From a virus, in the IMG/VR virus record IMGVR_UViG_3300006929_000026, positions 1 to 48,421 of that record: a DNA stretch of 48,421 nucleotides, one strand, 5' to 3'. How positions within the stretch are numbered: position 1 is the stretch's first letter; every line of letters starts with the position of its first letter. Made by a program: the position numbers and the translations under genes. The notes beneath the pieces were generated by a model that was not told the DNA's origin, did not search any database, and worked only from the letters and a program-made list of their open reading frames with translations. Of this stretch, positions 1 to 48,421 are shown piece by piece.

Positions 1-1122
1 GACAATATTGCTACAATATCTACAAATAATGATCCAGAACTTGGAAAACTTATTGGTGATGCTTTTAGAGCTGTAGGTAAAACAGGTGTAGTAATGATGG
101 ATTATTCACCAAAATCAGAAACACAAGTAGAATTAGTTGATGGTATACAATATGATAAAGGTACTTTAAATGCTAATTTTATTACTAATCAAGAAAAGAA
201 AAGTTGTGAATTAGATAATCCAGTTGTATTATTAATTGAATCACCAGTAAGTAACATAAGACAAATACAATCAGTATTAGAATATGTTATAAAAGAAAAA
301 AAATCTTTACTTATTATAGCAGACGTAGAACCACCAGTTATGGCCACACTTGCTATGAATAAACAAAAAGGTAATATTAAAGTAAATATTATCAATGCTC
401 CTACATACGGAGTAAATAAAAGAGAGCAACTAGATGATCTTTCTATGTTAACTGGTGCTACAGTTATAAATGAAGATTTAGGCGATGATATGGATCTTAT
501 TCAGCCAGAAATGTTGGGTACGTGTTTAAAATCTACTACTACAGAAAAAGATACTGTAATACAAGTGGGTGAACCTTCAGAAGAAATTTTAAACATTATT
601 GCCCAAATTAAAGATGAAATAGCTGATGGGCCATTACCAAGTAAGTTAGTTGGTTTAGAAAAAAGACTAGCTAGATTATCAGCTAAAATAGCTATAGTTA
701 AAGTAGGTGCAGATTCAGATATAGAATTAAAAGAAAAATCTGATAGGATAGAAGATGCTATATGTGCTACTAAAGCTGCAATAAAAGAAGGTATAGTATC
801 AGGTGGTGGCATAGCATTATTAAATGCTGCGCTAGATATTAAAGAGGTAAATGAATCTGAAAAGATTTTAACTAAAGCAATATTATCACCTTTTAAAACT
901 ATATTAGACAATGCTGGTATAGAAGTAAAAATACCTTCAAAAAAAGGTACAGGTATAGACGTAGTAACTGGTAAAAAAGTTAATATGATTAAATCTGGAA
1001 TAATAGACCCGTTGTTAGTTACTAAAAGTGCTTTAAAAAATGCTGTATCTGTAGCTACAACAATACTATCAACTGATTGTGTAATTAATAATTTAAGGAT
1101 CAATGAAGGCGATAGGAAATAA
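1..1122 (+). CDS. groEL: Phage GroEL-type chaperonin, 5' end missing
   Basis: This is the C-terminal 373 codons of a group I chaperonin; the frame is open to base 1, so roughly 150 N-terminal residues lie outside the window. GroEL normally forms a tetradecameric ATP-driven folding chamber. The visible part covers the apical domain (NPVVLLIES, LLIIADVE, LTGATVI), the return to the intermediate domain with the ATPase aspartate context (RIEDAICATKAAIKEG, matching E. coli Asp398), the SGGGIALL nucleotide-site motif and the equatorial end (GIIDPLLVTKSALKNAVSVA). The C-terminus ends INEGDRK and lacks the Gly-Gly-Met tail of cellular GroEL. It overlaps groES by 20 nt, giving the order EL-ES, the reverse of the usual bacterial operon. 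It probably folds capsid or other virion proteins, which is inferred from its place in the late arm. Confidence 0.95.
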   Translation, partial: DNIATISTNNDPELGKLIGDAFRAVGKTGVVMMDYSPKSETQVELVDGIQYDKGTLNANFITNQEKKSCELDNPVVLLIESPVSNIRQIQSVLEYVIKEKKSLLIIADVEPPVMATLAMNKQKGNIKVNIINAPTYGVNKREQLDDLSMLTGATVINEDLGDDMDLIQPEMLGTCLKSTTTEKDTVIQVGEPSEEILNIIAQIKDEIADGPLPSKLVGLEKRLARLSAKIAIVKVGADSDIELKEKSDRIEDAICATKAAIKEGIVSGGGIALLNAALDIKEVNESEKILTKAILSPFKTILDNAGIEVKIPSKKGTGIDVVTGKKVNMIKSGIIDPLLVTKSALKNAVSVATTILSTDCVINNLRINEGDRK

Positions 1123-1363
1123 TATTATTATAATACCTAAAAAAATAGTTACTGATAAAACAAAAGGTGGTTTACTTATAATAGAAAAAGATAGAGAAGA
1201 CTTAAGATATAGAGAAGCTACTATATATTCAGTAAGTGACAGTATAAAAGGTGTTAAAGAAAACGATAAAATATACTATGATAAACACGCTGGTCATGGT
1301 ATAGAGTTTAATAAAGAAAAATATACGGTTATAAAATTACAAGATATCGTTGTTGTATTATGA
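1103..1363 (+). CDS. groES: GroES-type co-chaperonin
   Basis: This 86-aa protein has normal cpn10 length. It starts with the strand MKAIGNNIIIIPKK. The mobile-loop region TKGGLLII carries the Gly-Gly-hydrophobic segment that docks on GroEL. A later KENDKIYYDKHAGHGIEF corresponds to the conserved 'GD.V.y....G.e...' strand, and the end IVVVL matches the usual hydrophobic terminus. The gene overlaps the groEL 3' end by 20 nt in another frame, so the two are probably translationally coupled. It would cap the phage GroEL chamber or, less likely, the host's. The stop codon overlaps the next start (ATGA), continuing the operon. Confidence 0.9.
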   Translation: MKAIGNNIIIIPKKIVTDKTKGGLLIIEKDREDLRYREATIYSVSDSIKGVKENDKIYYDKHAGHGIEFNKEKYTVIKLQDIVVVL

Positions 1364-1806
1364 GAAAACTCAGTGCAAGCGATATTAAAGAACTAAACTT
1401 ATTTAAACATTATAGATTAGTTCGTAAATGGGCTTGCAGAAACAATAACTTAAACGATGCAGATTTAGAATTATTAATTTATTTTGACTGTATGGGTTTG
1501 TTTACTAAGCAAGATTTTAAAATCGGTACTTATGCTTACAGTTGGGACAACAGGCGCTGGAACAAAATGATAAAAAACGATTGGATAGTTGTATGGAGAA
1601 ATCGTAATAGAACTACACAGAAGTATAATATCTATCAAGTTTCTTTCAAGTGTAAACAACTAATAGCTAGAATGTACCGAATTATGTTAGGCGAAGAAGA
1701 TGTACCTATAAGTAAAAGAAGAAATAAAATAATGCGAGGACAAACTTACACAGATAAAGTTTTAATCACTGCAATCAAAAATGTTAACAACGATAAACAA
1801 AGATAA
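1360..1806 (+). CDS. Winged-helix-like protein, possible regulator
   Basis: This 148-aa basic protein shows a winged-helix pattern: helix LNDADLELLIYFDCMGLFT, helix SWDNRRWNKMIKNDWIVVW, then a wing of basic residues (RNRNRTTQKYNIY) and a C-terminal helix. The layout resembles MarR-type DNA-binding domains. The C-terminal 40 residues are highly basic and probably extended. The start overlaps the groES stop by 4 nt (ATGA). It may be a late-gene regulator, or a DNA-binding packaging factor, since it is in the late arm. I do not recognise a named family, so the fold is inferred from pattern only. Confidence 0.6.
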   Translation: MRKLSASDIKELNLFKHYRLVRKWACRNNNLNDADLELLIYFDCMGLFTKQDFKIGTYAYSWDNRRWNKMIKNDWIVVWRNRNRTTQKYNIYQVSFKCKQLIARMYRIMLGEEDVPISKRRNKIMRGQTYTDKVLITAIKNVNNDKQR

Positions 1807-1807
1807 T

Positions 1808-2089
1808 ATGAATGATATGAATAAACCAATAGGTAATGTAATGCCTAATCAACCTGGTACTGGTAACCAAGCTTTATATGATGGTCCTATGAAACAATAT
1901 TCTGATCAGCTAAATCAAGCTAGTAGTTTTTCTCAAGGCATGATGATGAAAAGTCCTTTAAAACAATTATCATCAGAGGCTTTAGTTTCACCTTTTAAAA
2001 TGGATGATTTATCAGGTGATGGAAAAATAACAAAAAAAGATGTATTAATAGGTAGAGGAGTTATAGACAAAGAAGGTAATAAATTATAA
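1808..2089 (+). CDS. Small protein with EF-hand-like loop and SP motifs
   Basis: This 93-aa protein is unrecognised. I chose the ATG at 1808, one base after the preceding stop; an in-frame ATG at 1781 would overlap the previous gene. Residues 67-78 read DLSGDGKITKKD, which fits the 12-position calcium-binding EF-hand loop (acidic or polar at 1, 3, 5, 9 and 12, Gly at 6, Ile at 8); no partner hand is visible. Dockerin-type loops look alike. The N-terminal half is Gln/Asn/Gly/Met-rich and probably unstructured. It carries SPLK (49-52) and SPFK (61-64), motifs shared with other small proteins of this phage. Confidence 0.65.
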   Translation: MNDMNKPIGNVMPNQPGTGNQALYDGPMKQYSDQLNQASSFSQGMMMKSPLKQLSSEALVSPFKMDDLSGDGKITKKDVLIGRGVIDKEGNKL

Positions 2090-2091
2090 TT

Positions 2092-2289
2092 ATGAAAAAA
2101 TCACCATTTTATCAAAAAGGTTCTGAATCCAAAATGGGTAAAGGCTGTGCTGATACTTCTCAAGGATGTATTAGAAAAGACGGTAGCGGATTTAAAATAT
2201 TAAATAATAAAAAAGGAGGAGTTTGGAGAAGTGGTTATGCAACTAGAAAAGAAGCGTTAAATCAATTAAAAGCAATGCACGCAAATTAA
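2092..2289 (+). CDS. Small basic two-Cys protein with MKKSPF start
   Basis: This 65-aa protein of unknown function begins MKKSPFYQKGSES. Its middle has two cysteines (GCADTSQGCIRK), followed by a basic region ending in a helix (TRKEALNQLKAMHAN). The compact Cys-containing core followed by Gly-Gly-x-Trp-Arg suggests a small folded unit, perhaps DNA- or capsid-associated. It starts two bases after the preceding stop, in an A/T leader with no Shine-Dalgarno sequence. Its MKKSPF start is nearly the same as that of the 43-aa protein at 34815-34946, 32 kb away. Confidence 0.65.
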   Translation: MKKSPFYQKGSESKMGKGCADTSQGCIRKDGSGFKILNNKKGGVWRSGYATRKEALNQLKAMHAN

Positions 2290-2290
2290 T

Positions 2291-2401
2291 ATGGATACTA
2301 AAAAATTAAAAAGAATATCAGCTGAATTAAAAAAAGCTTCTGCCATGCACAAGGCCCAAGCTTTAAAAATTGATAAAATGTTAAAATCAATAAAAAAATA
2401 A
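2291..2401 (+). CDS. Short lysine-rich helical peptide
   Basis: This is a 36-aa open frame of 37 codons, starting one base after the previous stop and followed five bases later by the next start. It reads as one amphipathic basic helix (11 Lys, only Met, Leu, Ile and Ala as hydrophobics). The spacing fits the run of tightly packed genes around it, and leaving it out would give an unusual 117-bp gap. I do not recognise it. It could be non-coding, although its position argues for expression. Confidence 0.5.
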   Translation: MDTKKLKRISAELKKASAMHKAQALKIDKMLKSIKK

Positions 2402-2406
2402 ATATC

Positions 2407-2631
2407 ATGCACGAAGATAAAGCATATAATAAAGCAAGTAAAAATAAAAAAGTAGGTATAGTAGGTGAAACTCACATATGGGATGGACCATTAAATCAAA
2501 CCGGTAGATCTCATGCTTCTGGTGATAGTTCTGGAATAACAGGTATGGAAGTATCTAAATATCCACAATCTCATGCTGAAATGCAAGTTAAATATCCTAT
2601 AACAGCGTTAGCTCAAGGTAAAAAAATTTAA
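2407..2631 (+). CDS. Hypothetical small hydrophilic protein
   Basis: This 74-aa protein has no family I recognise. A basic N-terminus (MHEDKAYNKASKNKK) is followed by a His/Gly/Ser-rich, probably flexible stretch (ETHIWDGPLNQTGRSHASGD) and a short C-terminus ending AQGKKI. There is no signal peptide or membrane segment. It is packed between two other very short genes in the same direction, so it belongs to the small-protein cluster of the late arm, whose products may be minor virion components (inference). Confidence 0.6.
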   Translation: MHEDKAYNKASKNKKVGIVGETHIWDGPLNQTGRSHASGDSSGITGMEVSKYPQSHAEMQVKYPITALAQGKKI

Positions 2632-2632
2632 C

Positions 2633-2785
2633 ATGAGTGTATCAGATATAAAATTACTCGCAATAAACGGGTTAGCTTTAGCTATTTCTATGACACATCT
2701 AGAGATTTCATTAAAAATTATACTTTTACTAGTAACTATTGGATATACAATATCTAAGTGGGTAAAATTAAAGGAAAAGAAGTAA
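2633..2785 (+). CDS. Short membrane protein, candidate holin or pinholin
   Basis: This is a 50-aa frame beginning one base after the previous stop. After MSVSDIK it is hydrophobic almost to the end: a first segment (LLAINGLALAISM), a polar turn (THLE), a second segment (ISLKIILLLVTIGYTI), then a basic tail KWVKLKEKK. A short hydrophobic protein with one or two TM helices and a positive C-terminus fits the general holin pattern, but a clearer 3-TM holin lies at 5488-5868. It could instead be a lysis regulator or another inner-membrane protein. Confidence 0.55.
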   Translation: MSVSDIKLLAINGLALAISMTHLEISLKIILLLVTIGYTISKWVKLKEKK

Positions 2786-2795
2786 TATTTAAACT

Positions 2796-3083
2796 ATGGC
2801 ATACATACAGTCTAATTCACCCTTTTTAAAAAGCAATGAACCTAGAAAAACAACTAAGGGTAAAGGAAGAAACTTCAGAACTGTTGAAGAAGGGGCTGGT
2901 ATGACTAAAAAAGGAGTTAAAGAGTATAAAAGAAAAAATCCAGGTAGTAAACTAAAAACAGCTGTAACAGGTGATGTTAAACCTGGTAGTAAAGATGCTA
3001 AGAGACGTAAATCTTTTTGTGCAAGATCAAGAGGATGGACAGGAGAAAGAGGTAAAGCCGCAAGGCGCAGGTGGAAATGTTAA
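2796..3083 (+). CDS. DUF6321-like small basic Cys protein
   Basis: This 95-aa, strongly basic protein has a C-terminal block that I recognise from a common phage family of unknown function (DUF6321-like): GMTKKGVKEYKRKNPGSKLK, then KTAVTGDVKPGS, then RRKSFCARSRGW and the terminal RRRWKC. The two cysteines lie in RKSFCARS and at the last residue. The N-terminus (AYIQSNSPFLKS) carries the SPF motif of this cluster. Members of the family are generally found near packaging or structural genes; nucleic-acid binding is plausible from the charge but not shown. Confidence 0.7.
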   Translation: MAYIQSNSPFLKSNEPRKTTKGKGRNFRTVEEGAGMTKKGVKEYKRKNPGSKLKTAVTGDVKPGSKDAKRRKSFCARSRGWTGERGKAARRRWKC

Positions 3084-3116
3084 ATAAAACGATATAAATA
3101 ATAATAATAAAAAACC

Positions 3117-3356
3117 ATGGAAAAAGGACATTTTGGAAAGTATACTGGCAATGCAAGGCATTCACATACTCCTATAACTAAACACAACGTACATGACGCT
3201 GAGCGTGATGATGCTGCTCATATTTCTTATTTAAAAAAAGATATTGATTATGATGCAAAACATAACAAAAGTAATATTGATATGACAGCTGATGAAAAAC
3301 ACATTTCTAAGCTTGCTGGAGATATTAAATATGACTCTAAAAAATATAAGAAATAA
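3117..3356 (+). CDS. Hypothetical small His/Lys/Asp-rich protein
   Basis: This 79-aa protein is rich in His, Lys and Asp with few hydrophobic residues. It contains two loosely repeated units (DDAAHISYLKKDIDYDAKHN and DEKHISKLAGDIKYDSKKY), which suggests an internal duplication of about 30 residues with the shared core HIS-L-DI-YD-K. No membrane segment or cysteine is present. Its TAA stop shares its last base with the next ATG, so the two are probably coupled. Function is unknown; I treat it as part of the small accessory cluster. Confidence 0.6.
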   Translation: MEKGHFGKYTGNARHSHTPITKHNVHDAERDDAAHISYLKKDIDYDAKHNKSNIDMTADEKHISKLAGDIKYDSKKYKK

Positions 3357-4129
3357 TGGGATTTAAACTACCAAAAATAGGAAAAATATTTGCTAGTACT
3401 GCAGGGACTAAACCTCATGCTATGTCTATTGCAAAAGCTCAATCGCCAAAACCTGCACAAGGTAATGTATCAGGAAGTAAATCACCTTTTCATGTTACAG
3501 CTACAAAAAAAGATTATGATAGCGGTTATGCAAAAAAAGGAGAAACTTTTAGAGAATATAAAAATCGTACTATATCTGATGGTAAGTATACTAGACCTTC
3601 AAAAGAAAATAAAGAGTCAACTAAAGCAAAAGAAGGTTTGTCAAGTAGAAAAGCTGAAAAACCTGGATCATTTAAACCTTTTAGAGTAACTACACCAAAG
3701 GCTAAGAAAGATGATGATTCTAAAAAGAAAGACAATACAGTTAGAAAAAAAGTAAAAACTATTGATCAAAAAAATAAAGAGTTTGATAAAGCAAAAGCAG
3801 ATAAAAAGAAAAAAGACGGAGAAAAACTAGAAAAAGATGTAACTGCTGATATAAAATCTACTAAACAAAACCAAAAATCAAATAAGACTACTGCTAAAAC
3901 AAAAAGTAGAATAGAAAAAAGATTAGAAAAAACTAGAAAAAAAGGTGAAGCTATTGCTGATGGTGAAGGAATAAAAACCGCAGCACAACAAAGAAAAGCT
4001 AGAAGACTTAAAAAACGAGAAACTAGGCTTAAAAAAAGAGTGGCTAAATCAAAAGGACCTGCTGGTTATGTGTCAGCTGCTCAACGTAAAGCAGTACACG
4101 CATCAAAAGCTGAAAAGAAAGCGAAGTAA
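3356..4129 (+). CDS. Lysine-rich disordered protein with SPF motif
   Basis: This 257-aa protein is very rich in Lys and Arg and low in hydrophobics. The N-terminus (GFKLPKIGKIFAS) could form one short amphipathic helix. GSKSPFHVTATKKDY repeats the SPF motif, and residues from about 75 to the end are long charged helical or disordered stretches (TKSRIEKRLEKTRKKGE, RKARRLKKRETRLKKRVAK). This composition fits a DNA-condensing or packaged internal protein, which is an inference. It is the last of the tightly coupled cluster; a 47-nt A/T-rich gap follows. Confidence 0.6.
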   Translation: MGFKLPKIGKIFASTAGTKPHAMSIAKAQSPKPAQGNVSGSKSPFHVTATKKDYDSGYAKKGETFREYKNRTISDGKYTRPSKENKESTKAKEGLSSRKAEKPGSFKPFRVTTPKAKKDDDSKKKDNTVRKKVKTIDQKNKEFDKAKADKKKKDGEKLEKDVTADIKSTKQNQKSNKTTAKTKSRIEKRLEKTRKKGEAIADGEGIKTAAQQRKARRLKKRETRLKKRVAKSKGPAGYVSAAQRKAVHASKAEKKAK

Positions 4130-4176
4130 TAACGCTTATTAATTACAAACAAACGAAAAACTAAAAACTAAAAACA

Positions 4177-4563
4177 ATGGCAAAATTTATAAAATTTAAA
4201 TGTATAAACAATGCAGCTGTTGCTCCATTAGGACCAATCAACAGCGTGCTTGTAAATGTAGAAGATATAACAACAGTAACAGCAACAGGTGCTACAGGTG
4301 CTAATGCTAAAACAGTTGTTATAGGATTAACTGGAAGAGCTGCGCAAGCTGCTGGTTATCAAACATTAACATTATCAGTATCCACTTCAACTGGCTCTGC
4401 TGTAAACCCAACACTAGTAAGTGGACAAGACAATCCACTAGTAGGAGCAGTAAGAGGCGCTATGACATCAAACCCAGGAGGTGTAGTTACTACTTGCTCT
4501 CTAGGAAATGATCAAGCAGCAACACCTGTACAAATGTACTGGAGAACAGCTACTTATGCATAA
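4177..4563 (+). CDS. Probable minor structural or decoration protein
   Basis: This 128-aa protein is Ala/Thr/Val/Gly-rich with alternating beta-strand character (INSVLVNVEDITTVTATG, AKTVVIGLTGRAAQAAG, YQTLTLSVSTSTGS), typical of small beta-rich virion surface or cement proteins. No catalytic motif is visible. It follows a 47-nt A/T-only leader with no Shine-Dalgarno site, the longest gap in this part, so it may start a new transcript. The next small gene overlaps its end by 8 nt. The structural role is an inference from composition and neighbours. Confidence 0.6.
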   Translation: MAKFIKFKCINNAAVAPLGPINSVLVNVEDITTVTATGATGANAKTVVIGLTGRAAQAAGYQTLTLSVSTSTGSAVNPTLVSGQDNPLVGAVRGAMTSNPGGVVTTCSLGNDQAATPVQMYWRTATYA

Positions 4564-4714
4564 AAGTATTGGTTTCGGCGATACAGTAGAGAAATTTACT
4601 AGAAAAACTGGAATCAAAAATATTGTTGACAGAGTATCACAAGGGCTTAATATCCCTTGTGGTTGTCAGCATAGGAAAGATAAACTAAATAAAATGTTTC
4701 CGTATAAAAAATAA
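4556..4714 (+). CDS. Small conserved-looking CxC protein (GFGDTVEK type)
   Basis: This 52-aa protein starts at the ATG overlapping the preceding stop by 8 nt; a longer start at 4508 would lie well inside the previous gene. It reads as a helix (FGDTVEKFTRKTGIKNIVDRV) followed by IPCGCQHRKDKLNKMFPYKK, with a Cys-x-Cys and a basic C-terminus. I have the impression of similar small proteins in other Bacteroidetes and marine phages, but I cannot name a family. A metal-binding or membrane-edge role is possible; function is unknown. Confidence 0.6.
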   Translation: MHKSIGFGDTVEKFTRKTGIKNIVDRVSQGLNIPCGCQHRKDKLNKMFPYKK

Positions 4715-4715
4715 T

Positions 4716-5024
4716 ATGGCTTTTAAAATTAAACCACCTTATACAATTGATAACACACCAGTGTATCATTTAGATTTTGAAGAAGATGGTTTACTTGGTA
4801 GAGCTGACAAAAACGGAAGTATATTAATAAATAAAAACATAACAAACCCTAAACAGAAAGCAGACGTAATAAAGCATGAAAAAGTACATCTTAATGATAT
4901 GAAAAAAGGTATACTAGATTATGATGATAAAAATGTTTACTGGAAAGGTAAAAAATATCCTCGTTCTAAATTTAATGAGGGTAATAAAAATTTACCTTGG
5001 GAAAAAAGGGCTTATAACGCATAA
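4716..5024 (+). CDS. Small zincin-type metallopeptidase-like protein
   Basis: This 102-aa protein contains the zinc metallopeptidase motif HExxH at residues 54-58 (HEKVH), set in the helix KADVIKHEKVHLNDM. A glutamate at residue 96 in PWEKRAYNA would be the third ligand, as in gluzincins. Between them a tyrosine/Lys-rich beta segment (NVYWKGKKYPR) fits the insert of very short phage zincins. No signal peptide or membrane segment is visible. It could process virion proteins or act in lysis. Activity is an inference from the motif. Confidence 0.65.
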   Translation: MAFKIKPPYTIDNTPVYHLDFEEDGLLGRADKNGSILINKNITNPKQKADVIKHEKVHLNDMKKGILDYDDKNVYWKGKKYPRSKFNEGNKNLPWEKRAYNA

Positions 5025-5034
5025 AACAAATAAA

Positions 5035-5484
5035 ATGGGATACGGTAATAAATCAGTAAGTGGAATACATCCAATACTAAAACACATGAATAAATTAGGA
5101 GGCAATCCTGAAATTAAATATGATCCAATTGCACATGATGAAAAAGGTATGGGTAGAGGTGGAAAACTAGGTACAGCAGAATATGGTAAAATGAAAGACG
5201 GTATGCCTGCATATGGCAAGAAAAGTCACGGCATGCCTAAACATGGTAAAATGCATAATGACGGTATGGGGGCTTATGGTAAAATGAAAGATGGTATGCC
5301 TGCGTATGGTAAAAAAGGCGAAGGAATGCCAATGCATAAAGGTTATCCTCACAAAAAAAATACAATTTCAGGAGGAGGAGTAGCCGGTCAAGATAGAAAT
5401 ATTGATTCTTACGGTAATGTATCTGATACTGTAAATAAAAGAAAAGTAACACCGGCTGAAAAATCAAGAAAAAAATATAAATAA
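5035..5484 (+). CDS. Met/Gly/Lys-rich internal-repeat protein
   Basis: This 149-aa protein starts at the ATG 10 nt after the previous stop; the in-frame open region from 4921 lies inside the preceding gene. Residues about 50-100 are made of short repeats of the type YGKMKDGMPAYGKK and GMPKHGKM, rich in Met, Gly, Lys and His with almost no hydrophobic core. The rest is Lys-rich (TPAEKSRKKYK at the end). It is probably disordered, and could bind metal (Met/His) or nucleic acid. I do not recognise a family. Confidence 0.6.
   Translation: MGYGNKSVSGIHPILKHMNKLGGNPEIKYDPIAHDEKGMGRGGKLGTAEYGKMKDGMPAYGKKSHGMPKHGKMHNDGMGAYGKMKDGMPAYGKKGEGMPMHKGYPHKKNTISGGGVAGQDRNIDSYGNVSDTVNKRKVTPAEKSRKKYK
5182..5312 (+). 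repeat. Two 38-nt direct repeats within the Met/Gly-rich gene
   Basis: A 38-nt unit at 5182-5219 recurs at 5275-5312 with 35 of 38 bases identical by eye; both encode the same YGKMKDGMPAYGK core. The three differences I count are transitions (c/t, a/g, c/t), so the protein repeat is maintained while the DNA drifts. Partial copies lie between and after them. Expansion or contraction by slippage or recombination is likely. Confidence 0.75.
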
Positions 5485-5487
5485 ATA

Positions 5488-5868
5488 ATGTTTAAATTAT
5501 TACTAGGCCTTTTAGGTAAAGGTAACGGAAATAAATCTGTTGCCGGTGGCTTGGCTTGGGAAATAAGAGAAGCAATAAAAGGTAAGGAATTAGATCCTGA
5601 AAAATTAATAGAATTACAAACTAAGATAAATGCAGTAGAAGCTCAGCATCGAACATTGTTTGTTGCTGGATGGAGACCATTTATTGGGTGGATATGCGGC
5701 GTAGCTCTAGCATATAATTTTGTTGTAAGAGACTTGATTATATGGTTAACACCTACTTTCGAAACTCCACCCGCCTTACAAATGGATCACTTAATGACAG
5801 TACTTTTAGGTATGTTAGGATTAGGTGGTCTTAGAACTTATGAAAAAATAAAAGATAAAGTAAAATAA
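5488..5868 (+). CDS. Three-TM holin (GTA holin type)
   Basis: This 126-aa protein resembles the 3-TM holin family first named for gene-transfer-agent release. After an amphipathic N-terminus (WEIREAIKGKELDPEKLIEL) come the family signature AGWRPFIGWICGVALAYNFV (first TM), a hydrophobic RDLIIWLTPTF, and a last segment MTVLLGMLGLGGLRTYEKIK. Holins oligomerise in the inner membrane to trigger lysis and release the endolysin. It is 30 kb from the endolysin at 35316-35669, so the lysis functions are split across the late arm. The family assignment is from the signature and topology. Confidence 0.8.
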   Translation: MFKLLLGLLGKGNGNKSVAGGLAWEIREAIKGKELDPEKLIELQTKINAVEAQHRTLFVAGWRPFIGWICGVALAYNFVVRDLIIWLTPTFETPPALQMDHLMTVLLGMLGLGGLRTYEKIKDKVK

Positions 5869-5877
5869 AAAATAATT

Positions 5878-6615
5878 ATGTATCAAAAAAGTCAAGACGA
5901 TGTTTTTACTGATGCAGTTGATGTTACATTATCAGCTACATTACGAGCACCAGGCGCATCAGCTGCAGGTATACCATCTGGTCAATTTACAGATACCACA
6001 GCTAATATAGCTGCAACAGCTCAAAAAGTTATTGCTTTTGCTTCAGGTGGAACTTTTTTAGGTTCTGCTATACCTAGTACTAGAGGTACTGGTGGCGCTC
6101 CCTTATTAACAGACACAGGATCACAGATGACAAGAACTGGTGCATCTTATGAAATAGAAACAAGTGCGCTTGGGGCAATTACAAATGTAAGAGTAGTACA
6201 AACAAGACCCGCTGGAGCTACAAGTGCTCCAACAAATCCAGGAGCTGGACCTAACTTAGGAGCCAATACACAGACTATAGTCTTTGATGCAACATCACTT
6301 AATAATGCTTTTGGTCAAACTAATATTACAGGTAGTTTATCTATAGCTTTAGCTGGAACTGATTTACAACCACCAACTAGTGGTACTGATGCTGGTACTG
6401 ATGGTGTTTATGAAGCTGATCCTCAATCAAATGGTAGTTTTGGATTATATGTAGGTGGAACTGGTGATATTAAATTAGAATTAGTTGGAGCAGTTACAAA
6501 TCAAACAGTTACTATTAAAAGTATTCCTGCTGGAACAATACTTCCTTTACAAGCTAGAAAAATTTTAATTGGTGACGCTGCAACTACTGCTACTGAAATA
6601 TTAGCATTATATTAA
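5878..6615 (+). CDS. Beta-rich virion surface protein
   Basis: This 245-aa, Ala/Gly/Thr-rich protein is probably a virion decoration or fibre component. The first 170 residues are a repetitive Gly/Ala/Thr stretch with beta-strand pattern. The last 60 form a compact unit: LYVGGTGDIKLELVG, TVTIKSIPAGTILPLQARKI, then TTATEILALY. I recognise that C-terminal layout ('GTGDIK...IPAGT.LPL...TTAT.ILALY') as recurring in phage capsid or fibre accessory proteins. No enzyme motif is seen. The start has no Shine-Dalgarno sequence but lies in an 'aaataattATG' leader. Confidence 0.6.
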   Translation: MYQKSQDDVFTDAVDVTLSATLRAPGASAAGIPSGQFTDTTANIAATAQKVIAFASGGTFLGSAIPSTRGTGGAPLLTDTGSQMTRTGASYEIETSALGAITNVRVVQTRPAGATSAPTNPGAGPNLGANTQTIVFDATSLNNAFGQTNITGSLSIALAGTDLQPPTSGTDAGTDGVYEADPQSNGSFGLYVGGTGDIKLELVGAVTNQTVTIKSIPAGTILPLQARKILIGDAATTATEILALY

Positions 6616-6639
6616 TAAATTAAATTTAAATTAAATCAA

Positions 6640-6909
6640 ATGAAAAAAGTAGAATCAAAAGCCGAGGAGGCTAAAACACAAATTACTAAAGAACAATTAT
6701 CTAAGATACAAAAACAGCAAGAAATTTTAGCTGGTTTATTAAGAGATATAGGTTTTTTAGAAGGACAAAAACATGGTTTATGTCATAAGTATGCTGGAGC
6801 AGTTCAGGATATGGATGATTTTAAACTAGAACTTGAAAAAGAATATGGTGCTGTTAATATTAATTTAGAAGATGGTACTTATACACCTATAGAAGAAAAA
6901 AGTGAGTAG
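6640..6909 (+). CDS. Small coiled-coil protein
   Basis: This 89-aa protein is almost all helix: residues about 10-65 give a heptad-like pattern (EQLSKIQKQQEILAGLLRDI, FLEGQKHGLCHKYAGAVQDM). The C-terminus EYGAVNINLEDGTYTPIEEK is a short conserved-looking tail. Proteins with this helix-then-'NINLEDG.Y.PIE' design are common in marine phages as small unknowns; they might be chaperones or connectors (inference). The following gene starts with GTG, overlapping this stop by 8 nt. Confidence 0.65.
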   Translation: MKKVESKAEEAKTQITKEQLSKIQKQQEILAGLLRDIGFLEGQKHGLCHKYAGAVQDMDDFKLELEKEYGAVNINLEDGTYTPIEEKSE

Positions 6910-7129
6910 TGTAATAAGAAAAATTAGCATAGGAGCTGATTATAAAAATGACGCTATGCACTATGCTATAGGACAGCAAGTGTATGGCGGTCATACTATA
7001 TCTCATATATTATATAATGAAGAAGAGTTTTCTTATAATATATTTATTAAAAAAGAAGACGAGGTATTACCTTGGAAAAAATTTAATTCCAATATGGCTA
7101 TATCGGTTGAATATGATTTAGAATACTAA
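6902..7129 (+). CDS. Hypothetical small beta-rich protein, GTG start
   Basis: This 75-aa protein starts at the GTG overlapping the upstream stop by 8 nt, and its own TAA shares a base with the next ATG, so it is locked into the operon. It is mostly beta-like (YAIGQQVYGGHTISHILYNE, FSYNIFIKKEDEVLPWKKF). No membrane segment or known motif is seen. A single-domain SH3-like or barrel fold is possible from length and strand pattern, but function is unknown. Confidence 0.6.
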   Translation: MSSVIRKISIGADYKNDAMHYAIGQQVYGGHTISHILYNEEEFSYNIFIKKEDEVLPWKKFNSNMAISVEYDLEY

Positions 7130-7743
7130 TGAACAGTGTTTATGATTTTATTATAAAACCATTAGGTGAAAGATATAATAACAAAGTAAATATTGATAAT
7201 AAAGAATTAATTATTAATTCTAGTATTTCAGATCATAAATTTGTTAATAGGCTTGCCAAAGTAGTTAGTATCCCATTAGCTATAAAAACAAATATTAAAA
7301 TAAACGATATAGTTGTAGTACATCATAATTTATTTAGACGTTATTATAACATGAAAGGAAAATCAGTAAATGGTTCTAAATATTTTAAAGATGATTTATA
7401 CTTTGCCTCAGAGTCACAAATATATTTATATAATAATGGTATTTGGAATACAAATAAAGATTTTTGTTTTATAAAACCATTACAAGAAAATAATGAGTTT
7501 AGTGTTGAAAAAGTAAAAAAGAATGTTGGTATACTAAAGTATGGTAATAGTTCATTAGAAGTGCTAGGAATAACTACAGGAGATGTTGTTGGATTTAAAT
7601 CTAACAGAGAGTTTGAGTTTGTGGTTGATAAGCAGCTTTTATATTGTATGGAATCAAATGATATTTTAATTAAGTATGAACACGAAGAAAACCAAAGAGA
7701 GTATAATCCAGGCTGGGCAGAAAGCGGTAGAAGAATTAATTAA
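7129..7743 (+). CDS. Tandem GroES-like (double cpn10) protein
   Basis: This 204-aa protein appears to hold two cpn10-like barrels. The first half begins YDFIIKPLGERY and continues AKVVSIPLAIKTNIKINDIV and VVHHNLFRRYYNMKG. The second begins DFCFIKPLQE and continues VGILKYGNSSLEVLGITTGD, VVGFKSNREFEFVVD and SNDILIKYE. The order KPL / G-V-hydrophobic / GD-V / E..V / DI in each half follows the GroES scaffold. A true groES already lies at 1103-1363. It may assist terminase or capsid folding or form its own cap; the fold is inferred by pattern. The putative small terminase gene overlaps its 3' end by 68 nt. Confidence 0.6.
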   Translation: MNSVYDFIIKPLGERYNNKVNIDNKELIINSSISDHKFVNRLAKVVSIPLAIKTNIKINDIVVVHHNLFRRYYNMKGKSVNGSKYFKDDLYFASESQIYLYNNGIWNTNKDFCFIKPLQENNEFSVEKVKKNVGILKYGNSSLEVLGITTGDVVGFKSNREFEFVVDKQLLYCMESNDILIKYEHEENQREYNPGWAESGRRIN

Positions 7744-7948
7744 AGTAGCTAAAGAAGCAATAGTTGATTCTGATGATGATATTTCTGCAGACAGATTAAA
7801 AAACGCAGCTGCTACAAAAAAATTAGCTATATTTGATGCTTTTGAAATACTTAACCGTATAGAAGAAGAAGAGAATATGTTAAAAGAAACTAGTAAAAAA
7901 AATAAAGGAGCAAGCTTTAAAGGTTTTGCAGAAAATAGATCTAAATAA
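7676..7948 (+). CDS. Probable terminase small subunit
   Basis: This 90-aa helical protein lies immediately upstream of the large terminase, with a one-base overlap (taATG). It has an N-terminal basic helix (TKKTKESIIQAGQKAVEELI), an acidic turn (DSDDDISADRLKNAAATKK), then a long helix (KLAIFDAFEILNRIEEEENM). Size, helix content and position fit small terminase subunits, which bind the packaging site and stimulate the motor. No HTH is unmistakable, so the call rests mainly on synteny. It overlaps the upstream gene by 68 nt in another frame. Confidence 0.55.
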   Translation: MNTKKTKESIIQAGQKAVEELIKVAKEAIVDSDDDISADRLKNAAATKKLAIFDAFEILNRIEEEENMLKETSKKNKGASFKGFAENRSK

Positions 7949-10170
7949 TGTATAAGCAAACTCTTTATAAAATTTTACCTAATCATATAAAATCTAAAAT
8001 ACTTAAAAAAAATAACAGGTATAAAAAATGGGAAGCAGGTTATAATGAAGAACACGATGTTGTTATTATTAGTAAGAGTGGTAAGATTGGTGAAATATAT
8101 GAAATACAAGGTCTTAAAATTGCGCTTCCATTATTAGAAGATGCTTATAAAAGATCAGATAAAAAAGAAGAACAGTATTGGGAGGTAAAAGAATATCCTA
8201 AACAATTAGATAAAATTAAAACTGTATTTGATTGGAATAATTATCCTGCTCAATTTAAAGATAAATGGTATGACTATATTGATGAAGAGTTTAAAAGGCG
8301 TGAACAAGGCTTTTGGTTCTATAACAAAGGTATTCCTAGTTATATTACTGGTTCTCATTATATGTACTTGCAGTGGACCAAGATTGATGTTGGGCACCCA
8401 GAGTTCAGGGAATCTAACAGAATTTTCTTCATATTTTGGGAAGCCTGCAAACTTGATTCTCGATCCTATGGACTGTGCTATCTTAAGAATAGACGATCCG
8501 GTTTTTCTTTCATGGCATCTTCAGAGCTTGTACACCAGGCCACTATATCCTCAGATTCCAGATATGGTATACTTTCGAAAACTGGAGCTGATGCGAAGAA
8601 GATGTTTACCGATAAGGTGGTACCAATCTCCGTTAATTATCCATTCTTTTTCAAACCGATCCAGGACGGTATGGACAGGCCCAAAACGGAACTTGCCTAC
8701 AGAGTACCCGCGTCCAAACTTACCCGTCGTAAAATCGATCAGAATCAACGTCCCGAGGAACTCGTCGGGCTTGACACGACCATCGACTGGAAGAACACGG
8801 GGGACAACTCGTACGATGGGGAGAAGCTCAAACTTCTCGCCCATGACGAATCGGGCAAATGGGAGAGGCCGGACAACATCCTCAATAACTGGAGGGTTAC
8901 AAAAACAACATTAAGATTAGGTAGTAGAATAATAGGGAGATGTATGATGGGATCAACATCTAACTCATTAGATAAAGGAGGTGCTAATTTTAAAAAACTA
9001 TATGATGCGTCAGACGTTACAAAAAGAAACAGAAATGGACAGACTAATTCAGGACTATATAGTTTGTTCATACCTATGGAATGGAATTACGAAGGATACA
9101 TCGATACTCATGGATTTCCTGTATTCGAAACTCCGAAAAAAGCGGTTAGAAGTATCGATGGCGGAGAAATTAAAATCGGTGTCATCTCACATTGGGAAAA
9201 CGAAGTAGAAGGTTTAAAAAATGACCAAGACGGTTTAAATGAATTTTATCGTCAGTTTCCAAGAACTGAAAAACATGCTTTTAGAGATGAAGCAAAACAA
9301 TCTTTATTTAATCTAACTAAGATTTATGAACAAATAGATTATAACGAAGATTTAAAAAACACAAATATCCTTACAAAAGGAAGTTTTCAATGGGAAAATG
9401 GTGTAAAAGATACAAGAGTGATATTTGTTCCAAACAATAATGGCAGGTTTTTAGTATCTTGGATACCACCAGTTAATTTACAAAATAAATATATAATTAA
9501 AAATGGTATTAGGTATCCTGGAAATGATCATACTGGTGCTTTTGGCTGTGATAGTTATGATATCTCTGGTACAGTAGATGGTAGAGGTTCTAAAGGAGCC
9601 TTACATGGTTTAACTAAATTTTCTATGGAGGATGTTCCTCCAAATAGTTTTTTCTTAGAATATATAGCTAGACCACAAACAGCTGAAATATTTTTTGAAG
9701 ATGTTTTAATGGCTATAGCTTTTTACGGTATGCCATTACTTGCAGAAAATAACAAACCAAGATTATTATATTATTTAAAAAGAAGAGGTTACAGAGGTTA
9801 TTCTATGAATAGACCAGATAAAGTTTATAATAAATTATCTGTTACAGAAAGAGAAATAGGTGGAATACCTAATACAAGTGAAGATATTAAACAAGCACAT
9901 GCTGCTGCTATTGAAGATTATATTGAAAACTTTGTTGGTTTAATTACTACAGGTTATGGAGATATGTATTTTCAAAACACATTAGACGACTGGGCAAAGT
10001 TTAATATAAACAATAGAACTAAGCATGACGCTTCAATAAGCTCTGGTTTAGCTATAATGGCTTGTAATAAAAACAGGTATACACCTCACGCTAAAAGAAA
10101 TATATCATCCGTTCCTTTAAAGTTTAAGTCATATGATAATAAAGGATATAATTCAAAAATAATCACATAA
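7948..10170 (+). CDS. terL: Terminase large subunit (packaging ATPase-nuclease)
   Basis: This 740-aa protein is the DNA-packaging motor. The ATPase half has a deviant Walker A at about 180-188 (KNRRSGFS), a Walker B at 294-301 (LKLLAHDE) and a coupling-type GRCMMGSTSN at about 330. The nuclease half has an RNase-H-like acidic site starting GAFGCDSYDISG (Asp535), with later acidic positions such as FFEDVLMAI and KHDASISSGLA. It is longer than most terminases. It directly precedes the portal gene. Residues about 141-317 are encoded by a strikingly GC-rich block (about 55% in the counted part, against about 30% nearby) with different codon choice; the reading frame continues without a break. Confidence 0.92.
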   Translation: MYKQTLYKILPNHIKSKILKKNNRYKKWEAGYNEEHDVVIISKSGKIGEIYEIQGLKIALPLLEDAYKRSDKKEEQYWEVKEYPKQLDKIKTVFDWNNYPAQFKDKWYDYIDEEFKRREQGFWFYNKGIPSYITGSHYMYLQWTKIDVGHPEFRESNRIFFIFWEACKLDSRSYGLCYLKNRRSGFSFMASSELVHQATISSDSRYGILSKTGADAKKMFTDKVVPISVNYPFFFKPIQDGMDRPKTELAYRVPASKLTRRKIDQNQRPEELVGLDTTIDWKNTGDNSYDGEKLKLLAHDESGKWERPDNILNNWRVTKTTLRLGSRIIGRCMMGSTSNSLDKGGANFKKLYDASDVTKRNRNGQTNSGLYSLFIPMEWNYEGYIDTHGFPVFETPKKAVRSIDGGEIKIGVISHWENEVEGLKNDQDGLNEFYRQFPRTEKHAFRDEAKQSLFNLTKIYEQIDYNEDLKNTNILTKGSFQWENGVKDTRVIFVPNNNGRFLVSWIPPVNLQNKYIIKNGIRYPGNDHTGAFGCDSYDISGTVDGRGSKGALHGLTKFSMEDVPPNSFFLEYIARPQTAEIFFEDVLMAIAFYGMPLLAENNKPRLLYYLKRRGYRGYSMNRPDKVYNKLSVTEREIGGIPNTSEDIKQAHAAAIEDYIENFVGLITTGYGDMYFQNTLDDWAKFNINNRTKHDASISSGLAIMACNKNRYTPHAKRNISSVPLKFKSYDNKGYNSKIIT

Positions 10171-12582
10171 ATGATTAACATAAACTATAACAGCAGCTTT
10201 CCAGATCAGGTAGTACCTGAAGCAGAGAAAAGATCTTTAGAATATGGATTAGCTGTTGCACAAGCAATAGAGCATGAGTGGTTTAGAAACAATAGTGGGC
10301 AAAACAGGTTTCTTAACAATTATCAAAACTTTAATAGATTAAAACTATACGCAAGAGGTGAACAACCTGTGCAAAAATATAAAGATGAATTGGCTATTAA
10401 TGGTGATTTATCTTATTTAAATTTAGACTGGAAACCAGTGCCTATATTATCTAAGTTTGTAGATATAGTTGTTAATGGTATGACTGATAAAGGTTATGAA
10501 ATAAAATCTTATGCTACGGATCCTTTTGCAGTAAAACAAAGAACTGAATTTGCTGAAAACGCAGCACAAGATATAGCTAATAAAGAAATATTAGATCAAT
10601 TATCTCAACAATTAGGTAAAGATTTTTCTGTTTCAGGCGTTGGTTCTGATGAACTCCCTGCTACGCAAGAAGAATTAGATATTTACATGCAGCTTAATTA
10701 TAAGCAAAGTATAGAGATTGCTTCTGAAGAAGTTATTAATAATATTTTAGATTATAATAAATTTGATGAAACTAAAAAAAGATTAGCTTATGATTTAAGT
10801 GTTTTAGGTATAAGTTGTGTTAAAACTAATTTTAATTTATCTGAAGGTATAACTGTAGATTATGTAGATCCAGCTAGTATATGTTATTCTTATACAACAG
10901 ATCCTAACTTTGAAGATCTTTATTATGTAGGTGAGGTTAAAAGTATGTCGCTATCTGAAGTTAAAAGACAGTTTCCTAATTTAACAGATAAAGAATTAGA
11001 AGAAATACAAAAATTTCCTGGAAGAAACTCTTACACAAATAATTGGTGGGGACAATCTCAACAAGATCAAGTACAAATATTATATTTTGAATATAAAACG
11101 TATCATGATCAAGTATTTAAAATAAAACAAACAGATAGCGGTTTAGAAAAAACATTAGAAAAAGATGACACTTTTAATCCACCAGAAAGTGATAACTTTA
11201 AAAAAGCATCAAGAGCTATAGAAGTTTTATATAGTGGTGCTAAAGTTTTAGGTCTTGGTAATAATATATTAAAATGGGAGTTATGTGAAAACATGACAAG
11301 GCCATTAAGTGATACTACTAAGGTTAATATGAATTACGTTATTTCAGCACCTAGAATGTATCAAGGTCGTATTGAATCTTTAGTAAGTAAAACAATAGGT
11401 TTTGCTGATATGATTCAATTAACTCATTTAAAACTTCAACAAGTTTTAGCAAGAATGGTACCAGATGGTGTATACGTAGATGTTGATGGATTAGCAGAAG
11501 TTGATTTAGGTAATGGTACTAACTATAATCCATCTGAAGCTCTTAATATGTACTTTCAAACAGGTAGTATTGTTGGTAGATCATTAACACAAGATGGTGA
11601 ATTAAATAGAGGTAAAGTACCTATTCAAGAATTACAGACTTCAAATGGTATGTCAAAAATATCAGCTATGATACAGACATATCAATACTACTTACAAATG
11701 ATTCGTGATGTAACTGGTTTAAACGAAGCAAGAGATGGTAGCGCGCCTGATAAAAATGCTTTAGTTGGTTTACAAAAACTAGCAGCAGCAAACTCTAATA
11801 CAGCAACTCGACATATATTACAGTCATTAATGTATTTAACTGTAAGAGTTTGTGAAAACATAAGTTTAAGAGTTACAGATATGTTAAATTTTCCTTTAAC
11901 AAAAGAATCATTAATAGGTAGTATAAATACTTTTAATGTAAACACGTTAGAAGAAATTGAAGATTTAGCTCTTCATGATTTTGGTATATTTTTAGAACTA
12001 GAACCCGAAGAAGAAGAAAAAAGTTTATTAGAACAAAATATACAAATAGCTTTACAGGCTAAAAATATTGGATTAGAAGATGCAATTGATATACGTGAAA
12101 TAAAAAATATTAAGCTTGCTAATCAAATGCTTAAATTAAAACAAAAAGAAAAAGCAGAACAAGCAAGAATTGATCAGTTACAAAATATTCAAGCACAAGC
12201 ACAAGCTAATGCACAGTCGGCTGAAAAAGCAGCTATGGCTGATGTTCAAAAAGAACAAGCTGTTGCTGAAACAAAAATGCAAATTGAAAAAGCTAAATCT
12301 GATTTTGAAATACAAAGGATGCAACAAGAAGCTTTAATTAAAAAAGAATTAATGGCTGAAGAGTTTGAGTATCAAATGAAACTAGCAGAAATGCAAGCAG
12401 AGGTGCAAAAACAAAAAGAACAATCAATAGAAGATCGTAAAGATAAAAGAGTAAAAATACAAGGTACACAACAAAGTGAACTTATAAACCAACGACAAAA
12501 TGATTTATTACCTCAAAACTTTGAATCAGCAGGTAATGATAATTTAGATGGTTTTGGACTAGAGCAATTTGGTCCTAATTAA
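10171..12582 (+). CDS. Portal protein
   Basis: This 803-aa protein follows terL without any gap and fits a podovirus-type portal by size and position. Its N-terminal half has the portal-like start (LYARGEQPVQKYKDEL, then KPVPILSKFVDIVVNGMTDK); the middle contains the crown and stem region with VTGLNEARDGSAPDKNALVG, similar to portal stem loops. Residues about 640-780 form a long Gln/Ala/Glu/Lys coiled coil, and the last 20 residues are acidic or aromatic (DNLDGFGLEQFGPN). The portal is the dodecameric ring through which terminase drives DNA. The coiled coil is unusually long, perhaps for contact with the scaffold or internal proteins. Confidence 0.88.
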   Translation: MININYNSSFPDQVVPEAEKRSLEYGLAVAQAIEHEWFRNNSGQNRFLNNYQNFNRLKLYARGEQPVQKYKDELAINGDLSYLNLDWKPVPILSKFVDIVVNGMTDKGYEIKSYATDPFAVKQRTEFAENAAQDIANKEILDQLSQQLGKDFSVSGVGSDELPATQEELDIYMQLNYKQSIEIASEEVINNILDYNKFDETKKRLAYDLSVLGISCVKTNFNLSEGITVDYVDPASICYSYTTDPNFEDLYYVGEVKSMSLSEVKRQFPNLTDKELEEIQKFPGRNSYTNNWWGQSQQDQVQILYFEYKTYHDQVFKIKQTDSGLEKTLEKDDTFNPPESDNFKKASRAIEVLYSGAKVLGLGNNILKWELCENMTRPLSDTTKVNMNYVISAPRMYQGRIESLVSKTIGFADMIQLTHLKLQQVLARMVPDGVYVDVDGLAEVDLGNGTNYNPSEALNMYFQTGSIVGRSLTQDGELNRGKVPIQELQTSNGMSKISAMIQTYQYYLQMIRDVTGLNEARDGSAPDKNALVGLQKLAAANSNTATRHILQSLMYLTVRVCENISLRVTDMLNFPLTKESLIGSINTFNVNTLEEIEDLALHDFGIFLELEPEEEEKSLLEQNIQIALQAKNIGLEDAIDIREIKNIKLANQMLKLKQKEKAEQARIDQLQNIQAQAQANAQSAEKAAMADVQKEQAVAETKMQIEKAKSDFEIQRMQQEALIKKELMAEEFEYQMKLAEMQAEVQKQKEQSIEDRKDKRVKIQGTQQSELINQRQNDLLPQNFESAGNDNLDGFGLEQFGPN

Positions 12583-12612
12583 GAGTTATTATTAATTTTA
12601 TATTATTATATT

Positions 12613-13869
12613 ATGTCTAAACAAGAAGAAGTAAAAACAAAAGAAGAAGAAGTAAAAATTACTGCTACTGATACTACTCCTACTAAAAAAGAAGGAGATT
12701 TTAAAATAAAAAGTGCAAAAAAAATAAAAAACTTAGGTGAAGAAAAAATACCTGATATTATTAAGGTAGATTTAAGTAAACCTAAAAAAGAAGAAAAAGA
12801 TGCCGTTCAAACACAAAAGACAAATGATAGCGATGTTGTTGTCGAAGAGCAAAAAAACAGTGGCGACAGCGAAAAAGTGGTTGAAGAAGTACGGCCCACC
12901 GACGAAGGAGTAGAGTCTGACTCGCCTATACAACTAATAACAGATGAAAACGATACACCTGACGAGGCGGGAGTGGATGGAAGCACTGAAACTACCACTA
13001 CCTCATCGAAACAAGAAGAAATACCACAGGAAGTTCAAACACAAAAACTCCCTGAAAATGTAGAAAAACTAGTAAAGTTTATGGAAGAAACTGGCGGAAA
13101 TATACAAGACTACGCTAGATTAAACGCTGACTATACTAATGTAGATGAAACTACACTTTTACATGAATATTACAAACAATCTAAACCTCATTTAAATGCA
13201 GAAGAAAGAAACTTTATAATAGAAGATTCTTTTGCTATTGATGAAGAGTTAGATGAAGCAAGAACTGTTCGTAAGAAAAAGCTTGCATATAAAGAAGAAG
13301 TTGCAAAAGCCAAGAACTATTTGGAAAAAATCAAGAGTAAATATTACGACGAGATCAAGTTGAGACCGGGCGTTACTCAAGAACAACAAAAAGCCACTGA
13401 CTTTTTCAACCGCTACAATGAAGAACAAAAAGCAAATAATGTTAAACACGACCGTTTTGTTACCAAAACTAAAGAATTATTAAACGATAATTTCAAAGGT
13501 TTTGATTTTAATTTAGGAGATAAAAAATTTAGATACGGTATTAAAGATCCTGGTAGTGTTGCAAATAACCAAAGTGATATTTCAAATTTTATAGGAAAGT
13601 TTCTTAATAAAGAAGGAGAAATAACTAATACTAAAGGTTATCATAAAGCATTATATGCTGCACAAAATGTAGATACTATTGCTAATCATTTTTATGAGCA
13701 AGGTAAAACTGATGCTATTAAAGATCAATTAGCAGAATCCAAAAATATAAGTACTGATAGCCCAAGGCAAACAGCTACGGGTGATGTATTTGTTAATGGT
13801 TTTAAAGTAAAAGCAATTAGTGGTGTTGATTCTTCAAGATTAAAAATAAAAAAGAAAACATTTAACTAA
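12613..13869 (+). CDS. Capsid assembly (scaffolding) protein
   Basis: This 418-aa acidic, helical protein sits between portal and major capsid genes, the usual scaffold position. Residues 1-140 are low-complexity Glu/Lys/Thr/Asp and disordered. A conserved-looking block follows (VEKLVKFMEETGGNIQDYAR, LLHEYYKQSKPHLNAEERNF), then a Lys/Glu coiled coil at about 205-260. The C-terminus is basic (SSRLKIKKKTFN), as needed to bind the capsid shell. The DNA for residues about 75-135 is GC-rich (about 50% in two counted rows), unlike its flanks. No protease motif is seen. Confidence 0.8.
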   Translation: MSKQEEVKTKEEEVKITATDTTPTKKEGDFKIKSAKKIKNLGEEKIPDIIKVDLSKPKKEEKDAVQTQKTNDSDVVVEEQKNSGDSEKVVEEVRPTDEGVESDSPIQLITDENDTPDEAGVDGSTETTTTSSKQEEIPQEVQTQKLPENVEKLVKFMEETGGNIQDYARLNADYTNVDETTLLHEYYKQSKPHLNAEERNFIIEDSFAIDEELDEARTVRKKKLAYKEEVAKAKNYLEKIKSKYYDEIKLRPGVTQEQQKATDFFNRYNEEQKANNVKHDRFVTKTKELLNDNFKGFDFNLGDKKFRYGIKDPGSVANNQSDISNFIGKFLNKEGEITNTKGYHKALYAAQNVDTIANHFYEQGKTDAIKDQLAESKNISTDSPRQTATGDVFVNGFKVKAISGVDSSRLKIKKKTFN

Positions 13870-13881
13870 AAATAATAAATT

Positions 13882-15339
13882 ATGTCTTTAATACCACAAT
13901 TTGGTGCGATAGTACCTGCTCCTAATCAGCAGTTACTAGCATCAGCATATTTGGCATTTGATGGTGGAGCAAATGATTTTGCTCAACAATATTTGCCAGA
14001 GTTATACGAACAAGAAGTAGAGCGTTATGGAAACAGAACGTTATCTGGATTCTTGAGAATGGTAGGCGCTGAAATGCCTATGACATCAGACCAAGTAATT
14101 TGGTCAGAACAAAACAGATTACACATAGCATATGACAACTGTGTTAACGGCCAACAGGGCGCTAACCCAACTATTACTATTCCTGCTGCTACTGCTCCAG
14201 GCGTTACACGAAACGTAATTAGCCCCGGTCAAACAATAGTAGTAATGGATAATTCTGGTAACGAAGCAAAATGTTATGTATCTGCAAGTAACACTGCAAC
14301 AGGTGTTTTAACAGTAGAACCATATTTAACTGCTGGTCTTGGCGCCGCTGTAATGGGTGCAACTGTAAAAATATTTGTATACGGTTCAGAATTTCAAAAA
14401 GGTGCTTCTACAGTTAACGCTGGTGCTGGTGCTTTAGTTGATGCTCCTGCTGCTCAGCCACAGGTAACTATCACTCCTTCTTTTACTCAGTTTTCTAACT
14501 CACCTATCATTATAAGAAATGTTTATACAATAAACGGATCTGATATGGCTCAAATAGGTTGGGTTGAAGTTGCTACAGAAGATGGAACAACTGGTTACTT
14601 ATGGTACTTAAAAGCGGAGTCTGAAACAAGATTACGTTTTGAAGACTACTTAGAAATGATATGTGTTGAAGGTGAGTTAACAGCTGCTGGTTCAGGTGTT
14701 GCTGGTCTTGGTACAGGTCTAGGTGGTACTCAAGGTTTATTCGCTGCTATCACAGCTAGAGGTAACGTAGAGATTGGTTTCTCTGGTGCTTCTGGTATAG
14801 ATGACTTTGATGAAATTCTTAAAAACTTAGATACTCAAGGAGCTATAGAAGAAAACATGCTTTTCTTAAATAGATCTACTTCTCTAGAGTTTGATAACAT
14901 GCTTTCAAATGTTTCTTACGGAGCACAAGGAGGTACAGCTTATGGCTTGTTTGAAAATTCTGAAGAAATGGCATTAAATCTTGGATTTAGTGGTTTCCGA
15001 AGAGGATCTTACGATTTTTATAAGACTGACTGGAAATACTTAAATGACGCTTCTACTAGAGGTGCTCAAACAGGTATCTCTTCAATTGAAGGTGTTTTAG
15101 TTCCTGCTGGAACTTCAACAGTTTATGACCAAATTCTAGGAACAAACATCAGACGACCATTCTTACACGTTAGATATAGAGCTTCTCAAACAGAAGACAG
15201 ACGTATGAAGTCTTGGTTAACTGGTTCTGCGGGTGGTGCTTATACTTCAAATCTTGATGCTATGGAAGTAAACTTCCTATCTGAAAGATGTTTAGTTACA
15301 CAAGCTGCTAACAACTTTGTTTTATTCCAAGGAATTTAA
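13882..15339 (+). CDS. Major capsid protein
   Basis: This 485-aa protein is the likely shell protein. It follows the scaffold by 12 nt, and a strong hairpin follows it. It has an extended N-arm (LASAYLAFDGGANDFAQQYL), a long helix with ERYGNRTLSGFLRMVGAEMP, and Ala/Gly/Val beta regions, consistent with an HK97-like fold. The last third (LHVRYRASQTEDRRMKSWLT, MEVNFLSERCLVTQAANNF) resembles major capsid proteins of marine podoviruses. It also contains an Ala/Gly loop (about 270-290) that may be surface exposed. Its codons include more C/G-ending choices than the neighbours, as expected for a highly expressed gene (inference). Confidence 0.85.
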   Translation: MSLIPQFGAIVPAPNQQLLASAYLAFDGGANDFAQQYLPELYEQEVERYGNRTLSGFLRMVGAEMPMTSDQVIWSEQNRLHIAYDNCVNGQQGANPTITIPAATAPGVTRNVISPGQTIVVMDNSGNEAKCYVSASNTATGVLTVEPYLTAGLGAAVMGATVKIFVYGSEFQKGASTVNAGAGALVDAPAAQPQVTITPSFTQFSNSPIIIRNVYTINGSDMAQIGWVEVATEDGTTGYLWYLKAESETRLRFEDYLEMICVEGELTAAGSGVAGLGTGLGGTQGLFAAITARGNVEIGFSGASGIDDFDEILKNLDTQGAIEENMLFLNRSTSLEFDNMLSNVSYGAQGGTAYGLFENSEEMALNLGFSGFRRGSYDFYKTDWKYLNDASTRGAQTGISSIEGVLVPAGTSTVYDQILGTNIRRPFLHVRYRASQTEDRRMKSWLTGSAGGAYTSNLDAMEVNFLSERCLVTQAANNFVLFQGI

Positions 15340-15349
15340 TAAGTACTTT

Positions 15350-15385
15350 GTAAAGTTATGGGGCATTAATTTGCCCCAGCTTTAC
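15350..15385 (+). terminator. Hairpin after the major capsid gene
   Basis: The DNA forms TGGGGCA (15359-15365) and its complement TGCCCCA (15372-15378) around a 6-nt loop, extended by GTAAAG (15350-15355) pairing with CTTTAC (15380-15385). It begins 11 nt after the capsid stop and is followed by a T/A-rich stretch. It fits an intrinsic terminator or attenuator limiting transcription past the capsid gene; it could also stabilise the capsid mRNA 3' end. Confidence 0.8.
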
Positions 15386-15414
15386 TATTATTAACTATTT
15401 AATTATATCATATT

Positions 15415-16179
15415 ATGAAAAATAAAAAAACAACTCAAGATACGTCTTGGGAAATAAAAGATAGAACATATCTTGTAAAAGGTACAAATCAACCATTAAC
15501 CTTAAAAATACCTTCTCGTCATACAACACGTCATGCTTTATTATGGTACGACAATGAAAAAAATGAACAAAGAGAAATAAGATATGCTACAAATCAAAAT
15601 TCACCGTTTAAAGATGAACAAAAAGGTGAAGCAACTTTAGGACATATTGTGTTTAAGGATGGTGCTTTAACTGTAAGAAAAAAAGAACAGGCTTTACAAA
15701 AAATACTATCACTTTATCATCCTTTACTAAATATAAAATATAAAGAATTAGACACAGTAGAAGATGCTAAAGATGAATTAGTAGACTTAGAAATGGAAAT
15801 AGATGCTTTAAATATTGCTAGAAACATAGATATTGATCAAGCTGAAGCTATTTTAAGAGTTGAAATGGGATCTAAGGTATCTGAGATGAGTTCTAAAGAG
15901 ATAAAAAGAGATTTACTTATATTTGCTAAAGATGACCCTAAATTATTCTTAGATCTTGCAAAAGATGATAATGTACAGTTAAGAAATTTTGCTATAAAAG
16001 CATCTGAAGCTGGCATTATACATTTAGCAGATGATCAAAGAACATTTAAATGGTCTTCAAACAACAAAAAACTAATGACTGTACCTTTTGATGAACATCC
16101 TTACGCTGCTATGGCTGCGTTCTTTAAAACAGATGAAGGTTTAGAAATATATAAATCTATAGAGAAAAAACTCTCTTAA
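15415..16179 (+). CDS. Conserved-position structural protein next to capsid
   Basis: This 254-aa protein lies between two hairpins. Its N-terminal 75 residues are beta-like (RTYLVKGTNQPLTLKIPSRH, HALLWYDNEKNEQREIRYAT) with an SPFK element (NSPFKDEQKG). An acidic helical middle follows (VEDAKDELVDLEMEIDALNI) and then a region with KRDLLIFAKDDPKLFLDLAK. I know no function. In podovirus-like marine phages a gene of this size often follows the capsid gene, so a head-completion or minor-capsid role is likely by position only. Confidence 0.65.
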   Translation: MKNKKTTQDTSWEIKDRTYLVKGTNQPLTLKIPSRHTTRHALLWYDNEKNEQREIRYATNQNSPFKDEQKGEATLGHIVFKDGALTVRKKEQALQKILSLYHPLLNIKYKELDTVEDAKDELVDLEMEIDALNIARNIDIDQAEAILRVEMGSKVSEMSSKEIKRDLLIFAKDDPKLFLDLAKDDNVQLRNFAIKASEAGIIHLADDQRTFKWSSNNKKLMTVPFDEHPYAAMAAFFKTDEGLEIYKSIEKKLS

Positions 16180-16189
16180 CATGTAATAC

Positions 16190-16221
16190 TAATAAGGGAG
16201 GTGTAAAAGCCTCCTTTATTA
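16190..16221 (+). terminator. Hairpin after the post-capsid gene
   Basis: The segment taataagggagg (16190-16201) pairs with cctcctttatta (16210-16221) around an 8-nt loop: 12 base pairs including one G-T wobble. It begins 11 nt after the stop and ends 15 nt before the next ATG. The T-rich 3' arm (TTTATTA) fits an intrinsic terminator or attenuator. With the hairpin at 15350-15385 it isolates this gene from both neighbours. Confidence 0.7.
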
Positions 16222-16236
16222 TAATAAAAATAACAA

Positions 16237-17010
16237 ATGGCTATAAATGTAAACACTGTTTATCAAACCGTTTTACTTATATTAAACAAAGAGCAAAGAG
16301 GTTATATGACACCTACAGAGTTTAACAATATAGGTACTCAGGTTCAATTACAAATATTTGAAAAATATTTTGAGGATATAAACCAACAAATACGTATACC
16401 TCAAACAGATACTGATTATGCTGATAGAGTGGAAAATATTGATGAAAAAATAGCTATTTTTAAAACTTACGGTAACGCTAATTATGTTACTGGACCTCCT
16501 GCATACTGGACATTACCTACTATTGATATATATGGTAATAATGTAGAACCTACTTCGGATACGCCTTTTTATAGACTAGGCACAGTTACTTATAAAAACG
16601 AAGTATTAGTTCAAAGATTAGATAGAAATGATTTTTATACTATAAATAAATCTTTACTAACAAAACCAACAAAAACTTTTCCTGCATATTTATATGAGAA
16701 TAATTATTTATATGTTTTACCCAATGACATAGTTACAGATGGGGATATACAAGTTGAATTTATTAAAAAACCTGCACCACCTATTTGGGGCTTTGATGTA
16801 GGTTCTTTAGGTCAATATGTATATAACAGCTCTCCTTTTGATCCATCTGCTTCTCCTACAGGATCTAGAAATTTTGAAATACATATATCAGAACAAACAT
16901 CTTTGATAATAAAAATATTACTATATGCAGGTATTGTAATAAGAGATCCACAAATTGTTCAAGCTGCATCTCAACAAGTGCAGTCTGAAGAAATAAATGA
17001 AAAAAGCTAA
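16237..17010 (+). CDS. Head-tail connector-like protein
   Basis: This 257-aa protein follows the second hairpin. An N-terminal helix with EQRGYMTPTEFNNIGTQVQL leads to a mixed alpha/beta body, and then FHISEQ-like ends (NFEIHISEQTSLIIKILLYA). The N-terminus resembles connector or adaptor subunits that mature the portal-tail junction. The product is a structural component by context between the capsid and tail genes. No clear enzymatic motif is visible, and I give the role as tentative. Confidence 0.6.
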   Translation: MAINVNTVYQTVLLILNKEQRGYMTPTEFNNIGTQVQLQIFEKYFEDINQQIRIPQTDTDYADRVENIDEKIAIFKTYGNANYVTGPPAYWTLPTIDIYGNNVEPTSDTPFYRLGTVTYKNEVLVQRLDRNDFYTINKSLLTKPTKTFPAYLYENNYLYVLPNDIVTDGDIQVEFIKKPAPPIWGFDVGSLGQYVYNSSPFDPSASPTGSRNFEIHISEQTSLIIKILLYAGIVIRDPQIVQAASQQVQSEEINEKS

Positions 17011-17013
17011 ATT

Positions 17014-18237
17014 ATGGCAACACCTAATGGAGGATTAATAACAGAAACAAACGCGCAATATTACGCAGGTGCACAAGTAATTATTGCTACAAATAATCAA
17101 ACAGTTTTTACAGCTACATTTAATACTGAAATTATATTTGGCGCTAGCGATCCAGCAAGTTCTTTATATAATAACAATAATTTTAGATTATATACTAGCG
17201 CGACTGGGGCTCCAGGTACTTTTACAGAATACACAACCGCATATACTGTTGTTGATAATGTGTTTACGCTACCTGCACAAGCCACTGGCACATATGTAGT
17301 TATACAGTTGTTAACTAAAAATGGAGGCGAATATGGTACAGAAAACGCTTTAGGATCTGTTGTAGAAGACAATTATGGAGAATATCAATATATAAAAGTA
17401 AATGAAATAGTTAATAACTTTTTAGTTGCCTATGTAGGTGCTGGCAAGTTAATATCAAGTGTAAAAAGAACTGATATAATATTTCATACTAAAAGAGCAT
17501 TACAAGAATTTAGCTACGATACACTAAGAAGTATACACTCACAAGAGCTTACTATACCTCACAACTTAAGTGTACCTCTTCCGCAAGATTATGTTAATTA
17601 TGTAGGTGTTTATTGGATAGATGACAATGGTATAAAACACAACATATACCCAACTACACTAACAACTAACCCATACACTAAGCCTATACAAGACGCAGAA
17701 GGAGTACCAACACAAACAAACGAAGGCCAAAATATAACTGGAACATCAATAACAGAAGAAAGATATGACGCTATTGATAGTGCTTTATTACAAGAGATTA
17801 GAGATGATATTACAGGTAGATTAATATCTGATGGTTTATGGGGTATATATGGTAATGGATTATTAGGTTATGGCCAACTATATGGTTTACAACCAGAAAT
17901 CGCCCAAATAAATGGTTGGTTTACTATAAACAATAGAGAAGGTAAAATGTCTTTTTCTAGTGATTTAAAAGATAAGTTAATAATACTAGAATATATATCT
18001 GATGGCTTATCTTATGATCAAGAAATGAGAGTACCTAAACTAGCAGAAGAAGCTGTATATGCTTATGTCATGCATGCTGTTATTGCTAGTAAAATAAATC
18101 AACCTGAATATATTGTACAAAGATTACGTAGAGAAAAAAGTGCTAAATTAAGAAATGCAAAAATAAGATTATCTAACATTAAATCTAATGAGTTTGTTCA
18201 AATAATGAGGGGCAAATCCAAGTGGCTTAAAAACTAA
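17014..18237 (+). CDS. Tail adaptor or tube protein
   Basis: This 407-aa protein starts three bases after the previous stop. Its first 120 residues are a beta-rich domain (IATNNQTVFTATFNTEIIFG and TYVVIQLLTKNGGEYGTENA). The rest is mixed, including a helix with IIFHTKRALQEFSYDTLRSI and a C-terminus rich in basic helices (YIVQRLRREKSAKLRNAKIR). That second half resembles T7-gp11-like adaptor or tail-tube proteins that join the portal to the nozzle; the two genes after it fit a nozzle, so the order agrees. The assignment is from layout and topology. Confidence 0.65.
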   Translation: MATPNGGLITETNAQYYAGAQVIIATNNQTVFTATFNTEIIFGASDPASSLYNNNNFRLYTSATGAPGTFTEYTTAYTVVDNVFTLPAQATGTYVVIQLLTKNGGEYGTENALGSVVEDNYGEYQYIKVNEIVNNFLVAYVGAGKLISSVKRTDIIFHTKRALQEFSYDTLRSIHSQELTIPHNLSVPLPQDYVNYVGVYWIDDNGIKHNIYPTTLTTNPYTKPIQDAEGVPTQTNEGQNITGTSITEERYDAIDSALLQEIRDDITGRLISDGLWGIYGNGLLGYGQLYGLQPEIAQINGWFTINNREGKMSFSSDLKDKLIILEYISDGLSYDQEMRVPKLAEEAVYAYVMHAVIASKINQPEYIVQRLRREKSAKLRNAKIRLSNIKSNEFVQIMRGKSKWLKN

Positions 18238-18242
18238 ATTAA

Positions 18243-21200
18243 ATGGCAGAAGTTAAAAATTCTTTTATTAAGTCCAAAATGAATAAAGACCTGGATGCCA
18301 GGTTGTTACCAAATGGTGAATATCGTGAAGGAAATAATATACAGGTAAGTAAATCTGAAGGTGCCGACGTTGGAGCGTTAGAAAATGTTTTAGGTAACGT
18401 AGAGATAGCTGACTTTAAAGTTTTATCAGGTTGTAACTGTAATCTTACTGCTATTGGTATGTATACTGATAATTTATCTGATAATATATATGTATTTTTA
18501 ACTGATTACGATGAAACTCAAAACAATTATATAGTTCAAAACTTAAACTATTCTCCAACAGCAAATAACTATGTATTTCAACATAACGTAGCTAGTGGTC
18601 AATCTCTTATGCTTTTATCTGGAGCATTTTTAAATTTTTCTAAAAATAAACCTATATTAAATGTAAATTTATTAGAAGGTATACTTTTTTGGACAGATAA
18701 TAGAAACCAACCTAGAAAAATAACTTTAAATAATGCTACGAGCAATGCAACTTCTTCAACAACTAATAGTTTTTATACTACAGAAGAACAAATTAGTGTA
18801 GCAACATATGCTCCGTATCAACCTATTAATTTATATTATGAAAAAACAGCTGCTTATAATGTAAATGGTGGCCAAGGTGCTACTGACCCTACAACGCCTA
18901 CTAGTTCTGCGGTTACAACTATTAATATTCCATCAAGTACTTTACAAGGAGTAAACCCTACAGATTTAACAGGTGCTGTTGTTACAGCATCTACAGGTAT
19001 AGCTGCTGGTACAGTTATTGTAAGCTATGTTGCTCCTACATTAACTATTAGTGCGCCAACAACGGGTATTATTCCTGTTAATACTACTATATTGTTCAAT
19101 GCTAATACATTACCAGCAACAACTTATGGTAAATATGTAACTAGCATGTTAGATGCTACTACACAAACAAATCCTGATGGTTCAGCTAATGCTAATTATA
19201 ATGCTAGTTTTAATGGTGATCCAGATTTTTTAGAAGATAAATTTGTAAGATTTAGTTATAGATTTAAATATATAGATAATACATATTCTTTAATGGCGCC
19301 TTTTACTCAAGCCGCTTTTATACCTAAACAAGATGGTTATTTTTTAGGTACTGCAAATCCTGTTTTACCTGGAAACACTAAAGACGAACAAAACGCCTAT
19401 AGAAGTACTGTTGTTGATTTTATGGCTAATAAAGTTAATAACATTTTTCTTCAAATACCTACGCCACCATCAGAAACAAACGGTCAACCAGCTGCTTTTG
19501 GTATATTAGGAAAAGACTTAGCATCAACATTTCATGTGTCTGAAATAGAAATATTATATAAAGAGTCTGATTCTTTAGCTGTTAAAGTTGTAGATACAAT
19601 ACAGGCATCTGAATTTACAGGTTTAAGTACTGTTGATGGTGTTAATACTGATACTATTGTATATGACTATCAAAGTACAAAGCCTTTTAAAACATTGCCT
19701 GATTCAGAATTAGTAAGAGTTTATGATAAAATTCCTGTAAGAGCTCAAGGTCAAGAAATAATAGGTAATAGACTTGTTTATAGTAACTTTCAAAACAAAC
19801 ACACGCCACCAGCATCTATAAATTATAATGCTACTGCGTCTCAAAAATATACAGATTTTTCTATACCTATAACTAGTAATGAGTTTTCTCCATCACTTTC
19901 TACTACTTCGTCAGTAGAATATCCAATGCATACTTTAAAACAAAATAGAAATTATCAAATAGGTGTTATATTATCTGATAAATACGGTAGATCATCTACT
20001 ACAATACTTTCATCTGCTACATCTCAACAAGAAGATGCTGATGGTTTAAAACTTTCTGGTGATACTATATATTTTCCTTACAATGTTGTTGATATAACTG
20101 GCTCTACTAATAATATAAACTCTTGGGTAGGTGATTCTATAAAAGTTTTATTTAATCAACCATTACCAGTAAGTAGACCTAATTTACAGTCTTTAGTACC
20201 AGGTGTATATAACGGTGATCCTACTAGTTCTGATTATAATCCACTTGGTTGGTATTCATATAAAATTGTAGTTAAACAACAAGAACAAGAATATTATAAT
20301 GTTTATTTACCTGGTATATTAAATCCTTATCCTAAAGATATAAGTGTAACTGAAGATCCTCAAAATACTATTAACACAATTGTTTTATTAAACGATAATA
20401 TTAACAAAGTACCAAGAGACTTAACAGAAGTAGGACCAGAACAACAACAGTTTAGAAGCGCTGTAGAACTATATGGTAGAGTTTCTCCTGAAGCTACTTC
20501 TACGCCAGCTTTTAATCAACAATATAACCCTTCATCTGCTAGCAATGTTATACCTAGCGTTAGTACAGTTGCTACTATTGGTAAACAAAATGATTTATTT
20601 GACAATACTACCAGCGTAGTGTTTAGTGAAATATATCAATCAATATCAAACCCTGAAATAGCTAGATTATCACAAGACGAAGCATTACCAATAGGTTCTT
20701 TACCTGTAGGCACACAAGGAGCAGCATATAATCTTTTATTAGGTATTTATGAAACTAAACCTTTTGATTCTTTATTAGATATTTATTATGAAACATCATC
20801 AACAGGTACTGTTCATCAATTAAACACAGCTATATTAGGTGGTAATTCAGCTGCTTCAGGTGTAACAAATACCACAGACGCTTCTACTGATGATTGGGTT
20901 TTTAATTTATATGAAAATATACAACAAGGCCAATCACCTAATCAATCGTTTACAGGATCATACACTACAGTTACCTCGCTACCTGATCAACCTTTTTATC
21001 CATATAAAACAAATGCGGCTGGTACAAGGTCTATTATAAATAATAGTAATATAAAAGGAGCTATTACATTAGCTCAATATACTGCTAATGGTGGTTTTGT
21101 AGCACAAGATGGTTTTAGTGTAACTAGATCAGATGGTGTAGATGTATCTAATAAATTTACATTGATAAAAAATACTGATTCTCAACCATTTAAGTATTTT

Positions 21201-23642
21201 ATTTTAATAAATAATAATGAAAACTTTACATATGGTCCTGATTCATTTAATATAGATACTTACGAGTTTTTATTTGAAGAAGTAACTGATTTAGATACAA
21301 ATATAATAACGCCAGTTACAGCTACAGGTAAATTAAGAAACATACAGCCAACTATTACAAATTGTACAACTGATGATTTAAATCCGGTTCCTGGTCAAAC
21401 TATTATTAAACAATTTTTAGGAGTAAATGGTAGTCCAGTTGATCAACAACTAGGTTTATCTTGGCATGTATTAAATCAAAACCCTTCAGTAGATCTTGAA
21501 AATGGTGTACCTTTGATAGAAATAAATCAAGATGGTGAACTATTAAATAATACTGATTTGTTTCCTACAGGAATAAGTTTAACTGTTCAATTAAGAGATA
21601 GTGGGTATATACAAAATGCTTCTGAAACTTACAATGGTGTTGCATATGTTGATTGTCCTATAACAATAAATGCTGGTGCTGGATTTACAGCAGAACCACT
21701 TAATGAAAATTTTGGTAATTTTGAAAATTTATTAATTAATGCTGGCGCTGAATCGTCTACATTTATATGGGCAAAAGAAACCGATATAGTAAACGCTTAT
21801 CAAGCCGCACCTTTACTTCAAAAAGATGGTGCTAATCCAGCTGAAATACCAGTAAATCCAAGAGAAAATATTACTATTAATACTGGTGTAAATGCTAATA
21901 GTACTGGTTTAAATAGAGTACAAACACCTCAAACAGAGGGTAGTGAAACATGGTATTGGTGGAACACAATAAGAACTAATAAAATATCCCTTACTACAGC
22001 CACAACTCAAGGTAGCATACAACTTAATCTTGGTAATAATACTGGGTCTAATGGAGTTGTTACGAATGCTAGACAAGTATCTACAGATTCTAGGTTAAAT
22101 CAAAATTTTAATCCTGCAACAACTAATAGTGGGTTAGATACTTTAAACACAGGAACTGCTTTTATAGGTATAGATTATGTTTTAACTGATTATCAAGGAA
22201 CAGATGATCAACCTTCTGTTATTTGGCCTACTTATTTACAATATAGAGCATCTTCAGCAGATGATTTTACTACTGCTACAGATATAGAAGGAAGACCAAT
22301 ACAGTTTGGTGGAACACAAGAAGGCGGAATATTAGTTAATGGTAGATTTACGAATGATGGTTCAGGCTCGCAATACATGGGTGATGGTATTATTTTTGAT
22401 AATATTGAATCTCAAATTGGTACATCTAGTTCTAGTACAAACACAGAAGAAGCTTGGGTTAAAGATTCTTCAGAAACTAGATACGTAAGCAATACGGCTC
22501 CTGGAACTACTAATCATATATCTTCTAGAACAAACTATGGTGTTATAGGTAGAAGAGTGTTTGCGGTTGGAAAAAATCAAGCATATAGATTAGGAGGGGG
22601 TGTTGAAAATCCTGATGCTCCTGATGCTTTTGGAGAATACAGATTAGTAGTTAGATATCCTTACGGTAGTAACACTGCTGGTAATGTAAATCCTGCGTTA
22701 ACAGTAAATAATATACCATCGGGCGCTGTATATGGAACTGATACAAAATCTAAATCAAACCAACAAGTGTATTTACGTTATGGTGATTTTTATCAAGGTA
22801 AAAGTTTTAGATATAGAATTAGTCAAGGTTTTGATTCAAGAGAAGAAGCAGAATCTCAACTTACGTTTCCTCAAGTAGTTTTTGCTAAAGAAGCTTATAT
22901 GAGATACGTATCACATTTTTATACTGATGCTAATTTAACTAATGTTTATTTACCTCATAATTCATCTACAAAATGGCATTCATATATAGGTGAAGATATT
23001 AATTATTTTGGTGATGACAACGCAAGTCCTAATGCTTCTGGTATATATCCAGGTCAACTTTTCGAAGATATAGGTATTCCCTCAAGTTTGTATGGAATAA
23101 CAAGAGGTAATAGAGGAGAAAACGATAGAAAATGGGTTGCACAATTTGATGCTGGTGGTAAAAAAGTACCTTATTATGCTAGCATAGCTGCTGGTGATGA
23201 ACCTGCATATCCATGTGAATATAAAGGTACATTATGGACAGGACCACCAAATGGTACACAACAAGGGACAATGTCTATTACTCCTACACCTAGTAGCGCT
23301 AATATTGGTGACACATTAACACAAATATTTATAAACTTTAATAGTATTAGATTTAATCCTAACGCACCATCAGAGTCTCAAGCATTTTTTACTAAATTAA
23401 GTGATGGATCAACTACATTTAGTGCTGATCAACCTATAAAACAAGCTATAACTGAACTATCTGTTATTAGTGGTTTTTATCCTTTTCCAGCCACTCTTTC
23501 TTTTACTTGCGCTTTTGGTACAACAACTGTTACTTATCAAGAGGTTAATGGTTATTATAGTGTTATTATTAAAGATATAGTATTAACTGGAGGTTCAGCA
23601 CAGCTTCAAGCATCATCAAACGCATATTGGACAGGCTTATAA
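18243..23642 (+). CDS. Large tail protein, nozzle N-terminal part (P22 gp10/T7 gp12 type)
   Basis: This 1799-aa protein is the longest tail gene. Its N-terminus (FIKSKMNKDLDARLLPNGEY, IQVSKSEGADVGALENVLGN) is the signature start of the podovirus tail stabilisation or nozzle proteins. The remainder is a long series of beta-rich, Asn/Thr/Ser/Gly domains, probably including receptor-contacting or fibre-like insertions. The stop at 23640 is followed in the same frame, after ten codons with three consecutive TAA, by another ORF with the nozzle's beta-propeller-like C-terminal part. Together they are probably one split nozzle. No catalytic motif is seen. Confidence 0.75.
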   Translation: MAEVKNSFIKSKMNKDLDARLLPNGEYREGNNIQVSKSEGADVGALENVLGNVEIADFKVLSGCNCNLTAIGMYTDNLSDNIYVFLTDYDETQNNYIVQNLNYSPTANNYVFQHNVASGQSLMLLSGAFLNFSKNKPILNVNLLEGILFWTDNRNQPRKITLNNATSNATSSTTNSFYTTEEQISVATYAPYQPINLYYEKTAAYNVNGGQGATDPTTPTSSAVTTINIPSSTLQGVNPTDLTGAVVTASTGIAAGTVIVSYVAPTLTISAPTTGIIPVNTTILFNANTLPATTYGKYVTSMLDATTQTNPDGSANANYNASFNGDPDFLEDKFVRFSYRFKYIDNTYSLMAPFTQAAFIPKQDGYFLGTANPVLPGNTKDEQNAYRSTVVDFMANKVNNIFLQIPTPPSETNGQPAAFGILGKDLASTFHVSEIEILYKESDSLAVKVVDTIQASEFTGLSTVDGVNTDTIVYDYQSTKPFKTLPDSELVRVYDKIPVRAQGQEIIGNRLVYSNFQNKHTPPASINYNATASQKYTDFSIPITSNEFSPSLSTTSSVEYPMHTLKQNRNYQIGVILSDKYGRSSTTILSSATSQQEDADGLKLSGDTIYFPYNVVDITGSTNNINSWVGDSIKVLFNQPLPVSRPNLQSLVPGVYNGDPTSSDYNPLGWYSYKIVVKQQEQEYYNVYLPGILNPYPKDISVTEDPQNTINTIVLLNDNINKVPRDLTEVGPEQQQFRSAVELYGRVSPEATSTPAFNQQYNPSSASNVIPSVSTVATIGKQNDLFDNTTSVVFSEIYQSISNPEIARLSQDEALPIGSLPVGTQGAAYNLLLGIYETKPFDSLLDIYYETSSTGTVHQLNTAILGGNSAASGVTNTTDASTDDWVFNLYENIQQGQSPNQSFTGSYTTVTSLPDQPFYPYKTNAAGTRSIINNSNIKGAITLAQYTANGGFVAQDGFSVTRSDGVDVSNKFTLIKNTDSQPFKYFILINNNENFTYGPDSFNIDTYEFLFEEVTDLDTNIITPVTATGKLRNIQPTITNCTTDDLNPVPGQTIIKQFLGVNGSPVDQQLGLSWHVLNQNPSVDLENGVPLIEINQDGELLNNTDLFPTGISLTVQLRDSGYIQNASETYNGVAYVDCPITINAGAGFTAEPLNENFGNFENLLINAGAESSTFIWAKETDIVNAYQAAPLLQKDGANPAEIPVNPRENITINTGVNANSTGLNRVQTPQTEGSETWYWWNTIRTNKISLTTATTQGSIQLNLGNNTGSNGVVTNARQVSTDSRLNQNFNPATTNSGLDTLNTGTAFIGIDYVLTDYQGTDDQPSVIWPTYLQYRASSADDFTTATDIEGRPIQFGGTQEGGILVNGRFTNDGSGSQYMGDGIIFDNIESQIGTSSSSTNTEEAWVKDSSETRYVSNTAPGTTNHISSRTNYGVIGRRVFAVGKNQAYRLGGGVENPDAPDAFGEYRLVVRYPYGSNTAGNVNPALTVNNIPSGAVYGTDTKSKSNQQVYLRYGDFYQGKSFRYRISQGFDSREEAESQLTFPQVVFAKEAYMRYVSHFYTDANLTNVYLPHNSSTKWHSYIGEDINYFGDDNASPNASGIYPGQLFEDIGIPSSLYGITRGNRGENDRKWVAQFDAGGKKVPYYASIAAGDEPAYPCEYKGTLWTGPPNGTQQGTMSITPTPSSANIGDTLTQIFINFNSIRFNPNAPSESQAFFTKLSDGSTTFSADQPIKQAITELSVISGFYPFPATLSFTCAFGTTTVTYQEVNGYYSVIIKDIVLTGGSAQLQASSNAYWTGL

Positions 23643-23675
23643 GTAATTAGATTAATAAATGAGTAATAATAAATT

Positions 23676-25163
23676 ATGGCAGCAACTATAGAAGTTAAAT
23701 ACTTTAACAGTTTTGTACTGAGAAAAACACTAGACTCTTCTGGAGCAGCCGCTTGGAATGGTTCTAAGGGAGATGGTACATATCCTGCTATGTCACCTAA
23801 CAACGCAAATGCTAAAAACTGGGCCGTAGAAGAATCACGTATTAAAGGTGGTTTTAACAACACGAGTACTGGTTATGGTGTAAAAGCTTATTTAGTAGAA
23901 GATAATCCAAAAGGATCTGTTAGAATTAATTCTATGATATACTCTGGTATATTTAACTCTAGAACAGGTATAAATGATACTAATGTATTTTCTGTAGGTA
24001 CAGATATAATTAAAAGTGTAGATCCTGCAAATGGCTCTATACAAAAACTATATGCTGAAGATAACTATTTACATATATTTCAAGAGAAAAAAGTAAGTAG
24101 AGCGCCAATAGATAAAGATATTATATATTCAGCTGAAGGTAGTCCTACTATTACAGCAAGCACAGCTGTTATAGGCGATATACAGGCTTATGTGGGTAAT
24201 TTTGGTATTAGTAGAAACCCTGAAAGCTTTGCTTCGTATGGTAATAGAAGATATTTTACTGACAAAGATAGAAATGCTGTAATGAGACTTTCTTCAGGTT
24301 CTGGAGGTGGTGATGGCCTTACAGAAATATCTAACTATGGTATGATTGATTTCTTTAGAGATCAGTTTGGTGCTATGGGTGAAGGTAAACTTACTGGTGG
24401 TTGGGATATATACAACAAACAATATGTATTATCAATACAACCTCAAGATACTAGCATTGCTTATAAAACATTATCTTTTGATGAATCAGTAAATGGTTGG
24501 ACTAGTTTATATTCTTATAAACCTGGTTTAATGCTTAGTTTAAAAAATAAGTTTTATACTATGGGACCATCTGATACTACAGACACAGATACAGCTGGTT
24601 TATATCAACACTATATTACATCACAACCAAGATGTAATTTTTATGGTGTACAAGATAAAGCTAGTATAAAATTTGTATTTAATCCTAATGTAAGCTTGTC
24701 AAAAGTATTTAAAACAATCAACTACGAAGGTAGTAATGGTTGGCAAGTAGATAGTTTTGTGTCTGATCAAACAGGTATAGGGTTTCCTAATATTGATTTT
24801 AGTAATTATGAAACAGTAAATACTCAAGACTCAACAGTTGCTATATACAGCTATAATGAAGGTTCATTTGATAATTATGGTAACTTATTTATAAATCCTT
24901 TAAATAGTCCTATAACAGAAAGTAATACACCATTAATACCGCCTGTAAATCATGCAGGTTTTACTAGAAAAGAAAATAAATACATGGCTAATCTTGTTAA
25001 TAATAGTCCTGCGGCTCCAGGTGAAGTAGTATTTGGTGATGATATGACTGGTATTAAAGGTTACTTTGCTACTGTCACTATATCTACTGATACTTTAACA
25101 GATCCAGGAGGTATGAAAGAATTATTTGCAGCATCGTCAGACTATGTAGAATCAGCTTATTAA
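23676..25163 (+). CDS. Nozzle C-terminal part (separate gene)
   Basis: This 495-aa protein starts 33 nt after the large tail protein and is in the same reading frame, separated by four in-frame stops (one ending the upstream gene, then TAA-TAA-TAA at 23664-23672). Its beta-propeller-like pattern (KLYAEDNYLHIFQEKKVSRA, AVIGDIQAYVGNFGISRNPE, YFTDKDRNAVMRLSSGSG) matches the C-terminal part of podovirus nozzle or stabilisation proteins. It probably assembles with the previous product. The next gene's ATG overlaps its stop by one base. Confidence 0.75.
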   Translation: MAATIEVKYFNSFVLRKTLDSSGAAAWNGSKGDGTYPAMSPNNANAKNWAVEESRIKGGFNNTSTGYGVKAYLVEDNPKGSVRINSMIYSGIFNSRTGINDTNVFSVGTDIIKSVDPANGSIQKLYAEDNYLHIFQEKKVSRAPIDKDIIYSAEGSPTITASTAVIGDIQAYVGNFGISRNPESFASYGNRRYFTDKDRNAVMRLSSGSGGGDGLTEISNYGMIDFFRDQFGAMGEGKLTGGWDIYNKQYVLSIQPQDTSIAYKTLSFDESVNGWTSLYSYKPGLMLSLKNKFYTMGPSDTTDTDTAGLYQHYITSQPRCNFYGVQDKASIKFVFNPNVSLSKVFKTINYEGSNGWQVDSFVSDQTGIGFPNIDFSNYETVNTQDSTVAIYSYNEGSFDNYGNLFINPLNSPITESNTPLIPPVNHAGFTRKENKYMANLVNNSPAAPGEVVFGDDMTGIKGYFATVTISTDTLTDPGGMKELFAASSDYVESAY

Positions 25164-25627
25164 TGAGTGATTTACAAACAAAATACGATAAAAAAGTAGA
25201 AACATTATTAAACACTATTTTATCTAAAAAATCTAATAATAAAATAACACATAATAAAGGTAAATTAATAAGAGGTAATCACGATTGGGGAGAGTTTAAA
25301 CATGAGTTTGTTGATGGTATTTATTTAAGACAAATGATTTTAAATCCACTTGCAACTATTATTAGTGGTATACATAAAAGAGACCATGTGTGGATTTTAT
25401 TAGAAGGAATTATAAGTGTTGCTTCGGCTGAAGGTACTGAAAATTATGAAGCACCATATGTAGGTTTTTCAAAAGCAGGAACTCAAAGAATTATTTATGC
25501 TCATGAGTATTCTATTTTTCAAAATATTTTTAAAAACCCTACAAATAATAAAAATTTAGATTATGTTGAAAAGTATAATTATGCTTTAAATAAACAAGAA
25601 TATTATGAATATATTAAAAATAAATAA
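25163..25627 (+). CDS. Cupin-like protein
   Basis: This 154-aa protein fits a small cupin: GIHKRDHVWILLEGIISVAS is a His-containing strand pair, and YVGFSKAGTQRIIYAHEYSI follows the 'P..G..H' second motif, with His in both. The N-terminal third is helical and basic, and the C-terminus is a basic helix. Cupin-like proteins occur in some phage tail modules as small structural or enzymatic parts. The residues normally binding metal are only partly present, so a non-catalytic structural role is possible. Confidence 0.6.
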   Translation: MSDLQTKYDKKVETLLNTILSKKSNNKITHNKGKLIRGNHDWGEFKHEFVDGIYLRQMILNPLATIISGIHKRDHVWILLEGIISVASAEGTENYEAPYVGFSKAGTQRIIYAHEYSIFQNIFKNPTNNKNLDYVEKYNYALNKQEYYEYIKNK

Positions 25628-25630
25628 AAA

Positions 25631-26422
25631 ATGTCAGGAGTAATATCAGGAGTTGCTACGGTAGGCGCATCCCTTATTGGAGGTATTTTTGCTAGTAGAT
25701 CAGCTAGAAAACAAAGAAGACAACAAGAAAGATTAGCTGAACAAGCAAGAAAAGATAAAAAACAGATACAAGGAGAACTTAGAAGATTAGAAGGTAATAG
25801 ACAAGCAATAATAAATCCTTTTGCAGGAATAACTGATTTGTCTGGGATGATAGAAGATACTTCTAGTTTATTATCAAATCCTTTTGCTAATTTAGGTGTT
25901 GCAACTCAAGCTGCTGAATTTCAAGCAGAAGAAGCTGATATAGCTTTAGCTAATACATTAGATACTTTACAAGCAACCGGCGCATCAGCTGGTGGTGCTA
26001 CAGCTTTAGCACAGGCTGCATTACAAAGCAAGCGAGGTATTAGTTCTAGTATACAACAACAAGAAGCTCAAAACGCAAGAGCTCGAGCTGAAGGTGAAGC
26101 TAATTTACAAGCAAGAAAACAACAAGAAGCTGTTAGAGTGCAAAGTGCTAAATTTGGTGAAGCAGGTAGACTACAACAAGCAGATGTTGCTGGTAAAGAA
26201 TTTGTATTTGGTCAACAAGAAAGAAGAGAGGGTGAAAGACTAAATAGACTACAAGCGCAAGTAACTAATCAAGCACAAGCTGAACAAGCATATAATGCAA
26301 ACGCTGCACAAGCAGCTGCGGCTGGTACATCAGCTGTTGGTAATATAATTAGCTCTGGTGTTCAAGCAATAGGAAGTATAGGTGCAAATTATGCGGCTAA
26401 CAAGGCATTAGACGACGGGTAA
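25631..26422 (+). CDS. Internal virion (ejection) protein, T7 gp14-like
   Basis: This 263-aa protein has an N-terminal hydrophobic start (GVISGVATVGASLIGGIFAS) followed by a long Arg/Lys/Gln/Glu/Ala coiled coil and a small Gly/Ala-rich C-terminus (SSGVQAIGSIGANYAANKAL). This layout (short hydrophobic patch, then Ala/Gln coiled coil, before two larger internal proteins) matches the first of the three ejection proteins of T7-like phages that build a channel across the envelope. The call is from composition and gene order. Confidence 0.65.
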   Translation: MSGVISGVATVGASLIGGIFASRSARKQRRQQERLAEQARKDKKQIQGELRRLEGNRQAIINPFAGITDLSGMIEDTSSLLSNPFANLGVATQAAEFQAEEADIALANTLDTLQATGASAGGATALAQAALQSKRGISSSIQQQEAQNARARAEGEANLQARKQQEAVRVQSAKFGEAGRLQQADVAGKEFVFGQQERREGERLNRLQAQVTNQAQAEQAYNANAAQAAAAGTSAVGNIISSGVQAIGSIGANYAANKALDDG

Positions 26423-26437
26423 ATTAATAAATTAATT

Positions 26438-28090
26438 ATGGCAAACGGACAATCATTCTCAGGTAGCACTAAATATTATAATTCTGGCGCATACGAAAGC
26501 CCTACTAATCGTGGAGAAGTAAACTTAATTAGACAACAAGGTGCTATTTGGGCCAATACTATTGATGATATAGGTCAAATAACTAAAAATCTTGTAGATA
26601 CTGAAAGAAGAAGAATTGATCAAAAAACTCTAGAAGCTGAAAAATTATTGTCTTGGAGTATAAATGAGGCTATGAAAAACAAAGACCAGGTTTATGATAA
26701 TCTTGCTAAGCTTGGTGTTAATAATGAAACTTATAAAGGTGTAGCAGATCAAGCATTAAAAGAAAAGTCTTATACTGAAACACAGCTACAAAGAGGTAAA
26801 TATAGTAAAGAAGAAAGACAAGAGCTTATGAAGCGTAGAGATAAAGCAGCTAAAACTTTATCTCAGTTAATACCAGCGATGGAAGCTAGAGAAAATATGA
26901 TGACTGATATACAGTTAGAAATAGAACAAGGTAAAGCTAATACTTTAGGTGGTATGGATTTATCTGAAAACAATTGGGCCCATGCTGCTTATATAGCTAG
27001 TGGTTGGGGTGGTAATGATTCTAAAGAAATATTTTCTATTGGAGAAGATGGTTCTATACAAGTAACTTATTCAGGTGGTGGAGTTGATACAACAAACCAA
27101 GATGCTATTAAATTATATAATAGTACTCCTCAAGTAATCCCTGATATAAATAAAAACATATTAAGAATAGCTGAACAATCTCAAGTAACAGATAAACAAG
27201 GTAATCTTAAAGATGCTTATTATATAATGCAAAAAGACGCTAATGGTAATAATGTAATAGATCCTGACACTGGATTACCACAAAAAAAAGTATTTTATAA
27301 AGTACAAAACGGTCAAAGAATTGCTTATTATAAAGCTGATATGGCTAGAGCTGCTAGAGCTTTAGCGCCTCAACTAGGAGCACAATCAGCTACTTTGTTA
27401 AATACAGAAGGTGGTGCTCAATCTATTAATAGATATTTAGGTAATGATGAAGATTTAACAGCTGGTTATAATGCAAAGAGAGAATTATATGGTTTATATA
27501 AAGAAAGTGATGCAGTTGCTTTTAGAGATGCTTATTCAAAGTATGCTAACACTTTATTGCAAGGTAAAGAAATTATTGTAAGTAAAAACCCTATAGAAAA
27601 ACGTCAACCACCAACTAGTGCTCAAATAAAAGAAGGAAAAAGAAAAGAGTTTGTAAATAATTTTTATACGAGCATAAAAGAAAATCTTTCTTTATTTGGT
27701 CTTGGACAAAGAACAGAAGGTGATATTATAGAAGGGGTAGAATACAAAGGAGATAATGTATTTACAGGCATTATAGATGTTAACGATCCTCAATTTAAAA
27801 AAGCTCTTCAATCTTTAAACCTTCAAGTAATAGATGAATTAGGACCTGAAGATGGAGAAGTTAATGAGTTTATAGTACAAGCTAACGGTATGGATAAAGT
27901 ACAAAAATTTAGTATAACACAAGGTATGCCCGCTCAACAGTTTATTCAAGCAGCTTTATTATCTATAGATGCTACATATGATGAAGCTAAATCATTAGCA
28001 TTTTTAGGTGACTTAAACCCTGAATATGAAAAAGCTGTTGCAGGTAGTATTGACGCTCGAGCATTAATTAATAAATACAGAAAAAAATAG
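26438..28090 (+). CDS. Internal virion protein, middle ejection gene
   Basis: This 550-aa protein is the second of three adjacent candidates for ejection proteins. The N-terminus is Gly/Ser/Tyr rich (SGSTKYYNSGAYESPTNRGE), then helices with long Lys/Glu stretches (YSKEERQELMKRRDKAAKTL). The rest is mixed, and the C-terminus ends in a basic helix (DARALINKYRKK). Length, helix content and place between a short hydrophobic coiled-coil gene and a giant gene parallel T7 gp15. No enzyme motif is visible. Confidence 0.6.
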   Translation: MANGQSFSGSTKYYNSGAYESPTNRGEVNLIRQQGAIWANTIDDIGQITKNLVDTERRRIDQKTLEAEKLLSWSINEAMKNKDQVYDNLAKLGVNNETYKGVADQALKEKSYTETQLQRGKYSKEERQELMKRRDKAAKTLSQLIPAMEARENMMTDIQLEIEQGKANTLGGMDLSENNWAHAAYIASGWGGNDSKEIFSIGEDGSIQVTYSGGGVDTTNQDAIKLYNSTPQVIPDINKNILRIAEQSQVTDKQGNLKDAYYIMQKDANGNNVIDPDTGLPQKKVFYKVQNGQRIAYYKADMARAARALAPQLGAQSATLLNTEGGAQSINRYLGNDEDLTAGYNAKRELYGLYKESDAVAFRDAYSKYANTLLQGKEIIVSKNPIEKRQPPTSAQIKEGKRKEFVNNFYTSIKENLSLFGLGQRTEGDIIEGVEYKGDNVFTGIIDVNDPQFKKALQSLNLQVIDELGPEDGEVNEFIVQANGMDKVQKFSITQGMPAQQFIQAALLSIDATYDEAKSLAFLGDLNPEYEKAVAGSIDARALINKYRKK

Positions 28091-28096
28091 AATTCA

Positions 28097-31000
28097 ATGG
28101 AAGAACTAGAAACAATAGTTCAGGGCATGATCGACGATGGCTATGGAGAGGATAGTATAAAAGAAGTTGTAGAAGCTTGGGACGCAGGTGCCAGACCAGA
28201 ACCAGTAAAGACATCGACCACAACTCCGGATGCGGCTGTGGAGACGGAAGTAGCATCCGATTTAAAATTTTCGGATACAGAATCTGCTTATCCAAAAGAT
28301 GAAGAAGAAGAAGGTTTTTTAGATGTATTAGGTTCATTAGCCGCTAGAACTGGTAGAGGTTTTACAGAAGCAGCTGTAGGATTAAGTAAAGCTACTGATT
28401 CTTTAATATTTGCTGCTGCTAATATATACGATTCAGATAGATCTATTGAAGAAAAAAAAGCATTAAGAGATATGATAGAGGCTGGTTTTTATCAGCCAGG
28501 TATATTTAGTACAGATAAATTAGAGAACATATCAGATTGGTTTAGTTCTCATGTTAGAGAAACTGAATCTGAATCTGTAACAGAGGCTTTACAATCAGGA
28601 AACTTTAGTGAAGCTGCTGAGCTTACTATAGGTGGTGCTTTAGAGTCTATGCCTTCAATATTAGCTGCTTTTACTGGCTATGGTGGTATTGCATTATTTG
28701 GAGCTAGTGTTGCTGGTAATAAATTTGATGAAGAATTTGATAAAAACCCAGAAGAAGCATTAGGTACTTTATATGCTAATGCTGCTGGTAATGGTATTAT
28801 TGAAGCTGGCTTTGAATTAGCCACAAGAGGTTTATTGAAACAAGCAGGTTTTATAGCTGGTAACTCTGGAAAAAGAGTTGCTAAACAATTTTTAGCAGAT
28901 GGTGCTACATCTATGGTTAAAAGAATGGGCTGGAGTGTTGCAGGTGAAGGTGCGTCTGAAGCCGCAACAGAAGTTACTTCAATGTTGTGGGATAATTTTG
29001 ATGCTTTAGGTGTAGGTGTTGAAGATGCTGCTTTAGATTTTAGTATAACAAAAGATGCAGATGGTTATAAACTTGGTGAAAGTATAGTAAGAACTTTAGA
29101 TGCAGGTATTATAGGTGCTTTTATGGGTGGTAGTATTACTACAGTAGGACAATTAGGAGGTGCTACTTCTACAGCGAGAAACAGAGCTGAAACTTTATTA
29201 ACAGATTTTGAAACAAGAAGAAAACAAAATAGTGATGCGGTAAAAATATCTGAGTTAGCTAAAGGTCTTGAAACAGAAACTGATCCAATAGTAAAAAAAG
29301 AAATAAACAAAACAATAAAAGCTTTAGAGCAAAATATGTTTGTTAGAAAAAGAGCTAATTCTAGGGTAATAAACAATATGACCCAAGAAGAATTAGTTGA
29401 ACAGTTTGATGTTATAAATCAAATGGAAGAAAATAGATCTGCTTTAAATAGAATTAAAGATAAAAGAACTCAACCGGCTAAAATATTAAAGCGAAAATAT
29501 GAAGATTTAAGAAATCAAAAACAACAATTACACGATCTTGTAATACAAAGAGTTCAAGATACTGATATTAAAAATGTTGAATCATTAGCTGAAGAGTTTG
29601 CTCAAGGATCAGAATCTCTTACTCAAGAGCAAATAGATGAAAAGTTTAAAAATTTACCTTCAGAAGATAGAGCCGCTAATGGTTTTGTTGATCCTGATAC
29701 TGGTAAACTTATTATAAATAAAACTAGAATTGAACAAACTAAAAATATTAATACTGGCGCTCATGAGTTTTTACATACTATTTTAAAAAGAGCTGGTATT
29801 TCAAATCCAAAAATATTAGAAGATTTTAAACAAATATTAAAAGACAAAGGTCAACTTAAGGCTGTAGAAAAAAGAATTAATGCTGTAGATGAAGCTGGTA
29901 AAAGATTATATAGTACAGAATATTTAAAACAAAATCCAGATGAATTTTTTACTCAATTTTCTGAAGCGTTAAAAGATGGTGATATTAGATTTGATGAAGG
30001 TTTATTTGGAAAAATAGAACAATTTTTATCACCTTTACTAAAAGCAGTAGGATTTAAAGAATCAGCTGGATTTAATAGTGGTGCTGCTATATATGAGTTT
30101 ATGAAAGGTTACCAAACAAGTATGTCTGAAGGTAAGCTAAATAAAGATATAGAAGATTTAGTTAAATCTTTACCTGTAGAAGAAATACCTGTAGAAGAAA
30201 CAACTACTCCAACATCTAAAGAAGCACAAGCATTAGAAGAAATATTTGAAACTCAAGGAGTTGAAGGTGCTTTTGAAATATTAGAAGGTCCTGTTGTAGG
30301 TAATATTGTTAAAAAAATATTAAATAAATATGAAAATGTACCTGGTTTTGATAGAGAAATATTATCCGATGAAATAAAAACAGGTAAAGATGGTATATTA
30401 GATCTTATACAAAATTATCCTAATTACGTAAAAAGACAAAATGCAGCTGGAAAACCAGTTGCGCCACTAACTGGATATATTAATTCTTCATTTGGTACTG
30501 GTCCTAAGTCTTTTAAAAAATATATTAATATAGCTAAAAGAAATTTAGGTGAGCAGTTTGTTGAAGATATAGATCAAGCTACAGGTGTTATAGCTAAAGA
30601 AACAGCTGAAGATGTTGTTGTTTCAAAAGATACACAACCTAAAAAAAGAACATCAACCTTAAGGAGAAAGTTAGATATAAAACAAGGAGATGATTTATAT
30701 AATTTAGTTAAAAAAGTTTCTAAACAAATATTTGGAGAATCACTACCAGATACTAAACTTAGAGCTTTTGTAAATAAAAAAGCTAAAAGTAGTAAAAATT
30801 TATTTAAAGATGTAGCTAATTTAATGGGTGCAGAGAAAGCAATAGATGATCAATTTTTAAATAAAAACATATTAGATATATTAAAAACTTTAACTCCTAG
30901 TGAAAAAATAAAACTAGAAAGATTATCTAAAGGTGAAAAAGTATTAGCTAAACTAGGACCAAGACTTAGTAGAGTTCAAGCTAAAAAAGCGGTAGATGAA

Positions 31001-34000
31001 GGTTTATTACCTAAAGATACTAATTTAAATTCTGGGCCTAGAATAGCTGAAAGTTTACCAACCACGCTAGAACAAGCCAAAGAATTTTTTACTCAAAAAA
31101 GAAAAGCAGGATTAGTAGGTGTGTTAGTAGAAAGACTAGCCGCTGATGCAGCTCCTGAAGTAACTAGTGAATTAGTTAAAGAAGGTAAAATGACTGAATC
31201 TAAAAGAGCTAAAGTACTTAGTGAAATAGATAAAGATCCTGATATTATGTTTAGTAAAGAGGTTGAGGAATTAATTTCAAATGAAAACTTTGATTTAGGA
31301 CTAAAAGATGTTAATGCATTATTAAAACTTAATAAACTTTCTCCTGTAATTACAGTAAAAACCGTAGAAGATATACCAAAATATATAGAAGCTTTAAAAG
31401 AATATGTTTTTCCTTTACTTCCTAAAGAAGCTTTTTTTGGACCTGGTGGAGGTACTGCTTTTACATCTAGTAGTAAAATACTAGGTAATAATTTTGGTTC
31501 TTTAAAAGATGCTGATGGAAATACTATATATGAAAATGGTAAACCAAAACAAAACCCTGTTTGGGCTGAGTTTACAAAACAAATTAAAGCTTTAAAAAAT
31601 GATTCAAGTATTAAATTTGGTAAACCTATAGATGGTGTTACAGATTTTAAAATAAAAAGTTATAAAACTTTATTTAATACACCGGCTAATATTAGAAAAA
31701 ATATAGCAAATGGAGAAATAAAAAAGTTTAATGATAAAGTTTCTTTAATACATAAAGCTTTATGGGAAAGAATAGATAAATCTATTAGAGATACTAAAAA
31801 GAAAAGCGCACCAGCTATTGCTACTTATTTAAGAATAACAGCTAATGATACAGGTCATTGGCATAAACAAGGTGCTAATTTTGTAGGTTATTCTAGTAAT
31901 CCTAAAGGAATAACAAACTCTAAAGGAAAAACAACTTTATATGAATATGAGCATGCTATGCCTGCAACGGCGGCTTACATGTATTTATTAGATGTTTCAT
32001 TAAATAACGGTAATTTTAAACCTGCTTATAAAGCCGTAATGGATAACTATAAGTTAATAGCTTTAGACAAAGCACAAAATGCTAAATTAGGTAAAGCTAA
32101 ACTAGGTAGAGGAATGCCTAAAGGATGGATGCTTGGTAAAAACTTTTGGTGGCAAAGATATTTTAATCCTGAAGTAGCTGCTATTGAAGGAGGTATACCA
32201 CCTAATTCTATTACAATGGAAAATGGTAGGTTTATGGGTGATCAATTAGGTATAGATGTTTTAGGTAATAAAACTACTAAAACAATTCAATCTAGTAAAA
32301 AACTAGCTGCAGAGTTTAATAATAACATGCTTCCGCCTATGGAAAAATTATCATCAAAAGATCTTACCAATCAAGAAGTATTAGATAAAATGGCAGAAAT
32401 TGATGATGTAAATACTGAAAATGAATTAGTTGCAAGTAAAGAAGCTGAACTTAGTGAAGAGTTTAATAAAATAATAGAAGGAAAAACAGGTATAGGTAAA
32501 GATAAAAGATATTCAAGAGTTAAAGCAGAGGTTGTAGGTGCTAACAAGGGTAGATTTAATTGGTTTATTCCACCATCAGCTGAAGATTTTGTAGGTTTAT
32601 TATATAAAACATTAGGTAGGGGTAAAGTTGGTGATACTCAAATGGCGTGGTATAAAGCTCATTTATTAAATCCTTTTGCTAGAGCAATGGATAATATATC
32701 AAGAGACCGTGTAGCATTAATGAATGACTTTAAGGCTCTTAAAAAAGAATTAAAAGTTGTACCTAAAACATTAAAGAAAAAAATACCAGGTGAAGGTTTT
32801 ACTCAAGAACAAGCAGTAAGAGTTTATATATGGAACAAACAAGGTATGAGTATTCCAGGTATGGCTCAAGGTGATATAAAAGAACTTACTGATTTTATAG
32901 AAAAAAATCCTGATTTAGTTATATTTGCTAATCAACTAATTGAAATGCAAAAAGGTGATCAATACGCTCAACCAACAGAAGGATGGTTGGCAGGTAATAT
33001 AACAACTGATTTAATTGAAGGTATAAATACAGTTAAAAGATCTAAGTATTTAGAGGTGTGGCAACAAAATGTAGATGAAATATTTTCAGAACCTAATTTA
33101 AATAAGCTTGAAGCTGCTTATGGTAAAAATTATAGGGTAGCATTAGAAAATATATTAAGAAGAATGAAGACTGGTAAAAACAGATCTTTTGGTGGTGATA
33201 CTTTAACTGGTAGAGTAACTGATTGGCTTACAAACTCTATTGGTGCTATCATGTTCTTTAATACTAGATCAGCTGTACTTCAAACAATATCAGCTATTAA
33301 CTTTATTAATTTTAGTGATAACAATATATTTAAAGCTGGTAAAGCGTTTGGTAATCAAAAACAATTCTGGTCAGATTTTAAAACATTATTTAATTCAGAC
33401 TTTTTAGTTGAACGTCGTGATGGTTTAAGACTTAATGTAAACGAAGCCGATATAGCTGATATGGCTAAAAAAGGTGGTGTAAGAGGTGTTATAAGTGAAT
33501 TACTTAGATTAGGGTTTTTACCTACGCAAATAGCAGATAGTTTTGCTATTGCATCTGGTGGTTCTACTTTTTATAGAAATAGAATAAAAGCTTTAGAAAA
33601 ACAAGGCGTGTCTAAAAAAGAAGCTGAAACTCAGGCATTTCAAGATTTTAGAGAAACTGCAGAAGAGTCTCAACAATCAAGTAGACCTGATAGAATTAGT
33701 CAACAGCAGGCGGGACCATTAGGACGTATTATATTAGCTTTTGCTAACACTCCAGCCCAATATGCTAGATTAATTAAAAAAGCCGCTAGTGATCTTAAAA
33801 ATGGCCGAGGAGATGCAAAGAGCAATATATCTAAGATAGTATATTATGGTATTGCACAAAACTTAATATTTAATGCTTTACAACAAGCTTTGTTTGCTTT
33901 AGCGTTTGATGATGAAGAAGAAAAAGATGAGAAAAAAGAAAAAAGATACATCAATGTAATTAACGGTATGGCAGATAGTATTTTACGTGGAGCAGGTATT

Positions 34001-34453
34001 AGTGGTGCTATATTTTCAGTATTAAAAAATGTATCATTAAGGTTGAGTCAAGAGTCTGAGAAAAAATCACCTGAATATCAAGATGTATTAGTAAAAGAAA
34101 TAGCTCAAATATCTCCACCTATATCATCTAAACTAGGTAAGCTTAGACAAGCAGGTAGATCTTATTCGTGGAATAAAAAAGAAATGATGGAAAAAGGTTG
34201 GTCTATTGATAATCCAGCCTATTTAGCTGCTGGTCAAGTTATAGCAGCTACTACAAATATACCACTAGATAGAGCTTTTAAAAAGATAGATAATATTAGA
34301 AACTCTAGTGATTCAGACTTACAAGCTTGGCAACGTATAGCATCTCTTGCTGGTTGGTCTGACTGGGAGTTAGGTATTAAAGATGAAAAACCTAAATCAA
34401 ACAAAAGAGTTTCTAAAAGAAAATCAAGAAGAGTATCTAAAAAAAATAAATAA
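28097..34453 (+). CDS. Giant internal virion protein with zincin motif
   Basis: This 2118-aa protein is the largest gene, and fits the giant ejection protein (T7 gp16 position), delivered with DNA into the host. A zinc-peptidase motif HEFLH lies at residues 556-560 (context INTGAHEFLHTILKRAG), with an acidic helix NPDEFFTQFSEAL at about 613-625 (Glu616 a candidate third ligand), so a protease domain is likely. The N-terminal 400 residues are mixed with a hydrophobic part (GYGGIALFGASVAG). The C-terminal 450 residues contain FFNTRSAVLQTISAINFINF and end in a basic tail (SKRKSRRVSKKNK). The first 55 codons are GC-rich (about 51%). I could not place most of it in a family. Confidence 0.7.
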   Translation: MEELETIVQGMIDDGYGEDSIKEVVEAWDAGARPEPVKTSTTTPDAAVETEVASDLKFSDTESAYPKDEEEEGFLDVLGSLAARTGRGFTEAAVGLSKATDSLIFAAANIYDSDRSIEEKKALRDMIEAGFYQPGIFSTDKLENISDWFSSHVRETESESVTEALQSGNFSEAAELTIGGALESMPSILAAFTGYGGIALFGASVAGNKFDEEFDKNPEEALGTLYANAAGNGIIEAGFELATRGLLKQAGFIAGNSGKRVAKQFLADGATSMVKRMGWSVAGEGASEAATEVTSMLWDNFDALGVGVEDAALDFSITKDADGYKLGESIVRTLDAGIIGAFMGGSITTVGQLGGATSTARNRAETLLTDFETRRKQNSDAVKISELAKGLETETDPIVKKEINKTIKALEQNMFVRKRANSRVINNMTQEELVEQFDVINQMEENRSALNRIKDKRTQPAKILKRKYEDLRNQKQQLHDLVIQRVQDTDIKNVESLAEEFAQGSESLTQEQIDEKFKNLPSEDRAANGFVDPDTGKLIINKTRIEQTKNINTGAHEFLHTILKRAGISNPKILEDFKQILKDKGQLKAVEKRINAVDEAGKRLYSTEYLKQNPDEFFTQFSEALKDGDIRFDEGLFGKIEQFLSPLLKAVGFKESAGFNSGAAIYEFMKGYQTSMSEGKLNKDIEDLVKSLPVEEIPVEETTTPTSKEAQALEEIFETQGVEGAFEILEGPVVGNIVKKILNKYENVPGFDREILSDEIKTGKDGILDLIQNYPNYVKRQNAAGKPVAPLTGYINSSFGTGPKSFKKYINIAKRNLGEQFVEDIDQATGVIAKETAEDVVVSKDTQPKKRTSTLRRKLDIKQGDDLYNLVKKVSKQIFGESLPDTKLRAFVNKKAKSSKNLFKDVANLMGAEKAIDDQFLNKNILDILKTLTPSEKIKLERLSKGEKVLAKLGPRLSRVQAKKAVDEGLLPKDTNLNSGPRIAESLPTTLEQAKEFFTQKRKAGLVGVLVERLAADAAPEVTSELVKEGKMTESKRAKVLSEIDKDPDIMFSKEVEELISNENFDLGLKDVNALLKLNKLSPVITVKTVEDIPKYIEALKEYVFPLLPKEAFFGPGGGTAFTSSSKILGNNFGSLKDADGNTIYENGKPKQNPVWAEFTKQIKALKNDSSIKFGKPIDGVTDFKIKSYKTLFNTPANIRKNIANGEIKKFNDKVSLIHKALWERIDKSIRDTKKKSAPAIATYLRITANDTGHWHKQGANFVGYSSNPKGITNSKGKTTLYEYEHAMPATAAYMYLLDVSLNNGNFKPAYKAVMDNYKLIALDKAQNAKLGKAKLGRGMPKGWMLGKNFWWQRYFNPEVAAIEGGIPPNSITMENGRFMGDQLGIDVLGNKTTKTIQSSKKLAAEFNNNMLPPMEKLSSKDLTNQEVLDKMAEIDDVNTENELVASKEAELSEEFNKIIEGKTGIGKDKRYSRVKAEVVGANKGRFNWFIPPSAEDFVGLLYKTLGRGKVGDTQMAWYKAHLLNPFARAMDNISRDRVALMNDFKALKKELKVVPKTLKKKIPGEGFTQEQAVRVYIWNKQGMSIPGMAQGDIKELTDFIEKNPDLVIFANQLIEMQKGDQYAQPTEGWLAGNITTDLIEGINTVKRSKYLEVWQQNVDEIFSEPNLNKLEAAYGKNYRVALENILRRMKTGKNRSFGGDTLTGRVTDWLTNSIGAIMFFNTRSAVLQTISAINFINFSDNNIFKAGKAFGNQKQFWSDFKTLFNSDFLVERRDGLRLNVNEADIADMAKKGGVRGVISELLRLGFLPTQIADSFAIASGGSTFYRNRIKALEKQGVSKKEAETQAFQDFRETAEESQQSSRPDRISQQQAGPLGRIILAFANTPAQYARLIKKAASDLKNGRGDAKSNISKIVYYGIAQNLIFNALQQALFALAFDDEEEKDEKKEKRYINVINGMADSILRGAGISGAIFSVLKNVSLRLSQESEKKSPEYQDVLVKEIAQISPPISSKLGKLRQAGRSYSWNKKEMMEKGWSIDNPAYLAAGQVIAATTNIPLDRAFKKIDNIRNSSDSDLQAWQRIASLAGWSDWELGIKDEKPKSNKRVSKRKSRRVSKKNK

Positions 34454-34461
34454 CATTAAAT

Positions 34462-34815
34462 ATGAATAACGAAAAAAAAGAAGTACGTCATTACATCGGT
34501 GCAGCCGGCATATTTACTTTAATCATATTATTACTAATATTTCTAAGTTATGTAGAAATACCACCAGTAAATAAAGACTTATTCGTGGCCATCGTAGGAA
34601 CACTAGTTTCTAGTTTGGGAATTGTTGTGTATGTTATAATAGGGCAACAACCGGATGAGGTTAATAAATTACAAAAGAAAAATGAATCATTAGAATCAAT
34701 GACTCATCAAATGGAAAAACGTAATGATCAATTAGAAGAAATGATAATTGACATGCAAAAAGAAATGATAGAAAAATTTACTTCAAAAAGTTGTAACTGT
34801 AAAGATAAAGAATAA
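34462..34815 (+). CDS. Membrane/coiled-coil protein, possible holin or spanin-type
   Basis: This 117-aa protein has two hydrophobic segments (IFTLIILLLIFLSYVEI; LFVAIVGTLVSSLGIVVYVI), then a coiled coil (NKLQKKNESLESMTHQMEKR) and a C-terminus with CNCKDKE. N-terminal TM hairpin plus cytoplasmic coiled coil suits a holin, anti-holin or lysis regulator. It is three genes before the endolysin, so a lysis function is likely. The start overlaps nothing; the next gene begins with the ATG that shares its stop base. Confidence 0.6.
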   Translation: MNNEKKEVRHYIGAAGIFTLIILLLIFLSYVEIPPVNKDLFVAIVGTLVSSLGIVVYVIIGQQPDEVNKLQKKNESLESMTHQMEKRNDQLEEMIIDMQKEMIEKFTSKSCNCKDKE

Positions 34816-34946
34816 TGAAAAAAAGCCCATTAATGATCAAGATAAGTGCTAGTTGTAAAGCAGCAGCTAAGAAAAAATTTAAAGTATATCCAAGTGCATA
34901 TGCAAACATATGGGCTTCAAAAACACAGAAAAAAGGTAAGTGCTAA
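34815..34946 (+). CDS. 43-aa basic two-Cys protein with MKKSPL start
   Basis: This is a short frame (43 aa, 44 codons), fixed at both ends by overlaps of one base with its neighbours (taATG at each junction). It reads MKKSPLMIKISASCKAAA, then KKFKVYPSAYANIWASKTQ and a C-terminal KKGKC. Two cysteines and the VYPSAYAN element recall small phage proteins of unknown function. The MKKSPL start is nearly the same as MKKSPF of the protein at 2092-2289. It is too short for many gene callers but is clearly operonic. Confidence 0.6.
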   Translation: MKKSPLMIKISASCKAAAKKKFKVYPSAYANIWASKTQKKGKC

Positions 34947-35314
34947 TGGGCTTTAATATACATAACAGACACTCTAATAGCCCTTTAGCTTGTTGGAAAG
35001 GATACGAAAGAGTTCCTGGTACAGCAAAAGGAGCCAAAGGAAGTTGTAGAAAATCATCTGGTCCTGCTCAAAAAGGATCTGTAAAAGGTGGAGGTACTAA
35101 AAAAGTATGTTTACCTAAAGCAAAGATTGCTAGCATGAGCCAACAAGAAAGACAAAAAGTTATAAGTGCAAAACAAAAAGCTGGTAGAGCTGGTAAGTAT
35201 AAAAGATCTAGTAGTAGCAATGTTACTGGTACTGCTAGTAAAAATTTAAAAGACTGGATTAAACAAGACTGGAGACAGGTTGGTGATCCTAGTAAAAAAT
35301 GTGGAGAAAAATAA
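34946..35314 (+). CDS. Small basic Cys protein with NSPLACWKGY
   Basis: This 122-aa basic protein starts at the ATG overlapping the previous stop by one base; the GTG at 34940 is a less likely start. NSPLACWKGYERVPGTAKGA is followed by SCRKSSGPAQ, then KVCLPKAKIASMSQQERQK and a Lys/Ser/Arg stretch (GRAGKYKRSSSSNVTG), ending WRQVGDPSKKCGEK. Several cysteines spaced in basic sequence suggest a small zinc- or nucleic-acid-binding protein. It seems to be one of a group of SPF/SPL-motif proteins shared with the 1.8-4.1 kb cluster. Function is unknown. Confidence 0.65.
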   Translation: MGFNIHNRHSNSPLACWKGYERVPGTAKGAKGSCRKSSGPAQKGSVKGGGTKKVCLPKAKIASMSQQERQKVISAKQKAGRAGKYKRSSSSNVTGTASKNLKDWIKQDWRQVGDPSKKCGEK

Positions 35315-35315
35315 T

Positions 35316-35669
35316 ATGCAATACTTTAATATTACAGAATTTGACAGTCCCGACCAAATTGGTAGTGGTCGAGTAATGAAAGAAAATATATTAGAAATGT
35401 TGGATATGGCAAGAGGTAAGTTTGATAAAGCCATACACATAAACAGCGGTTATAGAACTAAAGAACATAATAAAAAAATAGGTGGAAAAAAAGATTCTGC
35501 TCATTTAAAAGGATATGCTGTAGATATACATTGTAATAATTCAAGAGATAGGTATCATCTTGTTAATTGTTTATTAGATGTAGGATTTAATCGTATAGGT
35601 ATAGCTAATACATTTATACATGTAGATGCTGATCCAGATAAAGATCCAGATGTAATTTGGATATATTAA
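35316..35669 (+). CDS. Endolysin, M15-type peptidase
   Basis: This 117-aa protein is a Peptidase M15-type (VanY/L-Ala-D-Glu or D,D-peptidase) enzyme cutting peptidoglycan cross-links or stem peptides. I took the ATG at 35316, one base after the preceding stop. The zinc site is complete: Ser-x-His with SAHLKGYAVDIH (His63, Asp70) and FIHVD (His102). The start INSGYRTKEHNKKIGG is the family's substrate-side motif. No signal peptide is present, so it needs a holin (5488 or 34462). It closes the + arm and is followed by hairpins. Confidence 0.88.
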   Translation: MQYFNITEFDSPDQIGSGRVMKENILEMLDMARGKFDKAIHINSGYRTKEHNKKIGGKKDSAHLKGYAVDIHCNNSRDRYHLVNCLLDVGFNRIGIANTFIHVDADPDKDPDVIWIY

Positions 35670-35670
35670 A

Positions 35671-35711
35671 AGGAACACGATAAAAATGGGCTTCCACCCC
35701 CAAAAGTTCCT
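35671..35711 (+). other. Weak dyad just after the endolysin
   Basis: AGGAAC at 35671-35676 pairs with GTTCCT at 35706-35711, leaving a 29-nt loop that contains a Pyr-rich stretch. It starts one base after the endolysin stop. It could be part of the terminator at 35717-35745, but six base pairs with a long loop is weak evidence. Confidence 0.35.
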
Positions 35712-35716
35712 GCAAT

Positions 35717-35745
35717 TGAAGGGAGATCATTACGGTCTCCCTTCA
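35717..35745. terminator. Convergent-junction hairpin
   Basis: The sequence tgaagggaga at 35717-35726 is complementary to tctcccttca at 35736-35745: 10 perfect base pairs around a 9-nt loop. It lies between the end of the + arm (35669) and the - strand nrdA stop (35752). On the + strand T/A-rich sequence follows, which fits an intrinsic terminator; for the - strand the downstream tract is less T-rich. It probably stops transcription arriving from both sides. Confidence 0.8.
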
Positions 35746-35751
35746 TTATTT

Positions 35752-37470
35752 CTAGCCGTCACAAGACAAACACTCTTCATCCATAGCTGCAGCTGCTATG
35801 TCGCCTCTAAGAACAGATTCTGTTCTCATATAGTATAAGGTCTTAATACCTTTTTTCCATGCATCTAAGTGAACTTTATTAATCCATTTAGGTGTTGCTT
35901 CAGAAGGAAATGCTAGGTTTAAACTAACTCCTTGATCTATATATTGCTGTCTTATACCTGCTTGATTAACTAATTCTAGTTGATTTATTTCTTTAAATGT
36001 TTTAAATACATCCTTAGCTGGTATATCATTATTAAACATTAAACCATCTAGTTCTTTTACATCTTGAACTGAGCCGCCATCTCTTAATATTTTATCCCAT
36101 ATCTTTTCAGTATTAAGTTTATTTCTACGTAAAAACTTAACTAGTGTAGGGTTTTTTCTAATAAATGTACCTTTAGCTGATTGTTCTGTAAATACATTTG
36201 CAGCCCATGGCTCAATACCAGGTGATATATTACCTGATAGTTTACTATTACTAACAGTTGGTGCTATAGCTCTAAGATGAGTATTACGCATACCAGTTCC
36301 TACGCACCATAATGGTTCGCCGTATGTTTCAGCTAGGTTTCTACTGGCTCTATCAGATTCTATTTTAATCTGACTAAATATTCTACGTGTTTCATATTGT
36401 GACAATAGCCCTTCAAATGGTATACCTTTTTCTTGTAAATAAGTATGCCAACCAAGTACTCCTAGGCCTAATGCTCTACCTTTACTAGCTGATCTTACAG
36501 AGTTTTCAAAACCTCTTAATCCTTTAGCTCTATGTATAAACTCTTCCATAACACCATCTAAAAACCATATACTATCATATATAAGATTAGTATTTTTCCA
36601 CTCATCATACTTAGCTAAATTTAAACTAGATAAACAGCATACAAAACTATGGTTTTCATCTGTATGTAAAGTAATTTCACTACAGATATTAGTCATATGA
36701 ACTTTTAAGCTGTTCGACTTGTAAGCATCTGGATTAGCCTTGTTTGTATTTCCTTTAAAGAGGACATATGGCTCGCCTGTAGCTTTTCGTTTTTGAAGTA
36801 ACTTGGACCACTTATTCCGTGCATTTGTATCTCCACTTTCGAGTCTTCGCATAAACTTATCGCCAACGACAGCACACTGATGTAAGTTAAGAGATTGACG
36901 ATTGACGTCCCCTTTAGGTTCTCTGATTTCCAACCATTCATCGAAATCAGCGTGTTCAATATTGATATTAACGGATGCAGCCCCTCTACGTACTGATCCT
37001 TGGTTGGTTGCGAGTATAGTTGAGTCATAGATCTTGCAAAAAGGGACAACTCCATCTGATGTTCCATTACCTGTAATTTTAGATCCGGCGGGTCTTATCA
37101 TATTTATACCGACGCCTACGCCACCACCGTGTTTAGCGAGCAGCATCATTTCTAGATTTTTTTGCCCTATATCACTTATACTATCAGCGACATCAATACC
37201 AAAACAAGATATAGGTAAGCCTCTATCAGTTCCAGTGTTAGAAAGAACAGGTGAAGCTAAACATAGCCAACCATTCCATATGTATTCAAAAAACGTAGGT
37301 GCTAATTCAGGTTTATATAAACGTCGTGCCACAGTTTTCGATACTCGCATATAGGCTTCTCTGGGTGTTTCACCTTGAAGTAAGTATCCTCCACTAATAG
37401 TTTTTTTATAGACATCAGTATTTCCCCAATTAGGGTAATCTTCTCCTTTAATCCAATCATTATTCCACAT
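35752..37470 (-). CDS. nrdA: Ribonucleotide reductase class I, alpha subunit
   Basis: This 572-aa protein reduces ribonucleotides to deoxyribonucleotides with NrdB. Active-site parts are present: ISCF (Cys89, redox), NICSEI (Asn261, Cys263 thiyl, Glu265), VCCLSS (Cys279 partner), the radical-transfer tyrosines in TLYYMRTES, and a C-terminal CLSC (567-570) for reduction by thioredoxin. There is no N-terminal ATP-cone, so it is much shorter than cellular NrdA and should lack the dATP overall-activity switch. Residues about 113-257 lie in a GC-richer block (about 40-45%) than the rest. It is the last gene of the - arm, stopping 7 bp from the hairpin. No glutaredoxin or NrdH gene is in view. Confidence 0.93.
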   Translation of the reverse strand: MWNNDWIKGEDYPNWGNTDVYKKTISGGYLLQGETPREAYMRVSKTVARRLYKPELAPTFFEYIWNGWLCLASPVLSNTGTDRGLPISCFGIDVADSISDIGQKNLEMMLLAKHGGGVGVGINMIRPAGSKITGNGTSDGVVPFCKIYDSTILATNQGSVRRGAASVNINIEHADFDEWLEIREPKGDVNRQSLNLHQCAVVGDKFMRRLESGDTNARNKWSKLLQKRKATGEPYVLFKGNTNKANPDAYKSNSLKVHMTNICSEITLHTDENHSFVCCLSSLNLAKYDEWKNTNLIYDSIWFLDGVMEEFIHRAKGLRGFENSVRSASKGRALGLGVLGWHTYLQEKGIPFEGLLSQYETRRIFSQIKIESDRASRNLAETYGEPLWCVGTGMRNTHLRAIAPTVSNSKLSGNISPGIEPWAANVFTEQSAKGTFIRKNPTLVKFLRRNKLNTEKIWDKILRDGGSVQDVKELDGLMFNNDIPAKDVFKTFKEINQLELVNQAGIRQQYIDQGVSLNLAFPSEATPKWINKVHLDAWKKGIKTLYYMRTESVLRGDIAAAAMDEECLSCDG

Positions 37471-37696
37471 TTAAATCTAGTTTCTTTTCTTGTTCTTTTT
37501 TATTTCTTTTTTCTTCAGCTTTTTTCATTTTATTTACTATTTTATCCCACTCTTTTTCACCCATAAACAATTGTAAAGCTGTTATAGTTCCACGTGATAA
37601 TGAATCTATTTGTTGTATTTCTAATATAAGTTTTTGAGATACTCTAATTAAAGAATCTATTTTCTTTTGCATCTCTACTAATGTACTTTCTTTCAT
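37460..37696 (-). CDS. Small coiled-coil protein before nrdA
   Basis: This 78-aa protein has two predicted helices, with a short turn at GTITALQLFMGEKEW, and a Lys/Glu-rich C-terminus (KKAEEKRNKKEQEKK). It overlaps the nrdA start by 11 nt and the next gene by 4 nt (ATGA), so it belongs to the same operon. No known domain is visible. It may assist the reductase or be unrelated. Confidence 0.6.
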   Translation of the reverse strand: MKESTLVEMQKKIDSLIRVSQKLILEIQQIDSLSRGTITALQLFMGEKEWDKIVNKMKKAEEKRNKKEQEKKLDLNVE

Positions 37697-37833
37697 ATGT
37701 TTTTACTTAATATAATTGGACTTGCATCTTCGTGATGATTTACTTCGTAATGATTATCAAATTCTTTTATAAGAACTTTTTTATTTTTAAATCTACGAGG
37801 ATATCTTTTTAATACGTATTCTTCTATGTTCAT
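37693..37833 (-). CDS. 46-aa small basic protein
   Basis: This 46-aa frame starts MNIEEYVLKRYPRRFKNK, then VLIKEFDNHYEVNHHEDA, ending ILSKNI. It overlaps both neighbours by 4 nt (ATGA on each side), a pattern that is typical of translationally coupled operon genes. I recognise no family. It has mixed charge and no membrane segment. Confidence 0.6.
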   Translation of the reverse strand: MNIEEYVLKRYPRRFKNKKVLIKEFDNHYEVNHHEDASPIILSKNI

Positions 37834-38096
37834 GCGTTTAATAAATAAATTGTGTAGCCTATCATAACGTTTATATTAACCGCTACTAAGTTCCATTGTT
37901 TTGCTAACCATACTTGAGGTATGCAAATAAGACCTCCTATTATATATAATATAGGACCAATATTACCTTGGTTTAATACATACGGAGCTATCATAATAAA
38001 ACCTGTACCCATATATCCTAGTCTATTTGATATACGTTCTTTAGCAGATAATCTTCTCTGTTTTACTAATAGTTTTAAAAAACTTCTTTTTTTCAT
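37830..38096 (-). CDS. Small membrane protein between nrdB and nrdA
   Basis: This 88-aa protein has a basic N-terminus (KKRSFLKLLVKQRRLSAKER) and then three hydrophobic stretches (GYMGTGFIMIAPYVL; IGPILYIIGGLICIPQVWLA; LVAVNINVMIGYTIYLL), giving a likely 2-3 TM inner-membrane protein. It lies directly between nrdB (starting at 38096/38097 junction) and the next small gene, which it overlaps by 4 nt. Membrane proteins within RNR operons of phages are known but of unclear role; it may serve host takeover or exclusion. Confidence 0.6.
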   Translation of the reverse strand: MKKRSFLKLLVKQRRLSAKERISNRLGYMGTGFIMIAPYVLNQGNIGPILYIIGGLICIPQVWLAKQWNLVAVNINVMIGYTIYLLNA

Positions 38097-39065
38097 TTAC
38101 CAAATATCTTCAAAATCTTCTCCTTCGTTAGCCTTTGCGTAATCAGTAGGCCTAACACTAAAAAAGTCAGTATGAGTATGCCCCCCGGTAAGATGGTAGA
38201 ACCAATCAAGAGCTTTTGCTCCGTCTTTGTCAAACTGAAAGTACTCCCCGTGGTGCTCGTAGCCGAGTTCTGTAATTTTTTCATTGAGTCTTTTTCTAAT
38301 GAATTGTTTAAGGTCGTAAGCTTTAAGATTTTCAATGTCTCCAAGTTCGAACATTTTGTCAATATAGTTTTCTTCTGCTTCGAGCATTGCTGTTGCAGCA
38401 TCCAATATGTCTTGTTCACAGTCTTTTAATAATTTATTATTTTCTTTACACATATGACGAAAAAGTGTACAACCCATCTTACTATGCAACGACTCATCGC
38501 GCACACTCCATTTCATCTGTTGTCCTACTCCTTTCAGTAAATTTCTTAACTGAAAACTATATAGAACAGCGAAGGCAGAGTACAAGCTAACACCTTCAGC
38601 AAAGGCGCTAAAGACTGCAAGGCTTCGTGCAATTCCAGTATGTTCACTTCCATCATAACTAACTAAATTATCAAAGCGTTCCATTGTTGCTTCGTCTTGT
38701 AAGAACGCTTCAAAATTTTCAAGACCAAGAGTTTCATTTAAATAACTATATGCAACAGCATGTATTGTTTCTTGCGAACCAAACATCATTGCCATTTGTT
38801 GAATTTCATGCTTCGGAAACCATGATACAACTTTCTGTGTCCAATAGTCTGACACAGCACATTCTGTTTGAGCAAAGCCCAACAGTATATTGCCTACTAA
38901 ATTTTTTTCTTCTGGTGTAAGCTTTTCGTTCCAATCTTTAATATCGCTTGACATTGATATTTCAGTATGAAGCCAGAATGCTTGAGCCTGTTTAAGCCAC
39001 CCTTCAGTATAGTATTCAGGGTACTCAAAAGGCTTGTAAGGTACTCTTACGTCAAATAATCCCAT
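38097..39065 (-). CDS. nrdB: Ribonucleotide reductase class I, beta subunit
   Basis: This 322-aa protein supplies the di-metal/tyrosyl radical to NrdA. Ligands visible are Glu99 and His102 (ETIH), Glu157 (AFAEGVS), Glu191 and His194 (RDESLH). Tyr106 (ETIHAVAY) is in the radical position, so it is a tyrosyl rather than Phe/Mn-type enzyme. The first ligand lies in FAQTECAV, most simply Glu68 in place of the usual Asp, which is an alignment inference. The C-terminus (ANEGEDFEDIW) is the acidic aromatic tail that binds the alpha subunit. Part of its 3' half is GC-richer than the neighbours. Confidence 0.92.
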   Translation of the reverse strand: MGLFDVRVPYKPFEYPEYYTEGWLKQAQAFWLHTEISMSSDIKDWNEKLTPEEKNLVGNILLGFAQTECAVSDYWTQKVVSWFPKHEIQQMAMMFGSQETIHAVAYSYLNETLGLENFEAFLQDEATMERFDNLVSYDGSEHTGIARSLAVFSAFAEGVSLYSAFAVLYSFQLRNLLKGVGQQMKWSVRDESLHSKMGCTLFRHMCKENNKLLKDCEQDILDAATAMLEAEENYIDKMFELGDIENLKAYDLKQFIRKRLNEKITELGYEHHGEYFQFDKDGAKALDWFYHLTGGHTHTDFFSVRPTDYAKANEGEDFEDIW

Positions 39066-39070
39066 ATATA

Positions 39071-39211
39071 TTAATCGTTAAATATTTCTAAACAAATATC
39101 TACAAATGGTAGATATATTACGTGCTGCACAGAATCTGAATGAGGATAACTTCTAGCTCCTATCAAAACTCCTGGGTAGAACCCAACAGTTAGTTCCCAA
39201 TTTTTATCCAT
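39071..39211 (-). CDS. 46-aa conserved-looking small protein
   Basis: This 46-aa frame starts at 39211 and ends five bases before nrdB's start. It reads MDKNWELTVGFYPGVLIGA, then RSYPHSDSVQHVIYLPFVDI and CLEIFND. The tight strand pattern 'GFYPG.L.G.R', then 'H..YLPFVDIC' looks like a small well-folded beta protein, and I have seen similar short reading frames upstream of nrdB in other phages. Its start overlaps the upstream gene by 8 nt. It could modulate the reductase; this is only suggested by position. Confidence 0.6.
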   Translation of the reverse strand: MDKNWELTVGFYPGVLIGARSYPHSDSVQHVIYLPFVDICLEIFND

Positions 39212-39377
39212 AGCATTTTATATTATTTTCTTCTTGTAATTTTACTAAATCTTTGTAATACATATAGCCTTTAACTTCAAACCTCCATTTAATCCACTTA
39301 TCAATTTGTCTTTCAGCATATTTTCTACGAGCTATTTGTTTTGTGATTCGAGTATTAATCTTATCGTTTCGTCGCAT
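39204..39377 (-). CDS. 57-aa basic protein overlapping both neighbours
   Basis: This frame starts at 39377 inside the 3' end of the endonuclease gene (46-nt overlap in another frame) and overlaps the following gene by 8 nt. It reads as one basic helix (MRRNDKINTRITKQIARR, KYAERQIDKWIKWRFEVKGY) ending NNIKCYG. The composition suits nucleic-acid binding; no family is recognised. It fills what would otherwise be a 120-bp gap. Confidence 0.5.
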   Translation of the reverse strand: MRRNDKINTRITKQIARRKYAERQIDKWIKWRFEVKGYMYYKDLVKLQEENNIKCYG

Positions 39378-39781
39378 TCTTTTTGATTTTGTGGTTTATA
39401 TATGGTAGTTGAATCTAAATTATCTAAAACATATTTTTTAAACATCTTCCATTTAATTGGAAAACTTTCATTAGCTCTACCTTTTGTTTCTATTATAAAT
39501 CCTTTACCTATAAAATCAGGTGTGTATTTAATATTAATTATATTTTTATTACCTCTGTTTTTAAAAACTCCTTTACCATTAGCACACCTTTCATATGCTG
39601 GTTGATCAAAGTTAAATCCAGGAAACAATTCAAATGTAACACCTTCATATTTAGCTTTTATTTTAGCTTTTTTTAAGGCTATATACATATATTTTTCAAG
39701 TCCAGAAGCAAAAGTAATACCGTCATATGATATTTTTTTTGATTGTACAGGTCCTTTTTTTCGTTTATATTTAGTCTTCAT
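39332..39781 (-). CDS. PD-(D/E)xK endonuclease (T7 gp3 or DUF1064-like)
   Basis: This 149-aa protein carries a PD-(D/E)xK nuclease core: Glu29 in SGLEKYM, Asp89 in YTPDFIGKG, Glu98 and Lys100 in IIETKGRA. Spacing and the SGLEKYMYIALKKA helix fit the small phage group of Holliday-junction resolvase- or T7 endonuclease I-like enzymes (DUF1064 type). It would cut branched DNA during recombination or packaging. I chose the ATG at 39781; a GTG at 39787 lies further upstream. It overlaps the preceding gene by 11 nt. Confidence 0.75.
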   Translation of the reverse strand: MKTKYKRKKGPVQSKKISYDGITFASGLEKYMYIALKKAKIKAKYEGVTFELFPGFNFDQPAYERCANGKGVFKNRGNKNIINIKYTPDFIGKGFIIETKGRANESFPIKWKMFKKYVLDNLDSTTIYKPQNQKECDETIRLILESQNK

Positions 39782-40022
39782 GTGCACGTTTTATCATAGC
39801 TTCTTCAATCTCATCACTTAAACAACGCTTAGCAGCTTCAATATAAAGTAGTGCATCCATTAATTCTTCTTGTACGTCTACTAAAAATCTATTAAGATCT
39901 TTTGTTTGATGTTTAATTTCTTGCATCATAGTAGCACCATACTTTTTTTGGCCAATAAGACTACGCTCATCCATCTTAGCTAAGACAGCTTGAACTATTT
40001 TATCTTCTGTTTTAATCCTCAT
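39771..40022 (-). CDS. Small MazG-like or pyrophosphohydrolase-related protein
   Basis: This 83-aa protein has a helix with VQEELMDALLYIEAA, resembling the Glu-Glu-x-x-Asp metal-binding helix of the all-alpha NTP-pyrophosphatase families. An upstream GQKKYGATMMQEI matches the usual 'KYG..M' entry in small phage members, and the terminal helix is acidic then basic. It is shorter than full MazG, so it may need to dimerise or be non-catalytic. It follows the GIY-YIG/MazG fusion with an 11-nt overlap. I chose the ATG at 40022; a TTG lies 9 nt upstream. Confidence 0.55.
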   Translation of the reverse strand: MRIKTEDKIVQAVLAKMDERSLIGQKKYGATMMQEIKHQTKDLNRFLVDVQEELMDALLYIEAAKRCLSDEIEEAMIKRAHED

Positions 40023-40788
40023 CTTTAACAAATGTTCCGTTAACCATTTTACCGGTACGTTTATTAATTACTTTATATGCTGAAGCTATACAACTTTCTA
40101 TATTATAGCCTTTTAAATAAGCCAAGTTAGTTAATACAACTACAATATCACCTATTGCATCTACAACTTCTGGCTCATCATCTTTTAATAAAGCTTTAGC
40201 AAGCTCGCCACACTCTTCTTGTAGTTTTACATATTGAGTTTTAGCATCGCCTGTAGCATATATACCTCTTGTGCTAGCCCAATCACGTATATTATTAAAC
40301 ATTTTTAAGGGTTTTTTACTACAAGTTTTTGTTTGTGGTGTGTGTTCTGGATTAAAATAAGCTTCATAAAAAGCTTTATTGTATATATAACATCTTTTAT
40401 CGTTAAACATAGATGTTTTTGCGTTGTGTAATATCCAAGGTATGTTCTCTTTTGTTATATTAAACTGGCCGAACCCTGTTTTCCATGTTAAACCTATGTT
40501 ATTCTTTAATTGTTTTTCAAGCTCAGCGCTTGAACAAGGGAATGTTGAGGTTTGTTCTGTTGCGTTTATTTTCATTTTATTAAATAAGTTTTTATATTTT
40601 TTCATGTCTACTTTGTAGCCATAAGACTTTTGAAGTTCTATCTCCTTGTCAGATATATAGTCTATATCTTTACTAGAATCAAGAACTTCGTACTCTCCTT
40701 CTTTATAACCTTGTATAAGTGTAACCCTTTTATTAAGATTACTTGTTACACCTATTTTTTTACCCGGTATATGATATAAATAATACAT
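40012..40788 (-). CDS. mazG: GIY-YIG-like/MazG fusion protein
   Basis: This 258-aa protein has two parts. Residues 1-70 (YYLYHIPGKKIGVTSNLNKR, later DYISDKEIELQKSYGYKVDM) are like a GIY-YIG nuclease entry: YLYHI, then KIGVTSNL and R. Residues about 165-255 are a MazG-type NTP pyrophosphohydrolase: QEECGELAKALL gives Glu191/Glu192/Glu195 and EPEVVDAIGD gives Glu207/Asp210/Asp214. A middle region (80-160) contains three cysteines and is unassigned. MazG hydrolyses NTPs or dNTPs to NMPs; phage versions were proposed to adjust nucleotide or ppGpp pools. The nuclease half lacks an obvious catalytic Glu that I can confirm, so it may be a binding module. Confidence 0.65.
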   Translation of the reverse strand: MYYLYHIPGKKIGVTSNLNKRVTLIQGYKEGEYEVLDSSKDIDYISDKEIELQKSYGYKVDMKKYKNLFNKMKINATEQTSTFPCSSAELEKQLKNNIGLTWKTGFGQFNITKENIPWILHNAKTSMFNDKRCYIYNKAFYEAYFNPEHTPQTKTCSKKPLKMFNNIRDWASTRGIYATGDAKTQYVKLQEECGELAKALLKDDEPEVVDAIGDIVVVLTNLAYLKGYNIESCIASAYKVINKRTGKMVNGTFVKDED

Positions 40789-40790
40789 AT

Positions 40791-41462
40791 TTAGAATTTT
40801 AATTTGTCGTTGTAAATGTGTAGGTTGTGTGCAAAATGATAGTATGTGCCAACTTCAATAGATAATCTCTCTGCAACCATTTTCTGTAGCATTGAAAAAC
40901 AGTATTGGTCATTGCAAAAACCATACCAGAGATCATTAGAACGCATCAGAACAGCCATATTAAGAGCTGGGTTCTGTCTACCTGTTAGCTTTTGATCATA
41001 TAATATAGTAAATTGTATTGCATAAGTACATGGTGTATCTTTTGCATACGTATCTATTTCTTTACCATCATATATAGATATAGCAGCATGCCTAGTATCT
41101 TTTACTGTTTCTAGTTTAGCTATAACTTTATCTATTTGATCATTTCTATTCCATTGCCAACCATAATTAGATCTTACACAACCATTGCTGTCCATCATTT
41201 TATACCAGATTGGCGCCTTCTTAGCAATATCTTCCGCGTTAGGATTTCCTGACAGATACCAGTTCCATTCTCTTTCAGCATACGTAATATTCCAATTACG
41301 AGACTTGTTGTGTATAGAATTTTGAAGTGGGTCGTTAAGCGTAAACCCCACGTTAAATAAAGCTCTTGTATCAGCAAACTCAACACCTTCAGTAGCGATT
41401 TTAGTGTAGAAATAATTGTATGCATCACTTGCGTTATTAAAATTATTTTTTATGTTTATCAT
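40791..41462 (-). CDS. thyA: Thymidylate synthase family protein
   Basis: This 223-aa protein matches thymidylate synthase (folate-dependent dUMP to dTMP methylation). I took the ATG at 41462; longer starts lie inside the upstream gene. Present are SNYGWQW, the nucleophile Cys145 in DTPCTYAIQF, Arg174/Ser175/Asp177 in LMRSNDLWYGF, Asn184 in FCNDQY and the HNLHIYND end. The usual Leu-Pro-Pro-Cys is Thr-Pro-Cys here, and the folate-side helix is shortened. Cellular ThyA is about 264 aa. It could alternatively be a dUMP or dCMP hydroxymethylase relative; the retained Asn favours a dUMP substrate. Confidence 0.78.
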   Translation of the reverse strand: MINIKNNFNNASDAYNYFYTKIATEGVEFADTRALFNVGFTLNDPLQNSIHNKSRNWNITYAEREWNWYLSGNPNAEDIAKKAPIWYKMMDSNGCVRSNYGWQWNRNDQIDKVIAKLETVKDTRHAAISIYDGKEIDTYAKDTPCTYAIQFTILYDQKLTGRQNPALNMAVLMRSNDLWYGFCNDQYCFSMLQKMVAERLSIEVGTYYHFAHNLHIYNDKLKF

Positions 41463-41754
41463 AATAATATTTTTGCATTCTTCTAACCTCTTGATGTATG
41501 TTTTCGTGTGTATATACGTTAGGAGATAGATGAGGTTTTTCACCTTTTTTATATGGTCCTAATCTTATTTCTATATACCACTCTTCTGGTTGCAAACCAG
41601 GTTTAGTAGGTACAGGACTAATTCTAACGTTATTATTTATACACCAAGAATTTATTTCATTTTCTTGTTTACTCATTGTAGGATAATTATAACTTAATCC
41701 TTTATGACTTGATTTTTTTTTGGTTCTACGTTGTTGTCTTTGATCTACTCCCAT
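41443..41754 (-). CDS. Hypothetical basic protein overlapping primase-helicase end
   Basis: This 103-aa protein has a Lys/Arg/Gln-rich N-terminus (GVDQRQQRRTKKKSSHKG) and a folded-looking C-terminal half (ISPVPTKPGLQPEEWYIEIR, YTHENIHQEVRRMQKYYYDK). It overlaps the primase-helicase stop by 10 nt at its start and the next gene by 20 nt at its end, so it is coupled to both. No family is recognised; nucleic-acid binding would suit its charge and neighbours. Confidence 0.6.
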   Translation of the reverse strand: MGVDQRQQRRTKKKSSHKGLSYNYPTMSKQENEINSWCINNNVRISPVPTKPGLQPEEWYIEIRLGPYKKGEKPHLSPNVYTHENIHQEVRRMQKYYYDKHKK

Positions 41755-43451
41755 GGCATAGGTTCATTTTCTTTAACCACATTATGATGAGGTATAAAAC
41801 AACCAGATGCTGCATCCCATTTAAAATGAGCTTCAGCTCCATTTTCACCTAAGTTTTGAAATTTAACCTTAAGTATTTTAGCTTTGACTGTTTTTTCTTC
41901 ATAATTTCTATGTACTAATATACCATGATAACTAGCATCATACCATTCACCACCACCTTTTATATTATACATATTAGGTTCTTCTATTTGACCGTCTTTA
42001 TCTCTGTACATTTTAGTAGGATGAGCTACAATAAAAACTAATACATCAAACTTTTTAGCAAAGCTTTCTATTTTAGTAAGATATTCCATTGTATAACGAT
42101 TTATATCTTCTGTTTTACTATCAACATCTCTTATTTTATTAAATGGATCTATAACTAAACATTTAATACCTTTACGTTTTACAAGCTCAGCTCCTTTTCT
42201 TAACACAGATTCAAGAGTATAACGCTCCATATCAATAAAGAAAAAATTATCATTAATATGGTTAGCAACTCTATTCCATTTATCACTTTTAATATCACCT
42301 CTTGTTGGCATACCCTGCCAAGTTTTACGCATTAATTTATGTGCGTGTAAATATGTAGGTGCGTTTTCAGGTGAAGCAAATGCTGTTTTCCAACCATAAT
42401 TTATGTTATAACCAATAACCATTTGATCCACAAAATCAGATTTACCGCTACTCGGTATACCAGTAACAGTAATAAACTGCCCAGTATAAGTACTAAATAT
42501 ATCATCAAAATTTTGTAAACCAACTTGATATCCTGGTTTAAACCCGTTTTCCACAAAGTCTGTAACTTCATTTTCAATATCTTTAAATGTAGTGACATTT
42601 TCAAGAGGAACAGGTCTAGCTTGGTTAATCCTTTGAACGAGTTTTTGTTTTCCATGTTTTAATAAATATTCGTTAGCATCTTTACAGTCTTCAAACGTAG
42701 CTAAAAAACAAACTTCAGCACCAAGACGTCTTATAAGTTCTTGCTGTAATGCTTGACCAGCTTCGTCTTGATCTACTGCTAGTATTATTTTTTCTTTCTT
42801 ATCAAAATAATCTATACAGTTGTCTAAATAATCTAAATTATTAGAGTTTAAAGTAGCTCCATTTGGTACAGAAACCACGTTAGGTATGCCAGCTTCATGA
42901 CAAGATAAAGCGTCCATTTCTCCTTCCACAATAACACAGCTATCATAACCCACAATACTATTAATATTGTAAAATACTTTTTCTGCTCCTTTGAATAATT
43001 TAAAATTCTTTCTACCATCTCTATATTTTATATTGATGAGCTGATCACCCATCATGTAATTAAAATGTATAGTATTCTCTTTCTTACCGGTTTGAGGCAT
43101 AAACTCAAGACCTTCACCGACCTTGAGATCGGTTAAAGTCTTTTGAGATATTCCTCTTGTATTAAACCAATCAACAACTTTACTCTGTAGAAGTTTATAA
43201 ACGTATTCATCAGGTCTTGTATAGACCTTTTCACTAGCTCCTTTGCGTTGATAAGTATGTAGTTGAAAAGTAGTATTACAATTATGACAAGTACCAAGGC
43301 CACGATCCCAATCATAAGAAGCACATTTTGCTTTTTGATTTTTAGGTTTTCTTTTAGATGAACACAGGGGACAAATCCCCTGCGTTTTTTCATCTAGACC
43401 GTATTGATTGTATTTATCAATCAAAAATCCGTTGATCTCTTGTTGTTGCAT
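41745..43451 (-). CDS. Primase-helicase, T7 gp4-like
   Basis: This 568-aa protein combines a zinc-binding module (Cys27/Cys30 in CPLC and Cys55/Cys58 in CHNC), a TOPRIM primase domain (Glu176 in VIVEGEMDAL and Asp227/Asp229 in LAVDQDE) and a RecA-like DnaB-type helicase (Walker A GIPSSGKS at 331-338, Walker B KCLVIDPFNK, then AHPTKM sensor). It would unwind the fork and prime lagging-strand synthesis. The arrangement and length are those of T7 gp4. Nearby SSB, ligase and recombination genes fit a replication module; the DNA polymerase is not in the window. Confidence 0.93.
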   Translation of the reverse strand: MQQQEINGFLIDKYNQYGLDEKTQGICPLCSSKRKPKNQKAKCASYDWDRGLGTCHNCNTTFQLHTYQRKGASEKVYTRPDEYVYKLLQSKVVDWFNTRGISQKTLTDLKVGEGLEFMPQTGKKENTIHFNYMMGDQLINIKYRDGRKNFKLFKGAEKVFYNINSIVGYDSCVIVEGEMDALSCHEAGIPNVVSVPNGATLNSNNLDYLDNCIDYFDKKEKIILAVDQDEAGQALQQELIRRLGAEVCFLATFEDCKDANEYLLKHGKQKLVQRINQARPVPLENVTTFKDIENEVTDFVENGFKPGYQVGLQNFDDIFSTYTGQFITVTGIPSSGKSDFVDQMVIGYNINYGWKTAFASPENAPTYLHAHKLMRKTWQGMPTRGDIKSDKWNRVANHINDNFFFIDMERYTLESVLRKGAELVKRKGIKCLVIDPFNKIRDVDSKTEDINRYTMEYLTKIESFAKKFDVLVFIVAHPTKMYRDKDGQIEEPNMYNIKGGGEWYDASYHGILVHRNYEEKTVKAKILKVKFQNLGENGAEAHFKWDAASGCFIPHHNVVKENEPMPWE

Positions 43452-43454
43452 AAG

Positions 43455-43763
43455 TTAAAACGGTAAGTCGTCTTCTACTTTAGTTTTAGCTGGAGCTGCT
43501 TGAGGTTGGTCTGTTCTAGGCGCAGGCTCAACGTTTTCTCCGTTAGTCCATACAACCTTACAATTACCAAGATAAACCTTAGCAACCTTTGCTTCTCTTT
43601 CTTCTTTTGTTTGTTCTATTATAACTGGGCCTTGATTACCAAATTGATCAACCTCATCGTTAAGAGTTAAGCTGATTGGTAAGTATTTACCTTTTGCTCC
43701 AGTTATAATTTTACTTTTATCAATCTTAGTAAGATCAATACTAGTTTTAATTATTGATGCCAT
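43455..43763 (-). CDS. SSB-like single-stranded DNA-binding protein
   Basis: This 102-aa protein ends KTKVEDDLPF, the acidic aromatic tail typical of SSB proteins (DDDIPF-like) that recruits partners. Its body (GAKGKYLPISLTLNDEVDQF, VYLGNCKVVW) is beta-rich and compatible with an OB fold. It lies between the primase-helicase and the exonuclease, where SSB is expected. Short size and low similarity to T7 gp2.5 mean the assignment rests on the tail and position. Confidence 0.7.
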   Translation of the reverse strand: MASIIKTSIDLTKIDKSKIITGAKGKYLPISLTLNDEVDQFGNQGPVIIEQTKEEREAKVAKVYLGNCKVVWTNGENVEPAPRTDQPQAAPAKTKVEDDLPF

Positions 43764-43765
43764 TA

Positions 43766-43933
43766 TTAATATGTAGCCAATTGGTTAAACATTCTTACTA
43801 ACTGTGGCTTTGTAGCTCCAGTTGTTCTACGTAAATTGTCAACTGCTTTTACATGGCTTTGATTAGTGTAAAAATTGTTAACGCTTGTGTTCATACCTGT
43901 AACATCACAGGTTCTTTTTCTAGTTCGTGCCAT
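43766..43933 (-). CDS. 55-aa small basic protein
   Basis: This 55-aa frame starts at 43933, two bases after the exonuclease gene ends, and stops two bases before the SSB start. It reads MARTRKRTCDVTGMNTSV, then HVKAVDNLRRTTGATKPQLV and RMFNQLATY. One cysteine and a basic N-terminus are followed by a helix-turn-helix-like segment (DNLRRTTGATKPQLVRMF). It could be a small DNA-binding regulator of the recombination or SSB genes. It is too short for many gene callers. Confidence 0.55.
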   Translation of the reverse strand: MARTRKRTCDVTGMNTSVNNFYTNQSHVKAVDNLRRTTGATKPQLVRMFNQLATY

Positions 43934-43935
43934 AA

Positions 43936-44667
43936 TTAAAGTGTTTCTGTTTTAAAAAATTGTTTAGAGTCAAAATCTTTAGTCTTAAAAAATAATTGGT
44001 ATTGTGCTACTGCTTCTTTTACTTTATCTTGACCCTTTTCATAAAATGAATCGGAGCAATCGCATATTTTAATTTGGTGAGTTATTTTATCTATGACAAT
44101 AAAAACCATTTCATAGTTAAATAATGTTCTATATATAAATGCTTGGCTGTCATAATTATAACGTGAAGCTGAAAATCTAAACTTTTCTATATCTGAAGTA
44201 GTCTTCAAATCTACAATTAGTTTTTCGCTATGATTAATTATATCAGCTTTACCTTTCCACATTTCACCTTCTATCTCAGCAATACCTGGTATCTCATACT
44301 CTACTTCTCCGGTTTGAATAAGATCTTTACAGACGTTATTGGCTAAAACTTTTTCAACCATTAATTCTATTTGATCAACCTCGTGTTGTAGTAGACATAA
44401 TTCACCTTCTGAGATCTCTTTATACACTTTATTGTTCCTTGTAGCCGACTCAATAACTTTAAAGTTTTTAAGTTTGTCAGGCTCTAGTATAGCGGTGTGA
44501 AAATAACCGCCTACTAGAAACGCTGGACGTGGTTGCGATGGTTCGTACAGTGCTAAAGGATTTTTTAATAGCGTAGATATGTTTGAATTACTTAAGTATT
44601 TTTGGCCAATACCATTATAATACTCATCATCGTTTTTTAACGCTGTTAAAACCTCTTTATGTGTCAT
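43936..44667 (-). CDS. RecE/YqaJ-like PD-(D/E)xK exonuclease
   Basis: This 243-aa protein fits the phage 5'-3' exonuclease partner of an annealing protein. The active site shows His57 and Glu62 in FHTAILEPD, the GKAD of WKGKADIIN (Asp142) and DLKTT (Asp153, Lys155), then a basic ARYNYDSQAFIY-like helix. These are the elements of the RecE/YqaJ PD-(D/E)xK family. It starts directly after the ERF gene stop, giving an ERF-exonuclease pair for homology-directed recombination of replicating DNA. Confidence 0.82.
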   Translation of the reverse strand: MTHKEVLTALKNDDEYYNGIGQKYLSNSNISTLLKNPLALYEPSQPRPAFLVGGYFHTAILEPDKLKNFKVIESATRNNKVYKEISEGELCLLQHEVDQIELMVEKVLANNVCKDLIQTGEVEYEIPGIAEIEGEMWKGKADIINHSEKLIVDLKTTSDIEKFRFSASRYNYDSQAFIYRTLFNYEMVFIVIDKITHQIKICDCSDSFYEKGQDKVKEAVAQYQLFFKTKDFDSKQFFKTETL

Positions 44668-45183
44668 TTAGAGTGTTGTTAGTTCCTGCTCAACTTCTTT
44701 AGTTAGTGCATACTTGGCTTTAATAGTCTCTAATTTACCTCCTGCTTTAATAAACTGTTTAGCTTTAGCTATTTGATCTTTAGACATTGCTCTATTATGA
44801 TCGTTAACAGCGTCGCTATCCTGTGTATCATCTATTAAAAATAGATTACCAAGAGCGTATTTCTTTCCGTAACTCGATGCAGAACCAAACTGCTGAGGTG
44901 TTTGCATACCTTTCTGTAACAGATCAACGCCAACTAAAGCTGTTGCTGTAATAGAATTTTCACCATCAGATATGGTTGCTATACTATTAAATATAGGTAT
45001 AGGTTCAGAGCTAACTAGTTCTTCATCTAGTTTTACTGATACTCCTAATTCTAATAGATAGGGTTTTGTTGCTTCGAGGATGTCTTCGGCTGATCGGAAG
45101 TAGTATTTGCCGAATGAATTAAATCTTGATTTTTTAGATTTAAATTTAGTCTGAATAGTTGATAACTTTTCGTTTATAGTCAT
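44668..45183 (-). CDS. ERF-family single-strand annealing protein
   Basis: This 171-aa protein has the ERF signature: GKYYFRSAEDILEATKPYLL near the start, ITATALVGVDL, and the block FGSASSYGKKYALGNLFLID with following DDTQDSD. ERF proteins form rings on ssDNA and anneal complementary strands. I chose the ATG at 45183; a GTG start at 45204 would add 7 residues. The C-terminal 40 residues form a basic helical domain. It is followed without a gap by the exonuclease gene. Confidence 0.82.
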   Translation of the reverse strand: MTINEKLSTIQTKFKSKKSRFNSFGKYYFRSAEDILEATKPYLLELGVSVKLDEELVSSEPIPIFNSIATISDGENSITATALVGVDLLQKGMQTPQQFGSASSYGKKYALGNLFLIDDTQDSDAVNDHNRAMSKDQIAKAKQFIKAGGKLETIKAKYALTKEVEQELTTL

Positions 45184-45245
45184 AGGTTTATGGTTTATTC
45201 TCACTTATATAATTACATATAAATAAGATGATTTACATATATAAC
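45184..45245 (-). promoter_or_regulatory. AT-only leader between sigma gene and ERF gene
   Basis: This 62-nt gap is the longest between the sigma-factor stop and the ERF start and is almost entirely A/T. Read on the - strand it has runs such as TTATATATG and TAATTATATAAG that could include a Bacteroidetes or phage sigma promoter, but I see no convincing -33/-7 pair. It also lacks a Shine-Dalgarno sequence. It would be the natural place for recombination-module transcription to start. Confidence 0.3.
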
Positions 45246-45998
45246 TTACAGATATTCAATAACTTGCGAATGATCTACACTGTCAATTAGCTTTTGAACA
45301 GCTTGCTTTTTAAGCTCAGAAACTCTGACATAACCGCTAGCTCCTTTTATATTAATTTGAGGTGCAATATCTTTGGCTGAATGTTTATCACAGTCAAGAC
45401 CATAAGATAATCGTAACACTTCATATTCGCTTTCATTTAAGTGTTTTTTCATCAAGCTTTTTAAATAACTATTTAATAACCCTATATTATAGGGCTCAGA
45501 TTGATCAGGTATTTGATAAATCATATCCTCATCATCTGTAAAAGACCTAGCATCTATGCTTAAAAATATACTATTAAAAAACATTTCTACCATTTTCTTG
45601 TCTTTAGGATTTCTACGCATATCATTGAGCTTATGTTCAGGTATACGTATATCACCTCGTTTTATATCAATAGATCTACGAATAGCTCCTTTGATACGTT
45701 TAAAAAAGAAAGATTTTAAAGTCTTTTCTTGATCTTCTGATTTTATTAGTATGTCATAATCTAATTTATCAACAGCTTTTATAAGACCTATTGAACCTTC
45801 TTGTATTAGATCAGTAATATCAAGAACGCCACTTGCCTGCTGTGATGTAGAAAATTTACGAGCTATATTCTCTACTAATGGTAAAAATCTTACAATTAAA
45901 TTATCTCTACTATCAAATATGAGATCGTTGTAGTCTGGCATAGAAGCTTTAACATCTTCTTTATACCGAATATAATTTTTAATATTATATTTTTTCAT
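45246..45998 (-). CDS. Phage sigma-70-family factor
   Basis: This 250-aa protein has sigma region 2 (about 38-125): LVENIARKF, DLIQEGSIGLIKAVDKLDYD with the core-binding pattern, and RIKGAIRRSIDIKRGDIRIP, which matches the -10 melting part. Region 4 (about 190-245) is an HTH: SEYEVLRLSYGLDCDKHSAK and GYVRVSELKKQAVQKLI. It lacks region 1.1 and most of region 3, so it is a compact alternative sigma. It would direct host core polymerase to phage promoters. The upstream HTH gene overlaps its start by 14 nt. Confidence 0.85.
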   Translation of the reverse strand: MKKYNIKNYIRYKEDVKASMPDYNDLIFDSRDNLIVRFLPLVENIARKFSTSQQASGVLDITDLIQEGSIGLIKAVDKLDYDILIKSEDQEKTLKSFFFKRIKGAIRRSIDIKRGDIRIPEHKLNDMRRNPKDKKMVEMFFNSIFLSIDARSFTDDEDMIYQIPDQSEPYNIGLLNSYLKSLMKKHLNESEYEVLRLSYGLDCDKHSAKDIAPQINIKGASGYVRVSELKKQAVQKLIDSVDHSQVIEYL

Positions 45999-46611
45999 TG
46001 TCCTTATTTAAAAGTTCTTTTTCTCGTTTAAGATTACTACCCATTGTTCTATAAACAGTTCTACTAGAACAATCTAGTAAGCCTGCTATTTTACCAATCG
46101 TAATCTTCTTACCAATATCATGTAACTCTAACATGCATTGATAGATCATCTCTTCATTTATTAATCTATCTCGGCCGATTAATTGGCCTACGATACTTAA
46201 CTTCTCTTTCATGGTTAAACCAGTAAAATCTTTAAATATAACTTTACGTAGTTTATTTTTAGGTGGTTGTTTAAGTTCTGTTAAAGTAACATCGTCAATC
46301 ATATTAACTAAATATTTATCTAACATAGTGAACGTAACAAACCCATTACTTTTTGTAGCTATATGTCTAGCTAGCTCTTCAAACTCTTTAATAGAAAGTT
46401 GAGGATTTAAATACCACAGCACTAATAAGTGCCATTTAAGGGATCTAAAAGTATTTATCTTAGCTTTGCTTCTAAATAACTCATAGCATTCATGTGTGCC
46501 ATATTTATAATAATAACCCCATTTATATACCTCTGTAGGTTTATCATTAATAGGATCACGCCGATAAATTATCTTATGTTTATTTAAAAACTTAAGTCTT
46601 AAATGTGACAT
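45985..46611 (-). CDS. HTH protein upstream of the sigma gene
   Basis: This 208-aa protein has a C-terminal helix-turn-helix (about 165-195): ITIGKIAGLLDCSSRTVYRT with a following basic helix (SNLKREKELLNK). The N-terminal 120 residues are mixed, with basic segments (YRRDPINDKPTEVYKWGYYY). It resembles replication or transcription regulators that use an HTH tail. Its overlap with the sigma gene suggests they act together, for example as early regulator and switch. It is also possible that it is a replication initiator. Confidence 0.6.
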   Translation of the reverse strand: MSHLRLKFLNKHKIIYRRDPINDKPTEVYKWGYYYKYGTHECYELFRSKAKINTFRSLKWHLLVLWYLNPQLSIKEFEELARHIATKSNGFVTFTMLDKYLVNMIDDVTLTELKQPPKNKLRKVIFKDFTGLTMKEKLSIVGQLIGRDRLINEEMIYQCMLELHDIGKKITIGKIAGLLDCSSRTVYRTMGSNLKREKELLNKDNEKI

Positions 46612-46645
46612 TAGCCTCTTACTCTTTATATCTTATTACCTATTG

Positions 46646-46942
46646 TCATACAGGCTCAGGAATTGTTTCATTCCACCTTATTGTATCGTATTTACGAAGT
46701 TTCTGTGAATATTTATGAATTAATTGAGCTTTGTGTACTAAGTTATCCCAATGTTTTAGTCTATCTTCACGGGTTTTAATTATAGATTTAGGCCCGTGTA
46801 TCAACGTGTAATGTGTTATTTCACATCTAAGCTCATATATTCTATCCCATAGATATTCTTCGTGCTTATTTATTCTTTTTAAATCTTTGTACGCTTTTTT
46901 TATGTCTATTCTCATTTTTCTTTTTTGGTTTTCTTCTTGCAT
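46646..46942 (-). CDS. Hypothetical helical basic protein
   Basis: This 98-aa protein starts with a Glu/Lys/Arg-rich helix (MQEENQKRKMRIDIKKAYKD), followed by LKRINKHEEYLWDRIYELRC and a His/Trp-rich middle (HYTLIHGPKSIIKTREDRLK). It is mostly helical and strongly basic with no membrane segment. Gaps of about 34-41 bp separate it from both neighbours, so it is slightly isolated. Function unknown. Confidence 0.6.
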   Translation of the reverse strand: MQEENQKRKMRIDIKKAYKDLKRINKHEEYLWDRIYELRCEITHYTLIHGPKSIIKTREDRLKHWDNLVHKAQLIHKYSQKLRKYDTIRWNETIPEPV

Positions 46943-46983
46943 TTATACCGAATAAATCAGTATTAATAATGTGGTTATATAAT

Positions 46984-47211
46984 TTATATCTGCTCATGTT
47001 TTAAAAATATTATTATTTTACTTAGTGTACCTGCCATAACTCCTGTCATTATATCTATATTGTCCATATAATGCTGAGAGTATATGCTTATACCGTCTAA
47101 TATAATCATTAAAGGCATTAATAATGCAAACATAATTATATGTTTTCCAAGTTGTATTACTATGTAGCCTGTTAAGCTCATTAACAATGTTATTATGAGT
47201 ATTGTTTTCAT
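46984..47211 (-). CDS. Small membrane protein coupled to ligase
   Basis: This 75-aa protein has an N-terminal hydrophobic segment (ILIITLLMSLTGYIVIQLG) and a second one (IIMFALLMPLMIILDGISIY), then a less hydrophobic region with TGVMAGTLSKIIIFLKHEQI, giving 2-3 TM helices. Its ATG overlaps the ligase stop (ATGA), so translation is coupled. The role is unknown; early small membrane proteins of phages often serve exclusion or host takeover. Confidence 0.6.
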   Translation of the reverse strand: MKTILIITLLMSLTGYIVIQLGKHIIMFALLMPLMIILDGISIYSQHYMDNIDIMTGVMAGTLSKIIIFLKHEQI

Positions 47212-48056
47212 TCGTAGTTACGTATTGCTTTGAATAATGGGTGACGGTATGAACCTGATGGTGTGCGTTGGAAGTATGTAAATGTAGCTGTTTTGCCGAT
47301 ATACCACTCAGCTATATCGTACATCTCTTCGAGCATTGATTGTTTGCCCATAACAGGCATACCGAATTTAACACCGTTGGAATCTACAGCAAGGAACTTA
47401 CCGATAGTACCGATACGTTTACCTTGGCCTTCAACCCAGCCAACAATCGTAGCCTCTGTGTCGTGAAAGTCTTTGAACTTTTGTAGATTATAAGAACGTT
47501 TTTGTTCGTAAGGCTTGTTGTAACGTAGTATAGAGCCTTCGTAGCCATCATTTAAGTTAAGTTGATGGTTGTGTTTTGCAGCATCTAAGCTGAGTACAGC
47601 TTGAAATGGTACAGGTTTAGTATATTTAAGATCATATACATCAATAATACTATCTATATCACTAGCACGCTGATAGTATTTATCATTAGGTAACTTAGGG
47701 TTGAACATGTCATAGCAGTGAAACTGCACGAGAGATTGTGCTTCGCTCATATCTGCAAATGTAGGTTTTTGCTTACGTACGAGAGATATTATCTTGTTAA
47801 AGTTATCTTTAAGCTTATGGTTGTATAGCTCACCATCGAGAATAATATCTGGATACTTACTGAAGACATGTTCTAACTCCCTTAGTATGTGGTTTATATT
47901 GTGAAAAGGTTTGTGGTTACGACTGAAAGCACCGGTTGATGTAATGTAACATCTTACACCGTCAAGCTTTGGCTGAATATAAGTATCAGACCAGTCGGTT
48001 TGTTTTTTGCCTACAGGATGTGCAAGCATGCACTCAAATTGTTTTTTGGTTTTCAT
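47208..48056 (-). CDS. ATP-dependent DNA ligase
   Basis: This 282-aa protein is a compact ATP-dependent ligase. The adenylation lysine is Lys30 in IQPKLDGVRC (motif I). ILDGELYN is motif III, NDGYEGSILR motif IV and LQKFKDFHD the motif V lysines. The C-terminal OB-like part (EATIVGWVEGQGKRIGTIGK) is short, giving a minimal ligase without extra domains. It would seal Okazaki fragments and recombination nicks. The flanking genes overlap it by 4 nt on both sides (ATGA). Base composition is GC-richer than the neighbours. Confidence 0.9.
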   Translation of the reverse strand: MKTKKQFECMLAHPVGKKQTDWSDTYIQPKLDGVRCYITSTGAFSRNHKPFHNINHILRELEHVFSKYPDIILDGELYNHKLKDNFNKIISLVRKQKPTFADMSEAQSLVQFHCYDMFNPKLPNDKYYQRASDIDSIIDVYDLKYTKPVPFQAVLSLDAAKHNHQLNLNDGYEGSILRYNKPYEQKRSYNLQKFKDFHDTEATIVGWVEGQGKRIGTIGKFLAVDSNGVKFGMPVMGKQSMLEEMYDIAEWYIGKTATFTYFQRTPSGSYRHPLFKAIRNYE

Positions 48057-48295
48057 ATATTATATCGGTTTTTAATTGTGGTTATTTTCTTTTGTATTAC
48101 ACTAGCTTTTTCATATTCTTCATCAGCTTCATATCGTGACAATAGATTATTAAGTCTATCTAGTTCCATTAGTATAAGATCTGTTTCATCAATAGAATTT
48201 GTTTTCATTTCACTAGAATATTCTCTAATAAAAGTTTCAACAACTTCTTTAGCAACTGCTTTAGCTATTTTATTTATTTCTTTATCGGTTAGCAT
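48053..48295 (-). CDS. Small coiled-coil (UVR-motif-like) protein
   Basis: This 80-aa protein has an N-terminal helix (LTDKEINKIAKAVAKEVVET) followed by a coiled coil at about 35-75 (ILMELDRLNNLLSRYEADEE, YEKASVIQKKITTIKNRYNI). The last helix resembles the UVR-type 'A..EE.YE.A..I...I..L' motif found in UvrB/UvrC and many phage proteins. It overlaps the ligase start by 4 nt (ATGA), so it is translationally linked to it. A replication-linked role is possible. Confidence 0.6.
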   Translation of the reverse strand: MLTDKEINKIAKAVAKEVVETFIREYSSEMKTNSIDETDLILMELDRLNNLLSRYEADEEYEKASVIQKKITTIKNRYNI

Positions 48296-48332
48296 GTGTA
48301 TATATTATCTATTTGTATTCGTATTTAGTTTG

Positions 48333-48419
48333 TGGACGTGGTAGGAGTCGAACCTACGTTTGAGATACTGTCTTGCCTGTATATCGGCGAAGATACTGTC
48401 TCACTTACCAGTCACGCCC
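48333..48419 (-). tRNA. tRNA-like element, centre not canonical
   Basis: Read on the - strand, GGGCGTG (48413-48419) pairs with CACGTCC (48334-48340) as a 7-bp acceptor stem with one G-T wobble, and GTAGGTTCGACTCCTAC (48341-48357) is a perfect T-arm with 5-bp stem and TTCGACT loop. The next base (48333) would be discriminator A; no CCA is encoded. Total length 87 nt fits a class II (long variable arm) tRNA. The region between is abnormal: I find ACTG/CAGT for a D stem but no standard 7-nt anticodon loop with 5-bp stem. I assign no amino acid. It is at the window's edge and possibly degenerate. Confidence 0.5.
48363..48401. repeat. 11-bp direct repeat within the tRNA-like element
   Basis: The 11-mer agatactgtct occurs at 48363-48373 and again at 48391-48401, 28 nt apart, inside the region that should hold the anticodon and variable arms. 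This looks like a partial tandem duplication, and it may explain why the centre does not fold as a normal tRNA. Such repeats at tRNA genes can also mark recombination or attachment sites, though no integrase is visible. Confidence 0.65.
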
Positions 48420-48421
48420 TA

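Follow-up and report, generated by a model that had tools for sequence, protein, structure and literature searches.

The question raised by this locus is whether a three-residue element, Ser-Pro followed by Phe or Leu, that recurs in otherwise unrelated small phage proteins is a coincidence of composition or a common address, and, if it is an address, where it leads. We have examined it in a stretch of 48,421 nucleotides (IMG/VR record IMGVR_UViG_3300006929_000026, positions 1 to 48,421, called the window below) and in related phage sequences. We will show that SP[FL] tagging is real and far above chance in one clade of uncultured marine Bacteroidota-type phages. The reading that we favor, with a probability of roughly 55%, is that the tag is an address recruiting mostly basic late proteins to the assembling virion, for which we infer a partner, encapsidation and ejection. 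A literature search found no published function of DUF6321, a domain that figures prominently below, and no published use of the motif.

The + strand of the window encodes GroEL/GroES, a cluster of small genes, TerL (phrog_6681), the portal (phrog_6547) and a head protein (phrog_13704), while the − strand carries replication and nucleotide genes (ribonucleotide reductase, primase/helicase). Relatives of the TerL are found in Cellulophaga, Flavobacterium, Maribacter and Tenacibaculum phages at 31–45% identity, and also in many contigs binned with Bacteroidota, which points to a marine Bacteroidota as the probable host. Three genes serve as landmarks:

1360–1806, + strand: homologue of gp078 of Cellulophaga phage phi40:1 (KC821612), the synteny anchor
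12613–13869, + strand: candidate scaffold between the portal and the major capsid protein, a putative role
23676–25163, + strand: C-terminal part of a crassvirus-type muzzle (Pfam crAss_MUZ, crAss_MUZ_C)

The AlphaFold model of ORF 12613 is scaffold-like, with a disordered N-terminal third and long helices, and its phi40:1 homologue gp092 is a virion protein by MS/MS. The muzzle assignment comes from two Pfam matches above the cut-off, crAss_MUZ_C at 2e-12 and crAss_MUZ at 2e-7; the muzzle is seemingly divided over this ORF and the preceding one at 18243–23642, which has no Pfam match. At the left end, the GroEL reading frame (1–1122) is open from base 1 (DNIATISTNNDPELGKLIGDAF...), and the gene is thus presumably cut by the contig end and not a short GroEL. 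It is followed by GroES, and a second GroES-like gene (phrog_13932) is located at 7129–7743.

All six motifs that the first-pass annotation had listed in the left cluster and at 34.8–35.3 kb are present. The genes concerned, together with a neighboring zincin-like gene, are:

1781–2089, + strand: protein of 102 residues, tagged twice internally (SPLKQ at residue 58, SPFKM at residue 70)
2092–2289, + strand: 65-aa protein with the N-terminus MKKSPFYQK; a near-identical copy occurs in locus L087
2796–3083, + strand: 95-aa DUF6321 protein with the N-terminal tag MAYIQSNSPFLKS (NSPFLKS)
3356–4129, + strand: 257-aa Lys-rich protein with KSPFHV at residues 42–47
4716–5024, + strand: zincin-like protein with HExxH (HEKVH), untagged in the window (MAFKIKPPY)
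34815–34946, + strand: 43-aa protein with the N-terminus MKKSPLMIK and a phrog_27331 match from residue 7 on
34946–35314, + strand: 122-aa basic protein with NSPLACWKGY at residue 12; the ORF is also open from a GTG at 34940

The start of the first of these genes had earlier been placed at 1808, which is an in-frame ATG of the ORF 1781–2089. Downstream of both its tags lies an EF-hand-like segment, DLSGDGKITKKDVLIGRGV / DLSGDGKITKKDVLIGRGVID. A near-identical relative in L087 (5353 on) has 161 residues and a third SPL, and since it runs on to that length the copy in the window looks C-terminally shortened.

In the left-cluster region, SP[FL] occurs in four of the nine called genes; shuffling within each protein predicts 0.15, and none of 5000 shuffles gave as many. 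Over the whole window it is found in 5 of 20 late-strand proteins below 200 aa (0.26 expected) and in none of the 13 early-strand proteins of that size. The window also has SPF in the conserved structural proteins 15415–16179 (NQNSPF) and 16237–17010 (NSSPF) and in GroEL (LSPFKTIL); as these are conserved proteins, the matches were left out as tags. The protein 15415–16179, next to the major capsid gene, contains a strongly conserved NQNSPFxDEQKG, with S63 invariant in 24 relatives. Its NQNSPF was considered as a tag and rejected; the AlphaFold model is folded (pLDDT 83), with no match in the PDB.

We now consider the phage group as a whole. It is important to point out that the motif is short, so that a single occurrence is not surely a tag, and that the firm part of the result is the population statistic; the genes were called with a simple dicodon scorer and the families built by BLAST clustering, which may split remote relatives. 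The search for S-P-[FL]-x-K with a shuffled control, proposed with the original observation, bears it out, with 7.4 weighted families against 0.57 expected (13-fold). For plain SP[FL] the corresponding value is 27.3 against 5.1 (proteins below 200 aa).

The excess is confined to late genes. Using ten full-length related contigs and the window, 29 of 102 late-strand families of small proteins have SP[FL] (weighted 22.6, against 3.6 by shuffling), compared with 4 of 177 early-strand families (2.7 against 2.6), which gives an odds ratio of 17 (Fisher p 1e-10). Counted per protein below 300 aa, the motif is present in 59 of 320 late-strand proteins (8.6 expected) and in 5 of 362 early-strand ones (7.3 expected); a few conserved folded families, NQNSPF among them, contribute to these counts, and the tests below 200 aa, which exclude most of them, lead to the same result.

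Around TerL, in 81 sequences, the family-weighted value for proteins below 150 aa is 14.4 against 3.2±1.5. For those of 150–300 aa it is 9.3 against 2.2, partly from the conserved NQNSPF family, and above 300 aa there is no excess (3.6 against 5.1). The control motifs PS[FL], TP[FL], SP[AGV] and SP[DEKN] show no excess in the same sequences. An unbiased scan of all 3-mers, in 81 loci around the 1360 ORF, ranks SPF (7.0 against 1.1) and SPL (11.1 against 2.4) highest of those 3-mers for which more than one family is expected; a higher z is reached by some rarer 3-mers, resting on two or three families. In a held-out set of 32 loci from genome_contigs, those with TerL of at least 72% identity have SP[FL] at 7.3 against 1.35 (0 of 200 shuffles). 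Those with more distant TerL show no such enrichment, and neither do the controls PS[FL] and S[FL]P. A scan at the DNA level over the entire collection found MKKSPFxK in 26 stretches and the scrambled MKKPSFxK in 20, none of them, by inspection, in this phage group, and there is thus no global viral signal.

These numbers bear on the possibility that the motif is an artefact of base composition, of a DNA-level signal near start codons, or of common descent of N-termini. Some tagged families could indeed have acquired common ancestral N-termini by recombination, and the clustering of short proteins could have separated relatives. However, composition is controlled by the within-protein shuffles, permuted and substituted motifs show no excess, and the tag is missing from the early genes and the large proteins of these genomes. 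The codons within the motif are those of the background and the 9-mers are varied (74 different ones), which argues that selection acts on the protein and not on the DNA, and internal tags exist as well. A tag inherited by recombination would, moreover, still be a module. We therefore consider an artefact very improbable.

The form of the motif is strict. At the first position S alone is enriched (27.3 against 6.0 families; T has 7.3 against 4.6), and at the third position F and L alone. The tag had been described as often N-terminal, and this is the case, since 27 of 61 late sites lie within the first 15 residues (7.6 expected). The Lys said to follow it turns out to be only a bias, with K enriched 1.8-fold and Q 3.0-fold two residues past F/L. 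Two or more tags are found in 13 proteins, against 0.4 expected, and a longer one, in L096, has MKSRSPFLSKSPLLSKSPLKV. The context is usually flexible, with K/N/G/S before the motif and often K or Q two residues after it. Tagged late proteins are basic, their net charge per residue being 0.155, compared with 0.011 for untagged late proteins (p 2e-9).

The basic charge, together with the somewhat enriched K around the tag, could suggest that the motif itself contacts DNA, like the minor-groove motif S/T-P-K/R-K/R (SPKK) of basic chromatin proteins. The third position is, however, F or L only, and both SPK (2.1 against 5.7 weighted families) and SPR (0 against 2.0) are below expectation. The tag is also carried by PAP2 and zincin-like proteins, which are not obvious DNA binders. 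An SPKK-type motif, with a basic residue directly after S-P, was rejected, and direct DNA contact is in our judgment a highly unlikely role for the tag.

SP[FL] behaves as a module placed before unchanged cores. Alignments of the DUF6321 protein encoded at 2796 with its counterparts in Pelagibacter and cyanobacterial phages mostly start at residue 17 or beyond. Its core, RKTTKGKGRNFRT, is near-constant over 107 loci, while the preceding part changes completely; SP[FLIM] stands before the core in 41 of 61 loci with genes of the phage group and in 10 of 46 others. Pelagiphage- and cyanophage-like copies begin at the core, the former reading MAI directly before RKTT, or similar. In loci where DUF6321 is tagged, the other small proteins have 0.077 SP[FL] per protein, against 0.014 in tagless loci outside the group. 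DUF6321 itself is a widespread module of marine phages. It is found either as a small gene of its own or at the end of a larger protein annotated as a virion protein, and it lies near TerL in two cyanophages (L284, S-SCSM1; L285, S-TIP28) and in a late-type cluster in one Pelagibacter phage.

The family of phi40:1 gp080 gives the same picture. Its tagged members begin with SQSPLLKQKLSPKAA, CSPLKKQNLSPAAA and NSPIKLTKQKLSKSAA, and untagged N-termini read MAKQKLSPKAS, MPKQKLSPKAA and MGKQKLSIKAA. The member in L225 has 52% identity to gp080 over 50 residues; those of phi40:1, L178, L127 and G009 have no tag. The tag also stands before a PAP2 domain (L196) and on zincin-like proteins. Relatives of the untagged zincin-like ORF 4716–5024 carry it, as MAFKMDSPICTC in L041 and MSFKLSSPFKKH in L181. 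This small HEKVH protein is conserved upstream of TerL in the phage group and has weak matches to phrog_16532 and phrog_10499.

The presence of the zincin-like gene in the same cluster is relevant for a further proposal of the first-pass annotation, namely that the tag is a processing site for a prohead protease or the zincin-like protein. There is precedent in T4, whose prohead protease cleaves off the capsid targeting sequences (PMC9026906). The T4-type cleavage motif, LxE/IxE, is nevertheless not enriched downstream of the tags (3.6 against 2.4±1.3 of 26 families), and Pfam and PHROG recognized no prohead protease among the late proteins scanned, where divergent ones could escape. Tags at residues 3–5 leave almost nothing to cut off, others are tandem or internal, and the zincin-like relatives are tagged themselves. 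Processing is thus improbable, and this part of the proposal is not supported.

When 84 loci were placed on a tree by their TerL, the 57 that are tagged all grouped within a single clade of 73; the remaining 11, among them the cultured phages, have no tag. Support for the deep branches is moderate, and the labels vary with the share of the small-gene cluster that a contig covers; about a fifth of the clade loci have no SP[FL] in the sampled upstream cluster. In distant relatives, the GroES-like gene ahead of TerL begins with MKSPFYFI; this is the start of a folded protein and was not counted in the labels. A single origin of the tag followed by losses would be the simplest account. The collections searched contain no tagged phage among cultured ones, and tblastn searches of cultured phages, with three tagged modules and with ORF 34946 as queries, gave no match. 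Since the tag is absent from them, the cultured relatives must use another signal to gather their small virion proteins.

The link to the virion comes from phi40:1, in which MS/MS is the basis for the annotation of gp069, gp077 and gp080 as virion proteins. All three are encoded in the cluster upstream of TerL, with gp077 and gp080 flanking gp078, and gp069 and gp080 are very basic. In the cyanophage S-SCSM1, DUF6321 forms the end of a 517-aa annotated virion protein near TerL. Two qualifications apply: the untagged gp080 of phi40:1 is in the virion, so packaging does not depend on the tag in every phage, and late-strand genes include lysis genes, so late expression alone does not imply encapsidation.

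The latter point leads to the alternative that the tag docks its carriers to a late partner inside the cell, such as a hub for lysis or assembly, the GroEL/GroES of the phage or a protein of the host, with no entry into the virion. A late-specific, modular short linear motif with strict residues would suit any docking partner. The GroEL/GroES genes lie directly upstream of the cluster, with a GroES-like gene before TerL, and enzymes such as PAP2 and zincin-like proteins are tagged too. On the other hand, the tag-free relatives outside the clade also have GroEL and/or GroES, the tagged gp080 family includes a member detected in the virion by MS/MS, and the strong basic bias fits DNA-associated cargo. 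Two structure predictions (ORFs 15415 and 12613) gave no docking evidence for a tag partner. Purely intracellular docking is in our view unlikely, without being far-fetched.

The MS/MS data of phi40:1, the basic charge, the DUF6321 of S-SCSM1, cargo storage in crassviruses and the capsid targeting of T4 make an address for particle assembly the best reading. The common address suggested in the first-pass annotation is supported by the confinement to the late strand, the modular gain in DUF6321 and the gp080 family, the residue specificity, the selection at the protein level and the family with an MS/MS-detected virion member; the procapsid, which it had named, is a plausible destination. In this mechanism, S-P-[F/L] would be a short linear motif of modular character that many small, unrelated proteins expressed along with the virion genes have acquired, mainly close to their N-terminus and in some cases in tandem. 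One phage partner of the late phase, most likely an inner-surface or scaffold/core component of the procapsid, would bind the tag and gather the mostly basic tagged proteins into the particle. Inside, these proteins would accompany the DNA as cargo, and the two could be ejected together.

More tentatively, and with somewhat more doubt than belief, the tag may amount to a three-residue packaging code, by which any small protein with S-P-[F/L] in a flexible tail would be loaded and delivered into the host. The phages would then possess an open cargo slot with changing DNA-binding proteins and enzymes (DUF6321, gp080-like, PAP2, zincin-like). A short shared tag would allow virion cargo to be predicted from the sequences of uncultured phages, most of whose small proteins lack annotation, and would be a compact means of loading chosen proteins into laboratory phage particles.

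Finally, we compare the tag with known systems. The window phage shares a crassvirus-type muzzle with phi-crAss001, and crassvirus virions store MDa amounts of cargo in capsid and tail, the particles having room for about 5.5 MDa of cargo protein (PMC10172136). The crassvirus cargo differs in consisting of large proteins (gp45, gp46, gp47, gp49, gp50), for which the text consulted describes no packaging tag, and SP[FL] is present in none of the 13 small late proteins of crAss001 that were checked. With a short shared tag, the way in which crassvirus-like phages select the proteins carried into the host would become directly testable.

The phi40:1 proteins gp069, gp077 and gp080 are alike in being small late virion proteins from a syntenic cluster, and the gp080 family is tagged in the present clade, but they differ in having no SP[FL] themselves. 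In encapsulins, an HK97-fold shell takes up unrelated cargo that is guided there by short loading peptides located in flexible tails; these peptides are mainly C-terminal and of other sequence. Unlike them, the SP[FL] tags are concentrated in the first 15 residues and are phage-borne. PMC8346489 mentions the loading of cargo into encapsulins.

Small basic internal proteins of T4 gain entry to the head through a common N-terminal capsid targeting sequence (CTS) with affinity for the core. This CTS, which is about 10 residues long, attaches to the prohead core and is cut off by the gp21 protease; it is portable, loading fused foreign proteins too, and the bodies behind it turn over quickly between related phages (PMC9026906). 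The likeness to the CTS of IPI, IPII and IPIII lies in a short N-terminal element on several small basic proteins with divergent bodies, and this trait is present in the tagged clade, where the element is common to unrelated small basic proteins. Unlike the CTS, the tag has a core of three residues, S-P-[F/L], can be internal or tandem, and comes without an associated cleavage motif. We lean towards a tag that works like the T4 CTS but is unrelated to it.

Follow-up and report, generated by a model that had tools for sequence, protein, structure and literature searches.

The window, a stretch of 48,421 nucleotides of viral DNA (IMG/VR record IMGVR_UViG_3300006929_000026), contains on its plus strand a gene for a terminase large subunit of 740 amino acids (positions 7948–10170), which matches PHROG 6681 with an E value of 4.8e-168 and lies directly downstream of a phage-encoded gene for a GroES-like co-chaperonin (positions 7129–7743, plus strand; PHROG 13932). 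Inside the terminase gene, the +1 frame of the same strand is free of stop codons for 234 codons (positions 8210–8914, including the TAA at 8912–8914). A predicted overlapping protein of 214 amino acids is encoded from ATG 8270 to position 8911, with TTG 8279 and ATG 8282 as alternative starts, and its translation opens with MTILMKSLKGVNKAFGSITKVFLVILLVLIICTCSGPRLMLG. This protein would consist of an N-terminal hydrophobic segment, VFLVILLVLIICTCSG (positions 8330–8377), which is a candidate signal peptide or membrane anchor, and a basic tail rich in Ser, Thr, Pro, and Arg (positions 8378–8911), which coincides with an island of high G+C content. The phage is marine, and its host is probably a member of the Bacteroidota, as judged from its cultured relatives (Flavobacterium and Cellulophaga).

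The initial annotation had pointed to this island, and its count of 99 G/C per 180 nucleotides at positions 8701–8880 was reproduced exactly; at 55.0%, it is the maximum of all 180-nucleotide windows taken in 30-nucleotide steps over the 48,421 bases. The G+C content was 47.5% at positions 8370–8895 compared with 31.9% for the whole window and 21.7% at positions 9281–9340. Along the terminase, third-position G+C (GC3) was 48, 28, 60, 62, and 68% at residues 141–180, 180–215, 215–250, 250–285, and 285–320, respectively, against approximately 15% in the flanks, and it returned to the low level at residue 320. The right edge of the island is sharp (about 8895–8911), and the left edge is gradual, climbing at about 8330–8370. 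As had also been claimed, the terminase frame is unbroken across the island.

We compared the window codon by codon with 80 viral contigs picked on terminase similarity alone (75–91% identity), so that the sampling of the 81 sequences was blind to the +1 frame. The +1 frame was open in 64 of the 81 terminases (63 of the 80 relatives; hereafter ORF+) and closed in 17 (ORF−). Most of the relatives carry the island at the same position, whereas the 17 terminases without the ORF likewise lack the island. An assembly chimera of two phages, with which the sharp right edge would agree, is practically inconceivable because dozens of contigs from independent metagenomes, as well as contigs from genome collections, share the island at the same place with the frame intact.

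Stop avoidance and the edge of the island

The open frames of the 64 ORF+ sequences are 145–266 codons long, and the hidden stop falls at terminase residues 256–323. In the window, the +1 frame contains no stop codon, where 3.9 are expected when its own synonymous codons are shuffled (p ≤ 0.0005). The same shuffle, performed within the stretch of each sequence with the protein, codon counts, and GC3 all held fixed, gave an average of 4.1 expected stops per ORF+ sequence against 0 observed, and a model based on the codon usage of the flanks gave 10.0. The other sense frame contains 11–28 stops. A long frame in a second phase is therefore kept open beyond chance in these terminases, and the same was found in a second lineage described below.

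The edge of the island follows the hidden stop. GC3 fell from 0.56 in the 30 codons upstream of the hidden stop to 0.24 in the 30 codons downstream (p = 1e-11), and in each of three length classes (stops at residues 256–274, 289–294, and 306–323) this step was displaced along with the stop. Over residues 130–257, the lowest GC3 among ORF+ sequences (0.31) exceeded the highest among ORF− sequences (0.29), a complete separation.

These results bear on the proposal that the segment was recently imported from a high-GC relative, whose composition would incidentally leave the +1 frame open. Trees of the island and the flanks do disagree, and plateaus of identity across the island point to exchange (see below), so the recombination part of the proposal stood. 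The high-GC donor, however, is unsupported because the GC3 step tracks the +1 stop in each length class and the flanks of all ORF+ relatives are AT-rich. Conversely, two terminases with GC3-rich flanks, L082 and L183, have neither the ORF nor the island. At fixed GC3 and codon counts, stops are still expected in the +1 frame but absent, and the third frame does contain them. Recent import as the origin of the island is thus very unlikely.

The initial annotation had further regarded long shadow ORFs on both strands as by-products of the island. Such ORFs are present, but only the same-strand +1 ORF is kept in the relatives, and for this ORF the causality appears to be reversed, with the ORF giving rise to the island. 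The antisense ORFs at positions 8551–8844 and 8745–9071 were rejected as genes, their positions varying among the relatives.

Properties of the predicted protein

A start codon was found within terminase columns 107–114 in 53 of 53 nonredundant ORF+ relatives (66% expected), and an ATG in 49 of 53 (52% expected); no single start codon was fully conserved among the ORF+ relatives. A +1 ribosomal frameshift from the terminase may operate in place of internal initiation.

The hydrophobic segment, with the pattern LLxLLVLxTCTCSG in the window, imposes a distinct codon choice on the terminase. The codon for Thr133 was ACT in 64 of 64 ORF+ but in 6 of 17 ORF− terminases, that for Gln141 was CAG in 50 of 64 versus 2 of 17, and that for Ile132 was ATA in none of 57 ORF+ versus 12 of 14 ORF− sequences. 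Synonymous conservation at the segment (observed/expected, O/E) was 1.50 and 1.24 in ORF+ compared with 1.06 and 0.95 in ORF− sequences, and the hydropathy of the segment was 2.77 compared with 1.20 (p = 4e-7). The hidden amino acid sequence is under selection at this segment, the sole part of the island in which synonymous conservation was raised. Column-wise conservation of hidden residues was not counted as evidence for coding because it is found outside the +1 frame as well: 37% of columns were conserved, against 33% in a control frame and 30% in a downstream region, which are nearly as high.

The tail has a mean net charge of +14 (64 members) and evolves fast. Across most of the island, third bases were as variable as expected (O/E of about 1.0, below the flanks), which argues against selection on the DNA or mRNA as such, another explanation offered initially. 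Terminase genes can carry packaging sites, and a peak of synonymous conservation lies just downstream, at positions 9028–9126; a packaging site or an mRNA structure could in principle raise the G+C content. The island, however, showed no unusual RNA folding (z = −0.40), no Rfam match, and no conserved site or structure across the relatives, and the position of its right edge, like its length, changes with the hidden stop, which makes such an element extremely unlikely as its cause.

An AlphaFold model based on 63 aligned proteins had a pLDDT of 42 and contained a single helix (residues 2–34), the only confident one; the rest was modeled as disorder with a pLDDT below 50 in the tail, which is probably disordered. 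Comparison with PHROGs, Pfam, NCBIfam, PADLOC, and PDB sequences gave no credible match to the hidden protein. With the protein itself as the query, at least 589 confirmed stretches in marine phage contigs were retrieved; counting the relatives matched by their terminase, the total exceeds 600 stretches. None of the records in the phage collection that was searched contains the ORF. No standalone homologue was found: every match checked was the +1 frame inside a terminase.

Distribution and evolution of the hidden frame

The ORF also occurs in a second group of terminases, related to L169, whose terminase is 68% identical to that of the window. Nearly all of the 45 sequences with at least 73% identity to L169 have the ORF; 26 nonredundant members showed 0 stops with 4.4 expected, and GC3 dropped from 0.53 to 0.25 at the hidden stop. 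The hidden protein of this lineage has another N-terminus, e.g. SLIFVLMVTGSCATV. In L169 and L185–L226, the N-terminus reads SLIVVMMVxGSCAT and is set in another register relative to the terminase. Contigs L153, L159, L160, L167, and L169 occur in archaea-labeled metagenome-assembled genomes (MAGs), most likely by misbinning; the MAG labels of matches are an unreliable host indicator for phage contigs. The terminase is conserved in outgroups without the island, and the outgroup terminases of MW202828 and Elemovirus contain many stops in the +1 frame, so the ORF is derived. One origin or two may underlie the ORF in the two lineages, both being compatible with the data.

Presence and absence of the ORF are scattered over the terminase tree. 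The flank protein tree required nine changes between ORF+ and ORF−, eight of them forced by well-supported branches, whereas the nucleotide tree of the island required a single change (100% of bootstraps). Composition accounts for part of the signal in the nucleotide tree, so the four changes obtained with codon positions 1+2 of the island are the fairer figure; a control stretch of comparable length required nine. Pairs such as L030/L070 and L049/L031 were mostly 86–98% identical over the island but mostly 60–85% identical outside it. These plateaus, at residues of about 125–320, mark exchange, although the constraint of the overlap may contribute. The scattered distribution and the conflict between island and flank trees indicate that the segment has been exchanged by homologous recombination, as a second layer and not as the cause of the island.

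Two ORF− terminases, L043 and L071, retain a relic hydrophobic segment of the hidden protein and resemble recent losses. In the tree of positions 1+2, too, L043 lies close to L074, its sister in the flank tree, which, together with the relic, looks like loss. A history of a single gain followed only by losses was rejected since the island and flank trees indicate exchange in addition to loss; both processes occur, as judged from these trees.

Discussion

The island is very probably the footprint of a +1 protein gene overprinted on that of the terminase large subunit. The +1 frame would have been born within the older (ancestral) terminase frame, and its translation, most likely initiated internally at 8270–8282, would give a product of about 145–220 amino acids across the relatives. 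Because the third base of a terminase codon is the second base of the hidden codon, both stop avoidance and the coding of Ser, Thr, Pro, Arg, and Gly favor G/C there; from the genetic code, we infer that hidden coding pushes terminase third positions toward G/C. The stop-free frame and the hydrophilic tail would in this way create the island, which would end where the hidden gene ends, and the N-terminal segment would lead to insertion of the protein into, or its export across, the host membrane.

Genes nested in the +1 frame have precedents. The protein family encoded here appears to be without known relatives. Overprinting has been described for viruses in general (reviewed in PMC8227390), and the hidden gene shares with overprinted +1 genes a same-strand internal overlap, a restricted phylogenetic distribution, unusual codon use, and a basic, disordered accessory product (disorder being predicted here). 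The best-studied cases, however, are from small ssDNA or RNA viruses (PMC8227390), whereas the present overlap belongs to a tailed dsDNA phage, is long (about 145–220 codons), lies within the gene of the packaging ATPase, and resides on a segment exchanged by recombination. Leviviral single-gene lysis proteins nested in rep (PMC7693330) and phiX174 gene E in D are likewise +1 genes nested in a large gene; they encode a membrane segment and have been gained and lost, leaving relics. In leviviruses, the nested genes mostly occupy less conserved regions (PMC7693330), whereas the hidden overlap covers a conserved part of the terminase; moreover, the phage in the window has a predicted M15 endolysin, and lysis activity of the hidden gene is only a candidate. 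We found no report of a nested gene in a terminase in the open-licence literature, and annotated relatives list none. Genes 19.2 and 19.3 of phage T7 are annotated within gene 19; our literature search gave no confirmation.

The o-spanin Rz1 of phage lambda, nested in Rz (PMC6139136), raises the possibility that the hidden protein is an outer-membrane lipoprotein that disrupts the outer membrane at lysis. As is typical of o-spanins, often unannotated (PMC6139136), it is encoded in tailed phages by an embedded +1 gene with an export-like N-terminus, and the hydrophobic segment ends in Cys in both lineages (LITC/LTTC; often GSC in the L169 lineage). However, the canonical lipobox [LVI][ASTVI][GAS]C occurs in none of the 64 sequences, and the Thr/Ile preceding the first Cys is dictated by Tyr137 of the terminase. 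The host gene is a terminase and not an i-spanin, and it lies 26 kb from the predicted lysis region (positions 34462–35669, plus strand), which encodes a 117-residue membrane and coiled-coil protein, predicted from its sequence to be holin or i-spanin like, and the predicted 129-residue M15 peptidase endolysin. Typical o-spanins are also about 40–100 residues shorter than the hidden protein. Without the lipobox and outside the lysis cassette, the protein does not qualify as an Rz1-type spanin, and an o-spanin role appears unlikely.

The membrane-directed N-terminus, the basic tail, and the location in a packaging gene suggest a late role at the envelope, with lysis and superinfection exclusion as the leading candidate functions. 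As no homologue of known function was found, the role is read from the N-terminal segment only, and we tentatively propose that this accessory protein acts late and at the host envelope, in one of these two processes. A more speculative and rather doubtful idea is that this widespread envelope protein, polymorphic for presence and carried by recombination within an essential gene, mediates phage competition, for example by superinfection exclusion; if so, it would be an accessory gene traveling inside a core gene of marine Bacteroidota phages.

Hundreds of marine phage contigs apparently encode the family, which escaped notice because nested genes are discarded by gene callers. Because the overlap covers a long, conserved terminase stretch, both proteins would evolve under strong mutual constraint. 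Natural ORF− alleles serve as controls, and the birth of a gene by overprinting, its stepwise extension at the C-terminus, and its loss are directly testable here. A local island of GC or of unusual codons within a phage gene can be a cheap signal of a hidden gene.

Other regions of the window

The synonymous-conservation peak at positions 9028–9126 (terminase residues of about 360–392) occurs in ORF+ and ORF− sequences alike, with O/E of 1.46–1.66 and 1.37–1.43, respectively; for example, Tyr370 is TAT and Pro375 is CCT in 79 of 81 terminases each. No open extra frame was found there, and the peak is possibly a DNA or RNA site. Elsewhere in this AT-rich genome, stop-free +1 runs of 129, 109, and 102 codons were observed at positions 35752–37470 (minus strand), 38097–39065 (minus strand), and 3356–4129 (plus strand), respectively, the first two being ribonucleotide reductase genes.
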